In this document: piece after piece, positions 1 through 64,000 of the stretch
Position numbering within the stretch: position 1 is the first letter of the stretch
How the letters are laid out: every line of letters begins with the position of its first letter
Source of the DNA: Gavia stellata
Lineage: Eukaryota; Chordata; Aves; Gaviiformes; Gaviidae
Reading direction: 5' to 3'
NCBI RefSeq assembly: GCF_030936135.1
Contig: NC_082613.1
Coordinates: 2,976,001-3,040,000 of the forward strand
Length of the DNA: 64,000 nt
The notes under the pieces: generated by a model
The model's input: only the letters and a program-made list of their open reading frames with translations
Told to the model about the DNA's origin: nothing
Database searches by the model: none
Made by a program: the position numbers and the translations under genes

Positions 1-1735
1 TCAGTGTCCTTAATGTTCACTGTTAATTAATTGTTTCTCACTTGTCTGTGAAATTATCTGAAACAAAATGTCCGTTGTGCCCCTTACTTTGCTGGTACTC
101 CTGCATTTTGTAGCTCCATTAGAGTTAGCAGCTCGCATCTTTCTAATCTGCCTTGGTTTGTTACTTTGTGGTTAATGGCTTTAAGTACAAACGGACGTGG
201 GCTGGTGAAACATTCACATTTCAGCTTTCAGTTTTGGCTTTAAAAAGAAGGGCAACTTGCCCTGGTTAAATGTTAAAGGATAACAAATAGAGAAATTCCA
301 AGCTTCTGGAGTGCCAAGTACTTCTCTGCACGTTTTCCGTAAAACTTTTCACTGTCTTGATCCTGCATTTCCTATTAGCTGGGATGATCTGTGTGACCCA
401 GTGAACTGCCGGGAGGGGGGAAGACTCAGACTCCTTTCTTGCCATGTCACAAAAGAGGCAGACAGAGAAGCTCCTGTTTCCTGAGTTGGATGGACTCCCT
501 GGCATGTGTGCTGGCTGTTAATATTTGGTTAGTTTTCCTTCAGGGAAAATGATCTGCATTAAACTGTCTGAGAGTTGCTTTGACGCATATGTATGAGAAA
601 GGCAAACCTACGTATCCAGAAGAATAGAGCCCGTTGTCTTTTATAAAGGGCCATTAGCTGCAGCCGGATTGATGCTGCTGAGCCGGTGCTGTTCCTGAGT
701 TTGGTGAAACAATTGGCAGACTTTGAAGTCAGAACATCCCAGACTTTTGAAGTGCAGAAGCATGTCGCTGTTAGCACCCTTCCTAAAGGCCTGAGCTGGC
801 ATGAGCCCCTGTGCCCCAGGCTAGAGGTTCAGCCAACAAATGGTCCCGAGTTTGTTTGGAATAGACTTTTGGTTTTTGGCAGCTTATTAACTTAGGCACG
901 TGGCCCTGAGCTAAGTGATCACACTGATATGTAGGAGTCTCTGTCTCTGGGAGTGTTTTCTCCTTTGCTTCTTCCCAAAGGCACGTGACAATATTCTCTG
1001 TGCAGCTGCAAAACACCACCAAGACCCAGATGGGGAGACAGAGGAGGGAACTATGAGATAAAATAGGATTTAGGTAAATATTTTCTCTCTCCTTCTCCCT
1101 GAGATTTAAGTTGCGGTCGATTTTTGAATCCTAAACCCTAGAAATCAGGCTAAAATACTGGCATGCAAGAAAGCCCTCTGGGCTGAGCTATGCAGAGTGA
1201 AATAAATTTCTACTTGTCCTGTAGTAATGGTAGATTATGGAAGCCCCAGACCTGTAACTCCTGCCAGCTCTGAAATGCTCATATAGTTTTGTCATGTAGT
1301 GGGAGAAATAGAGCTTTTCCTCGCTGCTTTGCTGAGGTAAGGCAGAAAGCAAGCCTTTTCACTTTCTCAGAGAAAACAGTCAGCCAGTTTTCTCCCTCTT
1401 TAGTCTCTGAGGGTCAAACTCTTTGATCCCTGCCAGTGTCTTTTTCAGTTCTCTTTATCTCATTTTAAGGCAGATTTTATTACAGGCTGCTGTCCTTCCC
1501 AGAGCGCCTGGCAGGTACTGTGCTGCAGACAGGCAGGGAGAGCAGATCAATAGTACAAAAAACATGACTAGGAACTTGAAGGCTCAGGGGATGCAGCAAG
1601 GGACATGACCTAGTTCCCTCCTTGTCTGCCACACATTTGAGACTGGAATAGTCAGTTCCCTGTTAAGAAAAGCAAGGGACAGGCAAAATTGTGCTTTCTG
1701 TAATTTTTTGCTTTGCCTAATGGTTTTTAGAAGTT

Positions 1736-1760
1736 GGGGGGGGGGGGGTGGTGGTGGTGG
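1736..1760 (+). repeat. G13 run followed by (TGG)4 simple repeat
   Basis: Thirteen consecutive G are followed by four TGG units. The closely spaced G-runs could form a G-quadruplex on the + strand. Homopolymers like this are also prone to sequencing error. Confidence 0.9.
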
Positions 1761-4700
1761 TTTCTGGGTTTTTTGTTTGGTTTCTTTATTCCAGATATGG
1801 TAGTGTGAAATCTATGTTCTTTAACTATGCGGTACCCAGCTGTGGATATTTCAGTTGTTTTCTGGAAATACCAATTTCTTGAGACTGAGGAACTGTACTG
1901 CACCATATTGTGTACTTGGGGTAAGGCTTGCTGAATTCAATCTTGCATGCCAAAGGAGAGGGAAAGCAAAGCTGAACCCATCTGGTGAGCACAGTGTTGG
2001 CTGTCATCTTGACTCCTGCTGACTATATTATCCTGCTCCTGGGCATACATTTGAAGATACATAAGGTCTCAGTCTGCTTTTGCTCAGAGCTTGTCTGTAC
2101 TCCTTGAAGGCAAAAGCAACTCCTTTAATCTGGAATGCGATCAAACTTGGGCATATCAGTCACCATGCATGATACAAGTAGCTGTAGGGCCCAGTATGAA
2201 AATCTTTCTCAATGCTTTAGCACAGAAAATGCTGGAGGAAAAAGCTTACTGTAATAACATCTTAAAGTCCGTACTGTTATAGAAATGTCACTGTAAAACT
2301 AATCCTACCAAACCAATTAGGAAATGCAACAGCAACTAGTTTGTCAAGAAAAGAAATCTGCTTTGTTTTTTTCTTAGCAAGGATTCATCTTGCATCTCCC
2401 CAGCTTGCCAGCCAGCAGGGAGAGGCATGATTTCTAGTTGTGAAATACCTGGCATAGCTCTGGGCTGTCCATATGGTAGTTCTGGGAGTGGGGAGCATTA
2501 GGCTTTTCCTGAGGCTCCATTGAATGGGATGGAAATAGGAAATGTCTTCCCAACCAAGAGAACTCATTGCCTGCCTGTCTGCTGCTTTCACTCAGACTGA
2601 CAGGTTGGAAGGTTCCCAGGAAGGCGGCAATGCAAGCCTTCACAGCAGATGTTATGTGAGAAGCAACGCGCAGGAGATGCTTTGCTGTTGGCAGAAGCTA
2701 GATTTTCAGTGGTTGTAATTGCATCCAAAGAGTAAAGACGGTCAAGGAATCAAAGGATTTTGATTGCCTCTTTTTGGCTATCTGGTCACAATAGCTCTTT
2801 CATAAGCTGGCTTTTTGCTTTCTTGTAGCAGACATCTCTTCATTTTCCCCTCTCGCACTGACGAGAGCATACACACTTCATTAGCTCTGATTAGAAGTGA
2901 AACCTAGAATACATCTGCCCTGAAGGAGACTCTGCGCATATTCTCTGTGGTGGAAAAACCAATGGCAAGTTTTTCTATTGAGGGAAGAGTTGGAGTCCAG
3001 AATATTCACTAGGACAGAAGTAGACTAAAGCTCAGATTTTACACAAGCAACAGTAACACCTCCTAAAATTTGCCCTCCTGTCCTTCACGTATTTTGCACG
3101 CTTGCAGCTAGCTGGTCCCTTTCTGTAGATTTTGCTGTAATGCAATCTTTTCTGGCTCCAGTACTTTAGTTCAGTGCTGCTGGTTTATGAACACTTTTCA
3201 ACTAGCTATTAAAAAGTTAGCTTCAGATGACTGAGGGGCAGAAAGATGTACAGACGTAGGTTTTCCTCATTCCCTTTGGGCACACTTGTCTCTTCCTGTC
3301 TTTCCTGCTCTGTTCATTTGCCTGCAGAATGCTTGGGACATCCCAGCTCCATCCTCTTTTGTTCGGCAGCATGTGTGTTCCCAGGCTGTCTGACAGGCTG
3401 ACTGAACACACCTGCCTACCACATGTGTTCCTAATAAAAACCTTAATCGGATACTTCTGCAGCCTGGAGGAAGCTGGTACTGAACACGCAGAACAAGTAG
3501 AGAAACAACAGCAGAGGCTAAAGTGCAAGAACATTCTTTAGGGAATTAGAGCAATAGCTTAGTGTCATTTTACATCACTGACATTTTTCCTCCTCTATCA
3601 CCTCCCCTACGTGATTTGCAAATATCTAAGCATTATTGCTATTTCCCTGGGATAGTAGAGCTTAAACCCCTCTTTTGTATTGAAATCAGCAACCAAGATG
3701 GCAGTTTGAGCAAGAGTGAAATTACTTCTAAATTCTTGGCCTCTGTGAAGCTTTCTGTTCTATGTAAATTGCTGCTAAACTTGGTGATGTCTGAGGGCTT
3801 GATACATCTTCATCAAGGATGCAGTTAGAAGGGAACCATTGGTGTCTCTTGGAGTCTGCTCATCCCACTTTCTAGCAGGCTCTTCCGCTGAAAAGGACTG
3901 GACAATAGGAGCGGCATTTCTCCTCTGTAGCTATATTTCATTCATAATTCATGCAGAAGGTGAGACATGGGGAGTCCCAGGAGTTCATTTCATCCCTGAG
4001 GTGATACGTTTAATTATAGTTTAGGTCAGCCCATATAAAAATGCAATTCATGTTTATATTGTATGTTTCTTCCCTACTTGCCACTTTCCTGTTTGGGCCA
4101 GGTCATGAGCAAAACTTCTTTAAATAAAATGTGCCATTAGATAAGCAAATTTTTATTGAGGAAGCTCATGTAACAAAGGAATGGATTATAAAGTCAATGA
4201 AAAGTAATTTTTAAACACCGAGCAGGTAATTTTGAAACAAAGCCAGGAGACAGAAGAAATAAAAAGAAAACCCTCCCCTCCAAGGGAGCTGGAATTGAAG
4301 GTTTAGGGAAGTTCACTTAATTCACTAGTTTTTGGTTGGGTTTTTTTGTTTTTCTGAATGCAAAAGGTCACCTTAGTCATAAAAGGAAAAACACATGGGG
4401 TGAGAGGAAGGATGATTGAGGGTTATGAGGCATTAATTTCTGTGCCAAACAAACTTCCTAAGTCAGTCTTACTGCTTGCTTGGTGCTTCTCTGAACCATG
4501 AACAGTTTTCAGAGGTTTAACAGGTTCCCTGTGAGAGTATAGCTGATAATTGTTCATGCACTCTGCCCATAAACTGGGCAGGTAAGTAACTTTCATTGTT
4601 AATGCCATCAGAAGTTCCCTGACACAGCTATAACATAGGGTTTGTGTGTGTACATGTTACAGAGTATAATCATAGTGAATGGATTCAGGGTTGCCACTTT

Positions 4701-4949
4701 GCACGGCTATTAACTCAAAGTTCCTGCTCTGAGGCATGATGGAAAATCTGAGGAAAGAGAAAACCTTCCTAGAGTTCCCTTGGAATCAGGCCACACATTC
4801 AAGATGCATCTTTCCTGGTTGGATATTTGTGTGTATGTAAATTGCATGATTTGACCTTATATCCTGTAAAAGGCTGGATCTTCAAATTATAAAAGTGCTA
4901 GAGCAAGTATGAAGAATGTGTGTGACCACACTCCAAATTTGATCCTAGG

Positions 4950-5330
4950 GTGAGCGCAAACGCGCTTACGTTGGAGACCAGGGCGTACAGATGGGTGGTT
5001 AGACATCTCATTGAACGCTGGGACGGCTTTAAGCTGAAGCACTCCGTTTTTCCAAGAGCATCTATGTGTTGACGTCATTAGCTACCACAGCCCAGCTGAT
5101 GAGGGCTAATTGCTGATTTCGCAGCCAAGCCTACTCATGACGCAATACAACGCGGAGCAGCCTCGGGGGCGGCGTCAGCACCATGGCCAGTTCCGGGGCC
5201 GGGCCGCAGCCCTCCCGTCCGGCCACCAAACCTGCCCCAAAGCTGCCCCAAACGTCAGGAAAAAAACCTTTCCCCGGGTTTTCTGTTAGCACAGTACAAG
5301 CAATAGAAGAAAAGAAAAATCTCTGATTAT
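4950..5330. promoter_or_regulatory. GC-rich island with CRE-type motifs inside an NKAIN4 intron
   Basis: In an otherwise AT-rich intron this short stretch is rich in CpG. It contains a perfect palindromic CRE, TGACGTCA, at 5070-5077 and a half-matching TGACGCAA at 5138-5145. A well-placed ATG follows at 5183 (preceded by CAGCACC, followed by G). The ATG opens a 47-codon proline- and alanine-rich reading frame ending at 5326 that I do not recognise. This looks like a CREB/ATF-responsive promoter or enhancer, perhaps an alternative NKAIN4 or noncoding RNA start. Function is inferred from motifs only. Confidence 0.4.
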
Positions 5331-7259
5331 TCTCTTCGTGTTTGTTTGGTTTGGTTTGGGGTTTTGTCTGCCTTTACAAAGCAATGGTTCTACTCAGTGG
5401 CAATTTTAAAAGTCAGCAAGTGAAATTAGATTGGCTATTGCATGTGGCCTTGCTGTTACCATTGCACCCAGAAGGATTTTTATTTGTTTTCCTGCATGAA
5501 GTCTGCTGTAGCTCATAGAAACTTAGTGTGAAGCAGCCCTGCATTCAAAAATGCACAGCAGGAGAATGGGTGAGTCCATAGAGCTACCTCTCTTCCACTG
5601 AGGTACTGGGACATGCCCTATGGATAGGGCCCACCCAAGAGGAAAGGAGAGAGCTGGCTTGTCTTTCAGACGGTTATAGAAAATTGTAAAGGAAATACAA
5701 GGTTTAGTGATGCTACAAAAACATTCCATTTCCTTCCAACAAGGTGTGTTTTGTCAGGGAGAGCTGGAGAAACCACGAATGCCGTATAACTCCCCAGTAG
5801 AAATCTCATTATCTTGCCTTTCGTCTTCTGGTGTGATGTATTTTTCTGTCATATTAAAAATGAATGGACTCTACTTTTCAAGCCCTACCATGCATCATTC
5901 TGTCTTCCCTTAGAGTGAGTCACTGTATGTTACATTTTAACTCTTGTTCAAAAGAATTGAGTTCACAGTGGAAAACAATTATGTCTCACAATAACTTTAC
6001 TAATGCAGTTACTGTCAACCAAGATCTCGCTAAGTGGGGTGTTGTGTAAAGATGTAAAATGAAGGATGGAGAGGATATTTGATTAACAGGAAGAAGGCAA
6101 AGCAAATAAAACCCTGCTGGATCTAGAATCCTTAACTCCCGTAGTACCAGAAGTTTTTTTTTCTCTATTCAGGCTGAGTAACAACTTGCTACTGAAATGG
6201 AATGAGGCAGTTCTGATGCTTTAGAGTGTCTACAAACCACCAACTAAGGACAGACCCACCAGGCTACTTTAAATTGCTTTTTTAATGCTCACTCTAGTTT
6301 TCTGCTCTAAAGACTGCTCTGAGCAATGGGTTGACACGGGGGCCACACCATGCCAGGATGGCTGTTATTTGAGAGGCACCCTATTGTTTTACTGCTCCTT
6401 CCCTGCCTCCCTCTGGTTCCCAGGAGGTGGCAATTTACTGTTAACCTAGGCAATTTGTGAATTAAGACCATTGCTTTCATCTTGTCTGTTTCTCACTGTG
6501 CTCTGGCCCATTTACTTTGCAGGCCCAATGCTTGATTAGTCCATGCAGAAGTGTTTATTCTCCAAAGATAGAAAGAACCTTAGAAATTGTAGAGCTAAAG
6601 TACAAGTGGGATTTCTTTCCAATGAATTTTTGATCTCTGAGTTTAAGTTACTAAAGATTTCAGTGTCTCTGAACGTTGCTGCCAGTACATCACCATTTTT
6701 ATGGTTAACTAAGTTTCTATCTCATCTGCATAAAAACTGCTCACATCTTGTTGGTTGCTCCTGCACCAAAGTAATTTGTCTTCCCTTGCATACCCCTTAC
6801 GACAGGAACACAGAGCTGATGAGTTCTTGTCCCTGGACCTCTGTTAATAAAACCTGCCCCTGTGTGTCTGTGCTGTATATAGTCATCTCAAATGTTACAT
6901 AAGGCACTCTCCTGCATCCTCGTTGCTTCTTACAGAGAGTAAACTTAGCACGGTAGTTTCAGTGTCAACAAAGCCAGCCCATGTTCTTGCCAGTCATGCT
7001 AGCAACAGCAGGCTGCTACTCTGAAGGTGAGGATGGGTCTTGCAGGTTTTTAGTTTGGACCTTTGTGTGTGCTCCCAGCAGCATCTTCCCCTAACCCTAC
7101 ACCTGCGCTCCCCACCTTATGGCAAATATGACTTGGCCTCACCGTTACAGTAATGCTGCCAAGTTGACAGTAAATGTTGGCTGTTGAAGTCACGCCAAGC
7201 AGGTTTTGACCAGTCTCACAAGATTGATGCTAAAATGGTTTATTCTCTTTATTTTCCAG

Positions 7260-7320
7260 CTGGTGGGCTTTGTCTACGCCTGTTACGTTGTTAGTGTTTT
7301 TACAGAAGAAGAAGACAGCT
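7260..7320 (+). CDS. NKAIN4: NKAIN4 coding exon (last membrane segment)
   Basis: A 61-nt exon between a pyrimidine-rich acceptor (TTTATTTTCCAG) and a GTAAGT donor. It encodes twenty residues, from L-V-G-F to E-E-E-D-S, plus the first base of a Phe codon. The first half is strongly hydrophobic. Confidence 0.93.
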
Positions 7321-10300
7321 GTAAGTATTTAGCAACAGATCCCTTGACAAAGGTTTTATTAAATTTTATTTCTCTCTCAGATGTTTGTCTATCAGGACTG
7401 AGCTGCCATCAGACTTCTTTCCATCTCTCCATCAATGTGATATGGCACTACCTACTTTTCAAGGATCAGCTATTTTAATGTGAGGTTTTTTCCCCCATGT
7501 CACTGTGCGTTAGATGCTGTCATTCTGCTCTGCTTTCAGCACAAAAAAGCTTGGTTTTGGGCTTCTCACTCCGACTAAGCTTTAGAGAAACTGGGTAGCT
7601 TCTTATGTTATCAAGCTTATATAGCTTAAGAATAATTGCTACTGAAATATTACCGTTGTAATAAAGAGTACCTACAACAAAGAACACAGCCCAGTACTCG
7701 AGTAGGCCACCTGCCCAGTATCATATGCCACAGGCTGAGGATGAAGCAGGACATGAGATGTCTTGCCAAGGACCAACCTGACCACTTAACGTAAAAGCAG
7801 AGGAAGTACTGTATCTGAATTACAAGGAGGAGGAAGGAGCTGACTGCCTCGTGTTTGGTATACAAATCCCTCAAGTGTCATGCATTCACTATGACGTGTC
7901 AGAGAAGAGCAAAGACTCAGAGGAATCACTTGGGTCTGTGGGATCTATGCAGATATTCGTAACCTGGTCCTGGATTGCTTTGCCCTTCTAAAACTCCCTT
8001 TGAGACCAATAATTTCACAAACAAAAGAAGGATGCATAGGGTTCAAATCAATGTGAAGTCTTTTCTTTGGCAGTGTTTTGGGTGTAGGCCAGTTTACTCC
8101 AGGTAAGGATCTGATCCAAAGGCTTTATATCCAAATATCACTTCTTTAAGACATTCATTAGGTTTGTGCAAGTAGCTTTGTTGTTTTAAAGAGCAGCTGG
8201 CATGGATGTTAGGTGAAAAACAACAGCTTTGAACTGAATATTTGAAAGTATGTGAAGAATGTTGATTTCATAGGAGTGAGATGAGATGCATTTGCTTATC
8301 ATCTGACTTGTCCACATGTTCTTCTGTTCCTTCCCGTGTGGCTGAACTCATTCTACTGGCTTTATTTATCATTAGTTTAGAGCTTGGCAGTGCACTTAGC
8401 GAAGGTGCTACATCATAAGTAATATTTTTAAAATTAACCCTATAGCTCTTCTGCTAGCTAAATAGCTTGAGTTCTGAGCTCCTTTTGAATATTGTAAAGT
8501 AATAACTTGACAGAGCTCATTTTTATAGTAGGGATCTGTTAGGAGAGGCAACCACATGGAAGGGAGGATTATCTAGAAACGCAGAGCTGTTAATTTAAGG
8601 ATACTTTTTTTTTCTTCCGCTAACAAATTCCTTTTCCCTCCCAGTTTCCCAGCTTGGAGTTAAAATGCCAGCTTGAATAATTAACAATGACAAACCATCA
8701 ATATTTCACACTCACAGTGGTAGATCCTTCCAGTGACCCGAACAAATTTGAGCTGCGTTTTAATTTTCTCTTCCATTTGTGGTTTCCTTTAAATGTTGCT
8801 TTGATATGCAGCATGAAGTAATTATAAGTGCTGAGGCACATTAATCAGGAAGCTCATGCTAACGTGATTTTCATGAGAAAACACAGCAGTAGGGATCTAC
8901 TAATGCTGAATTGTGGGCAAGAATATTTTAGATGTGCTAATGCACTGTAATATATTGCAACAATGAACCACAGTTAAGATTTTTTTTTAAGTAAGTAAGT
9001 GACTTGGATTTTGAGTGCTTCCATGCTTGGGTGCTCGGATGATAGGACTTTGTTCAAGGTACTAGACAGTTACTGAAAATTGCAGTTCTTTAAAGTTTCC
9101 TAATTTAGATATTTCACAACTGAGGTAATATAGTTAGTATCCGTTTTTTAAAACTGCAGGCTGTCTTGATTTTAAAATACGCAAACATTTTCAAAAGTGG
9201 CTGAGAAAAGGTTGTCTCACTGGAACTACTGGAACTACCCCCAATTAACTTAGAACCTCTACAGATTTCGCCCATTAACTGAGTTGTTCCAAAATCACAG
9301 TATCAGCATGAAGCTATCCATCAAGATGGAATTTGTGAGAATACGTTGTCCTTGGGTTTCTAAATATATTTTGAGAGGGGGTTTTTTTTTCACTACCAAT
9401 ATATTTAGTAAATATTTTTTCTATTGTTTGTTCACTAAAAAATACCAAAACTTTTTAGCTAAAATTTAAAATAATAGTGCCACCTTCAGGAAAGAAAAAT
9501 AAACAGGCATTTATATAGTTAATAAGACTCTCCAGTTATTTTTAAATGGCATTTGGACCAGATAGTGCATTTTGTTTGGAAGTGTGAAAGCTAACTTGGC
9601 AGCAAAAAGTGCTCTAAGCTGGATCTATTGTAAAGGTTTTTGCAAGGCCTACTAGGTCAGCCACAAATCACACCACATCGTACCCCCACTGCCCTGGCTA
9701 TGTTGGCCAGCTCAGTAATATAGACTTGGCCTAATTTCAGGGGAACTAGGAGAGACTTGGAAAATTCTTCTATGGTTACTATGGGAATTGTCATTTAAAA
9801 CTTCCCTTGTTTAGTTACATTGCCCTTATGTGAATACTGGAGAAGGGAAGTATTGTTCCTTTTTGTATACAATTAAAAGAAACTGAGTTGGCAGAGGGGA
9901 CGTGAAAAATATCGGAGCTGACGATAATGAGGTATTTGCAGTTTTCCAAAGCTGCTGTTGTCTGGCTTGCAGGAAAGACAAGTGGGGCGCAAGAAAACTC
10001 CCACTTCACTTTATAACCTTCATGGGGATTGCTGTGCTGCCAACTTGTCCACTGGCATTCACTCACGAGCCGTTCCCCAGCTTCCTTCTTTCAGCGCATC
10101 GCTGAATGGCTGAGGCTTTGTCAGCTCAGTTCTCATGTGAAGTTGCAGCATGGTGGCAATATCCAAGGAGGCTGAGGGAGGCCCTCTTGTTTTTCTGGAG
10201 TCTTTTGTTAGCTCTCTGCTTTAAGTCTTGTGCTAGCTGAATCCCCTCCTTGGCACACTTGCCTCCCGCAGGAGACCCTGGAAAAGAGGTCTGTACAGGC

Positions 10301-13300
10301 AGAGATTTCCACCAGGCAATCCATACCTGAAAAATCATTTTTCTGTTCTCTTACTAATTTTTGTGTTATGCCATGACATGCACCAACTTTCTCTTTCATT
10401 TCCTTTCAACTTTCTGGCCATGTTTGTTAATTTATTTGAGTTTTGATTTTTTTTCAGTTGATTTCATTGGTGGATTTGATCCATTTCCTCTCTACCATGT
10501 CAATGAAAAACCCACCAACCTTTTGTTCAAGCAGACATACCTGTAAGTATCATTGCCTGTGCTAAGAGGCTATGCATGCCTCTTAGTTTGATGGCTCAAG
10601 GGTGCCACAGGTTTGGGTTTTTTCCTCCTTGCAGGTTGATTTCTCCAGCAGGCTTTTCAGGCATGGAATGAATGAACGAGTGGACACCAGAAGGGCTGAA
10701 ACTGCCTCCACTTAGCCCCAGGCTGCCAGGGGGAAACCGGTCTTGCCATACTTGGCTTATGGCAGTGCTGTTTGATAGCAAGCAGTGGGGCCAGCTGTAG
10801 GATGTTATTGTAAACAAACTACTAGATATCTTTTCCTTGAAGAAAGCAAAGAGAGGCTTTTCAGCAGTGAATGGTGACCAAGCAGGTAAAGGTAGGAGCT
10901 GTGAGGAAAGAAGAGTCAGCCTCAGTGGATGCTGAGAGTAAGCCATTAGCAATAGCAAAATATTATTCTTGCTCTCAGGGTTAAATCATGGTTTGTCTGG
11001 CAGAGTCTCAATGAAAGATCTTTACTGGGGTAAAATTTATGCAACATCTAGTTATTTAAGCTGTATTGTAACTCTGTGGACAGGCAGTCATAACTGAACT
11101 CTGACCTATACATCCATGCAATTTTGACCACTGGCCACATCTTTGTCATCCTCCAATAATCTTCCCATGGTAACACCACAAAATTTGACTGTCTTGGGTA
11201 CAGGGTCTCGCTGTATCTGCTTGTACTTCTAGGGAACCTGTAGGGTACAAAGCTAACACACCAGTGAATTCAATTAAACCAAGCATTAGATGGTTCGCAT
11301 GCAGGATGGCACAGGTTTGCTCTTAAGGTTTCATTTCTTTTTTAAATTTGTTGCCTACAGGAACAGAGGCTTCTATGCATGGGGCATTCTAAGACTTCAG
11401 CTGAGAGCAGGGAAGAGAAAGGGGAGTTGTCCACAGCAGCCCCTCTCATACCACTAATAGAGATCCATTGTTGAATTCCAGCTTCTGCCCTCTGATAATC
11501 CCTTCCCACTGCTGAAGGCACAAGATCACCCTTTCACACAGTCCACTTAAAAGCTGGTTCTTAATGAAAGTCTCAAACATAAAGGCCAGTGTTATCTGTT
11601 CAAAGCAGCAATAAGACCTGAATTTTTGATACTGCTTAAATCAAGCTGCAAGAAGGCAGTTCAACATCCAGAAATTTTTTTAAGCAGCTGCTAAAGGAGG
11701 TTGTTTTTTGGGAATAATGTTACCAGAGAGTCCTGCCAAGAAGGAGGACATGTGAATGGGGGAGAAAAGTGCAGCTGAAGAAAGAAAAACTGCCCTCAAA
11801 TAGATTTGTAGATGTGCCCCTTTAACATAGCATGGACTTACTACCCACTCTGTCACTGCAGCACAAGACTAGAACAAGTCATTTCTACAAAGCAGTTTAA
11901 TTCCCTGTAACTTTGGGGGTGCAACAGCATTATTAGAAGGGATGCTACAGGAGATTAAATATTGATTTCCCTCTCATTTTGTCACAGCAGGATGGAACTT
12001 TCCATAGTCTGCAGAAGCTGTGGAGCTTTAAGCAGCTCTCTGATTTACTAGCTTGATATAGCAGTGTGCTATAGAAACATCATACTTTACAGTACAGTGC
12101 TTGGGCTGTTTTTTTCTTAAAATGAAAAATTCTGCTTGTGAAAGAAGCTAGTACTTAGAAATGAAGTTTTCTATATGGAGAGACTGTAATATGAACAGAA
12201 GCTAGCAACGCAAAACTTCCTTACCAGGGTCTCAGTAAGATGGTAAGCTACTAATGAAGTACACAGATACTTTTGTTGTTCTTCAGTCCCATTCTTCAGA
12301 CCATCACTTACTTATTGATAGCTTCTGCTAGCACAATATAATATTTATTTTTGGCTAACTGGAGATGAAAACAGCTGGTGAGATAAGGTGACCCTATATA
12401 AATTCCACAGCAGCCACCAAATAGCATTTTTTGTTTATTTCAGCTTAGCTATTGCCTTTCTTCCACACCTAGGAAGAAGAGTGAGAGGAGGAATGGACTC
12501 TTGTTTCTCAACTAATGACGACACAGAGTTTTGCAGTCTGGGGCACTAAGTACCAGACACCCTTGTCCTGCTGTGAAAATCATTTCATGATGACTGAAGG
12601 CATTTTCTTTTTTTATATCCCATTCAAGAAGATGGAAAAACAACAACTAGATCCAACTTCTTTCAAGTTTAAATTTATAGAACAGCTAGGGGTCAGGAAC
12701 AAGGAAATGCTGAATGAAACCAAATCTATTTTACAACTACTGACTTGGAGCTAACTGCCACCATGAACTTTCATTTTAGGATGGCATCACCCCATTGTTA
12801 AGAGTCAGCTGCTCTCCTGATAATGCACTTTTGCCCTGTTGCCACAACTCTCTAACAGGATCACTTTCCTTCATTCCCTAATGGAATTATCCTCTTCACT
12901 CCAGTTTTATCTATCCTTTTCTGATGAGACCACACTCTTTCCTTTCCTCCCACTATGGCCTTCCCCTTGTCCTGGCTTGCATTTTTCCCTCATCTCTCTT
13001 CTTCATCTCTGCAAATTTATGAGTTTTCATAGATCTGAAGGCCCCACAGAACAATGACATTGACCTAGACTGATGCATAGCTTAAGTCCAAGACCAACCC
13101 CCCTGACCTCTGTATCAAGCAGGCAGCCTATGAGTTAGATAACTCAAATATGTTGTCCAGTTCAAAGATATTAAAGGGAGACTACCATGTTCCTTAGCAG
13201 CCTACTTCAGTGGTTATCAGCTGACAAATTCAGTATTCAAAATGTACACCCCATTTCTGGCCTTCAGCTTCCATCCACTGCACTGAAAAAAAGTTCTTAA

Positions 13301-15786
13301 ATACCTTTGCCTCCTACTAGGAGGAAAAAACATCTCCCCAAACTATTACTGATAACTGGATTGTGGTCTGGAAGTACTTATTATCTCCCAGCTTTATCAT
13401 GGTAATTTACTGACCTCCTTGACTTCAGTTGCAAGTCTCCAGTTAGTGGAAAACCTCACAAATTATCAACAGCCAGGTGTTATTTTTTCTTTTTAAGAAA
13501 AGCCAACAACAACAAAAAAGCCAACCAACAGTTTTGTACTGTTGCTTACAAAGGCATGATTTAAGTGCTCTTATCTTAATTAGCGCCTCCAACACTCACA
13601 CAGCAACAATGAAATTCTATAAATACAGTTATTTCTATTTCAGGTTCCACAACTACTTCTGTTCTACATTTTCACTGACTCCAGGGGGGTTTGGTTGTGA
13701 TAGTTCCTATTTCAAGTCACAAGCTTAAGTAAGAGAGACTCAAATTATCATGAAAAAAATTGTACTGGAAGTTTTACTGTGTAATAGAATTACCCTTAAT
13801 CTCACTGCTGCTTATCAATCAAGGCACTGCACTAATTATTTAATAATAATTTATTAGGACTCTTGATAGAAGATATGCTAAAGTCTTCAGTGCATGAATT
13901 TCTGGGTCAAAGTACTTAGCCAAAGGATAATAAATCACTCATTGAAAACCAAAGTTATTCTCCTGACACCAAAAGGGAACATTTCCAATGAGTTTTCAGG
14001 TAGGAAAGGCTGAGCTCTTACCCCTCCTTAACTAAAGCTCAAATTCAGGCCATGCCTGCTCACACCACGTCTCCTCTTGTCCTGTGCAGCCTATCAGCTC
14101 CGGGTTGCTTTTTTTCTTGTTCACTTGTAGTAATAGAATTCTCATCATTTGAGGCAAGGAAGCATTCTCACACCAGTAACTGTGGAAGGGTTAACCAAGA
14201 CAGCTTTGAAGTTTTGACTGAAGCTGTTATCTGCAAGTACCCTGCAATACCTGCCAAGACAGTAGGAGGTCCAGATCGTCCTGATCATTTGTCAGCGCTT
14301 CCTGCCCACTGCATCCATTCAGTCTTTTGGCATCATCCTCTGAATTTGTTTCAGAAAGCAGCACTGTGCAATCTCAATTATAAAAACAGAACAGTCCCAA
14401 AGCATGATTTTGTACATAATTTAGCACTAAATCAAGAACCTGCCGGATGACAGGAGGTAGCCTCTATTTATTTAAAAGGTAGAGAGACAGGCAATAGATC
14501 TCCCTGCCTTTTAAGACTGTATTTATAAGGCCAAGCAGCAAATTGCACAGTTGTGAGACTCCTGTCCATAACACTCACTGTGATCTGGCACCCCAAGTAC
14601 TACATTACATTTATGGCTTCAGAGCTTTAATTTTATTTTAGTTGCATAGCCAGATTTCACTGACTGCTTTCCTCAGATCTGCAAGTGGAAAGGACCATAG
14701 GGTAACACAGGGTGTGACTTTTGTCAGATGCAGACTTCAGTATTGACAGGGCAGCAACAGGAGGTATTGGTTAATTGAATGATCTAAGGCTCCAGTTGGC
14801 AATTTTTCACTTTAATACTCCCTAACCAATTATTTCGTGGTGCAGTCTGTCTGCTAGCCATATAGGCATGAGGCAGCTGTGAGCATGCAGCATTAAAGGA
14901 CAGACCCCATGTAACAGTCATCCACTTTAGGTTGAAAGTAGGTTCCTTCAGTAGATCAACTAACAGGTACAAGCACAGAAATAACATTCTTCAATTCAAA
15001 ACAATCAAAATCCAGACTGAAACACTGGGGGAAAAGGGAGGAGGGAAGAAACTAAACTCCTTTAGGATTGTTTTCCCCCACACCATCCAAACTTTGTTTG
15101 ATGACCAGAATACTTTACAAAGGAAACTTTTACTTAAGCAGGAAAAAACAAATCCTTCTTTGTTTTGAGGAGAGAAGAAACACAAAACAAAATGCTTCTG
15201 CTTTTCTTTCTAGGTAGACTTTTTCCCAAACAAACAATTTGCTGAATATCAACAGGAATTTGCAAACTGTTTTGATCAACCTGAAACTGCATGTTTAAGA
15301 GGTGATGTTTCAGCTGAAAACATTCACTCACCTTTACTGCTGGCTACAAAAGTAGATCTGCTTATACTGCTGCATCTACACAAAAAGCACATCACTGCAA
15401 TTTCAAGAAGCTACTTTATTCTAGAGATGACCCCTGGCTTTTAAAATTCCTAACCAGATTTTATGCAGCTTCAAATGCTGATAATACATAGATCTAACAC
15501 TTTGGTTCATATCTATTCCTTAGTCTAACTGCAGTACGTTCAGGTCTGGTATATGCATAACATTCTTTCCAGACTTGAAGACTACTTAACCACATTGCCT
15601 CTGAGCTCTCAATCCTATTCCTCATTTGTAGTCAGTTATATTTAAAAACCCAGAACACAAAAAAAAAATATCAAATTTGTCCTCATTATTTCCACACCAT
15701 TTCTGTTATCTTAAGTAAGCAACTTAATACTCGCTCCATATTGATGCTCTGCCTTCAATTTTCCCTCCCCTCACAGGCCTGCGTAA
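7260..15786 (+). CDS. NKAIN4: NKAIN4, C-terminal part (three coding exons)
   Basis: This is the 3' part of the sodium/potassium-transporting ATPase interacting protein 4 gene, join(7260..7320,10458..10542,15777..15786). The family are small multi-pass membrane proteins that bind the Na+/K+-ATPase beta subunit and are mostly neuronal. The joined exons encode the end of the last membrane segment ([14 protein letters not shown]), an acidic [15 protein letters not shown] signature and the cytoplasmic tail [10 protein letters not shown], ending T-Y-L-P-A. This matches the human NKAIN4 C-terminus (K-Q-V-Y-L-P-A, from memory) closely. Codon phases agree across both junctions (T|TT for Phe, CT|G for Leu). 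The E-E-D-S-F-D-F-I-G-G-F-D segment occurs in all NKAINs; the [10 protein letters not shown] tail and the synteny with BIRC7 point to member 4. The gene is partial: the N-terminal exons are outside the window or not found. Confidence 0.93.
7321..10457 (+). other. NKAIN4: NKAIN4 intron
   Basis: A GT-AG intron of about 3.1 kb, starting GTAAGT and ending in a T-rich tract with TTTTCAG. Reading frames inside are short and unrecognised; I see no other feature. Confidence 0.9.
10458..10542 (+). CDS. NKAIN4: NKAIN4 coding exon (C-terminal tail)
   Basis: An 85-nt exon preceded by TTTTTTTTCAG and followed by GTAAGTAT. It encodes [19 protein letters not shown] and onward to K-Q-T-Y. The last two bases CT begin a Leu codon completed in the next exon. 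Unspliced, this frame would stop at once (CTG TAA), so the donor placement matters. Confidence 0.94.
10543..15776 (+). other. NKAIN4: NKAIN4 last intron
   Basis: A 5.2-kb intron from GTAAGTAT to CCCTCCCCTCACAG. I found no exon of the other two genes in it and no recognisable repeat. Open frames such as 14052-14450 have no family resemblance. Confidence 0.85.
15777..15786 (+). CDS. NKAIN4: NKAIN4 terminal coding exon (three residues and stop)
   Basis: After a strong acceptor (TTTTCCCTCCCCTCACAG) the exon reads G CCT GCG TAA. Joined to CT from 10541-10542 this gives Leu-Pro-Ala-stop, which is how I recall NKAIN proteins ending. The stop is embedded in TAAATAAAG, so a canonical poly(A) hexamer (15786-15791) overlaps it. 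Confidence 0.85.
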
Positions 15787-18700
15787 ATAAAGAGGAGCCA
15801 GAGGATGGATAAACCTTGCACTCCACCATCAAAGGTGCTGCAGGAAACAATCCCCTGTGGCCTGGATCTTTGGCAGAGGAAATGCAGGATGGTGAACTCC
15901 ATTCCATTTTTTGTTCCTTGTCTTCTTTTCAAATGCAATGAATGTACATTGAAGAATGGCCATGCGGTTGGTTTTTAATTCTCCAAGTGCCCTGACGAAC
16001 CATTCCTACCATAGTCTGGTGGTACTAGCCAATAAATGGCACAGGCCTGAAGACCTCAGGCAGAACAAGTTCACTGAGAGCCTCTCTCAAGAGATACAGT
16101 TGAAGTCGGAGCTGCTTCCTTGTGCCATGGATCCATAAAGAAGGAAGCACTGCATAACACCCTGGGACATCTCATATGTTCTGTAGTTAGCTCCTTCCCC
16201 TTCTCCTTTCCCTTGTTCTGAAAAGAGCCTAAATCCCCTAACAAAACTATATCTCCTCCCTGCCTGTATAGAACTAGGTGGGGGCTATTTACATTTGAGT
16301 TATTTAGGCTTTTTTTTTTTTTTTAAGTTATAGATGAGGACTCTCCCCTTCCTCCCCCACCATCCATCTAGAACTCCCTTCCTCATTCTCTATTCTTTAG
16401 ACATGGTCAGCGCCTTAGCAGTAGGCATTTGTCCTGGATTTCGGTGTTCTGTGACCTAACTCCTATGATGCTGAACAGCTGCAAACTAGTACAAGCACCA
16501 AATCTTTACTCAGCATGGAGCTTAGCCCCATTTCAACATGCCAAGCCATTCTCAGAACAGCTGTAGCTTACTCTGGGTTTGCCCATCTACATTAAATTAA
16601 CACTGGCATAGCCACATGCACAGCTGAAACCTGCTGCAGGACACTGAAAAATGCCTAGTTCTTCATGGATCACAGATGGTTTTGTACCTGCCTTCTTCAC
16701 CAAGCAGCCGCGCTTATTCCAGGCACAAACCTGGCAACAGCCTGATGGAAGGGGTTTTTTGTGACAGGATAATTTTGAGGGGAGGGAATGGGCTGAAGGA
16801 AAGGGGGAATATAAGTGTAATTAAGTTGCATTAATGCGCTGCAGCAATTAATTAAAAAAACAAAAAACAATGTCAGTTTTGTTAGCTATGTCTCCCAGCA
16901 TGTTACATGTCAAGCAGAGAAAGAGCACTTGTCAGCCATCCGTGGCATCCTTTGGCTGGTACATTCCAAGTGCTGTTGTAATTCTTCATTGTCTTGGCTA
17001 ATCTGTTTGACATTACTTGGCATTTTTGAGTAATGCTTTTCAGAAGAGTCAAGCTAGAAGCCATACTAGGGAGGAGAAGCATGAGGGAAGAAATAAAAAC
17101 ATTAAGTGCTAAGTCAAGGCATTATTCATGCACCTTTCTTTGTCCCATTCCAAAGACCCCAGGAAGCAAAATCCTCTTCTTTAAGCCCAAGAATATAAGC
17201 ATTAAGAGAACATTTTTTTTTGTTTCTGTACAACTTCCATTCCAGATACCCACTGCAACCCAACATCCTGAGTTCCGATCAGGTGCAGCTGCAAGGAAAA
17301 GTGTTGTCTTCTATAGCTATTTTTCCTTCTTTTAGCCAGTACAAGCCACGACTTCTGACTGAGCAGAACAGACAACTGACAGTTGCTGGTGTAATACTAG
17401 TTTCATCATTTCAGGAAGAAAAAGCTCAACCCTCTTTAAAACAGCCCCACCTGGCAAAACATAACTACCTCCCATATTGATCAATACTGTGCCACTGCCA
17501 AGTTAAAAAATACCATAGCAGAGCACAGGCTACTACGCCATTTAGACAGCATGCATAGCAGTGTGCATATACAACCTCCTCTTTGATTCAGTTCACTTCT
17601 GAATTACACTCATTCCTACTTGCCCACCTGATGTTCCCTGGAGGGCCAGAAAAAGGAATGGAAGAATACATGTCCCCTAGTCAATGAGACTGTTCCATGA
17701 AAGACTTCATTTATTTGGGACTTTTGAAATTAATCTTCCCTTTCCTCATCAGAAAACACCAACTTTATACTTTTTAGGTTTAATACAATTTTTCCTCAGA
17801 GAGCAACGCTGTCCATCAGATACCAGCATTCTTTGTTGGCCTTGTTTGAGAGCAACCAAAATTCAGCACAGATGGTGGAGAAAGCACAGTTTCAGCTTGG
17901 AACAGTTGAAACATTTCACTAGTAGTTTCAGGAAGGAATTCTTCTAGATGCCAGTACAAAGTCAGAGGTCAGCATGTTTTTCACACTATACCTCTCAAAC
18001 TGACCAAGCCCTGACACCACATTTACTAACAAAACTGAACAAAACCACTTGCTAAGTACTCTAAAGAGACTCAGCATCAAACTATGCACTTAACAGCATG
18101 CCTCCTGACTTCAGTACACACTGGTAAAGATCAATTGAATACATACAAGTGTGATGACCAAGTAGCTTCATAACTACCACCCTATGTTATGATGAACACA
18201 GGTAATTAAGTAACTTTCAATAGAAGTAAAATAAAGGTTCAGGTAAGCCTATAATATTTAGTATCAATGACTGCCATAAATCATTAAAAAAAATCTGCCT
18301 GAGAAGACAGACAATAAGACAAGCTACCAAGGATCATATTCCACACTTAACTACCTCCTCTAGTTTTCATTGGCAGAGCCATTCATGCTTCATGCTCCAA
18401 CAACCCTTCCTCCTGGCCTGCTTGGGCTAGACCTACTCTAAGTACTGCAAGGTCATGCAATGACCCTCTTCTGTTAGGGTAGGGACTCCCAGTCGTTTCT
18501 ATCTCCAGCGTGCTGTAAAGTAAGGAGCAGCTGAAGGTTTTGCTCCAGTGGGTTCCCCTATCTCCAGGTTAGGAGTGCCCTCTATTGGGTACAGCCATCA
18601 CTTGAGATACTGCTAGTCAAAAAACACACATACCTGTTTCGGAAGGGACATCTTCCCATGGAAGAAAAGGCTCCACCCTTCCAGATGTGGAAAAGCTACA

Positions 18701-19594
18701 ATTTTCAAAGTGTTAAATAAAAGAAACCCCAGAAATAGGTGGTATATTTACAGCCTTGTAGTCCTGTTTAGCTCAGTGTGGCTGGAACCTTGCCTGAGCA
18801 TCAGCTTTAGGAGGAAATAACACTATTCCAACACTGACCTGGGTTTTGTTTTCCATTTCTCAGATTAGCATATCTACTTAAACCATAAGTTTTTGCTGTT
18901 ATTTACAGAGGCAAAATAAAGCCAATGATAGCTTGAACCCAGATAACACACCTAATTTGGCATGGTGGTGCAATTTTGTTCCCTATGAAAGCTGCTGTCT
19001 GGCAAAGACCCACCAATTCCTCCAAGAGCTGGAGAGTTTAAACTGCTCAACTAGTAATTTCTCTCATCTTTGCCAATAGCTGCATTAATATTACCTTCTT
19101 CTGAAGGCAAGGATGAAGAGATCTGCCCTCCCACATGGCCCAGGGATAACTGACACCTTAAAGTTACTCAGAGACCAGCCTATAACCCTTTTCAGTATCC
19201 AGGCCTGGAACCAAACAGAAGGAACTCCAGAGCCAGTGCTCCAGTCTCCGCAGATGTGTTTACCATGTACCAAAACTGCATTGAGTTCAGATGCAAAATT
19301 ATTCCCCACTTACACAGCTTCATGTATCGAGTCCTTATCCTCCTGCATCCTTACCCCTTCTTTTGCAGTTAAGAGAGTCTGGAGGACCACATGCTGTCCC
19401 GTGAATTCCAAAGGAAGCTCATGGATGGTAAGAACAGTTGCTTCTCTCACTCATGCCCATGTAGTACTGAAGGACAGAAGTTAAAGCGATCTACAACATC
19501 TAACATCTTAGGATACCACCACACTCCCTCCCCCAGTAGGGCATTATACTAGAATCAGATACTCAGACCTCTGTAAGATAAACAAAAGAAAAAT
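15787..19594 (+). other. NKAIN4: NKAIN4 3' UTR and convergent intergenic DNA
   Basis: Noncoding sequence downstream of the NKAIN4 stop, facing the 3' end of BIRC7. AATAAA hexamers on the + strand lie at 15786-15791, 16031-16036, 18230-18235 and 18716-18721. I cannot tell which is used, so the UTR end is unknown. A T15 run lies at about 16310-16324. Nothing else is recognised. Confidence 0.55.
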
Positions 19595-19600
19595 TTTATT
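19595..19600 (-). terminator. BIRC7: Candidate BIRC7 poly(A) signal
   Basis: Reads AATAAA on the - strand, about 970 nt past the BIRC7 stop codon. A U-rich stretch follows downstream (lower coordinates). It is the only canonical hexamer I saw on this strand between the stop and here. Confidence 0.5.
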
Positions 19601-20566
19601 CTGTGAAAAAGAACAGTTGATTTTAAAAAACATTATTTCCTTTCCCCTGCAGTTAATGAGCTATAGGATTGACAAAACTTTCTCTTTTTGGCTACATGAT
19701 AGAATGTTCCATTTAAAACAAGAATCATCAATTTAGCCAGCAAACAGAAGTCCTAAAAAAGGTAAGTCTCCATAGTTATCTTCTAGTAGGATAGTACCCA
19801 ATAGCCAGGGAAGAGGCTCTGTAAGAAGCTTCCATCAGATAATCTAGTGACCCTGACCATCAAAGAGCCTTTCACCTTCTGCCTAGGGAGGTCAGCTGAG
19901 AGTAAAGAGGTTGGAGAGCCTACAACAGGCCAGGCTTTTCACTTAGTTATGTGGATTTGAGTATTACTGAAACATTCCATCAATTGTTGACAATTCAACA
20001 AGGGTGGGGTGGGGGGAGACAGCAAAGATCTCAGAAGAAAAAGCTAGATTCTCCCTCCCCCACAATACATTGATGCCGAGTATTCTAGTCTCAACGGAAT
20101 GCTTTTTGTATTAAAAAATACTCCCATTTTGACTCAGACTCACTGAAGTCATCAGCCCTAGCAGAATAATCTCTAAACAAGTGCTAAATGAGAGAAAAAG
20201 AACCAGAGACAGTCTACTAAAAACAGCTCTTGATTTCAACACAGAGCAGGGATTCATTTGAGAATGCAAGAATTTGGAGAAGGAGAATGTCTGTCAACAA
20301 AAGCCTCTTTTTGGAGGACAAAAAGAAACTTGCAGATTTTTTCTGGAGCAGTCCTACAGCAAGATCAGCAAGAGTACAGCAAACCAGCAACTCTTACTAG
20401 AAACACTGTGCATAGGAGGCACATTTAGTGAGTTTTTACACTTATGCCAAGCTACCCAGCAAATAAGATTGCTCCAGCATCAGTTGAACTATTTACTTAT
20501 TTTCTTCCTCTGCTGTGTTACGAATGAGTTGTATAGATTTATCTTTCCCCTTAGGCTCATCATGGT
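19601..20566 (-). other. BIRC7: Probable BIRC7 3' UTR
   Basis: Sequence between the BIRC7 stop codon and the first canonical AATAAA on the same strand. No coding signal or structure was recognised. Confidence 0.5.
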
Positions 20567-20769
20567 TCAGGACATGAAAGTCCTCACACTTCCCCGGATG
20601 ACTGCTCTGCAGATAGGACACAATCTCAAATTGGAGGCACATTCTCCACAAGCTACCAGGTGGCCACAAGGAACAAACACAACAGACACATCTCTGTCCA
20701 TGCACACTTTGCACATCCTCTCCTCTTGCAGGCGTCGGAGCTGTTCTTCTGTGCTCATCCGAGACTCAT
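20567..20769 (-). CDS. BIRC7: BIRC7 exon: RING finger and stop
   Basis: Acceptor is TTTTTTTGGTAAAG at 20770. The exon encodes [17 protein letters not shown] followed by the RING with ligands C366, C369, C381, H383, C387, C390, C397 and C400. It ends V-R-T-F-M-S and TGA at 20567-20569. The R-R-L-Q-E-E-R helix just before the RING is typical of cIAP, XIAP and livin. Confidence 0.96.
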
Positions 20770-23700
20770 CTTTACCAAAAAAAGAAAGAAAAAAAGCCCA
20801 AACTGTTATAATACTAATAGCTCCAGAGTGCCAGTCCTGTCATTTTAGGAAGTCACACTGCAACTTGCTCATAATTTTATTCAGAGACTGACTGTGAAGA
20901 TGGCAAAAGTACCTCTCCAGCAAATTTCATTTAAGCTGAAAAACTACAGCTATTATAGACTCTGGCTTATCTACACAAGGTTCAGCATATCTACACATGC
21001 TGGACTGAGCAGGTACAGAGATCAACATCTCTTTACAGTAATATGCAATTTATCCCTGATAAACCAAATTTTTTGGGTAACAGTCTGCTTCACAGTGGAA
21101 CTCCAATTCCTGAATAAGGGTCTCTATGTTCTGTTACTATTCAATCTAGCACACATTCCCCTTCAGGATTAAAAAAAGAATGAATACAATGACCACTGAT
21201 ACCATTACTATAAAAACCATCCCAAATATGCCTAGGCTCAATTTCACCACCACTGTCAGCCCAGTGCACCTGATTCCTTTTGTTGCACAGATCGCATTTC
21301 TTCTCTTGAACTTGATGTTTCAGTCTCTCTCTGAACAGCATCTGTATAACCAGGAAAGAAGATAGCGTTAAATGCTACCCTTTTCCTCCCTCTTCAGACA
21401 GTGCTGTTTAAAAATATGAGATATCCTGGATTTCAGTAGCCTTAGGTCAAACACCTCTTTATTCTGCTGTTAACTTCACACAGTCAGCCTAGCGAAGCTG
21501 ATGTTCTCTGTGGTGCTTTAGTCACTATGTATGTTAACCTCCCTACCAAGACATGTCCACATCACATTCTCTCCTCAGCAAAGTTGGTTTATCTATCAGA
21601 CAGGAGCCATCAGCTGCTCATTCCTGCTCCTGTGCTACTGTTTAATCACACTTTTGGTTTTGTGGAATTTTTTTTTTTGCCTTGGCTAAAGAAACGGCAG
21701 ATCATGATACAGAGACAGGAGCTTTGGAAAGCAGGCTTGCTACCAGAGAAAGCCTGTGCAGAACTGCATCTTCAAACAAACTTCACTTGGCAAACAGACT
21801 CCACAAAACAGATAACACAAGACAGACATAGATAAGTTAAGGAGAATATATATTATCCAAACAAACAAGAAGTATGGCTATTTCTGATCAAGTCATTGAT
21901 TCAATTTTAAATAGGCTTGGAGCACTCATCCATCCTAAAAGCCTTGCTTCAGACAACTGCCTCTGTCTGCATCAGATGCAAATTTGTGCACAAGCCTCCG
22001 CATTGTGCAGCTGTCTGCTACTGCAGGTCTATGGGCAGCAGAAAATATTGATGATATCTACACCATAGCCAACTGGAGGCAGATATAGTTACTGATACCC
22101 CAGTAATCACAGCTCCTTCAGGTTTCTTTAAACCAAAACCTTATTCTTCAGCCTCCCAAACACAGGCAGGCTTGGGTACATTACTACTCTTAATTCCAGC
22201 CTAGGAAGAGAGAAGGCAGACCCGCAAGACACTCGCAACAGTGCTCAAGATGAAGTGAATAAGAGGTTAAACATCCACCAAGAACGTGGGTGTGCGAGTC
22301 AGGCATACCTCTGCTCTCCTCTGCACTGCTGCTCTCTTCCCAGTCTGGCTGAAGTAGATCAGAAATCAGTTCAGACTCAGAAAGGTAGAAAGTCCCAGTC
22401 AGTATGTATTTATTCTCTACCAGGTAAGCCACCCAGGTGGGGTCAAAGCCCATCTGCAGGACATTCTGCACTATGGTAAACTGATCCAGAGAAGGAAGAG
22501 CCTGCAATTCCCAGTTCCTCAGAGGATCTGTAAAGCAGTGAGCAGATACTTTACCAAAAAGGCAGAACTCTGGGCAAAAAGTACACCACTCCCTGAAGCT
22601 GTTACATATAAAATGGCATTAATATATTCTAGAACATTCCTCAAGCTACCTATATAGCTATATCAACATCCAGATTCACAGTTCTTGTGAATTATGATTG
22701 GAAGTAAGTCATCAAAAGCAATTTCATAGAAGCCAAGACACTAATTTTGGATGGTTTATTCTACTCTATCAGTGAACCAAGACTCCGTGTTTGGCCCCAG
22801 TCCAGAATCCTTATCTTTGTTTTCACATCCCAGAACAGAAGTATCAAAACTGCTTTCATGAAGATCAAATGGAACATCCAACTGAAGTCTCTCCAAGTCT
22901 CTCCTACTTCATAATCTAGCTCAACCATTCATCAGTAAAGACAGAAGCAGGAAATTCAGCTGGCAGCCCGTTCAAAAGCTTAAGTCTTTCTTAAGCTCAT
23001 CCTATCGGATAGGGTCTTCAAGAGAACATGAAAAAAAAAAAAATCAGTCTTCCACAATTATGGGAGCCAAATTTCACCTACTTAAATTTCCAGGAGCAAC
23101 TGACAAATGGGAAGAGATCCCCAGGATCCACACTTTAATGAACAACTAGACCTACAGCTGTTCTCTGGTCTCCTATCAAGTACGTTTAAAATGCTGTAGG
23201 CTGAAAGACTCTTCAGACAGACAACATCAAGAGCATGGACAAGTCAAAGGAAGGTTAGGCAAGCGCCCAAAAGCCACATGATTAGTCAGACTAGCTAAAT
23301 GTCTCTGGTCTAGACTAAGGTCACAAAAGAGCAAGCAATTTTGCTTCTTGTGCTAGAGACCATTTCCTAAAAATAAAGTGAAACAGCTTCTAGAATATCA
23401 ATTCATCTCTCAAACACCGTGTGTACAGAGTGCACGGGAGCTGGGGTGGGGGTAGAAGCAAGACTACACCACTCTCAACAGAAGACAAAACACCATGTAA
23501 TTATAGCACTGACCTTGGGAAGCAGAGAAATCTTGTTCGGTATGATCCCAGGAATCTCTCTGAAAACATCACAAGAGAGTCACAAAAGAGAAACGTGTTC
23601 AAAACTCCCCCTATCTACCAAACCCCCCATCTGCTATACACAAAATATTTGTGACTCACTGGAGATAGCAGAGTGCTAGAAAAGGACTCCTGAACACCGC

Positions 23701-26700
23701 TAACAAATTCTCTCCCCCTTGACCGCAATAAAAATTCACACCTATAAGCAAAAAGATTTAAATACATTAGTACAGGATCTCTCAAGTGAAAGCAGCAGTA
23801 GTTTGAACTTTAGAAGCAAAGGGTGCTATCCAGTTATGAGCAAACCGCTGTATTCATTAAAGAGGGAGTAACATGGTCTTTTTCCCCCTCCTCCCAGCAT
23901 GAAGAGCAACAACAAGATGCTCATGATCCCCTCCCTTAATTCAGTCTTTGCATTTGGCCCAAGATGAGCTCAGTTGAAACGTCCTTTGGAACAGATCACA
24001 GGAAGTGTGATAATAGACCAGTTCACAGAAAAACACAAGAACTGCTGCAGAAAAAACAAGGTTTACAGTATCTCCCTTTTTGTGCTTCAGAGTAGTAGAA
24101 ACCAAAGCTGTTCTTTGATGTCAAAGAAAGTGATTTTGAAGTTCACCATCTAAAAGTTCAATTAAGTCAAATTAGAAAATCTCAGCTCTGAACTGTGCCA
24201 TTCTACCAGAGCTTGAACATTTGATTTTGCTTTTCAAGTGAGAGGGTCTAAATACTTAGGCTTTGTCACTTCAATTTTACAGTTCTTTTTTAAAAACTAG
24301 TTACAGCTTAGACAACCATCATCCAGTAGGTTTCATCATTAACACAGAGCAGTCCAGTGATAAATCTGCCTTTGGAATAGAAGATGTGACAATGCCTGAG
24401 AAGAAGCCTAAAGGGACTGAAGCTGACTGTCCTGGAGTCAGCAAACTATTGTAGAACATAACATATGCAGAAAGACACCAGACACACATCATCTCCTTTT
24501 TGGGGAGGGTGGAAAGGGAGAAACAGGAGAGGAGAGGCAGTTGAAGATATGACAATTAGGTGTTCAGGGCAATCTTTGGTTCTTCCTCATGTGAGGGGGG
24601 AGTAGGAAGAAGGCACTTTTGGAAGACAGTACAGACCAAGTGGCCGACCTAGAAACAGGTTTTCTCTCTTGACCCACTACTAGGATTTGAAGTCGGTCCC
24701 TTGCTGTGCAACTTTGACCTTGAGGATTCAGAACCTCTCTCTTGAAATTTCAGGGATTTCCAGAAGGTCACAGACTATTACAACAGTTTATGCAGTTAAA
24801 CATGATTGAACATACCTGACTAGATTTTTGCCTGCTCTAGCTAGGTAGAAAAAAATCTAGAACTAAGCTAATAACAGAGCCTAGAAGCAGCGCTTATTAC
24901 CAGTACACCTGCAACTCATTTGTCTCTCAACTGGGGGTACTTCTATCTTATGAAAGAAGAAGTCAGTGTGGAATGCACAGCATATCTTTTGGTCTTGGTA
25001 CGAGGGACATTTGTCAACCAAGACTCACTTACCCCGGATACCATTTGGCATGTTCCCTCCAAGGATCATCTCCAAACGACCAGTTCCTCACACCTCCATC
25101 ACAGTAAAAACACCTCACTACATCACCTTGTCCTGAAAAAGACATCAAGAGATTATCTGACATCTGAGACACTGTATGCTCTACTAGCCCCAGATGAGAA
25201 CCTGGGGAGAGATTCAGCACAAAACACATGTCACCAGACAGAACAGATGAGCACATGACAATTTACCAACACTGTGCAAGTTGTATAGGGGCATGAAATC
25301 TGACGAGAGTTTGAACTCCCAGAGCTGTGGCTGGTTGAGATGATTCCAGAAATGGGTCACAAGCTAACACGCAGCATGTACGTGAGCACCATAGCTCCCA
25401 TGTATGCACATACCTATCCAATCCCCTCTTGCCTGCATTCAGAATCGAGCTGTAATAATTATACCTAAAAAACATACTTTGTTTCCTAACCACAATCTGC
25501 CATAACCAGCAGCAGGCACAGTCAGACAATGAGCACAGCTTCCATCTCATAGGCATAAGAATTTGCCACAACATAGTCCCAGGCTACACGTCCTTCTGTG
25601 CTTCTCTTCACAGAAATCATGGGGGGGGAATAAATCAAAGCCAAACACACTTAAGAAGAACTGCCTACAAATGGCCTGCCCTAAGGGCAATGAAACAACA
25701 TCAGTAAAGGCTGCCAGTGAATTTGGGTCGGAGACATGATCTTCCAAACACTCTTGTGTTAGAGCACTGTTTGGTTTAACTTGAGTGCTCAGTTCCAGAG
25801 TTCTCCTGCTCAAGCAACTGCAGGGGAGTGCCATGTCAGACTGCTGCTGCCTAATGAGTCCCCAAAGGAAGTCTCTGTGCTGGGTTCTGAAACAGCTGCT
25901 CTGCAAGTGAAAAAAAAAAATCAAGTCCAACACAAAACACATGGTTTTCAGCTGCAGACACTGCTTTAGAGTTTATTCTGTTTTCCTGGCCAGGCTGGTC
26001 TTGTGTGCCTTAAATTAATAAAAACACAAAAGCAGCAGATGAGCAAACACACCTATAATGCTCTTCCATTTAGGCATACATGCTGTTTAGCCCCTGCTAC
26101 GTGCTCCAAGTAGACAGGTACAGATTCTTAGTGTTAACTGGATTTATAGCAAGATCCAGGTTATGCTGTTTGAGTGAAAGTCTTGCAGAAGTAGAGGCAT
26201 ACTAGCAAACTAAGCAGTCAGTTCCTCTAACTCAAGCTAAAAGAACAGAACATCAGTTATTTAGACAGACTTTACTACATGCATGTCATTCACTATGTTG
26301 CATCTCAGATTTTTTCCAGCTATCACAACATTTAAGGCTGTTTTTTTCCCCATTCCCATATTTACCAACAAATAGTACTTAATTAAGTGGAGAAAGGGGC
26401 AATTTAATTTTACTTCAACAGTGAGAGAATGAGGCATTCAGGATGCACGGGTTTGTTTCTTCCAAGAGACCTTTAGTTTATGGACCCTGCCTGTCACTTC
26501 CTTCCATGCCCCAGTTTAATGTGCAAACACAAAACAAATAGATTCCTTCATATGGAAGAAGTCACACTTGTAACACACAGAAATATCACTACATTATTAG
26601 CTTTCAAAAACCGGAAGGATCCCCCCAATATTTAATTACAGTCCAGCATTAACATACTGTAAATATTTCCCCTGACTGGTCAATCTGGGAAGAAGTACTT

Positions 26701-27835
26701 CAAACCTATTATCTAACCAACAAAGCCTTCAAGGGGAAACAATGAGGTTATATTGATATTCACATGGATATGTTAACAAGAAATACTGTATATTTTCCTC
26801 AAAAAAGTATATTTTTTTGTTTCTGTATTACAAGTCCAGGGTTCTTATGGCAAAAAGCCACAGTGACAGCCAAATGGGCTGACCACCTACAGGTTTCACA
26901 CTCAGATTTGTTTTTTCAGAAGAGAAGGCTTCAGTGCAAGACAGAGCTTATACAAAACACAACATGCCAAGTAAGGGCCACAAGTCCTTTTAGAAGTGCA
27001 ACTAATAGATAAGCTCAATGGATCTTAAAGCACCCACTTTTCTGCCAGCAAAACATCTGTTTAAAACATGTCACTTTTTCCACTCCTGCTGGTAAGGGAA
27101 TTGACTTACTCGTGGATCCTTCAGTACCCAAACAGAAGTTAACATAGAAGTGAATTCTGCACAAGCAGCAAGTGAAACAGCACAGGCTGAAGGAAGGATG
27201 TGGTTTCTAACTACACTACACATACTTGCAAGTCTTTGTGCAAGCAACAAAACATAGTGACACCTTCAAAAATTAACTTCAGTAAGAGTTAAAAACATTT
27301 CCCCGGAGTACCTACCTGTGTAAAAGAATCCTGCTCTAGCCAATCGCTCAGGATGCACGTCAGTGTATGGCGGCCAGTTCTGGAAGGTTGATAGTCTCAT
27401 CTCCTCTGTTACCATCTCTGGGTATTCTGGTTCGTTGGGCAGGGCTGTCTCTTCACTGTCTATCCCCTGCAAAAGACTGAGGAACTGCCCATCCACAGTG
27501 TCAAAGATTTCCTGAAGAGGAAGCATCTCTTGGTTCCCAACATCCTCACCACAAATGAATTTACAGGAAGGGAAGAACTTCAGGTGCTCTGCTATCGGGC
27601 AATCACCAGGTCCCCAGTCCTTCAGGACACCACCGCAGCAGAAACACTGTACTTCATCTCTTGGACCCACAAAGAAAAAGCCAGCCTTGACCAAATCTCG
27701 GGCAGACACAGGTGAGGTGCCTGGCCATTGCTGAAAAGTCCTCAGTCTTCTTGCTTCATTCCTCATGCTGGACTCAAACAGCTCACAGCGAGCGGCCCTG
27801 AGCTCAATCTCCTCTTCTGGTGTCACGTCCCCCAT
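20567..27835 (-). CDS. BIRC7: BIRC7 (livin/ML-IAP), BIR-BIR-UBA-RING inhibitor of apoptosis
   Basis: Complete coding region, complement(join(20567..20769,21270..21341,22309..22527,23514..23559,23660..23741,25033..25132,27316..27835)), 413 aa with all phases consistent. IAP proteins bind caspases and IBM-bearing proteins such as SMAC, and ubiquitinate partners through the RING. Visible domains: BIR1 at about 29-95 (Zn ligands C64, C67, H84, C91); linker with D-T-V-D-G at 112-116; BIR2 at about 146-215 (C181, C184, H201, C208, with the IBM-pocket pattern D-D-P-W-R-E-H); a UBA-like domain at about 264-308 with its M-G-F motif at 275-277; C3HC4 RING at 366-400; terminus V-R-T-F-M-S. Family evidence for BIRC7 rather than XIAP: synteny with NKAIN4 and YTHDF1, two rather than three BIRs, [11 protein letters not shown] after BIR2, and the linker V-D-G-Q shared with human livin (from memory). 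Start chosen at 27835: after the predicted upstream splice the frame has a stop (TAA) just before it. The exon model is inferred without transcripts. Confidence 0.93.
20770..21269 (-). other. BIRC7: BIRC7 intron (500 nt)
   Basis: Donor GTGCAC on the - strand is weak for a vertebrate 5' splice site; the acceptor is T-rich. No other feature seen. Confidence 0.75.
21270..21341 (-). CDS. BIRC7: BIRC7 exon: UBA-RING linker (24 codons)
   Basis: A 72-nt exon after a good acceptor (TTCTTTCCTGGTTATACAG). It encodes [18 protein letters not shown], a charged, serine-rich linker. Both ends are in phase 1, so including or skipping it keeps the frame. The S-R-E-E-M-R-S-V-Q part loosely resembles the human livin linker P-R-R-E-V-Q-S. 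The weak donor makes this exon less certain than the others. Confidence 0.72.
21342..22308 (-). other. BIRC7: BIRC7 intron
   Basis: About 970 nt from donor GTATGC to acceptor TATACAG on the - strand. Nothing else recognised. Confidence 0.8.
22309..22527 (-). CDS. BIRC7: BIRC7 exon: UBA-like domain
   Basis: A 219-nt exon, acceptor CTGCTTTACAG, donor AG|GTATGC. It encodes residues 250-322. The core ([13 protein letters not shown], then [19 protein letters not shown]) follows the three-helix UBA pattern of XIAP and cIAPs, including the M-G-F loop that contacts ubiquitin. Human BIRC7 has no UBA. Phase 1 at both ends makes it skippable in frame. Confidence 0.9.
22528..23513 (-). other. BIRC7: BIRC7 intron
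   Basis: About 990 nt, donor GTCAGT, acceptor TTTACAG on the - strand. Nothing else recognised. Confidence 0.8.
23514..23559 (-). CDS. BIRC7: BIRC7 46-nt micro-exon
   Basis: Acceptor TTGTGATGTTTTCAG, donor AAG|GTCAGT. Encodes [15 protein letters not shown] plus one base. It is required to connect the neighbouring exons, since the previous exon ends in phase 0 and the UBA exon needs one incoming base. Its S-W-D matches the S-W-D-P-W-E segment at the same place in human livin. Confidence 0.85.
23660..23741 (-). CDS. BIRC7: BIRC7 exon: end of BIR2
   Basis: An 82-nt exon (acceptor CTTTTTGCTTATAG, donor CCA|GTGAGT), separated from the micro-exon by an intron of only 100 nt. It supplies the fourth zinc ligand C208, then [12 protein letters not shown], closely matching human livin (C-Q-F-L-L-R-S-K-G-R-D-F-V). 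Confidence 0.93.
23742..25032 (-). other. BIRC7: BIRC7 intron
   Basis: About 1.3 kb from donor GTAAGT to the acceptor TTATAG on the - strand. No exon or repeat recognised inside. Confidence 0.8.
25033..25132 (-). CDS. BIRC7: BIRC7 exon: zinc centre of BIR2
   Basis: A 100-nt exon between TCTTTTTCAG and GTAAGT. It encodes [17 protein letters not shown] and then [12 protein letters not shown]. It carries ligands C181, C184 and H201 and the residues that in XIAP BIR3 and livin form the IBM-binding groove. Its length and phases match the equivalent XIAP exon as I recall it. Confidence 0.96.
25133..27315 (-). other. BIRC7: BIRC7 intron
   Basis: About 2.2 kb, donor GTAGGT, acceptor TTTTTCAG. It contains an unexplained long open segment on the - strand at 25547-25942 that includes a strong acceptor-like site (see findings). 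Confidence 0.8.
27316..27835 (-). CDS. BIRC7: BIRC7 first coding exon: BIR1, linker, start of BIR2
   Basis: The coding part starts with ATG at 27835-27833 (M-G-D-V-T-P-E-E-E) and ends at T-G before the donor GTAGGT. It encodes BIR1 (C-F-C-C-G-G...H-L-K-F-F-P-S-C), a linker with a DxVD-G motif, and the N-terminal helices of BIR2 ([10 protein letters not shown] to A-G-F-F-Y-T-G). The upstream part of the same exon starts at 27844 after CTCTCTTTCAG. Confidence 0.94.
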
Positions 27836-27844
27836 GTTCTCCTT

Positions 27845-27908
27845 CTGAAAGAGAGGGTGAGATAACCCAGAGCTGTCAGATGGATTCCCGGTGTCAGGCA
27901 GCACTCAC
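27845..27908 (-). other. BIRC7: Predicted 64-nt 5' UTR intron of BIRC7
   Basis: On the - strand it starts with a strong donor GTGAGT after CAGG, carries a branch-point-like CTGAC, and ends in the pyrimidine-rich CACCCTCTCTTTCAG. This would be an unusually short vertebrate intron. The alternative is that only the acceptor is used, paired with a distant donor. Confidence 0.5.
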
Positions 27909-30196
27909 CCTGCATTATTTGTTCCTCATCCCCATGCACATTCCGGAAAGCTCCTGCTCTTGACAAAGCTGAGCTTGTTTCGGAATTGCAGCCCAATCAG
28001 AGATCTGGTGCTTCTATACCTTGCTGTTGAACTTTTGCTGAGTCCTCAGTAGTGTCTGAAGGGAAGAGACGAGCACTTTCTGAACCCCTCTGCCAATTTA
28101 CAGGAGAGATGCTTGCGGGAACAGACAGTGGAGGGGGAGGGCAAAGCCTATGCTGCATCCCTAGCTGAACCAATCCAGCTTTTGGCATCTGATCTGTGTG
28201 ATAAATCCCCAGCCATTTTGCTCAGCCTTTAAATTAACATTAAAAATTCACCTTCCCCACCCGCCCCCCCCCAAAAAAAACATATTTAAGAAGGCATGCC
28301 ATAACAAAGCAGAGAACAGCCACACCCAAACAGTGTCTCAATGTTCAGCTTACAGCCAGACACTACAAAGAGTATCAGTAGATTTGTTGTAACCTTGTTA
28401 TGCTAACTAAACAGTGAATATATAGAAATATGTCTATAAAAAAAATTCTCCAGGACACAATCTAAAATAATTAGGTCTGGTTTCTATAGGGAGGTGTCCT
28501 TAAATCAAGGATAAGACATTTTCTGCCTGTGCTAGTTCTGTGCAAGAGGAAAAGTGAAATCAAAGAAGTCACAAGTGCCCAGTTATCCAAGCCCTTATCC
28601 TACTTAAGGTAGCCCTTCCCTGCGCAAGTAAGCTAAATTGCAACTTGACTATTGCTTTAATACTCTCTATAAGGCTGGCAAACACACTTTCTAAAAGGTC
28701 ATACAATTACACAACTGAGAATCAGGATCAATTTAACGAATCACTCCAAAGGAATTCCTTTAGAGCAAAGTCACTACACATGTGATTAAGGGGTAGATGC
28801 AATCAAATAAATTTTTTAAATTAAGTGCCCTGAAAATCCCTTCACCACTGAACTCAGTAGGTCAATTCATTCCAAGGAAGTGCTAACTATCTACTGGTTA
28901 TCAGAGCTAAGCATTATAAGCACACAGACCCAAAACATCACACAGGCAAATACTAAACAATAATAAAACATTCTATATATACACACACCCCCTAAAAAGA
29001 TATGGTGTTTCAAAGTACACCATATCATTAAGATAACAGATAACCACTGCAGTGCACTCTTGAGTAGGCACACTGTAAAAAACAATCAAGTGGAGACCAC
29101 CCATATAGTAGCTACTCCGCAGTAAACACAGTCACAGAGACCTTTAAGAGGCACTCAGGCCACTAGCATCTCTGAAGTACTATTCCTCTTAGTTCAGCAC
29201 TGCAGTACATTTAGGGGGAAAAGAAAAACCTTACAAGGCATTTTAGTTGCAAGACCTACAGCCAGAGTTAACAATTCCATCCTTCATAGGTATTACACAT
29301 TTAGTGAGATTTTAAAAGCAAAAGCAAGCTGGCTCAACCACATGCCTTTCACAGTGAAAGGTAGCAAGGAAGAGAAAGCTCATTAGCAACTAGAATTCTC
29401 TTCTGTAAATCATAATCACAGAAACCAGAGTTGTAGGAAAAGGCGGCTCTAAAAGTTCATTTTAGAAACTGGGCTTTACTTAATACAATAAAGCAGTTAC
29501 TCAAGAACTGTGTCGCTGGTATAAAGAAAAAACCCATACAGAAAGAAAACAACCCCTATTAGTGACTGCTACACAGCAGAATTGGCAAGCTAAGAAAACT
29601 TCTGAGCATGCAGTTTTTCAGCCTGCACAGCAGATTTTGCTCTCAGAACACAGAGAAGCAACAGAGAGACTTGTTCATCAAGCACAGCTCCACAGTATCA
29701 GTGTTGCTCTCATCTTGGGCCCTAACAAAACAAAAGCTATTATTCTTAAACTGTGACAAATGCTGCTTTCCACCTAAAATGTGACCAAGTTATCTTAGCC
29801 TACTTCCACTTAGGAAGTAAACACCAGAGCAAGCTTCATAGCAAAACACAAAGAAAGAAAATTAGGTTTTCCACCCAAAAGCTTAACAGCTGAATCAAGC
29901 CTTTTTTAAATAAGGGATACAACACAGGAGAGCAAATATATTTATCTTTCATTTATGAAAAACCCCATTATGGTTTACCTGCATTAAAGATGTTTATATG
30001 CATTGCAGAATATCTATTAACTTTGATAACACAGCTCTCCGAACCAAATTGATATTTTAAGTAGTTACAACGCCACTACTCTCCCACCATCCACTACTTA
30101 CACCTACATAGTAATACACTTCCAAAGCAACATTACAGCTAATACCAACAATTCCCTACAATTAACCCAATAAAAATAAAAAAAAAAGAAATTTAC
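27909..30196 (-). other. BIRC7: BIRC7 5' region: candidate noncoding exon and first intron
   Basis: A possible noncoding exon spans 27909-28055 on the - strand, between acceptor CTCGTCTCTTCCCTTCAG and donor CAGG|GTGAGT. It contains short upstream ATGs. The rest shows no coding exon. A 63-codon frame at 27997-28188 is not in phase with the BIR exon. Confidence 0.4.
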
Positions 30197-30420
30197 CTGC
30201 AAGACGCTAAAAGAAACACTTCCAAAAACTAAAATTCTTTCAGCCCTACAAGTTTCCCTCTTCTCTTCCAGGCAATGCAGAGGTCTTTCTCAAAGCAGCA
30301 GAAACCCTTCCAAGGTGGAAGTGGCCCCACCTGAGGCTGGGGCCATTTCTAAGGCTTCGTTCCCCCCGATTGGTTGGGTTTGTGCTGAAATCCACTGTCA
30401 GCTACACAGTCCAAATTTCA
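30197..30420 (-). promoter_or_regulatory. BIRC7: Candidate BIRC7 promoter and first noncoding exon
   Basis: On the - strand an inverted CCAAT box (ATTGG on the + strand at 30369-30373) precedes a GC-richer stretch. About 175 nt downstream is a good splice donor, CTTGCAG|GTAAAT, with the exon end at 30197. This fits a start near 30300 and a short 5' UTR exon spliced to 28055 or 27844. Inferred from motifs; no TATA box was seen. Confidence 0.35.
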
Positions 30421-33400
30421 TCTTTGTAAGTGAGAGTCACCAGGGGAAGATAGAAAGTTACGCTCAAACTTCCTCCTGAAAATAACTGCTTGGGCCCCTA
30501 AAAAAAAAAAAGCAATATTAATCAAGGCTTGTGATCTTGTTAAAAGCTAGCATAGTACCAGTCATGACATCTTGACTCCTATGACACAAAGATTGCAATC
30601 CTCCTATTTTGCTATAGTACCTTTGCTACTGCAGCCATGATTTTTTTCTTTAAATTCTGTTGCTATAATAACAGAAATTAACATAATCATATTCTAAAAG
30701 AAAACTGTCCAGATGTAAGTTAGGACATATGTTAAATACGGTGGAGTCTGTCACACAGGGGCACAACAGCAGTTCCCCATCAAGAGGGTGATGGCTCGCT
30801 CAGCCCTTGCACTCGTGCTCTGACTCCGTATTAACAGTATTACTGCATCTTTTTCAGCTTGCTCTCACACATGTATGTTTTGCACCTTACAATTTTCAAG
30901 ACAGTGTACTATAAAATTAACAGCTAAATAGCAACAAGAATTTATGCAAGACAGCTTGAATAGATTGCATCACCTTCACTTGAGGAATAAACACTCTTTT
31001 GGTATCATTGCATCTTCACAATTTGAAATCTTTCTATTCCTTTGCCTTCCTCTGGTGAGAATTCAGAATGAAGGATTTTAAGGCTAGTTTTGAAAGGTGC
31101 AATCACTTGAAAATGTGTTTTCCTCTACCACTTTTGCACCTGCAGCTTATTCTAAACTATGTCCTTGACAGAACAGAAGTTCTCCATGTTTACATAAGAA
31201 CACAGGTGGTTTATGTTTGTAAAAAACAATAAATTAGGATTTTTATTTTAAGAAAAAACACCCAGAGCCCTTTTCTTACAGGCAAGCCTATACAAACATT
31301 TTAATTAAAGAGAACAGTGTTGAAACCTTTTTTTTTTTTTAATTAAATGTGTGCTAATGAAAACCCCTGAGCAGCAGAGGGCAGTGCTTATATACAAAAT
31401 TTACAGAATATTGTAACTAGTGAATGAGGCTTTTTTTTGTGTCCGTAATGAATTTATATGTAATTGCACATTACCTTCTGCTCCACAGATCCTGCTTTTT
31501 ATAAGTCTATATTGATTTTTGAAGAATGTATCCTAAAAATATAAGATACAGAGTTAACCAAATCCCTCTTACAGAGGCTGTTTGGGGACTCTTCTGAGGG
31601 CTTGTAGCGAATCACCTGTTAATAGATAAGAATGATCGATAGATCTGATCTTATGAAGCACTTTACAAGCAATGACCTCATTTTGTACTGCTTATAACCA
31701 CCTTGCTTCTCAAATGTGATCTCGGGAGGTGTTGGGAACACGGTAGGCTCCTTGATCCGCCTCCTCGCAGCCATGCCTCAGCCTCACAGCAGTCTGCAGG
31801 CAGCTCTCAGGGACGCTTTCACACAATGCTTAAAAAGTCTGCTGATGGCACAGGGTGGCACTAATGCCCTAGAGCGTTGGGCTAAAGGTGTACTGAACTG
31901 CCAAGCCTATATGATTCCACTTGTTCTAGGGCCTCATGGTGACCGTTAAAGAGGGAAAAGCTGTATAAAAGCACAGAGGAGCTGAAAGGTAGCTTCTAAG
32001 TTAATTTACAAAATTTGTCTGATTGTGGCAGTGACTATTTGGGGGGGGTGTTTACATAACACTCTTTCATCATGCAAGCTTCAAGACACATTTAAGGCTG
32101 GTTTTCTGTGGGGATATACTCATGTGATTTTGGGGGGAACATTTCACCACCAAAGGAGAGCTCAGAAGGACTAGTGAGATCACTGTAGCAGAGAAGATGA
32201 AGTGACACCAAGTCTGGTGCTGAGAGCAATTAAAAATAAGCCACCATGGACAAATGATGGGGTTTTATTTTAGCACACCAACATTTTGAAAGCAAATAAT
32301 GTATTCAGAAATGTGTTATATGCAACTAATATTGATCACTTTTAGCAATTCCTATACATCTTTAGTTCCCTTTCAGAGAATTAACATGTCCTACTGAACT
32401 TCTGAACGCTTCTTAAAATGAAAAGTATGATGAGCTAACGACAAAGTGTGGGAATCAGTAAGCATCAACCAGGAGTCCAAGACAGATCAGTGATAACGAT
32501 CAACAGCACCATCACCGTGCCCCTGTATGAGAAATACAGTAACTTCTATATTGCTGAGCTCACTCCAAGCGTAACTGGAAACCAATACTAGACAGTGATT
32601 GGAAACACTCTAAGAAGAAATGTATGTAAACATAATTAATCAAAAATATGTTTGCTAATGTCAGCCTGATTTGGAAGGAAAGCAATCAAGAAATACAAGG
32701 GCCAGAGTATAGCCGGAGACATGATAAAGAGCTCAAAAGGGCTGACGTGACTGGAGCCCCTGAAAAAACTCCAGCGGAGTTCAGCATCTCTAACCTCAAG
32801 GTTCTACACAGCTGTAAGGGGATGAAGCTGTTCCATGTGGTTTAGCTCAAGGAAGACTATTGTGCTTTCATCAATAAATTAAGAGTTAATAAAAAATTCC
32901 TGGGAAAGAGGTTTTTATAACAGGGGAAAACAAAGGTATCAGTTCGCATTACTGAATAAGCAAAGAGGCTGGGAACGCAAATAGAGATGCCATAGCTTGC
33001 CACTGCAACTGATGTGTAAGGGGGCTGGATATCAAGGAAATCTATGGCATAATTCCTGTTCCCACTTGCTCAGAACCACTGTTAACCACTCTGTGAAGAC
33101 AAGGATCTATTTTTCAGAATAAAACATTCAGACCTTGTGATATAACTGCTTTCCAGCCTGAAGCAGGGTAGACACAATCATTAAATTTGTAGCCATAGAA
33201 GTAGGTGACTGCTTCTGTTTCTCCATTTAGGGCCTTGCTTTTCCTCTTCTGGCTGCCTCTTCCTCGCCTGTTGTCCTTCATCCTCCTTCACACTGAGTGG
33301 CCAGCTGGTACCATCCTGCAGCAAACCATCTGCACTCTGCTGCTCTCCTAAGAGTTGCTGGCACTATGTTTCCTGCAACAGTAAAATCCGTGAGGGTGCC

Positions 33401-35012
33401 TGTCTGTTCAGCTGCCTTCCAGTGCAGCACTGAGGGATCAAAGCACATCGGTGCCTGGTGACACAAAACTCCAAGGCATCCATAATCAAATCCACTGTGG
33501 ACAGGCAGCATGATCCAAGCCGGTGAATAATGACAAGACCCACTGAAAAGTGACTGGTCACACCAGAGACAAACACAAAGTGTTGTCCCTTAGGGCAAAG
33601 CTCAGAAGTCTCACTTTGCTTTTTCATACAGCTCAAGGTTCTTTCTTTTAACATGCATACTGCTATACAGCTAAAGGGGCCTTTTCTGCCTACCCACGTT
33701 TCCCTCACTGCCCTTTCCTCAGTGGATTTTTCAATAATAACGAAGAACAAATTTAACACATTAATAATAATACATGATTTATTGCTCCAAACATTAACAA
33801 TCATTAATTCAGGAATCCTGAAAAATGTTGCTATAAAGTAAATACAGATACTATAAATATATACTGCCAGAACTAATGCACAGGTGAGTAACAGACATGT
33901 GTTTTGTGAAGTGATTTCCTAAGGATTCAAACCTTTCAATCTCCTCCCCTAATTCTTTCTTCTGGCCTCCACCACCATAGCATTTGATTGCCTCAAAACT
34001 TCATGTATTGTAACAGTTAGGAGTAGCTAAATGTAGCTTGCAACATGATTCGTGAAAGTGCTTAGAATCAAATACTATTAATATACCAGCCCACAGGAAC
34101 AGAACACAGTCCATATCAAAAGAAAAATCTGCAAAGCACAGCAGATACTCAAAAAATCAATAGAGGAACTGACCTTAAAATCGTACTGTGATTTGAAAGA
34201 AAAGTAAACTAACGTTCCAGTTCCTTGGAACAAGGAAAATTAAAGTGTTTCTGCCACAAGCCATTACTATGTTTTATATTGTTTCATAACTTCATGATTT
34301 CACTGTCCAGCCTATTCTAAAAAATATTTCTGCTATAGAAGATAGAGTAGGTGGAAAACTGTTCAATGCTTTTTCAAAAGGTAACCGTTTGTGGAAAACA
34401 GTTTCTTTTTTACTTTTCTAAACGGCTTTTGGAGCTGAAAAATTTTAGAGTTATTTTTTCAAGGGTTGATTTTTCTCTTTATTTGGTTTCTACCCCTTCT
34501 TGCTTTTGCCAGTGAACAGAAAAAATCATGGGGGGAGAAAAAAAACCAAAGCCATACCCCACCCATTATTCGGTTTTTTGTTTCCTACAACATTCTGAAT
34601 ACTTAAAAAAAAAATCTGTAAAAATGCAATGCTGCCCCAAATTGAATGAACTATGTTCAGTTTTCAGCAGATCAATGTGATATCCAAAGAGCGAGCAGAG
34701 TGCTTAGAGTACTGAGCAGCAGCACAGTGATTAGGAAAACGGATTAGTTTCAACAGAGAACTGGATGGCTAAGTACAATTCCCCCAGTGAGCATGGAAAA
34801 CGTGAATGATATTCACGTTCTTCCTTCCTTTCTGAGGAGTATCTGGCTGGTTTCCCCAAAGATCAGTTCTGCTTCTCCTTCCTCTCTATTCCCGCCTCTC
34901 CCTCTCACTGACTCCGATCATTTCCTGATTCCTTCAAATTCTGACATGGAGGAGCCACACCCTTGTGCTCTATTCCCTCTACCTACTCAAAGCCTGGCAG
35001 GAGGTACAGCAA
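30421..35012. other. Intergenic DNA between BIRC7 and YTHDF1 (left part)
   Basis: AT-rich DNA with T- and A-runs. The longest frames (33364-33804 on -, 31716-31949 on +) do not resemble any family I know. Nothing else recognised. Confidence 0.7.
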
Positions 35013-35496
35013 CATAGAATCATAGAATCGTTGAATTATTTAAGTTGGAAAAGACCTTTAAGATCACCAGATCCAACCGTAAACCTAACCCTGCTAGGTC
35101 CACCACTAAACCATGTCCCTAAGCACCTCATCCATACGGCTTTTAAATACCTCCTGGTATGGTGACTCAACCACCTCCCTGGGCAGCCTGTTCCAATGTC
35201 TGACAACCCTTTCAGTAAAGAAGTTTTTTTCTAATATCCAATCTAAACCTCCCCTGGCACAACTTGAGGCCATTTCCTCTTGTCCTATCACTTGTCACTT
35301 GGGAGAAGAGACCAGCACCCTGCCCAGCACAACCCCCTTTCAGGCAGTTGTAGAGAGCGATGAGGTCTCCCCTCAGCCTCCTCTTCTCCAGACTGAACAA
35401 CCCCAGCTCCCTCAGCCACTCCTCATCAGACTTGTGCTCCAGACCCCTCACCAGCTCCGTTGCCCTTCTCTGGACACGCTCCAGCACCTCAGTGTC
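35013..35496 (-). mobile_element. CR1 LINE, 5'-truncated 3' end
   Basis: Sequence matches the well-known avian CR1 non-LTR retrotransposon, sense on the - strand. It encodes the C-terminal end of the reverse transcriptase protein ([12 protein letters not shown] and, in another frame, [10 protein letters not shown]). Its 3' end is the CR1 8-bp repeat ATTCTATG, seen as CATAGAATCATAGAATC at 35013 on the + strand. Only about 480 nt remain, and the coding frame is broken near a T7 tract around 35225-35232, so it is dead. This is the only clear interspersed repeat in the window. Confidence 0.95.
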
Positions 35497-38400
35497 TACA
35501 TTGTCTACATGTCAAAAGAAGACATGTAGCCTCATGTAAACTGGGTGGCATTGCTACCCCAAATTGTTCAGAAATAAAAGTAACAACTCTTCAGAAGATA
35601 TTGCTCTCAGCTTGTGACTAATGTACGTTCCACCATTCAGCATTAATTACCTTTAAAGAGGGATTTGTCAGGCATTGTTATGACTCTAATGGAGCTCATC
35701 CTACTTTTTAATTAGTGGAAAATCAGCCATCAAGAAACATGGAACATCTGATTTTCCAATTAAATTCTGCTATACTTTGGAATGTGTTTTTATTGCAGAG
35801 AGATGTGCCTAGCTGCCTGAACACCGCTTGGACAACAGGCAGAAAGATCTATTCTTGAGATGTTCACTCTAGCAATCATCTGTTTTTCTCCATGCAAATT
35901 GGCTCAGATTAGGTTTATTTTGTCCCTGTATCAATAATCAATAGCAAGATAGAAAGATGAGGAAGAAAGACAACAGACCAACCTGAAGGACACCGCAAAA
36001 AGCTGAAGTGAAAAATGGGTGACTGTATTCTAATAAGCAAGCAAAGACAGACTGACCTTACAATTTAATGGAAACTACACTATGGCAGGAAGAAAGAGTT
36101 GCCAGTGATGAAGATCAAGAGGGAGACATGGAAGAGTCCTTGTGATCAGTCGTTGCTCAGATGAGCTCCGTGCCACAGCTTTTCAATGAAGTCGTCTTGC
36201 AAAGAACAGCATGTGCAATGATGATGTCAGATGATATCTGTTCACAGGCCACACGCTTTGCATATGATTTCCCTTCTCATGTTTTCACAAACAATGTGTC
36301 AGTGACATGAAAAGCCGGAGAGAAGAACAGATACTATTTCTCTGTGTGTCTGCTTTTATTTTTCACCCTAAAATGATGGAAATTAAAATTGGATCCTTGC
36401 TTTGGTTACATTCCATAGGGGTGTGGGCTGCAGAAGGGAGATGATTTCAGCATGGCAGTGTTTGATTTTACTCCCCTGCTCATAGCAGACAGGGCTACAG
36501 AAAATCCCTGTAAAATGTAAATTGGGGGGGGGGGAATTATTCTGTAATTTACACATGAACTCTTCTGAGATTTCAGAGAGTGTTAGCAAAGGAAGAAAAA
36601 GATATCCGTAACTTTTTCTTATGCTGGAAGAACATACCACCATCTTTCTCTCAACAAAGCCAAAAACAAAAAAAACCCTGTATCACCCCCTAGGTTACAG
36701 CATTACACTCCAAGAGTAACCTGAGTTGATATAATTCTGAATATTGCCTTTTATCTATATGCTTCAACCGAGACTTCTCATCTTACTGGGTTTGTTTCTA
36801 AAAGATTGTGTACTTCTCAATGGATAGACAAGATCATTCTTAAAGTTAGGAGGAAGAAGCAATAACTCACATTTTCCTAATGCAAAAGAAAAAAGAAATG
36901 TTCACACAACAGGGACTTAGGCACATACATGTATCTATATATGTCTGATATGCTCCGTCTTTGTAAAATAACAGGTATAGCCTAATAGCTTTAGTCCCCT
37001 GTACCTTAGGATGCTGAAGCAAATACAGTTCTAACATCCTGCCCACATACAGTCATGGCTAGGATGATTCATAGTCACATAGCTTCTATATCAAGACTAG
37101 TGAACATACACAATCACATGGACTTCAGAGCAGTACCCATCACCCAAGTATCCAGGACAAGCCTTTCCCTCTTCCTTCCAGACAGATCTTCCACTCTCCA
37201 GCCCTGCTGCTCACTTTTTCTCACGTTTGTCTTTGAAGCACTGCTCTTTAGATAGCCTTTCCAGCTCATCCAGGGACTCTCAAGAGCACAGACTTACTGA
37301 CTTTGTCCATAGCTATACCTTATGGCAAACAGAATTAAAATAAAACATGTCAATTTTTACTTGCTACCTAAGTCAAACAAAGAACCTGAGGCATATCCAG
37401 GTGCTGAGGATTAATGCACTACTTTCTTCTTTACCTCTGGATGACTGATCAGAAAAAGGACAAAAGTGGTCTATTCATGTCAGGTTTTTTATTAGAATAA
37501 TAAATACAAATGCAAACTAACAGTTTCCAAGCACGTGAAGACAGAGAAGACTCTGGTTTTAACTGTATCTAAAAGAAAGGATGATTGCATTGTTTAGGAT
37601 CTTTCATGAGGACTAGAATTTGCCACTTTGACCCCCAAAATTATGCATGGAGATGTTTTAACGAGTAAGACTTTTTAAATTCTGGAACTGCTGTCTGGTA
37701 TGGCAGAGTCTTAACTACTTTGGTCAGAGCTCTAGCTACTTGTGAATGCAGTAATGAGACAAGCACCACAGAAGTCGGTACTAGGCCCACTTTGAGCCTC
37801 AAGTTATTACCTCAGGCAATAATACAATATATTATACACGTTGAAAACCTGATTTTGATTCGTCCTTCTCTCAAATGTGCTCTTATATTGCTCATAGCTA
37901 GAAACTGTAAATGGTACATGTTTGTGTCAAGGAACCTACACAAGAGGTATGTTCAAAGCCAAAAGAGACTTACCAAACCAAATCTCTGCAGGTATTTTGA
38001 TACCTCCAAGAAAAATTCAGGTTTCTGGCCAATTTAAGGACAATTATTTCCATTTTCCAAAAGATGTCAGACACCTATGTAACATGTTAAAAGCTAATCT
38101 CAGTGACATATTGTTAATCAATGAAAAATCTTTGTTACAAATCATTTTACTTCACCAGTTTCCAAAGAAGTCAAAAGAAATTAATATTCTACAAATCTCA
38201 TTTAGTTGCTGTTATCTGGTACCAGCATTGTTTAGAAGCACTGCAATGATTTTTTCATTTGTTGTGGCATAAGAAGCTCCCAGTCCACCACACTAACCAG
38301 GCACTGAGTGAACTATCATTTACTATGCTTGTAAGTCAGCAGGACAGTAAGGCCCTGGGCGCTACCATAATACAAGTAATGAGAAAGCAAAACCATGTTG

Positions 38401-39059
38401 ATTTCTGTTTCATCACAAAACATTTATGATTTGGTCAGGAGAACTCAAATAGATTTGAGGCAGATTGTCACGCAAGTTTCTGTATTATAATCAGTATATA
38501 CAATAAACTGCAGGACCTTGGGGAGGGGAGGAACTGTCTTTTTATTCTGTGCAGCACCTACAAACTGTATCTTGACCAAAGGATCCTAAGCAGAACCTAA
38601 AAACTATTAAGTAGCAACAGTTCTGGTCATTAGATATTCTACCAATTTAGGAAAAACAAACCAACCCACCCCAACCCACTATGTACAAGAAGCAGAAATA
38701 CAATCATTAATGAGGTAGAACTCAAATACTAGAAATAAAAGGGCATTGCTTTCATTTAATCTGCTTTCTCCTTAAGCCAGCCCTACCTCAGAATTAGAGA
38801 TTCAACTTTGGCATAAAGCAGCACTGAATGATTACAACTCAGGTGACTTATTCAATACTGCTTCATTTCCTGACCTTCCCTTGAAAAGGTGCATAGGTAA
38901 ATGCCAAGTCTCCCTGAAAACCACTGTCTACTCCTTGGCCCTGCTGAACTCAACGTACACTACGTGAAGGGGCCCAAGATTTCACCCAAGTTCTGCAAAA
39001 CAGCAGCTGGAAGGAAAATAAAATGAATTAACCTGATAAAAAACCACGATGGGAGCAGC
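35497..39059. other. Intergenic DNA upstream of YTHDF1
   Basis: Noncoding, AT-rich. It contains a small perfect inverted repeat at 35505-35529 next to the CR1 and a G11 run at 36524-36534. No gene recognised. Confidence 0.75.
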
Positions 39060-39324
39060 TGCAGCCAGCAGTTAGGGTGCTCGTGACCCTCTGGCAGAGG
39101 ATCCCAGCCGCCGCTACCACAGGCCCAAGGGCCGGACCGCACCGCCTGTGGGCTGGTGTGAGGGGAGACCGGCCTCCCTCAGCGCCTCGGGCCATGACTG
39201 AGCCGTGGCGGAGCCTACGGGCACGGGGCCTCCTTGCCCGTACAGTCCTGCACGGGCCCAGCGAGAAAAAGGGAAGGGGTCGGCGAAGAGAGAAGGCGCT
39301 GCCCGCCGCCCCGCGCCGCCCGCC

Positions 39325-39336
39325 CGCGCATGCGCG
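39325..39336. promoter_or_regulatory. YTHDF1: NRF1-type palindrome
   Basis: CGCGCATGCGCG is a perfect palindrome matching the NRF1 consensus (GCGCATGCGC core), common in CpG-island promoters. Confidence 0.6.
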
Positions 39337-39426
39337 GCAGGTGCCGCCGCGCTCCGCGCGCCTTCCTCCCCCTCCCCGCCTGCGCCCGGCCGTGCTTTCC
39401 CGGCGTGCCCCGCGCGCTCTCGGCGT

Positions 39427-39434
39427 TGACGTCA
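39427..39434. promoter_or_regulatory. YTHDF1: Full cAMP-response element
   Basis: TGACGTCA, the perfect palindromic CREB/ATF site, about 380 nt upstream of the YTHDF1 ATG. Confidence 0.6.
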
Positions 39435-39451
39435 CCGCAGCCCGGCGCCCG

Positions 39452-39461
39452 CCGCCATTGG
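39452..39461. promoter_or_regulatory. YTHDF1: YY1-like and inverted CCAAT element
   Basis: CCGCCATTGG combines the reverse complement of the YY1 core (ATGGCGG) with ATTGG, an inverted CCAAT box for NF-Y. It lies 18 nt beyond the CRE. Confidence 0.45.
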
Positions 39462-39811
39462 AGTTGGAGGCTCTGGTTCCATCCCTCGCTGCGGCCCGAC
39501 GGCGGCGGGCAGGCCCGGGCGGCGCGGCCCGGGGGCATGTGAAGAGACGGGGTCGGCAGGGTGAGGCGAGGCGCGGGACCGGTACCGGCCTACCGTCCGC
39601 TGGGACCCCTGAGGAGACGTCGAGCGGCGGCGCGCGCGCCAGCGGCTCCTTTCCCTCCCCCTCGGCCCCGGCCCCTTCCCCTCCCCGGCCGCCGCCTGAG
39701 GGGAGAGGCGCCGCCGCCGCCCCTGCGCCGGGCCCCGGAGCTCCGCGCCGAGCGGCCCTGCCTTCTCCCCCGGCCCTCTCTGCTGAACCACGGCGGCCCT
39801 GTACATGAATT

Positions 39812-39838
39812 ATGTCTGCCACAAGCGTTGACCCTCAG
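39812..39838 (+). CDS. YTHDF1: YTHDF1 exon 1 coding part
   Basis: Encodes M-S-A-T-S-V-D-P-Q and ends at CAG|GTAAGT. The ATG has A at -3. The exon continues upstream as 5' UTR in the CpG island. Confidence 0.96.
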
Positions 39839-42800
39839 GTAAGTGGCGAAGCGAAGCGCGGGGCCTGCCTCCTCCCCAGCCGGGGGCGGGGGGTTTCCCT
39901 TGCAGGCCGGTGCCTGCGTCTGGCCCGGGAGCGGCTTTTCCTCTCCCTCCCGGCTTCTTTGGAGCTTAATCTTCCTCGTTAGCTTCCCCTGTGGGCACAG
40001 CACGTTCCCGCTGCCTTTCGAGAGCCGTGGCCATTTCTAAGGAAGGCCAGTGCTGAATGATACGTGAAACATAGTCCTCAACCCCGGTTTAAACAAGCCC
40101 TGATAATTTGTTAGCCATTTTTATCAACCTCTTATCCATCCTCAAAAGCTGTGTGTTTTGCAGTACAATATAAGCGTTTTTCTAAAATGAACTTTATTTC
40201 CCCTCTCTCTTTTTTTTTTTTTTTTCCCCTTTACCCCATCATGTGGCACGGCTTCCCAGAGACCGAAAGGACAGGATAATAAAGGTGAGGATCATGCTCA
40301 GATCTCGTTGTTTAAATTGTTACTGTAACAGATGAATTATTCAGGTGCCTGTAGGTGAGCAGAAAGGTATTGCTTTTAGTCCCTCTGGATGACATCTGGA
40401 ACAAAAGAAGGTGTGCATTGTTTCAAAAATAACATAAACTGTTATTAGCATAAGCTTGCTTGCATCCCACTTAATGCTACTGAGTTTACAGTGGGAAGGA
40501 GTATCTGTTAGTACTAAACATAATAATACTCTCCATGTCCTTAAAATAAAGCAGATTTCTACATAAAGTCACAAGGATGTGCTTATTCAGTATGTATTTT
40601 TACATACTTTTGCATAGTCTTTTCCTGCCATATGAATACAATTGTGTTACTGGTCTGCTGTTGATTCATATACGTACTAGCTGTCATATATAAGCCTAAA
40701 AACCTATTCATTTAAGGAACTTAAATAAAAAATAGTTAACTTCTGATGCGATAATAAGCTTTTTATGATAACTCCCGTGCTTCATTTGAAATTAAATTTA
40801 ATAACAAGTCATCTAAGAGAATATTTTGATTATTACTGTGTTTGCTGATTAAGTGTGTAACTGTTTAGGCTTAGAAACTAGCAATATTCAACTCATAACT
40901 GCTTTTTAATATACCTAACCTGCCTTAAAAATCCAGCTACTTCTAGTTACAGAAATTTTGACACTATATATTTGTAAATACTCTTTGATCTCTACTCTCT
41001 CTGACAAACTTTGCAGAAATAGGCTGGTAAATTCCCAAACTTGTTTGCTAAACATCCTATTTGGTGTAGTGTTACTTTTAGTTTAGCTGTTCTGTGCAGT
41101 AGGTAAATAAAGCAACTATCACGTATGTGTTTGACCTTGTTTTCTTCAATTTAAAGCAAAAAATTAAGTTATTTGAAGTTATAAGAGTTTTGGGTTTGTA
41201 TATCTCTTAGTAATGGGGTTTGAATGCTTTTCACATGTTAACATGCTCAAGTTGGCCTTTGATTATGGCAGATACCTCTCTTTTACACATGAGAAAGCTG
41301 AGACTTAAATTCTCCTGAAAATGTCAGGATATCAACGCACTTAGCAGTCATTTTTTCGTAACTAGATGTAACCTCACCTCACCTTATTTTAGCCAACTTT
41401 ACTTAAGCAAGCAGTGAATAACACATGGTGGGAGAACTGTGAATTAGTTTCTGAGATTTCTAATTACGGACCGGAACAATGGATGTTGTTTCACAATATT
41501 TTTCACAAAATTCTTGTCAATAATTATTTGATTTTTTGTTCAGAGGTAATTCCCATGAGTTGTCTATTCACTCTTGACTGTGGAGTTTATTTATTTTTTA
41601 ATTTTTAAATTTACTTAAATTTAGTTTTATAAGCAGTAGTATAAAGAGAAGCTGCTTTGGGGAAAATTATCATCCCTTGGTCTTTTTATAAGTCTTCATG
41701 CTGTGAAGAAGAAATATGGCTTTTTATATAATAACATAGGGTGGAACTCTTTACAGAAATGCTACTAAGCAGTATTATAATATGTTGTAACCTTTTTCTT
41801 CTAGTACAAAATGGTTCGTTACATCAGAAGGATACAGTTCATGACAACGATTTTGAACCTTACCTTTCTGGGCAGTCAAATCAGGTTAGTGTATTTTTAA
41901 CTTAGATTTTTTTCTTAGGCATGCTGTTGGCACTCAATTCATAGGATTGTGTTGAGGGAACAAATTCCTTAAATAGAAATGGAAAAAGAAATGACTAGCA
42001 TATTGTGTTACTTGGTAATACAACTAGCATTTGTGCTCTCAAAGCTAATATTACTCTGCATATCCAGATGGCCACAAGTGAAAATGAAGTTAATGCTCCA
42101 ACTAGTGTCTGCTGATTGCTCCTCAAATTGCAGGTTATTGATATGGTTGGACTGTGACAGACTATTTCATCTTACAGTTCTTTCATAGATGAGTTACATG
42201 TGGGAGTCTGAGGGTTCTGCTTTTGGGCTCTCCTGATTTGTATAAACCTAGAAATTGGTGTAGTTGAAATTTGGTTTTGATGCTTCCTAGATAGCTTGTA
42301 GGGCTGTCCCACTTGCTTTTTACACTTAAGCAAATATTGTTCTTTTGTGTCCTTTGAAACATCTTAAGAATTAAAAATGTGTTGTTTTAAGAGTAAGGCA
42401 CTGACTGTAATGTAAACTCTCAACATAATCCAGTTCATTATAATGTATGTTAAATCAACATCCATGACTTAAATACCATTATAATTGAAAATGCCTTTTA
42501 ACTGAAGTAATTTTTGACTTAATATTCAGATCTTTAAAGTGAACAAAATGTGTAGAAACTGGAGATGCAAAAAGTTTTCTTTCATAAATATAAAATACCA
42601 TTTCAGAGAGAGACCAACCAAGGTACATTATTACTTCTTGGCAGAAAGGCTAAGTGTTAATGTTTTAAAAGGGAAACTTATAATTCAGCCTGAAGCTGAT
42701 AGATGCCACTGTTAATATTGGTGACATCACTGAACTTGCTTGCAAAAGAAAATTATACTACATGCTTAAAAAAAGGCATATAATGTGCTGTTCTGTTTCA

Positions 42801-45800
42801 TTTGTGGAAATTATGATTTAATCTTGAACACTAGAGCAAACAGTATCAATTCATGTACTGTGTATTGATTACCCTCCAGGTGTATTAAACGTTTTTGTTG
42901 GGGCAGTCAGATAGATGGAACTGTGTTACGAGTTTGATTTGGCTCACAGCAGCTTTCGGGAAGGGTGCAAACTTTAGCACAGTATAGATATACTTGAGCT
43001 CATTTCCATCCGCTGTGGAAGTCAGAACAAGCGTGTATATGACAATGTGAATTCTGAGCTCTGCACTGTGTCGGTTCCTGCTCCCAAGCTAAGCTTCGTA
43101 GTCCTCCACAGCATAGGCATGTTCTCCAGTCTTACACAAAGTTAAAATGATTTAATGGGAAGCGTACCCTCTTCTCTGGAATTCATGTATTGTAGCAGGG
43201 ATAAAAGCAGGAAATCTGGGGGGGAAAAAAGGAAGTAAAATTTTCTTTTTCAATGCAAAATTCGTTTTGAAAGAAATTGAGGTTTTCACCTTTCTCTAAT
43301 TTTTAAAAATTCTTCTTCATCACATTTGTATGTAATTTTTACTTAAAACTAAGATATGTTTTTCTAATGTGAAATATACTGAACATTAAACTTCATATAG
43401 ATGGTTCCACTTTTTTTTTTCCTATTACAGTTTAATTCTAGGAAATTTGTCTTAGCTGTCAACAAGCCCAATTATTAGGTTTAAATGGAAAAATTGCTAT
43501 GACTGTAGAATTTCCATAATTCTGATGAATTTTACTTACATGAAAGTGTAGCTCCATTGACCCATTTATTTATGCTGCAGTAAGAAATTGGCATGCTACA
43601 AGAAACAATTGTGTAGGTTGTCTTACAATTTTAAGTGGAAAGTGACAGTAGCATTAATTAGGACTGTGAGATTTTGTACTGAAGACAACAGTGTTTCTGA
43701 ACAAAGCCTTATCTAGTTATTCAGTCAGATTTATTCAGCCCTTTAAAATTACTGTAAAATATAAATGACTTACAAAAAAAGATTTGAAACCAACTGGATA
43801 TTTTAAAATACTTTAAGAAATTAAAACCCCAGCTGATAACAATATACTTGACATCAAAGATCAAATGTAGGTTGGTAATTTTGTGTTAATTTCATATTTT
43901 AAAAATACAAACTAGTCTTTAAAATGAGTATTGAGTATGTTATATCGTCAAATAAAATACAAATGTCTTCCATATTTTTGTTGAAAACTGCTCCTAAGTA
44001 GTGGTGCCTTTTTTCCATAAAGGTTCTAGTATCCAAGTAGCAGTAGTCAATACAGATCAAATTTGAGATGTGACAGCTTATTGTTATTAAGCACACTAAC
44101 AGTGCTTTTAAAGGGAACTGAATGAAGTAGAATATTCATGTACAAAGTTATACTCCAAGCAAGAAAGGCATCCCCCATGTAATGTCATCCAGAACCAAAA
44201 GATTATTCATGAGTAACAGGGAATTACTCGCAAGCAGCGTACTTTGGGAGAAAGGAGGATTCCCTTCCTAATTAACAGAATGGTTGGGTTGGTTTGTTGT
44301 TTGGTGTTTTTAATTAAAAAAAAAAAAGACAGAAGGGTGCAGAAAGGTCAAGGGTAAGTTTGTTGAAATAAATGTTCTGCTGTTGCAGTGAAGGACTTCT
44401 GTCTGGGTTTCTTTTACAAGCTCTGGCATAAAGCCAGTCAAAATAGATTGAATGTTTTGTAAGGATGTCTGCTGAAACTTTCCTTTAATCTTGTTAGAAT
44501 CCTTGTGGAAACTTTACAGGCTGTGTGACAGGAGGTGACACTCTCGAGATTTGTCAAGAATCCTTTAGTAGAAATACTTTAGGACAAAACACCTGCTTTC
44601 TCTAGGCTTACTTTTTTTGGTCCTGATAATTTCTAGATCTGTAGAATATATGAACATAAATATCTCCAAAAAACTATTTATGTCTCCTCCCTTTCATCTG
44701 CATTTGTGTTTACATTTTTCTTTAATATTAACACTTTGAGGTATAACACCTGGCAATCTCAAAGTAAAGTCTTTAAGAAAAATTATATTTTCATATGTTA
44801 AATATTGATTATTTTAGCTTGGGAGTCTCTGAAAATTTAATGCATTTTAGAGGATATTCTCATAGGAATTGTGTACCTCTTTTTAATGATCGAGTTTGCA
44901 CATAAATAAAGGCAGCATGAATAGTGGCAGGGATTATTTCTTTTGACTCAGTAACACTGGATTTAGGCTGTTTAAATCTCAGAAGTGGTTGCAGTATGTA
45001 TGTAAGTCTTGGAGGCATTTTATAGTATCATTCTGTATGTGGAAAGTAAGGCTATTGAAGTACTCTGGCTTTGGGGTGTTGTAGAAGGGAGTCATTGAAA
45101 AATGAGCAGTACAGATGACTCTGTATATCAGTTGGGTATTATGCTTATCTTCAGCAAGGAGGTTTTTTTACTTCATTTCTTGAATGAGCTGAGAAATAAT
45201 CTGATTTTTGGAAAAATGACTGAAGTTCCAGTGCAATTTTGCAGGTACATTTTTTTTTTTCCAAGTTTGAAATCTTGCAGTTTGAAAGAAATCTTAGTTC
45301 TTCTTCTTAAAATAAACTTTCTCCATGAGTAAGAAAAGGCTAGCTACTGTTTGACTCATTAACAGGAGATGTTGACCTTCCCTCCCCCTTACTGGTAGTT
45401 ACAGTTAGAGTGTCAGTTTGGAAGGTCTCCAATATACGTGCTTCGAGTTTATTTAAAGAGGAATAAAACCTGTTTTAGAATATTCTGTATTTGTTCTTTT
45501 GCATTGTTGAATATGGGAAACATACAGAATGCTTCAAAATCAGGTGTCAGCAGAAGATTTAGAGTGGAAAGAAGGGCTTCTCAGCTTGGTCTAAGAAGCA
45601 GTTGAGAGGGAGGAAAAGCTAGAATTTCAGAGTGGGTCTGCTGGTTTATACCCAGTCAGTCTCTTATTTCATGGAGTGGAAAAGATGGCCCCTTTGGAGA
45701 GACACTCAGAAACAGTCTTGCACATTTGTAACTTTACTACTGAGGGAGGAAGAGGCTTTTGCAGAAGGCTGAATAGGGTCTTTCTCCAACAGTTTGGATG

Positions 45801-48800
45801 GCATATATCGCATGTCATATTTGCATATATTTGTCTCTAGTATACCAGTCCCCTTAATTTCCATTTGTAGTTCTTAGGTCTACTTACATACGTAAACTTG
45901 CTTCTTAGCGTGTCCTGTCTATGTCAGAAGTAGCCTTTGCATGTTTTACCACTTCAGGTATGTTTTGCTTGTTGGGGACTGTTGGCCCCTCAAAACAATT
46001 CCATAACGAGGACTGTAACCATATTTCTGTTATATATGTTGTCATGTTAAAGTAATTTCATCTAAAACTTCTCCCATGTAGTGATCCAGAAATACTAAAT
46101 ATCCTTGGTTCTGTGAGACACAAAATACTTTGTTATATAAGTTTCTTGAAATATTTTGGGGTATTGGTAGATTAAATAATTCTAGAAGCTGCTGGTAAAT
46201 ACCCTTAGTAATGTAAATAAGCTTACATGGTTTCAAAATCTCAAGTACTAACCTCATTGTGAGCCACTAGTCCTCGGGTGTATTATAAATACCCAGATAC
46301 TGCATTTTAGCCCTGAATCTTTCTTGGAGTATGAACTAAGATTTGTAATTGTAAATTAAATTACCTTGTCTCTGTTGTTCTTTTCTATTTGGTGATGAGC
46401 AGTGTTGTGGCTGTTTATAAGTGAAGAGGAGTTTTATATCTGAAGTTACCTTTTTTTTCTCTTTAACAGAACAGTAGCTATCCATCAATGACTGATCCTT
46501 ATCTGTCCAGTTATTATCCACCATCTATTGGGTTCCCCTATTCTCTCAGTGAAGCACCATGGTCTACAGGAGGAGATCCTCCTATCCCGTATCTCACCAC
46601 CTATGGACAGCTCAGTAATGGAGATCATCATTTTATGCACGATGCTGTTTTTGGACAGCCTGGGGGTCTGGGAAATAACATCTATCAACATCGGTTTAAC
46701 TTTTTCCCTGAAAATCCTGCCTTCTCAGCTTGGGGCACAAGTGGATCCCAAGGACAGCAGACTCAAAGTTCAGCATATGGGAGCAGTTACAGCTACCCAC
46801 CTAGTTCACTGGGCGGTACCATTGTGGATGGACAAACAGGATTTCATAATGATACATTAAATAAAGCTCCTGGAATGAACAGTATTGAACAGGGAATGGT
46901 TGGACTTAAGATTGGTGGAGATGTTACAACTTCTGCGGTGAAAACAGTAGGTTCTGTTGTCAACAGTGCCGGGATGACAGGTGCCCTCTCTGGTAATGGG
47001 GGATCTAATGTAAACTTGCCAGTATCTAAACCAACTTCTTGGGCTGCTATAGCTAGCAAGCCTGCAAAACCACAGCCTAAAATGAAAACAAAAACTGGAC
47101 CTGTAATTGGAGGAGCATTGCCTCCTCCACCTATAAAGCATAATATGGACATAGGTACTTGGGACAATAAGGGTCCTGTGGCAAAAGTTCCTGCCCCCCA
47201 ACAGATACCTTCTCCTCAGTCTGTCCCACAGCCACAGCAACAAATTGTTCAGCCTGTTCCAACTCAACCTCCTCCATTGACTCAGCCGCAGTATCAGACC
47301 CCTCAGCAGCCACCCCAAAATCGCTGGGTAGCTCCTCGCAACAGAAATGCAGCTTTTGGCCAAAGTGGAGGAACTGGTAACGACAGCAACTCAGCTGGCA
47401 GTACCCAGCCTAACCCTGTTCCAAGTGGCGAGTCCCATCCTGTTCTTGAAAAACTGAAAGCTGCTCACAGCTATAACCCTAAAGATTTTGAATGGAACCT
47501 TAAAAATGGACGTGTGTTCATAATAAAGAGCTATTCTGAGGATGATATTCATCGTTCCATTAAGTATTCTATTTGGTGTAGTACGGAACATGGCAACAAA
47601 CGCCTGGACAGTGCTTTTCGGTCCATGAATAGCAAAGGTCCAGTCTACTTGCTCTTCAGCGTCAATGGCAGTGGACACTTCTGTGGAGTAGCAGAGATGA
47701 AATCGCCTGTGGACTATGGCACCAGTGCGGGTGTCTGGTCTCAGGACAAGTGGAAGGGGAAATTTGATGTCAAGTGGATCTTTGTGAAGGATGTGCCCAA
47801 TAACCAGCTCCGACACATCAGGCTGGAGAACAATGACAACAAACCCGTTACAAACTCCCGTGATACACAGGAGGTGCCCTTAGAAAAAGCAAAACAAGTG
47901 CTTAAAATTATTGCTACTTACAAGCACACGACCTCCATCTTTGATGACTTTTCTCATTATGAAAAGCGCCAGGAAGAGGAGGAGGTGGTGCGGAAGGTAA
48001 ACTTATTAAAAAATTTATTTTATACACAGATATGGGGAAAATGAAATGTGAAGGCTGCTATGGTGGAAAAAATGTAAGTAGGAATTCAAAATGTTTATAA
48101 TATATCTCAACTTGATGGTTTTATGTGTTTAACAACACAAAAAACAAACATGCTTATTTGTCTGTAACAATGTCATAGCTAATGGGTTTCAAAGCAGAAA
48201 GCAAAGCAGTAATGCAGGTAAAGGACATTATGTTCAGTTTTTTGGAGTTTGATTTATTTTTTCTCTTAAAATTGTTAATAAACTAGAAAATAGTTTCTGT
48301 TTCAGAATTGGATTCTGCCAATGATTGCCAGTTAAGTTTCCTGCCTTATAAACATGGGGTGTTTTAACACTGTTTGACTGGAACTGGGCTATCAAAATTG
48401 GTACCTGTGTGGCATTTATAAGAGCAAGGAGCCTGATCTTGTTTGTTCAGTTGATCTCTCTAGAAAAGAAAGAGTTGCATAAAATTGCTGGAGTAGTGCT
48501 AGAAATATGCATTTCTGCTGCTGAAGTCACATGTATTATTATTTGGGTGAATAAAGGTTTTCAATTCCCAGGTCTAATCTGTCTAGTAATTCTTGGAAAG
48601 GGAAGTTTTGAGTGAAGATGTAGTAAGAGAAATTTGGGCAGTAACTGGGAAAGTGTATATATGCTGCGAAACTGGGAAACTTATATATGCTTTCATGGCT
48701 CCAAGACTACTGCAAGAGACATCTGTCCCTATCTGAGGTCCCCATGACCTCAGTTTCAAGAATGCCTTTCTCTAATTAGGCAGTCTAGAAGTAACGGACT

Positions 48801-51800
48801 GACAAAATATTAGGTGTTGGGATGTGTAGTTACTAGCTAAGTAACACTTAAAGTTGCTCGATACTGATAGTGTTTCATAGATAATTTTTTTTTGTATAGC
48901 ATTTCAAATAAAGCATTTATTTGACAGGCTAGTTTAGTGCAGCTCACACTTGCTCCAAAATGTTTTTGAAGCAAAGACTTAATGCATGTTCCTGGAGCTT
49001 AATTTGAAGTTGCCATTTTAAAGGTTTTATTGCCATTTAAAAGTGCAAGATAAAATGTCTTTAAACTGTCTTCATAGAATGTACCCATAAATTATGAGAG
49101 AAAAGGGGATCAGTGTCTTAACTTTTTAGCTCAGCTTTTCCTGGCCATCAGATGTGATGTGCCTCAACACAACAGGGAAGGAAAGCTTAAGATTTGAAGT
49201 TTTTCTTGTGTACTCCCTGTGGGGTTCCCCACGCCAAAACCTAAAAGCCTTTACTTCAACACTTCATTCCTTCAGTAGACAATTAGCAATTCAATATTTA
49301 ATGCAAGCTGTATCTTGGAGAGGTGTTCCCTTATGTAGGAGAGAATCTTGAGTAAGTCAAAAGGCCTGGCTTCCTTTGTCCAGGGTTTACAGTGTGTGGG
49401 GGCGTGATTGTTCTGGGTTTTTAATGCTGAGTCTCCCTGTGATTTGCTGCCAGGTCTGGAGGGGAGAATAACGTGTGTTTGAGGAGTGAGACTACTGGGA
49501 AAGTGACAGGAGAGCTAGTCTTGAATGGTTAACTTACTGGCCTGAGGAAGATCCAGATGGCTGTGTACTGAATGCCGAACTTCCTTTGCTTTGTAGTAGC
49601 TCAGGGGACTGATGTTCAGCTATTGGGCTGATCCTGCTTTGGGTTGTTTTCATATACACAACTATTTCCCACTTTCAGGTCAAGTGCTGATACAATATTC
49701 TTGCCCAGGTCACTGCTTTATAACAGGATCACTTTTTCAAAATAATGTGTTTATTCTGCCTCATTTAAAACTGAGGCTCTAGCTTATATGACGCATTCAG
49801 AAAGTAAACTCTGATGTCTAATTTAACATTTCTTGGATTACTCCCAATAGCTTAGAAAATAGGACAATGTACAGACAATTGAAGTATGATGAGGAAGATA
49901 ATAGTGCTGGAGAGGTAAAGCAGATCAACAGTGAGGGAATGAAAAATAAGATACTGCTTGTTGGGATGCACTCTATAAAACTATTGTCTGAAAAGTTAAT
50001 ATTTCCCCCTTCATTGACTAAATGAATTTTTGAAGTCCACCTGATTACTAGAAGACTTTCTTCGCAGAATGTGTACACATTTAGACTTCTTATTATTGAG
50101 AAGTTTGTGCTATTGAAGTTGAAGCCTTACTGTTATGCAAAGTTAACCTTCCTATGACAATAATTTTTGAAGAGTCTTATTGCCAGATAAGGTATCTTAT
50201 GACCTAATTGACATTTTCAGATGGTTGGTTGTATATGTGCCATCTTAATTGGTTTTCGAGTTGCTGTATTTTTGAGTTGTCATACTCTGCTTAGCAGTAA
50301 AATTACTTGTTGAAATTTTGTGCTTCCATTTCACCACTGTTGTGATTACAACAGGCTAGGATTCTTAAAAATCTACACATGGAGGGCTTGAATGCCTTAA
50401 TTCCATTTATACACAACTATTTAGTAGGGAAGAATAACTTTTTGTAATCTGTACAATGCAAGCCACTAGCATTTCGGTTCTTTTCTTTAGATGGTTACAG
50501 TTTGTTGCTAGCCAGTGTTTCCTTAACTAATGTGTGCAGAGGAAGCTCCAGTGTGTGTTATCTGAGTTTAACTGATGTAGGAACCTCTGTGTTAACACCA
50601 CATCATCGAATGTGCATTGGGCAGGTATAATGCTGGATGAAACTCACTGCAGTGCCAAAGATTTGTCAGTGTTACCAGCATTGCTTAAGGACTGTATCAT
50701 CATCTAGAATTGAGGGAAGATTTGTTCATACTGGGATCTAAGTCCAGCTTTTAATTTGCTGTAGTAATAAACTATTTAGGCCCAATCTGGTGACCCAGAA
50801 CCTGGGAAAGGGGTAACAGGGGGATATTGGTGTCTGGAATGAAATAGCAAGGAAGTGAGTGGCATGAAATGTCTCCTGACCCTCCTAGCGTTTCTCAGGC
50901 AGCTTGCAGGGCCACGACAGTGTCCACAAAGATGAACTTCTCTGAACAAAGCTCATGCTATTAAAATGTAAAAAAGTTGCAACATGTGTGAGAGAGAAAA
51001 ATTTAAAAAGAAAGTACAGTATAATGTGACATTAATTACTAACATTCCCTAGAAACATGCTTACATAGTCTTAACAAAATTGTCTTCTGAAGTTAAAAAG
51101 CTTCTAAAGAAAATAAACCTATTGCAGATTTTGGTATTTTTATTTGCATTTCATGTGGTAGGACAGATGGGCTAATCTATGGTCAGCAGCTCGTCTTCAT
51201 AGATCTGTATTTAACTAGATGGTCACAGTTGCTGTACTGGACTGCTGTGCTGTCACCTCTGATCCGTGTCAAGGCACTCAGCTACTCCAAGGTCTGCACC
51301 TTGGTGTTGTGTTGGAAGAGCTGAGTAGTCTTATCTCAGAAAGCTCTTGATTCACCAAGCTTCCCAGTTCTCCCTTTGGGTGATTAAATACTGTAAAGTG
51401 TTAGCTAGTGCATGTTGGCACTTAGCAATACACAGTGCTAGAAGAAAATGAGTATTTCCTTTCAGTATGCTTTCTGTGAACACATTCAGTGACGCAGAAC
51501 TTTTAAGGATGGAATATTGTCCTTCCTCCAAAACTGTAGTTAAAAACTTCTATTTTAAGATTAATACTAATTGTATTTCCTGATGTAAAGAAAACATTTC
51601 TATTTTTGTGTCAGAAGATGAATGCTTTCATACCACTGATCTTAAAATTTAGTAGGAAGGTTTACAGCTACTTCAGACTGAGGTGAAGGGAACAGACGTT
51701 TGACAGCGATGAGTGTCTCCGAAACAGAAGCTTCTGCAGGTTTTGTGAGAACCCGTTTCTCCTGTGTCTGAAGGCTGTACATACTATTGTCATGAAGGAG

Positions 51801-54246
51801 AAGCATGCAACAGGAGCTCCCCTGGGAGGTATCAGAGAATTCCCCTGGAGAAGAGAAACTATGAAGGCTCCAGATGGATCTTCAGAAGCAAAATGAACAA
51901 AGCTTTGTTAGTTGTTTACAAAACTGCTTGTTCTTGCTTGCAGTAGTGCTAAATAGCAGTAAGGAAGAGAATTCGAGAGTTAGAGCTTCTAAAAAGCAGC
52001 CATGCTCAAGAACAAAAAGAATTGTTGCATCAGTTTCCTCCCGGTCAGTTTATATGGTTTCAGGCACTTTTTAAAAGGAATACTCGGATTAGCCCCTGAG
52101 AGAGAAAGCAAGCTGCAAGGTAGGAGGAACTGCTTAATAACTTGCTCAATAAATAGCACTTTTTACTGAATTATAAAGCCTGAGCTGAGTCTCTGAATGC
52201 CATGAGCATACTTTCTAGGTACCAGGTAGAAGTCTCAGGTGCTAGCCTGTCTTCTATTTATGTGAGACTGGTCCATGAGAATGGAAGGCTTCGACTGTTA
52301 AAGAAAGTGGGATTGTGAGAGGGTGAGTAGATGACTACATAGAAAACTAAAAATAAGTTGTGTAAGGTGACGGGGGAAAGAGTGGGCTGATGAGCACGGT
52401 GGGGCAGTGGAGCAGAGTGAAAGGGGTTTGCCACCTTAGGAATGGAAGTAGGACGGAACAGTTAATTTTTGGAAGCCTAAAACGGGGTTGATACGATTCA
52501 GTTTTAGATTCTTTCTAACCACCTTTTGTTTGAAATGTCAGGCAGCCATAAGTTCTTTTTCATTAAGAACATACAACACCTAATATGTTCTGATAGGCTG
52601 CCGCTAAGAAATTACTTTCATTGACAGTTCCTCACTAGTCAGCCCTTAATATAGATTTAAAAAAAAAAATAATTATACCATTTTATATGGTCTGTTTTGT
52701 TGATTTGGTAAAACAATTTTGCTATCTTTTACTTCTGTCTTAAATCATAGATTAAGAATTTATACTGGACTTCATTGACGTAATTTTATTATGAAAATTG
52801 AAATATTAATACCATTCTGCCTGGAGGCAGAAATCTATGTTCCATTTTAAAAAAACTTATAATTTTATGCTGTGACCAGCTCAAGTAGCAAATACAGTCT
52901 GTTACATTTATATTGTTTGGTATATTTGCAAATAAGCTTTACATCGTAGCAGAAACAATTCAGAGATGAATTTTGCACAGAAAGATTCCACAAAACAAGT
53001 AAAATCTGGAGGCGTTAGTTTAGGAGTTGGCTGTTGTTTATGCTTAGGCTATTTCACAATTTTCTTGCTTCAAATGGGATTTGGTGCCATATTGATTCAT
53101 TCAAGCAGAGTACACGCAGTATACAGTCTGGTTTACACACCATTAGGATGAAATGGAAAACAGTAAGGCTGAACCCTTTCTATTCAATCTGCGTGGTGTC
53201 TTAGCTGGAAAAATGCACTGGGCTAAAGATACAGCGGCATATTTTGTTCAACTTGTCTTGCTGTCTTCTGCATGTTCTGCAATTTATGGAGCACCTGAAA
53301 CAGTTAACTGAAAAAGTCCGCCGTTTTTGTTACTGCATTGCTCAGCTGGTCTGCGTAAGGCCTGTGCAGAGCTTCTGCTCTAAATCGGGGCAGAGGCATG
53401 ACTATTTACTGCTGGGAGACCACAAGTTAGATGAAGACTTACCTGCCGGCATCCCTCAGTTGCTGTATCCCTTAGATTACCTCTATCTGTTTTCAGTATT
53501 TGTGGTCAGCAGAAACTTTTGAGAGGGACTTCAAAAAGCCTCCTGGCTTCTGCAGTAGAACACTTTTAGAAATTCTTGGGTTGTGCAGTCTAACCGTGCT
53601 GGTTTTTATCAGACCCTGCAAAAGCACATAACTTTTCTTCCACCTGATGATGGGTTGTTTTTTCCCCCAGACTTGTCACATATTTCACAGTGCCTCCCGG
53701 AATAGCTGAACAGATAGGAAGAAAAAATTTGGAACAGAATTTCTAGAGGGCTCAAATCCTACTTTTATTGAATGTGACTTAACTCCGAAGTCATTTGAGT
53801 GCTTCAAAATTACACGGGTTCTGTGGAGTTCACTAATCTCCCATCTCCTTTCTGCTCTTGTATTGGTTGTGCTACTACTGCAGTAGCTAAAATAATCCAG
53901 AAAGTAGAATATTGCAGGTCCTGTTTCTGCTTGGGAATGTTGGTATTCCATACCTTTCTGATTACGACCTTCATCTCCTGTCAGTTTGAGGGGACTGCGC
54001 AGGTATTCATTCAGCTGTTCCGCTTGAAGCTGCACTTAATATTAAGTTATCAAGTCCTTGGGCTTGTTGGGTATATACAATACATTTATAAAATGTAGCA
54101 GCAGGGTTTTAACAAAGTGTATAATTGAAGTCAGGTTAGTGCTGTTACATTACTAAAAACTTTTTGCTTGTTCGTTTGACTAAAATCTTTCTTAACTTTT
54201 AACTCTTTTCTCTTTGCAGGAACGTCAGAATCGAAACAAACAATAA
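39812..54246 (+). CDS. YTHDF1: YTHDF1, cytoplasmic m6A reader
   Basis: Complete coding region join(39812..39838,40260..40284,41805..41884,46470..47996,54220..54246), 561 aa (human is 559). YTHDF proteins bind N6-methyladenosine in mRNA in the cytoplasm and affect translation, decay and phase-separated granules. The N-terminal half is low-complexity, with a P/Q-rich tract at about 287-330. The YTH domain runs from about 391 to 525. The aromatic cage is intact (W413, W467, W472), as are K397, Y399, D403 and C414, each exactly two positions beyond the human residue. The protein starts [17 protein letters not shown] and ends E-R-Q-N-R-N-K-Q. The stretch [14 protein letters not shown] separates it from YTHDF2 and YTHDF3. 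All splice sites are GT-AG and phases agree. A weak-context ATG at 39805 overlaps the start (see findings). Confidence 0.98.
39839..40259 (+). other. YTHDF1: YTHDF1 intron 1
   Basis: 421 nt. The first 120 nt are still CpG-rich; the rest is AT-rich with a long T-run before GGCTTCCCAG. Confidence 0.93.
40260..40284 (+). CDS. YTHDF1: YTHDF1 exon 2, 25-nt micro-exon
   Basis: Encodes R-P-K-G-Q-D-N-K plus one base, followed by GTGAGG. This matches the conserved YTHDF N-terminal R-P/T-K-G-Q-D/G-N-K and is too short for ordinary frame scanning. Confidence 0.95.
40285..41804 (+). other. YTHDF1: YTHDF1 intron 2
   Basis: 1.5 kb, GTGAGG to TTTTTCTTCTAG. Nothing else recognised. Confidence 0.92.
41805..41884 (+). 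CDS. YTHDF1: YTHDF1 exon 3
   Basis: An 80-nt exon encoding (V)[20 protein letters not shown] and then S-G-Q-S-N-Q, ending CAG|GTTAGT. Identical in pattern to human YTHDF1. Confidence 0.97.
41885..46469 (+). other. YTHDF1: YTHDF1 intron 3
   Basis: 4.6 kb of AT-rich sequence ending TTTTTTTTCTCTTTAACAG. No exon, repeat or RNA gene recognised. Confidence 0.9.
46470..47996 (+). CDS. YTHDF1: YTHDF1 exon 4, main exon with YTH domain
   Basis: A 1527-nt exon encoding residues 45-553, including the low-complexity region and the whole YTH domain, ending V-V-R-K before GTAAAC. If the following intron is kept, the frame stays open for 15 more residues to TGA at 48042-48044. Confidence 0.99.
47997..54219 (+). 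other. YTHDF1: YTHDF1 intron 4
   Basis: 6.2 kb. An AATAAA at 48277-48282 lies shortly after the retained-intron stop. Other hexamers occur further in. No coding exon or interspersed repeat recognised. Confidence 0.9.
54220..54246 (+). CDS. YTHDF1: YTHDF1 exon 5, last eight codons
   Basis: After AACTCTTTTCTCTTTGCAG the exon encodes E-R-Q-N-R-N-K-Q and TAA. This is the conserved YTHDF C-terminus. Confidence 0.97.
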   Translation, partial: ERQNRNKQ

Positions 54247-54494
54247 GAATAACCATATACAGTTTGATATATATACTAGAACTGATATTAAATTCGACTA
54301 TAAGAAACAAAACTTAAGTATACTGGTGCTGTATCCTGGCATCAGGACAAACTAAAGCTTTCAGCTCTGATATATCTTCTCGTGCAGGGGAAATTAAGTT
54401 GTCGCATCTTTAAGTACATTGTAGTTTATTTTTGCCCAAGTGGATCTGCATTAATTTGTATCTTTTTTCTATGTAAAATTCTGTAGAAATCATT

Positions 54495-54500
54495 AATAAA
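54495..54500 (+). terminator. YTHDF1: Proximal YTHDF1 poly(A) signal
   Basis: AATAAA followed at once by GGTGTGTCTG and a long U-rich stretch. This is a textbook signal plus GU-rich element, giving a 3' UTR of about 0.3 kb. Confidence 0.75.
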
Positions 54501-55682
54501 GGTGTGTCTGTTTTTATTTTTTTAAGTTGTTAAACAGTTATATTAACCTAATGTGGACCTATACATGAGCATACTAAAGTGTCAGTGCTTCCCAAAGACT
54601 TTATTTTGGCACAAATTATGTTCCTAGCCAGATATAGAGATTATGGAGAATACATCACAAATCTTCCTTTATCCTCCTCCCAAGCCCTCTTTCTTCATGG
54701 CGGAAGTACAAAACCATGCATTGATTTTTGTCATTTAAAAAACTTTTAAGATACTGCACTTCAGAATTTTGAAATGAAAAAACTAAATTTCTGATCACTT
54801 TGTGCAGCTGCTATGCCTCTTTATTTATCTGTACAATTACACTTTTAAAATTGCTAATGCGCCATGTTGGGTTTTTCTGTCTAGTAGAAAATCAAATTGT
54901 CAGTGAAATTGTTTCTCTGGAAAATATTTCCCTTTCACATTCTGTTACCCAGTGCTTCAGTGTGCATTTGTTATACCATATCCTGCCGAGAGTGAGTGAG
55001 ATGCTTTCTCTCAGCCATAATTCTGCTTTACGGTTTTTGTAGCTTAATTAAATAATAATGTGATGCTATCAACATTGCAGGGGTTTTGGACAATGTGTTT
55101 AAACCTGTTTCAGCTTTCAGGTGTTATTAGTTAATTGCAGATCATTTTTAATCCTTCCCTTCATTGCTCCCTCCCACCCCCCAAATCCTAATGCCATTTA
55201 AAGTTTTTATACCAATAATGCTGAGCTTTAACGTAGGAACTAATAGTACGGATAATATGATGGATTATGCCTCAGATGTTTAAAATTGACAGTGTGTATG
55301 TCTAATTTTTTTTCTGTTGGATGAGTAAAAAAACCTGTTTTAAGAAACTGAATTTGCTGTCATGTTTTTGTGGAGTGAGGGGACCGTCGGAGAACCTGTC
55401 ACCAACTGGAGTTCCAATTAAGCATGGAAATGGTGCTCATGTCCGCTGCTCTAGCACACTGAATCTGCACGTGTTTATTGTAGAGGATCTTTTACTATAT
55501 TAGAAAGCAAGTATCTTCTGAATACTATTTACTCCAAAAGGACCTCCAATTTAAATAAAGTTTAATCTGTATCATTTAGACTTGTATTTAGAACGTATAA
55601 CTCTGTCTCTGGACTGTTACTGCCTGTAAGGGGTAATGGACAGCATCTGATTAACTTTTTCCTCTAGGAGAATACAAGCCTT

Positions 55683-55688
55683 AATAAA
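55683..55688 (+). terminator. YTHDF1: Distal YTHDF1 poly(A) signal
   Basis: AATAAA followed within 40 nt by U-rich TTTGATGTCATTTTC. It would give a 3' UTR of about 1.5 kb. A nearby AATAAA at 55554-55559 is an alternative. Confidence 0.55.
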
Positions 55689-56334
55689 CAATACATATTT
55701 AGCAAGTTTGATGTCATTTTCATTTTTTCCCTACTTTCAGTTGTCTTCCTGTGTTATAATCACCCTTTATGCCGACTCACAGATTAAGTCTAATTTGAGA
55801 AGTGTTTTGATTGAATAACTTGGATGTTTGCTGTCAGCACACTTGACGATTGCAGAAGGGTTTCACAGGACTTTGCAGAGGACACTTAGGCTACTTTGAA
55901 TGTTACCGTTCCTCAAAGGAAATACATGCACGTACAGTGGCTGTCACTTGTACTTCCCTTTCTCCTTGTGTGGCAGAGAAGCTGAAGAAAGAATTGGAAG
56001 TTGTCCTGTAGCCTTCAGGCAGCAGTATTGCAGACGTGGGGCACTGGGGTGAGAACTTTCCCAACAGAAATAAAGCACTGAATGGTTTCTTTTACAGCAG
56101 TTGGCTGCATTTCCCAACTCTAACTTCAGTAATTTGACTTGATATCTTTTTTTCTTTTTGAAGCAGTACTGCATTTTATAAACATGTTATCATCTAATAA
56201 AAGCACCTGCTGTTAATTTCAGTTGTTAAGTCAGGACACTTGAAACTGGTGATTCCAGAGCCAAAATGAATTCAACTCCATCTGGACCCTGAAGAGAGAA
56301 GTTAGTTACACAACTTTTATTTCTTTAGATTTGG

Positions 56335-56355
56335 AAAAAAAAAAAAAAAAAAAAA
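56335..56355 (+). repeat. A21 homopolymer
   Basis: Twenty-one consecutive A. No retrocopy-like coding sequence was recognised immediately upstream, so it is not assigned to a retroposon. Confidence 0.9.
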
Positions 56356-56765
56356 CATAAGTATCTTTGCTGTGACATACCTATAGACCTCAGGTAAATA
56401 TTTTCTATTTAAAAAAGCCCATCAAATTGAGAGGCTTTAGCTGAAACCGGTTTGGCTGTGTTGTTGAGAAAAGTTAAAATGTGTTTCAACCTGCTGTCTG
56501 GCTTTGTGGGTAGCAGAAAAAATTCCTAACAGCTTCAGCATGCAGAGATTTCTTACGGATACTGCAGCGCTGTGGCTGGGTTGAGCAGTATCTGAGTTAA
56601 AGTGGGGAGAAAATTTAACAGTGGGTAAAAGAATCACTTTTGTTATGACCATATTCAGTGTTCAGGTAATGGGAATGCAGTCTGGTGGTTCTAATTTTCA
56701 ATCAGCTGTCACTTCAATTTAAAGAGATGCCTGACTTTTACGTTTCACAGTGTTCAAATCACACT

Positions 56766-56784
56766 GGGGCGGGGGGGGGGGGGG
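56766..56784 (+). repeat. G4-C-G14 run
   Basis: Guanine-rich run with a single C interruption; G-quadruplex potential on the + strand. Confidence 0.9.
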
Positions 56785-58444
56785 AGGCAGTCTTCCAGTG
56801 TCTGTTGTGGAATAACTTAATGTCATAGGTCTTACCTATTCTTTTTTTTTATCCAAGTAAGTTCTGGAAGAACTTGCCTGTGTGCTTTTGGTATTTGTGC
56901 TTAAATTTACTCCTTAAACGAGTTGCTTTTGTTTGGTGGTTGTAGAATTTGTGTTTCTTTGACAGTATCCCTGCTGCCTTCTACTTTGAAGCCAAATGTG
57001 GCTGGTAGCACCAAATACTGATTACAGAGTTAAACGATTTCTCTGGTTCGATTACTGGTCGCTGATGGCAGCACATCGTACTGCTTTGAAGCTGTGAACG
57101 TTACATCATTAGGGGGGAAAAAATGCATTCATTTGCAGGTAGTCACACCAAAAGTAATTGTAGTGAATACTTAATCTTCATGGAGATTATATTTGTTGCT
57201 GTGAAAGATTGTTTTAAGTGACGAGCTTGTAGAGAAGATGATCAAGCTAAATCTATACTGAGATGTAAGGGCAGAAACAGGCAGACAAAAATAAATTCAT
57301 GTTCAAGATTACCGCTCTGCCGTACCATAACGTGCTCGTAAATTAAGGTCAGACTTTGGTTTTTACCTTACTCATTCTTGGGAGATGGAAATAGGGGATG
57401 TAAAATTTAAAATCCTAGTTTTTTTCTTTCCTTTCACCCTTTAAAGGACTCGATATTAAAAGATGTGTTTCTTCACAAAGTACTTGATTTTTGTTTGGGG
57501 AGCTTACTCAAAGATATTAGTGAGATCTAAGTGAGAAAAAGAGTAGTACTTACTTCTTGGCATTAGACTGACCACAATGCACTAGAGAGCATGGACAAGT
57601 TGTGACAGAACGTGTCTTTCCTTTCCCTCTTTAATGAGTGATTTTATTTGGCCAGAGAAGATGGGAATTCCAGTAAATGTGGGCATTGAAAAACTTGTAG
57701 GCAAAGATACTACAAAACTATCAAAAGCAAAATAACTGTTGTAATGTTACTGCCCTTTTCTTGTACGCCTGTTGAGAAAAGTAGTTGAGGGGAGCGAGGG
57801 AAGCTTAGTTAAAGTAGCTGATAAAAGCAAAACTGAAGCACAAATAATATCTAATGGGGGGGAAAGTGTGTTTTGATCTAATGCTCCTTCACCTGGTCTC
57901 TCAGTTACTTTGAATTCTTTATGTTGAACAATCTGTTTCACTTGGAAAAAGCTCTGGCTTTTTCTGACAACAGTGCTCAGCATCTGCTCATTTTAGGAGA
58001 AAGCTGTTTGGTGTTTTGGGGAAAGTGCGGGTTTTTAATTGGAATTTGTGATGCTGCCCAAGAACAGTGTGAGTGCGGCTGTGGCTTTTTCTGTGATGCC
58101 CACCGCGGCTGCAGCCTGCCTTGTCCACAGTGCCTTTGGGAAAGAACAGCTCTTGTTCAGCCGATTTTTAGAAGTAAGGGAGTTGAGTCAAAATGTTGAA
58201 ATGACTTACTTGGGGTGTGACTTGGCAGAGGGAGACTTTGGATTTCATGAGTGATGTGGTTCAGTCGGATGGACTGTTTCATAGCTGACGTCGTTCTCAC
58301 GGTACTGCTTCCAGTTCACGTATATTGGCACGTTGACCTCGCGTCGGGGTGAATGGGGTTGTCTTGTGTGTGAATGTTGCTGATTTCACAGCTTTCCTGT
58401 CTTCGGAAAACTTCTGTTGAAAAAAATCCTTTAAAATTGGCTTG

Positions 58445-58483
58445 CATATTGCATACGCAATGATGCATTGCGTATGTGATGTG
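58445..58483. repeat. Inverted repeat, 11-bp perfect stem with 3-nt loop
   Basis: CATACGCAATG at 58452-58462 and its exact reverse complement at 58466-58476 flank the loop ATG. Seven more outer positions pair as A-T or C-G, or as G-U in RNA, extending the stem to about 18 bp. Confidence 0.85.
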
Positions 58484-59139
58484 ATGACAGCCTGTAATAT
58501 TTTTTGTTTCCTAGCAAGAGTATAAGCAGGGCAGGGCTTTAGGAATTACAAGAACAGCTTTTGTTCCCTGGTATGGTACTGGATTAATTTCCTTATTTTA
58601 TGTGGGATCATCATTTCAGGGCACCTTTGTAATCCCTTGGGAAGTCCTACATAAAAAGAGTGCTGGCTTGACTTCTGTATCATCTTTTTGCTTCCTGTAA
58701 CATCCCCGATCTCCCTTCTGTTCACATTCCTGAGGTGAGTTACTGACGGCACAAGGAAGACCTTGGAGACGTGCTTTCTTCAACATGCAGGACTTCATAG
58801 AACTGGCATCTACACTGTCTTTTACTGAATCTCCTTTAATTTGGAGAGCGTAGGAGGTTTTGTGCCATCTGTCTGTTTATAAGTTATTCAAGGAATTATT
58901 TTTACCTGGGATGTTACTATGACAACAGACGGTTGGTAGAGTCTTCACCAAATGCTTTTCTAATGTTGTCCAACTGCTGCTAAATCAGTAGGATCTGGTG
59001 TTTTGCTGTGGTTTCAATAATGAAGACAGTGTGAAAGAGGTGTAAATACTTGGTTTGCCAAATCTGCATTCTCCAGGTATTTTTAGATTATTAATGCAAT
59101 GCATTGGGCAGTAATACATAGCGCAAACAACCTTGATTT

Positions 59140-59157
59140 CCCCCCCCCCCGCCCCCC
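59140..59157 (+). repeat. C11-G-C6 run
   Basis: Cytosine-rich run, equivalent to a G-rich run on the - strand. Confidence 0.9.
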
Positions 59158-62100
59158 ATTCTGTGGGATGAGAATAGGAAGAAAGTAAATTTTATCAGTA
59201 AATTATATATCAATCTAAATGTATATTCTTAGGGAGCTTTTTTTCATCATTCATATCTTCTGTGCAGTCCCTTTATTGAAGTATTGCTACCCTGCTATGT
59301 GCCCGTTTACAGCATTATTGTAAACCGCAGCGCAGTTTTGATTTCTGTGCTCTGCTCTTGCAGATCTACAAATTCTAACTTCAGCAAGTTGATTATTGAT
59401 AACATCTAACACCCTAAGAGAGCTCTGCATCTCCCTGCAAGTTGGCGGTCCAAAAACCCTCTTAGGAAGTTAGAAACCACTGACGTAGGAAGTGTTCTTG
59501 CTGCCGTTGGCTCTCCTGTAGCAACACATTTTAGTTAGCCGAAGACGCTGGTGGCAGAGAAATGGAACATAGTGATCCTTGCAACGGAATGCACTTTGCT
59601 GAAACGGTTCTTAGCCGGCTTCTGATGGAACGTTGCAGGGGGTGACTCTCATTAGGCTAACGATGAAGCAAAGCAATCAATGTCTACACCTGGCTGGAGA
59701 TTTATTTTCCAATGAAAGACTGTGCAGTTGCTGTGTAGCGAGTCCAAGTTTGAAGTTAGACTTGCTGGCAGAGTGGCTTGCTTTTCACCCCCTTTGGGGT
59801 GAAACTTCCTGATAATCAGCACATTCAGCAAAAAGAATGAATTTTGGAAGGTCTGGGGATTTATGGAAACTGTTTGGCTTTCCTACCCCATTGGTGTGCG
59901 TGGAAATCCTTTTTTAATACAAATCTGTTTCAGTAAGTTTGTAAAATATTGACAGAATACAATTATGTGAGTGCAGATAGTCTGATTTTTAGGGGGAAGA
60001 ACTCTTCAGAGGTCTGTAACAAACCAGTGCTTTTGTAACCTCAAAGACTGTCAGCAGAGACTTTTGACCACTTTTAAATAAGCTGATTATCAGGAGCCCT
60101 CGAAAACACGTCTGTGAAAGGGCAAGGTTTTTTGATGTTTGGGCCTGTAATAACCTTATTTCATAAATACGTCAGTGGCATTTATCGCTAGCTGGCAGGA
60201 AAAACTAGAAATGCATTAAGTGCAACTCTCTGGTAAACTTTCTAGACCTCTGCTCTGATGTTTTACTCGTGCAAAATGTTTCTAGTGCTTTGGAATAGAA
60301 AAAAGCTGTGATCCTTCCCATTTCTGCTGCTGGGGTTTGAGATAGGACGAAGCCTGAAGGCAGGTGTAGATGAGGACAGATAACAAAACCGTGCCCTTGC
60401 GTAGGTCTTTTGAACTGTTCTGCTTAAAGATTGCATGATGTAGTCCTTAAAGGAGATATTTTGTACTTTCCTGTAGGTGCTTTGGGATAGAGCAGTGACT
60501 AGGGGTGACAGCCTGAAGAGGCCGTTGGCGGTGGCTGAGGATGGAGGCTGCTAGCTGTCGGGGAGGTGCTACGAAGGAAGCAGTTACCAGTAAGGACGCC
60601 TGTTCTGGGACACTATTAGATTCTGAGATACCAAAGCAGGTTTTCTGGCTTAAGCCACTGGCAAGTTATGGGGATTTTTTTCATATTTTACCTTTTTCAG
60701 TCCCCATGCAAGTGGCTGTCTAACTTTGTTGAGATCTCCCTTTAAATCAAAACACTAAATTGTCATCTACTGAAATTAAACTCTGCGCAGCGGTTGGACG
60801 GTCATACACTTAATCGCACCAAATTCAGTGCTTTTTCATTATACCTTGTTTTATATGTAGTACCTGCTTAACTAAGCTAGCTTATTTCACAGTATTCAGT
60901 CTTTGGAGCCAGGGTGTGGTAGTGATTTATGCTTTTTTCATTAATGCTGGATCGGCCAACAGAAATTTGGAACAAAAGAAACGATTCAGGAGGTGTATCA
61001 GCATCACTCCAGTAGGTATGTAGCATTTTAAAAGTGAAGGCGAGGGAGACTGCTTTGTGTCCTCTAGTTTTATATATTTGACCTCTGTAAAACAGAAATT
61101 ACAACTAAAACATTAGAACTGTAATAACTCCTTGTTTGCTCTGACAAAGAGCAAGAGTTCCTAGTTTTAACCTCTTGGTCTGGTAAGGGTATCTTTTCAC
61201 TGTTCCTTGGCTGTATACTTGGTTGATGTAACTTGACAGTTCATTTGTTTGTCATCATCAAGGTTAGAAACACGGTGGGGTTTTTTGGTCCAGCAGCTCT
61301 GTCTTTCTAAAAATGCCACTTCAGAACTGGGGGGTGGTGGGCAGTAAGTCAGGAGAAGAAACACGAAGCAATTTTTACCAACCGGGAGTAGAGACAACTC
61401 CAAAGATTTCCTCGTGCTGAGCAAAGAATGAGCTCCTATGGGAAATGTAATCTGCCCATAGTGAGTAGAATACTAGATGGGGAAGAAGAGTGATTTTATG
61501 AGCCAGGTATCACTTCAGATTTTTTCCTTAACTTAGTGACCTTGCTGAGGATGGGAAAACACTGCACGTCGCTAATTCAGTTATTTCAAAGCATGTTATG
61601 GTGGAAGATAAATCCTAGAAGGAGAGTATTCATAAAGGAGTGGCTGACAGGGTGATCTTTAGACAGGTATTTTAGTTATTATTAATCCATTAGGGTTTAT
61701 TTTAAATGACGAATACAACCAAGGATGTGAACCTGTAGATCACAAATTGCACAGAGCTTCCTCCTGTTAAATTCCAAAAGCCTCCTGGTGAAATGAGAGT
61801 GGGTTGTGAGGCATAACCATCCTCAGAAACATACACAAAATGATCATCTGCCCTGGTCAATATGGCCTGTGTTACAACTTGAGAGAGCACGCAGCCCGTT
61901 TCCTTCTCAGCACCTTCTCCTGCCGGACTGATGCTCTAGAAGGTAAGTGGCCCGTAGAGGTAATGAAGAGGGTAAGTAAAAGGATACCAGGCATTTACGA
62001 AGCAGCACTTTTGTGCTCTTCAGTCATTGAACGCACGCGGTTTTTCGTTCAGAAATACTCCAGGCATTGAGGTCCTCAGTAGTCAAAAGCCCGTAGAGAA

Positions 62101-64000
62101 GCTTGCTCTGCGAGTGGAGTGTACGAGACCCTCTCCGCCAGTCCTGCAGTGTGAACAGAAGGGCACGCTGGGGGCCAGGGAAGCTAAACCGCAGCACAGT
62201 GGGGGGAAAGGTGGCAAATGTGAAAGTAATTCTGTGGTTGTTGGTCTTACTTGTTTTTTTAAAGTGTGAGGGTGTGGTTATGTTAGAGATAAACAGAAAG
62301 ATAGGAGGAGGGGAGGGAAAATAGGTGATGCACAGTATGTATGGTCACCGGCTTCACCAACACACCTCCGGTGAGAAGCCCACATGGGCTTTCCGGAAAA
62401 GCTCGTGGCTATTAAAGCATGCCTCAGTTGTTGCTCATACAGCAATAAAGAAGCCCTTTGAATTATTCCCAGGAACCCAGCTGGGCCATTAGTCAGTCTG
62501 GTAAAGTTTTGTCCAGAGGCAGAAAGCATCTCTAGCCTGGTGACCGCAGTGAATGTTCAGCCCGTTTGAAAGATTAGTTACAAGAGCCACCACATCGCAG
62601 AGAAAGGGGGATTTATAGGCAGTGCCTCTCTGACACCTCTGCCCACAGGAACTGTTGTACAAACAGGAGCCGCACAGTCCTGGATAGTTAAAATGGATTT
62701 TCTTCATGATCTAATGTCATCATTTCCAACGCAGTTAGTTTTGCAGCTTTCTCAGACTTCATTCTACAAGGCACTCTTCTTCCTCAGTAGAAAAAGAACG
62801 TTCTGCACATAATAAACCATTAGTTTTTCAAAGAAATCACACTCTGGAATCAAGACTGGGATTTCTCCACTAGATAGTAGCTTTTATGTATATGAGTGTG
62901 TATATTATGTATAGATGCATCTGCACATACACGTATTTGTATGCTTCAAAGAGAGGTACAGTAAGAAATAGTGCTGGCTTTTTCTTCATGCAAACGAAAA
63001 GGTGGTAACTGTGTGTGTCTGAGCTGAAGTGAATTGGCACGGCCCCAGACACTGCTGATTTCCACTAGCTGGCAATCTCACCCTGTTTCTTATAAGAAAT
63101 GCATTAAAAGTATTAATGATGATAACACAGAGAAATGTGGAATGATTAAAAAGGAAGTAAAATAGCAGAGGAGGGAGGAGGTCTGGAGGAGGGCAGTGTA
63201 CATCAGAGACTGTTATCAGAGATACAGAGCAGAGAAACCGACCCCTTTTTCACATTTTTAGAAAACCTTCGTCAGCGAAGCGGTCTGGTGGGATGCCCGG
63301 TTGCCCGTGCTGTAAAAGCACATCCCACGGCGGGTGATTACAGCCCACCCGTGAGAAGGGGGTTCTGCAAGGATGGGTTTTCTTTCCTGCAAGAACTTGC
63401 AGATAAATAAAAAAAGCAATGGGTTTGCAAAGCTCTGTAATTCTTTTACAATGTAAAAGCACTGGTAAGATAAGGATTTTATTCAGTATTATCTTTTCTC
63501 TAGCAGTAAAGCTGGCTTAAGACACTTCAGCTACCTGTCACTGAGGGCTGCTCCCCTTCCCATGGCAGTCCTGCCCATACTTTTTTTTTAATTGAACCCT
63601 AACTGTAAAAGACAAAATACCTTATTTCAGTGATTGGATTTACACCCTAGGCTGCACATTTAGCACAGCTAGCGCAGGGTAAAGGATCAGAATTAGCAAA
63701 GCTGGAGAAAATGTAATAGCAAGCTGCGTGCCAAGAACCCTGCTGCAGAGATCCTGATTGTCTCAGTGGTGTTAATTTGGTCGTCGCTGAGATAGTTAAC
63801 AGCGTTGCCATTGCAGTGGCGATCAGCAGAGCTCAGTTAGATGAGCCAAAGGGAGCTCGTCAGTGCTTTGCCTCTTTCCCTGAGTCCAACCGCATATTTA
63901 GGATGCCTTTGTAGAGATATTTGTGACAGGGCAAGGCCTTTGCATTAATTTCAACTTACGGACACATACGGATGGCTCTGAGGCGACGTGATGTAACTGG

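Follow-up and report, generated by a model that had tools for sequence, protein, structure and literature searches.

A predicted BIRC7 (livin) gene of Gavia stellata with two BIRs, a UBA-like exon and a RING

Livin (BIRC7, ML-IAP) is a tumour target that is studied in its human form, with a single BIR, and the Xenopus egg protein xEIAP/XLX is presumably the frog BIRC7. A 2022 paper on chemical probes describes human BIRC7 as having one BIR and no UBA (PMC9204419), and the cleavage site of the human protein has been reported as DHVD52 (PMC1764470). XLX was in print by 2007 as a chain of 401 residues with two BIRs and a RING, and this part of the layout described below is therefore already published for the frog. 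It was characterised as a weak inhibitor of apoptosis that shows RING-dependent degradation and is cut by caspases at sites then unidentified, and the main text of that paper never uses the word UBA (PMC1854898). Literature titles and the opening parts of abstracts yielded no description of a UBA in bird or frog BIRC7; automated annotation may carry one. A table of gene copies lists one BIRC7 for chicken and two for frog (PMC7893105).

The window analysed here is a stretch of 64,000 nucleotides of Gavia stellata genomic DNA (NC_082613.1, positions 2,976,001 to 3,040,000 of the forward strand; contig C20 in the genome search described below). A BIRC7 coding span was predicted on its minus strand from 27835 to 20567, with edges that coincide with a start codon and a stop codon. 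The coding sequence of 1242 nt is carried by seven exons, all in phase with zero internal stops, and is predicted to encode 413 amino acids. All six introns have GT-AG boundaries. The seven-exon model, predicted from genomic DNA, is supported by its splice joins and open frame, and the gene is apparently intact. The predicted exons and domains are as follows.

27316-27835, minus strand: coding exon 1, with the start codon, BIR1, the linker and the N-terminal part of BIR2; aa 1-173, ending in phase 1; donor gtaggt
25033-25132, minus strand: coding exon 2, BIR2 core with C181, C184 and H201
23660-23741, minus strand: coding exon 3, C208 and the post-BIR2 stretch
23514-23559, minus strand: coding exon 4, short linker
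22309-22527, minus strand: coding exon 5, with the UBA-like stretch; symmetric (phase 1-1), 219 nt
21270-21341, minus strand: coding exon 6, 72 nt of linker; phase 1-1
20567-20769, minus strand: coding exon 7, RING and stop codon
27554-27763, minus strand: BIR1, aa 25-94; zinc ligands C64, C67, H84 and C91
27491-27502, minus strand: DTVD, putative caspase site, aa 112-115 in the BIR1-BIR2 linker; aligned with DHVD52 of human livin
22349-22474, minus strand: UBA-like core, aa 268-309, containing MGF
20609-20713, minus strand: RING C3HC4 core, aa 366-400

Pfam matches covered the BIR family in two stretches (E 1.4e-45) and a RING of the zf-C3HC4_3 family (E 3.5e-15), the latter C-terminal and of the IAP type. 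The zinc ligands of BIR2 are C181, C184, H201 and C208. Only one uninterrupted BIR zinc pattern occurs in the six frames of the window, that of BIR1, BIR2 being split by an intron; the pattern was seen in one of 60 base-shuffled windows. An earlier note on this DNA had described two BIRs, a UBA-like exon and a C3HC4 RING joined in phase, and this description is borne out, with the zinc ligands at the residues claimed and a UBA that scores weakly but above chance. Scans of the window for tRNA genes and Rfam families gave no matches, and no relatives were found in a set of prokaryote genome contigs, as expected for prokaryotes.

The predicted protein resembles human livin in its BIR3-class BIR, groove residues, RING, DxVD linker site and gene neighbours, and differs from it by an additional N-terminal BIR and the UBA-like exon. 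With XLX it shares two BIRs followed by a RING and a similar length (413 against 401 residues), whereas in the frog protein BIR2 is separated from the RING by a Ser-rich stretch that contains Ser-Pro repeats (PMC1854898). XIAP (BIRC4) likewise has a UBA before the RING and a BIR3-class domain with identical intron positions, preceded there by a BIR2-class domain that BIR1 may match, but it has three BIRs and a VVDxSD hook and is a separate gene in the same genome. BIRC2 and BIRC3 (cIAP) provide the closest RING, a BIR3-class domain with the same groove residues and a UBA; they differ in having three BIRs and a CARD, and in this genome they too are represented by a gene of their own.

The gene is most likely BIRC7, and not XIAP or BIRC2/3, because BIR2 matches human livin best, the neighbours are YTHDF1 and an NKAIN-family gene, and the genome holds separate XIAP and cIAP genes. 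Against single human domains BIR2 scored 133.5 bits with livin, 117.7 with cIAP1 BIR3 and 103.5 with XIAP BIR3. The previous assignment of this domain to the livin and XIAP-BIR3 class is upheld, as is, with the neighbours and the separate XIAP and cIAP genes, that of the gene to BIRC7. NAIP chains rank first for BIR2, at about 190 bits, solely through the adding up of three BIRs; the best single NAIP BIR reached 86.5. The genome searched comprised 1.32 Gb in 1185 contigs. By best match to human domains it contains an XIAP-type gene on C14 and a cIAP-type gene on C1, each with BIRs of its own type and a UBA followed by a RING, and no second BIRC7-like locus appeared among the best candidates scored in the genome BIR search. 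The neighbouring genes were placed as follows.

46467-48041, plus strand: YTHDF1, large exon, head-to-head with BIRC7; 419.9 bits with YTHDF1, 391.3 with YTHDF3 and 352.3 with YTHDF2
C20:2965907-2975501, plus strand: NKAIN-family matches, reaching to about 0.5 kb from the left edge of the window and oriented tail to tail with BIRC7

Of the three NKAIN-family matches, two contain an in-frame stop, possibly because the match reads through into an intron. Human chromosome 20 carries YTHDF1, BIRC7 and NKAIN4 arranged in the same way relative to one another. A sharp CpG island (positions 39000-40000, GC up to 0.82, CpG observed/expected near 1), probably the YTHDF1 promoter, lies in the interval from BIRC7 to the YTHDF1 coding exon.

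Trees were built from human and mouse domains together with paralogues from the same genome. BIR2 grouped with livin in the 22-row single-domain tree (support 81/76), with alternative groupings surviving the AU test (XIAP p-AU 0.26, cIAP 0.30; 0.21 and 0.21 in a smaller set of 15 rows). When BIR and RING were combined, the livin grouping had support of 78/86, and the p-AU was 0.30 for the XIAP alternative and 0.12 for the cIAP one. The single-domain trees are weakly informative, being compatible with BIRC7 but leaving the grouping unsettled. Intron positions, read by eye, are identical in BIR2, in the BIR3-class domains of XIAP and cIAP and in NAIP BIR2 of the same genome, where one intron, in phase 1, follows the G of the GFxxxG stretch and another, in phase 2, follows the WxP motif. 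That the gene is instead a duplicate of XIAP or BIRC2/3 agrees with the RING, which alone is closer to cIAP1 (107 bits) than to livin (93 bits), and is not rejected by the trees. We nevertheless consider a duplicate very improbable, given the livin-like BIR2, the BIRC7-type neighbours and the XIAP and cIAP genes located elsewhere. No CARD was present among the nine Pfam families matched up to E 1, and chicken BIRC7 has been placed in region C20G12 (PMC3817360), the window being on contig C20.

The class of the first BIR is less clear. The likeness to XIAP BIR2 that was noted earlier is possible: within the genome itself the BIR2 of its own XIAP is the nearest domain found (47%, 85.5 bits), but among human domains cIAP1 BIR3 scores above XIAP BIR2 (88.3 against 80.5 bits), and the same order was given by a second scoring (212 against 204), in which mouse NAIP BIR3 was level with cIAP1 BIR3. 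Grouping BIR1 exclusively with XIAP BIR2 had a p-AU of 0.08 in the 22-row set, and grouping it with all BIR2s 0.21. Placement with the type-I BIR1s was not rejected (p-AU 0.31 and 0.36). The 22-row tree joined BIR1 weakly to NAIP BIR1 (83/79); in the 15-row set these two fell on the type-I BIR1 side (71/90), but not once rows from the same genome were added. Groupings of BIR1 with cIAP1 BIR3 or NAIP BIR3 were tried and rejected in the 15-row set (p-AU 0.019 and 0.020).

NAIP (BIRC1) has a NACHT domain and is not known to carry a RING. It resembles the present gene in having a single exon with an unbroken BIR followed by the start of an intron-split BIR, in the weak tree grouping of the first BIR, and in similar residues on both sides of BIR1. 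For the residues preceding BIR1, a stretch picked post hoc from the alignment, 35 of 20000 shuffles were as good as the match to human NAIP and 70 of 20000 as good as that to mouse NAIP. Following the BIR, GRDVGN after XIAP BIR2 of the same genome is similar to CGEDVGN after BIRC7 BIR1 and to GKDVGN after mouse NAIP BIR1; human XIAP has GRNLN. The genome also contains a NAIP-like gene (C44:72003805-72009129) in which BIR1 contains an in-frame stop and a W in place of the first zinc cysteine, and plus-strand open frames at this locus and in the next 10 kb are all shorter than 160 aa. From its sequence this gene looks broken in Gavia stellata or in the assembly.

Structural work has assigned functional roles to the VVDxSD hook, to XIAP P325, G326, H343 and L344, and to the other positions of the IBM groove and of the BIRs. 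In the IBM groove BIR2 has W191, D195, E200 and W204, the set common to livin and cIAP1 BIR3, and it carries V188, R189 and N190 where livin has L, Q and S. BIR1 retains D78 and E83, the counterpart of E83 being missing from XIAP BIR1 and cIAP1 BIR1. The protein has two BIRs and no third, against three in XIAP of the same genome.

It had been proposed that avian livin may inhibit caspases more like XIAP; on such a reading BIR1 would block caspase-3/7 and BIR2 caspase-9 directly. Besides the nearness of XIAP BIR2 to BIR1 within the genome, such action is favoured by P206/G207, which are retained at the positions of XIAP P325/G326, and by QGIDSEET before BIR2, which partly aligns with the XIAP hook QVVDISDT at a score of 44, much of the match lying inside the BIR and without a shuffle control. 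This partial match, however, precedes the BIR3-class domain and not BIR1. No VVDxSD hook was found before BIR1, whereas XIAP of the same genome has VVDMSD before its BIR2. Q224/E225 stand at XIAP H343/L344, as in livin, and I81 and F87 in BIR1 replace W217 and H223 of XIAP BIR2. Frog XLX, moreover, inhibits apoptosis weakly (PMC1854898). The proposal was thus not borne out, and we regard direct XIAP-like inhibition as improbable. Most likely the protein is a ubiquitin ligase of the livin type, predicted to bind Smac-type N-termini well and to inhibit caspases weakly by direct contact, and it may itself be cut by caspases between its BIRs; the prediction agrees with the weak activity of XLX.

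The UBA-like exon was recognised by several searches. Pfam UBA_BIRC2-3 (PF21290) matched aa 268-309 with E 0.0037 and 17.7 bits, under the curated cut-off of 27.2, and phmmer gave E 2e-4 for the XIAP UBA (2kna) and E 0.005 for that of cIAP1. A profile of four IAP UBAs gave the protein 20.8 bits, compared with at most 7.1 bits in 2000 shuffles of the same protein, and the MGF stretch is retained. Single-sequence AlphaFold models of the exon showed three helices at low confidence (pLDDT 65.8 and 61.7), and fold searches by Foldseek and by VIA with the model of pLDDT 65.8 found no match. We take exon 5 as a real but divergent UBA-like exon, for which ubiquitin binding is plausible. It could instead be a degenerate UBA that does not bind ubiquitin, or be spliced out of most transcripts, as the score under the Pfam cut-off and the low-confidence models, one of them without a match, would allow; being symmetric (phase 1-1), the exon can be skipped or lost with the frame kept. 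We give this some weight but think it unlikely, since MGF is kept, the score is far above those of shuffles, and the exon is flanked by GT-AG splice sites.

The linker between the two BIRs can be aligned with human livin near its N-terminus, and the alignment continues into the BIR; 6 of 5000 shuffles did equally well. It spans a 12-residue stretch paired with WDHVDGQILGQL of human livin, and places DTVD (aa 112-115) at DHVD52. By the title of the study behind that site, human livin is said to be cut 'potentially' by a non-canonical caspase. A DxVD motif by itself is not rare: of 5000 shuffled versions of the protein, 529 contain one, so the case for a cleavage site rests on its aligned position. 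For the post-BIR2 stretch the match to human livin was not significant, since 442 of 5000 shuffles equalled it.

From the linker alignment, human livin appears to retain the old inter-BIR linker, preceded there by about 47 residues instead of a BIR. The simpler reading is that the human line underwent a loss and not a gain, and it is supported by the linker still visible in human livin, the two BIRs of frog XLX and the UBA followed by a RING in both XIAP and cIAP of the same genome. The earlier note had extended the loss of BIR1 and the UBA to mammals; the alignment with the DHVD52 region sustains this for the human line only. A more speculative scheme, which we consider rather unlikely, treats livin of birds and frogs as a switch with two states: the protein would stay full-length, BIR-BIR-UBA-RING, up to a caspase cut between the BIRs (at DTVD here), which would free a livin-like BIR-UBA-RING piece with a different activity. 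In the human line a form resembling the cut product would then have become fixed in the genome through loss of BIR1, and of the UBA as well, with the cut site retained as the N-terminal processing site DHVD52.

Taken as a whole, the locus is probably best explained as the sole BIRC7-like locus to emerge from the genome BIR search, encoding a BIR-BIR-UBA-RING ubiquitin ligase on an older plan; its binding, ligase activity, cleavage and later loss are steps that we infer. BIR2 would use an acidic and tryptophan groove of the livin and cIAP1-BIR3 type to bind Smac/DIABLO and processed caspase-9 at their exposed N-termini, and the RING would pass ubiquitin to the bound partner and to its own protein, with the UBA-like exon helping to retain ubiquitin chains as an extra ubiquitin contact. 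Cell death would be restrained mainly by tying up and degrading IAP antagonists and less by a strong direct block of caspases. Caspases may cut after D115 to give a BIR2-UBA-RING piece with a layout like that of human livin, and the line to human may have shed BIR1 together with the symmetric UBA exon. With an intact BIR-BIR-UBA-RING orthologue for comparison, human livin looks like a reduced version of an older, XIAP-like plan, and the N-terminal cleavage site of human livin would be explained as a leftover of the inter-BIR linker. The ancestral function of livin can be tested by comparing the bird, frog and human proteins.

Two further observations concern the transcripts of the gene. Since exons 5 and 6 each begin and end in phase 1, in-frame isoforms without the UBA or without the next linker are possible. 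Positions 27836-27850 contain tttcag, an acceptor-like stretch nine bases 5' of the start codon, which suggests a further, non-coding 5' exon.
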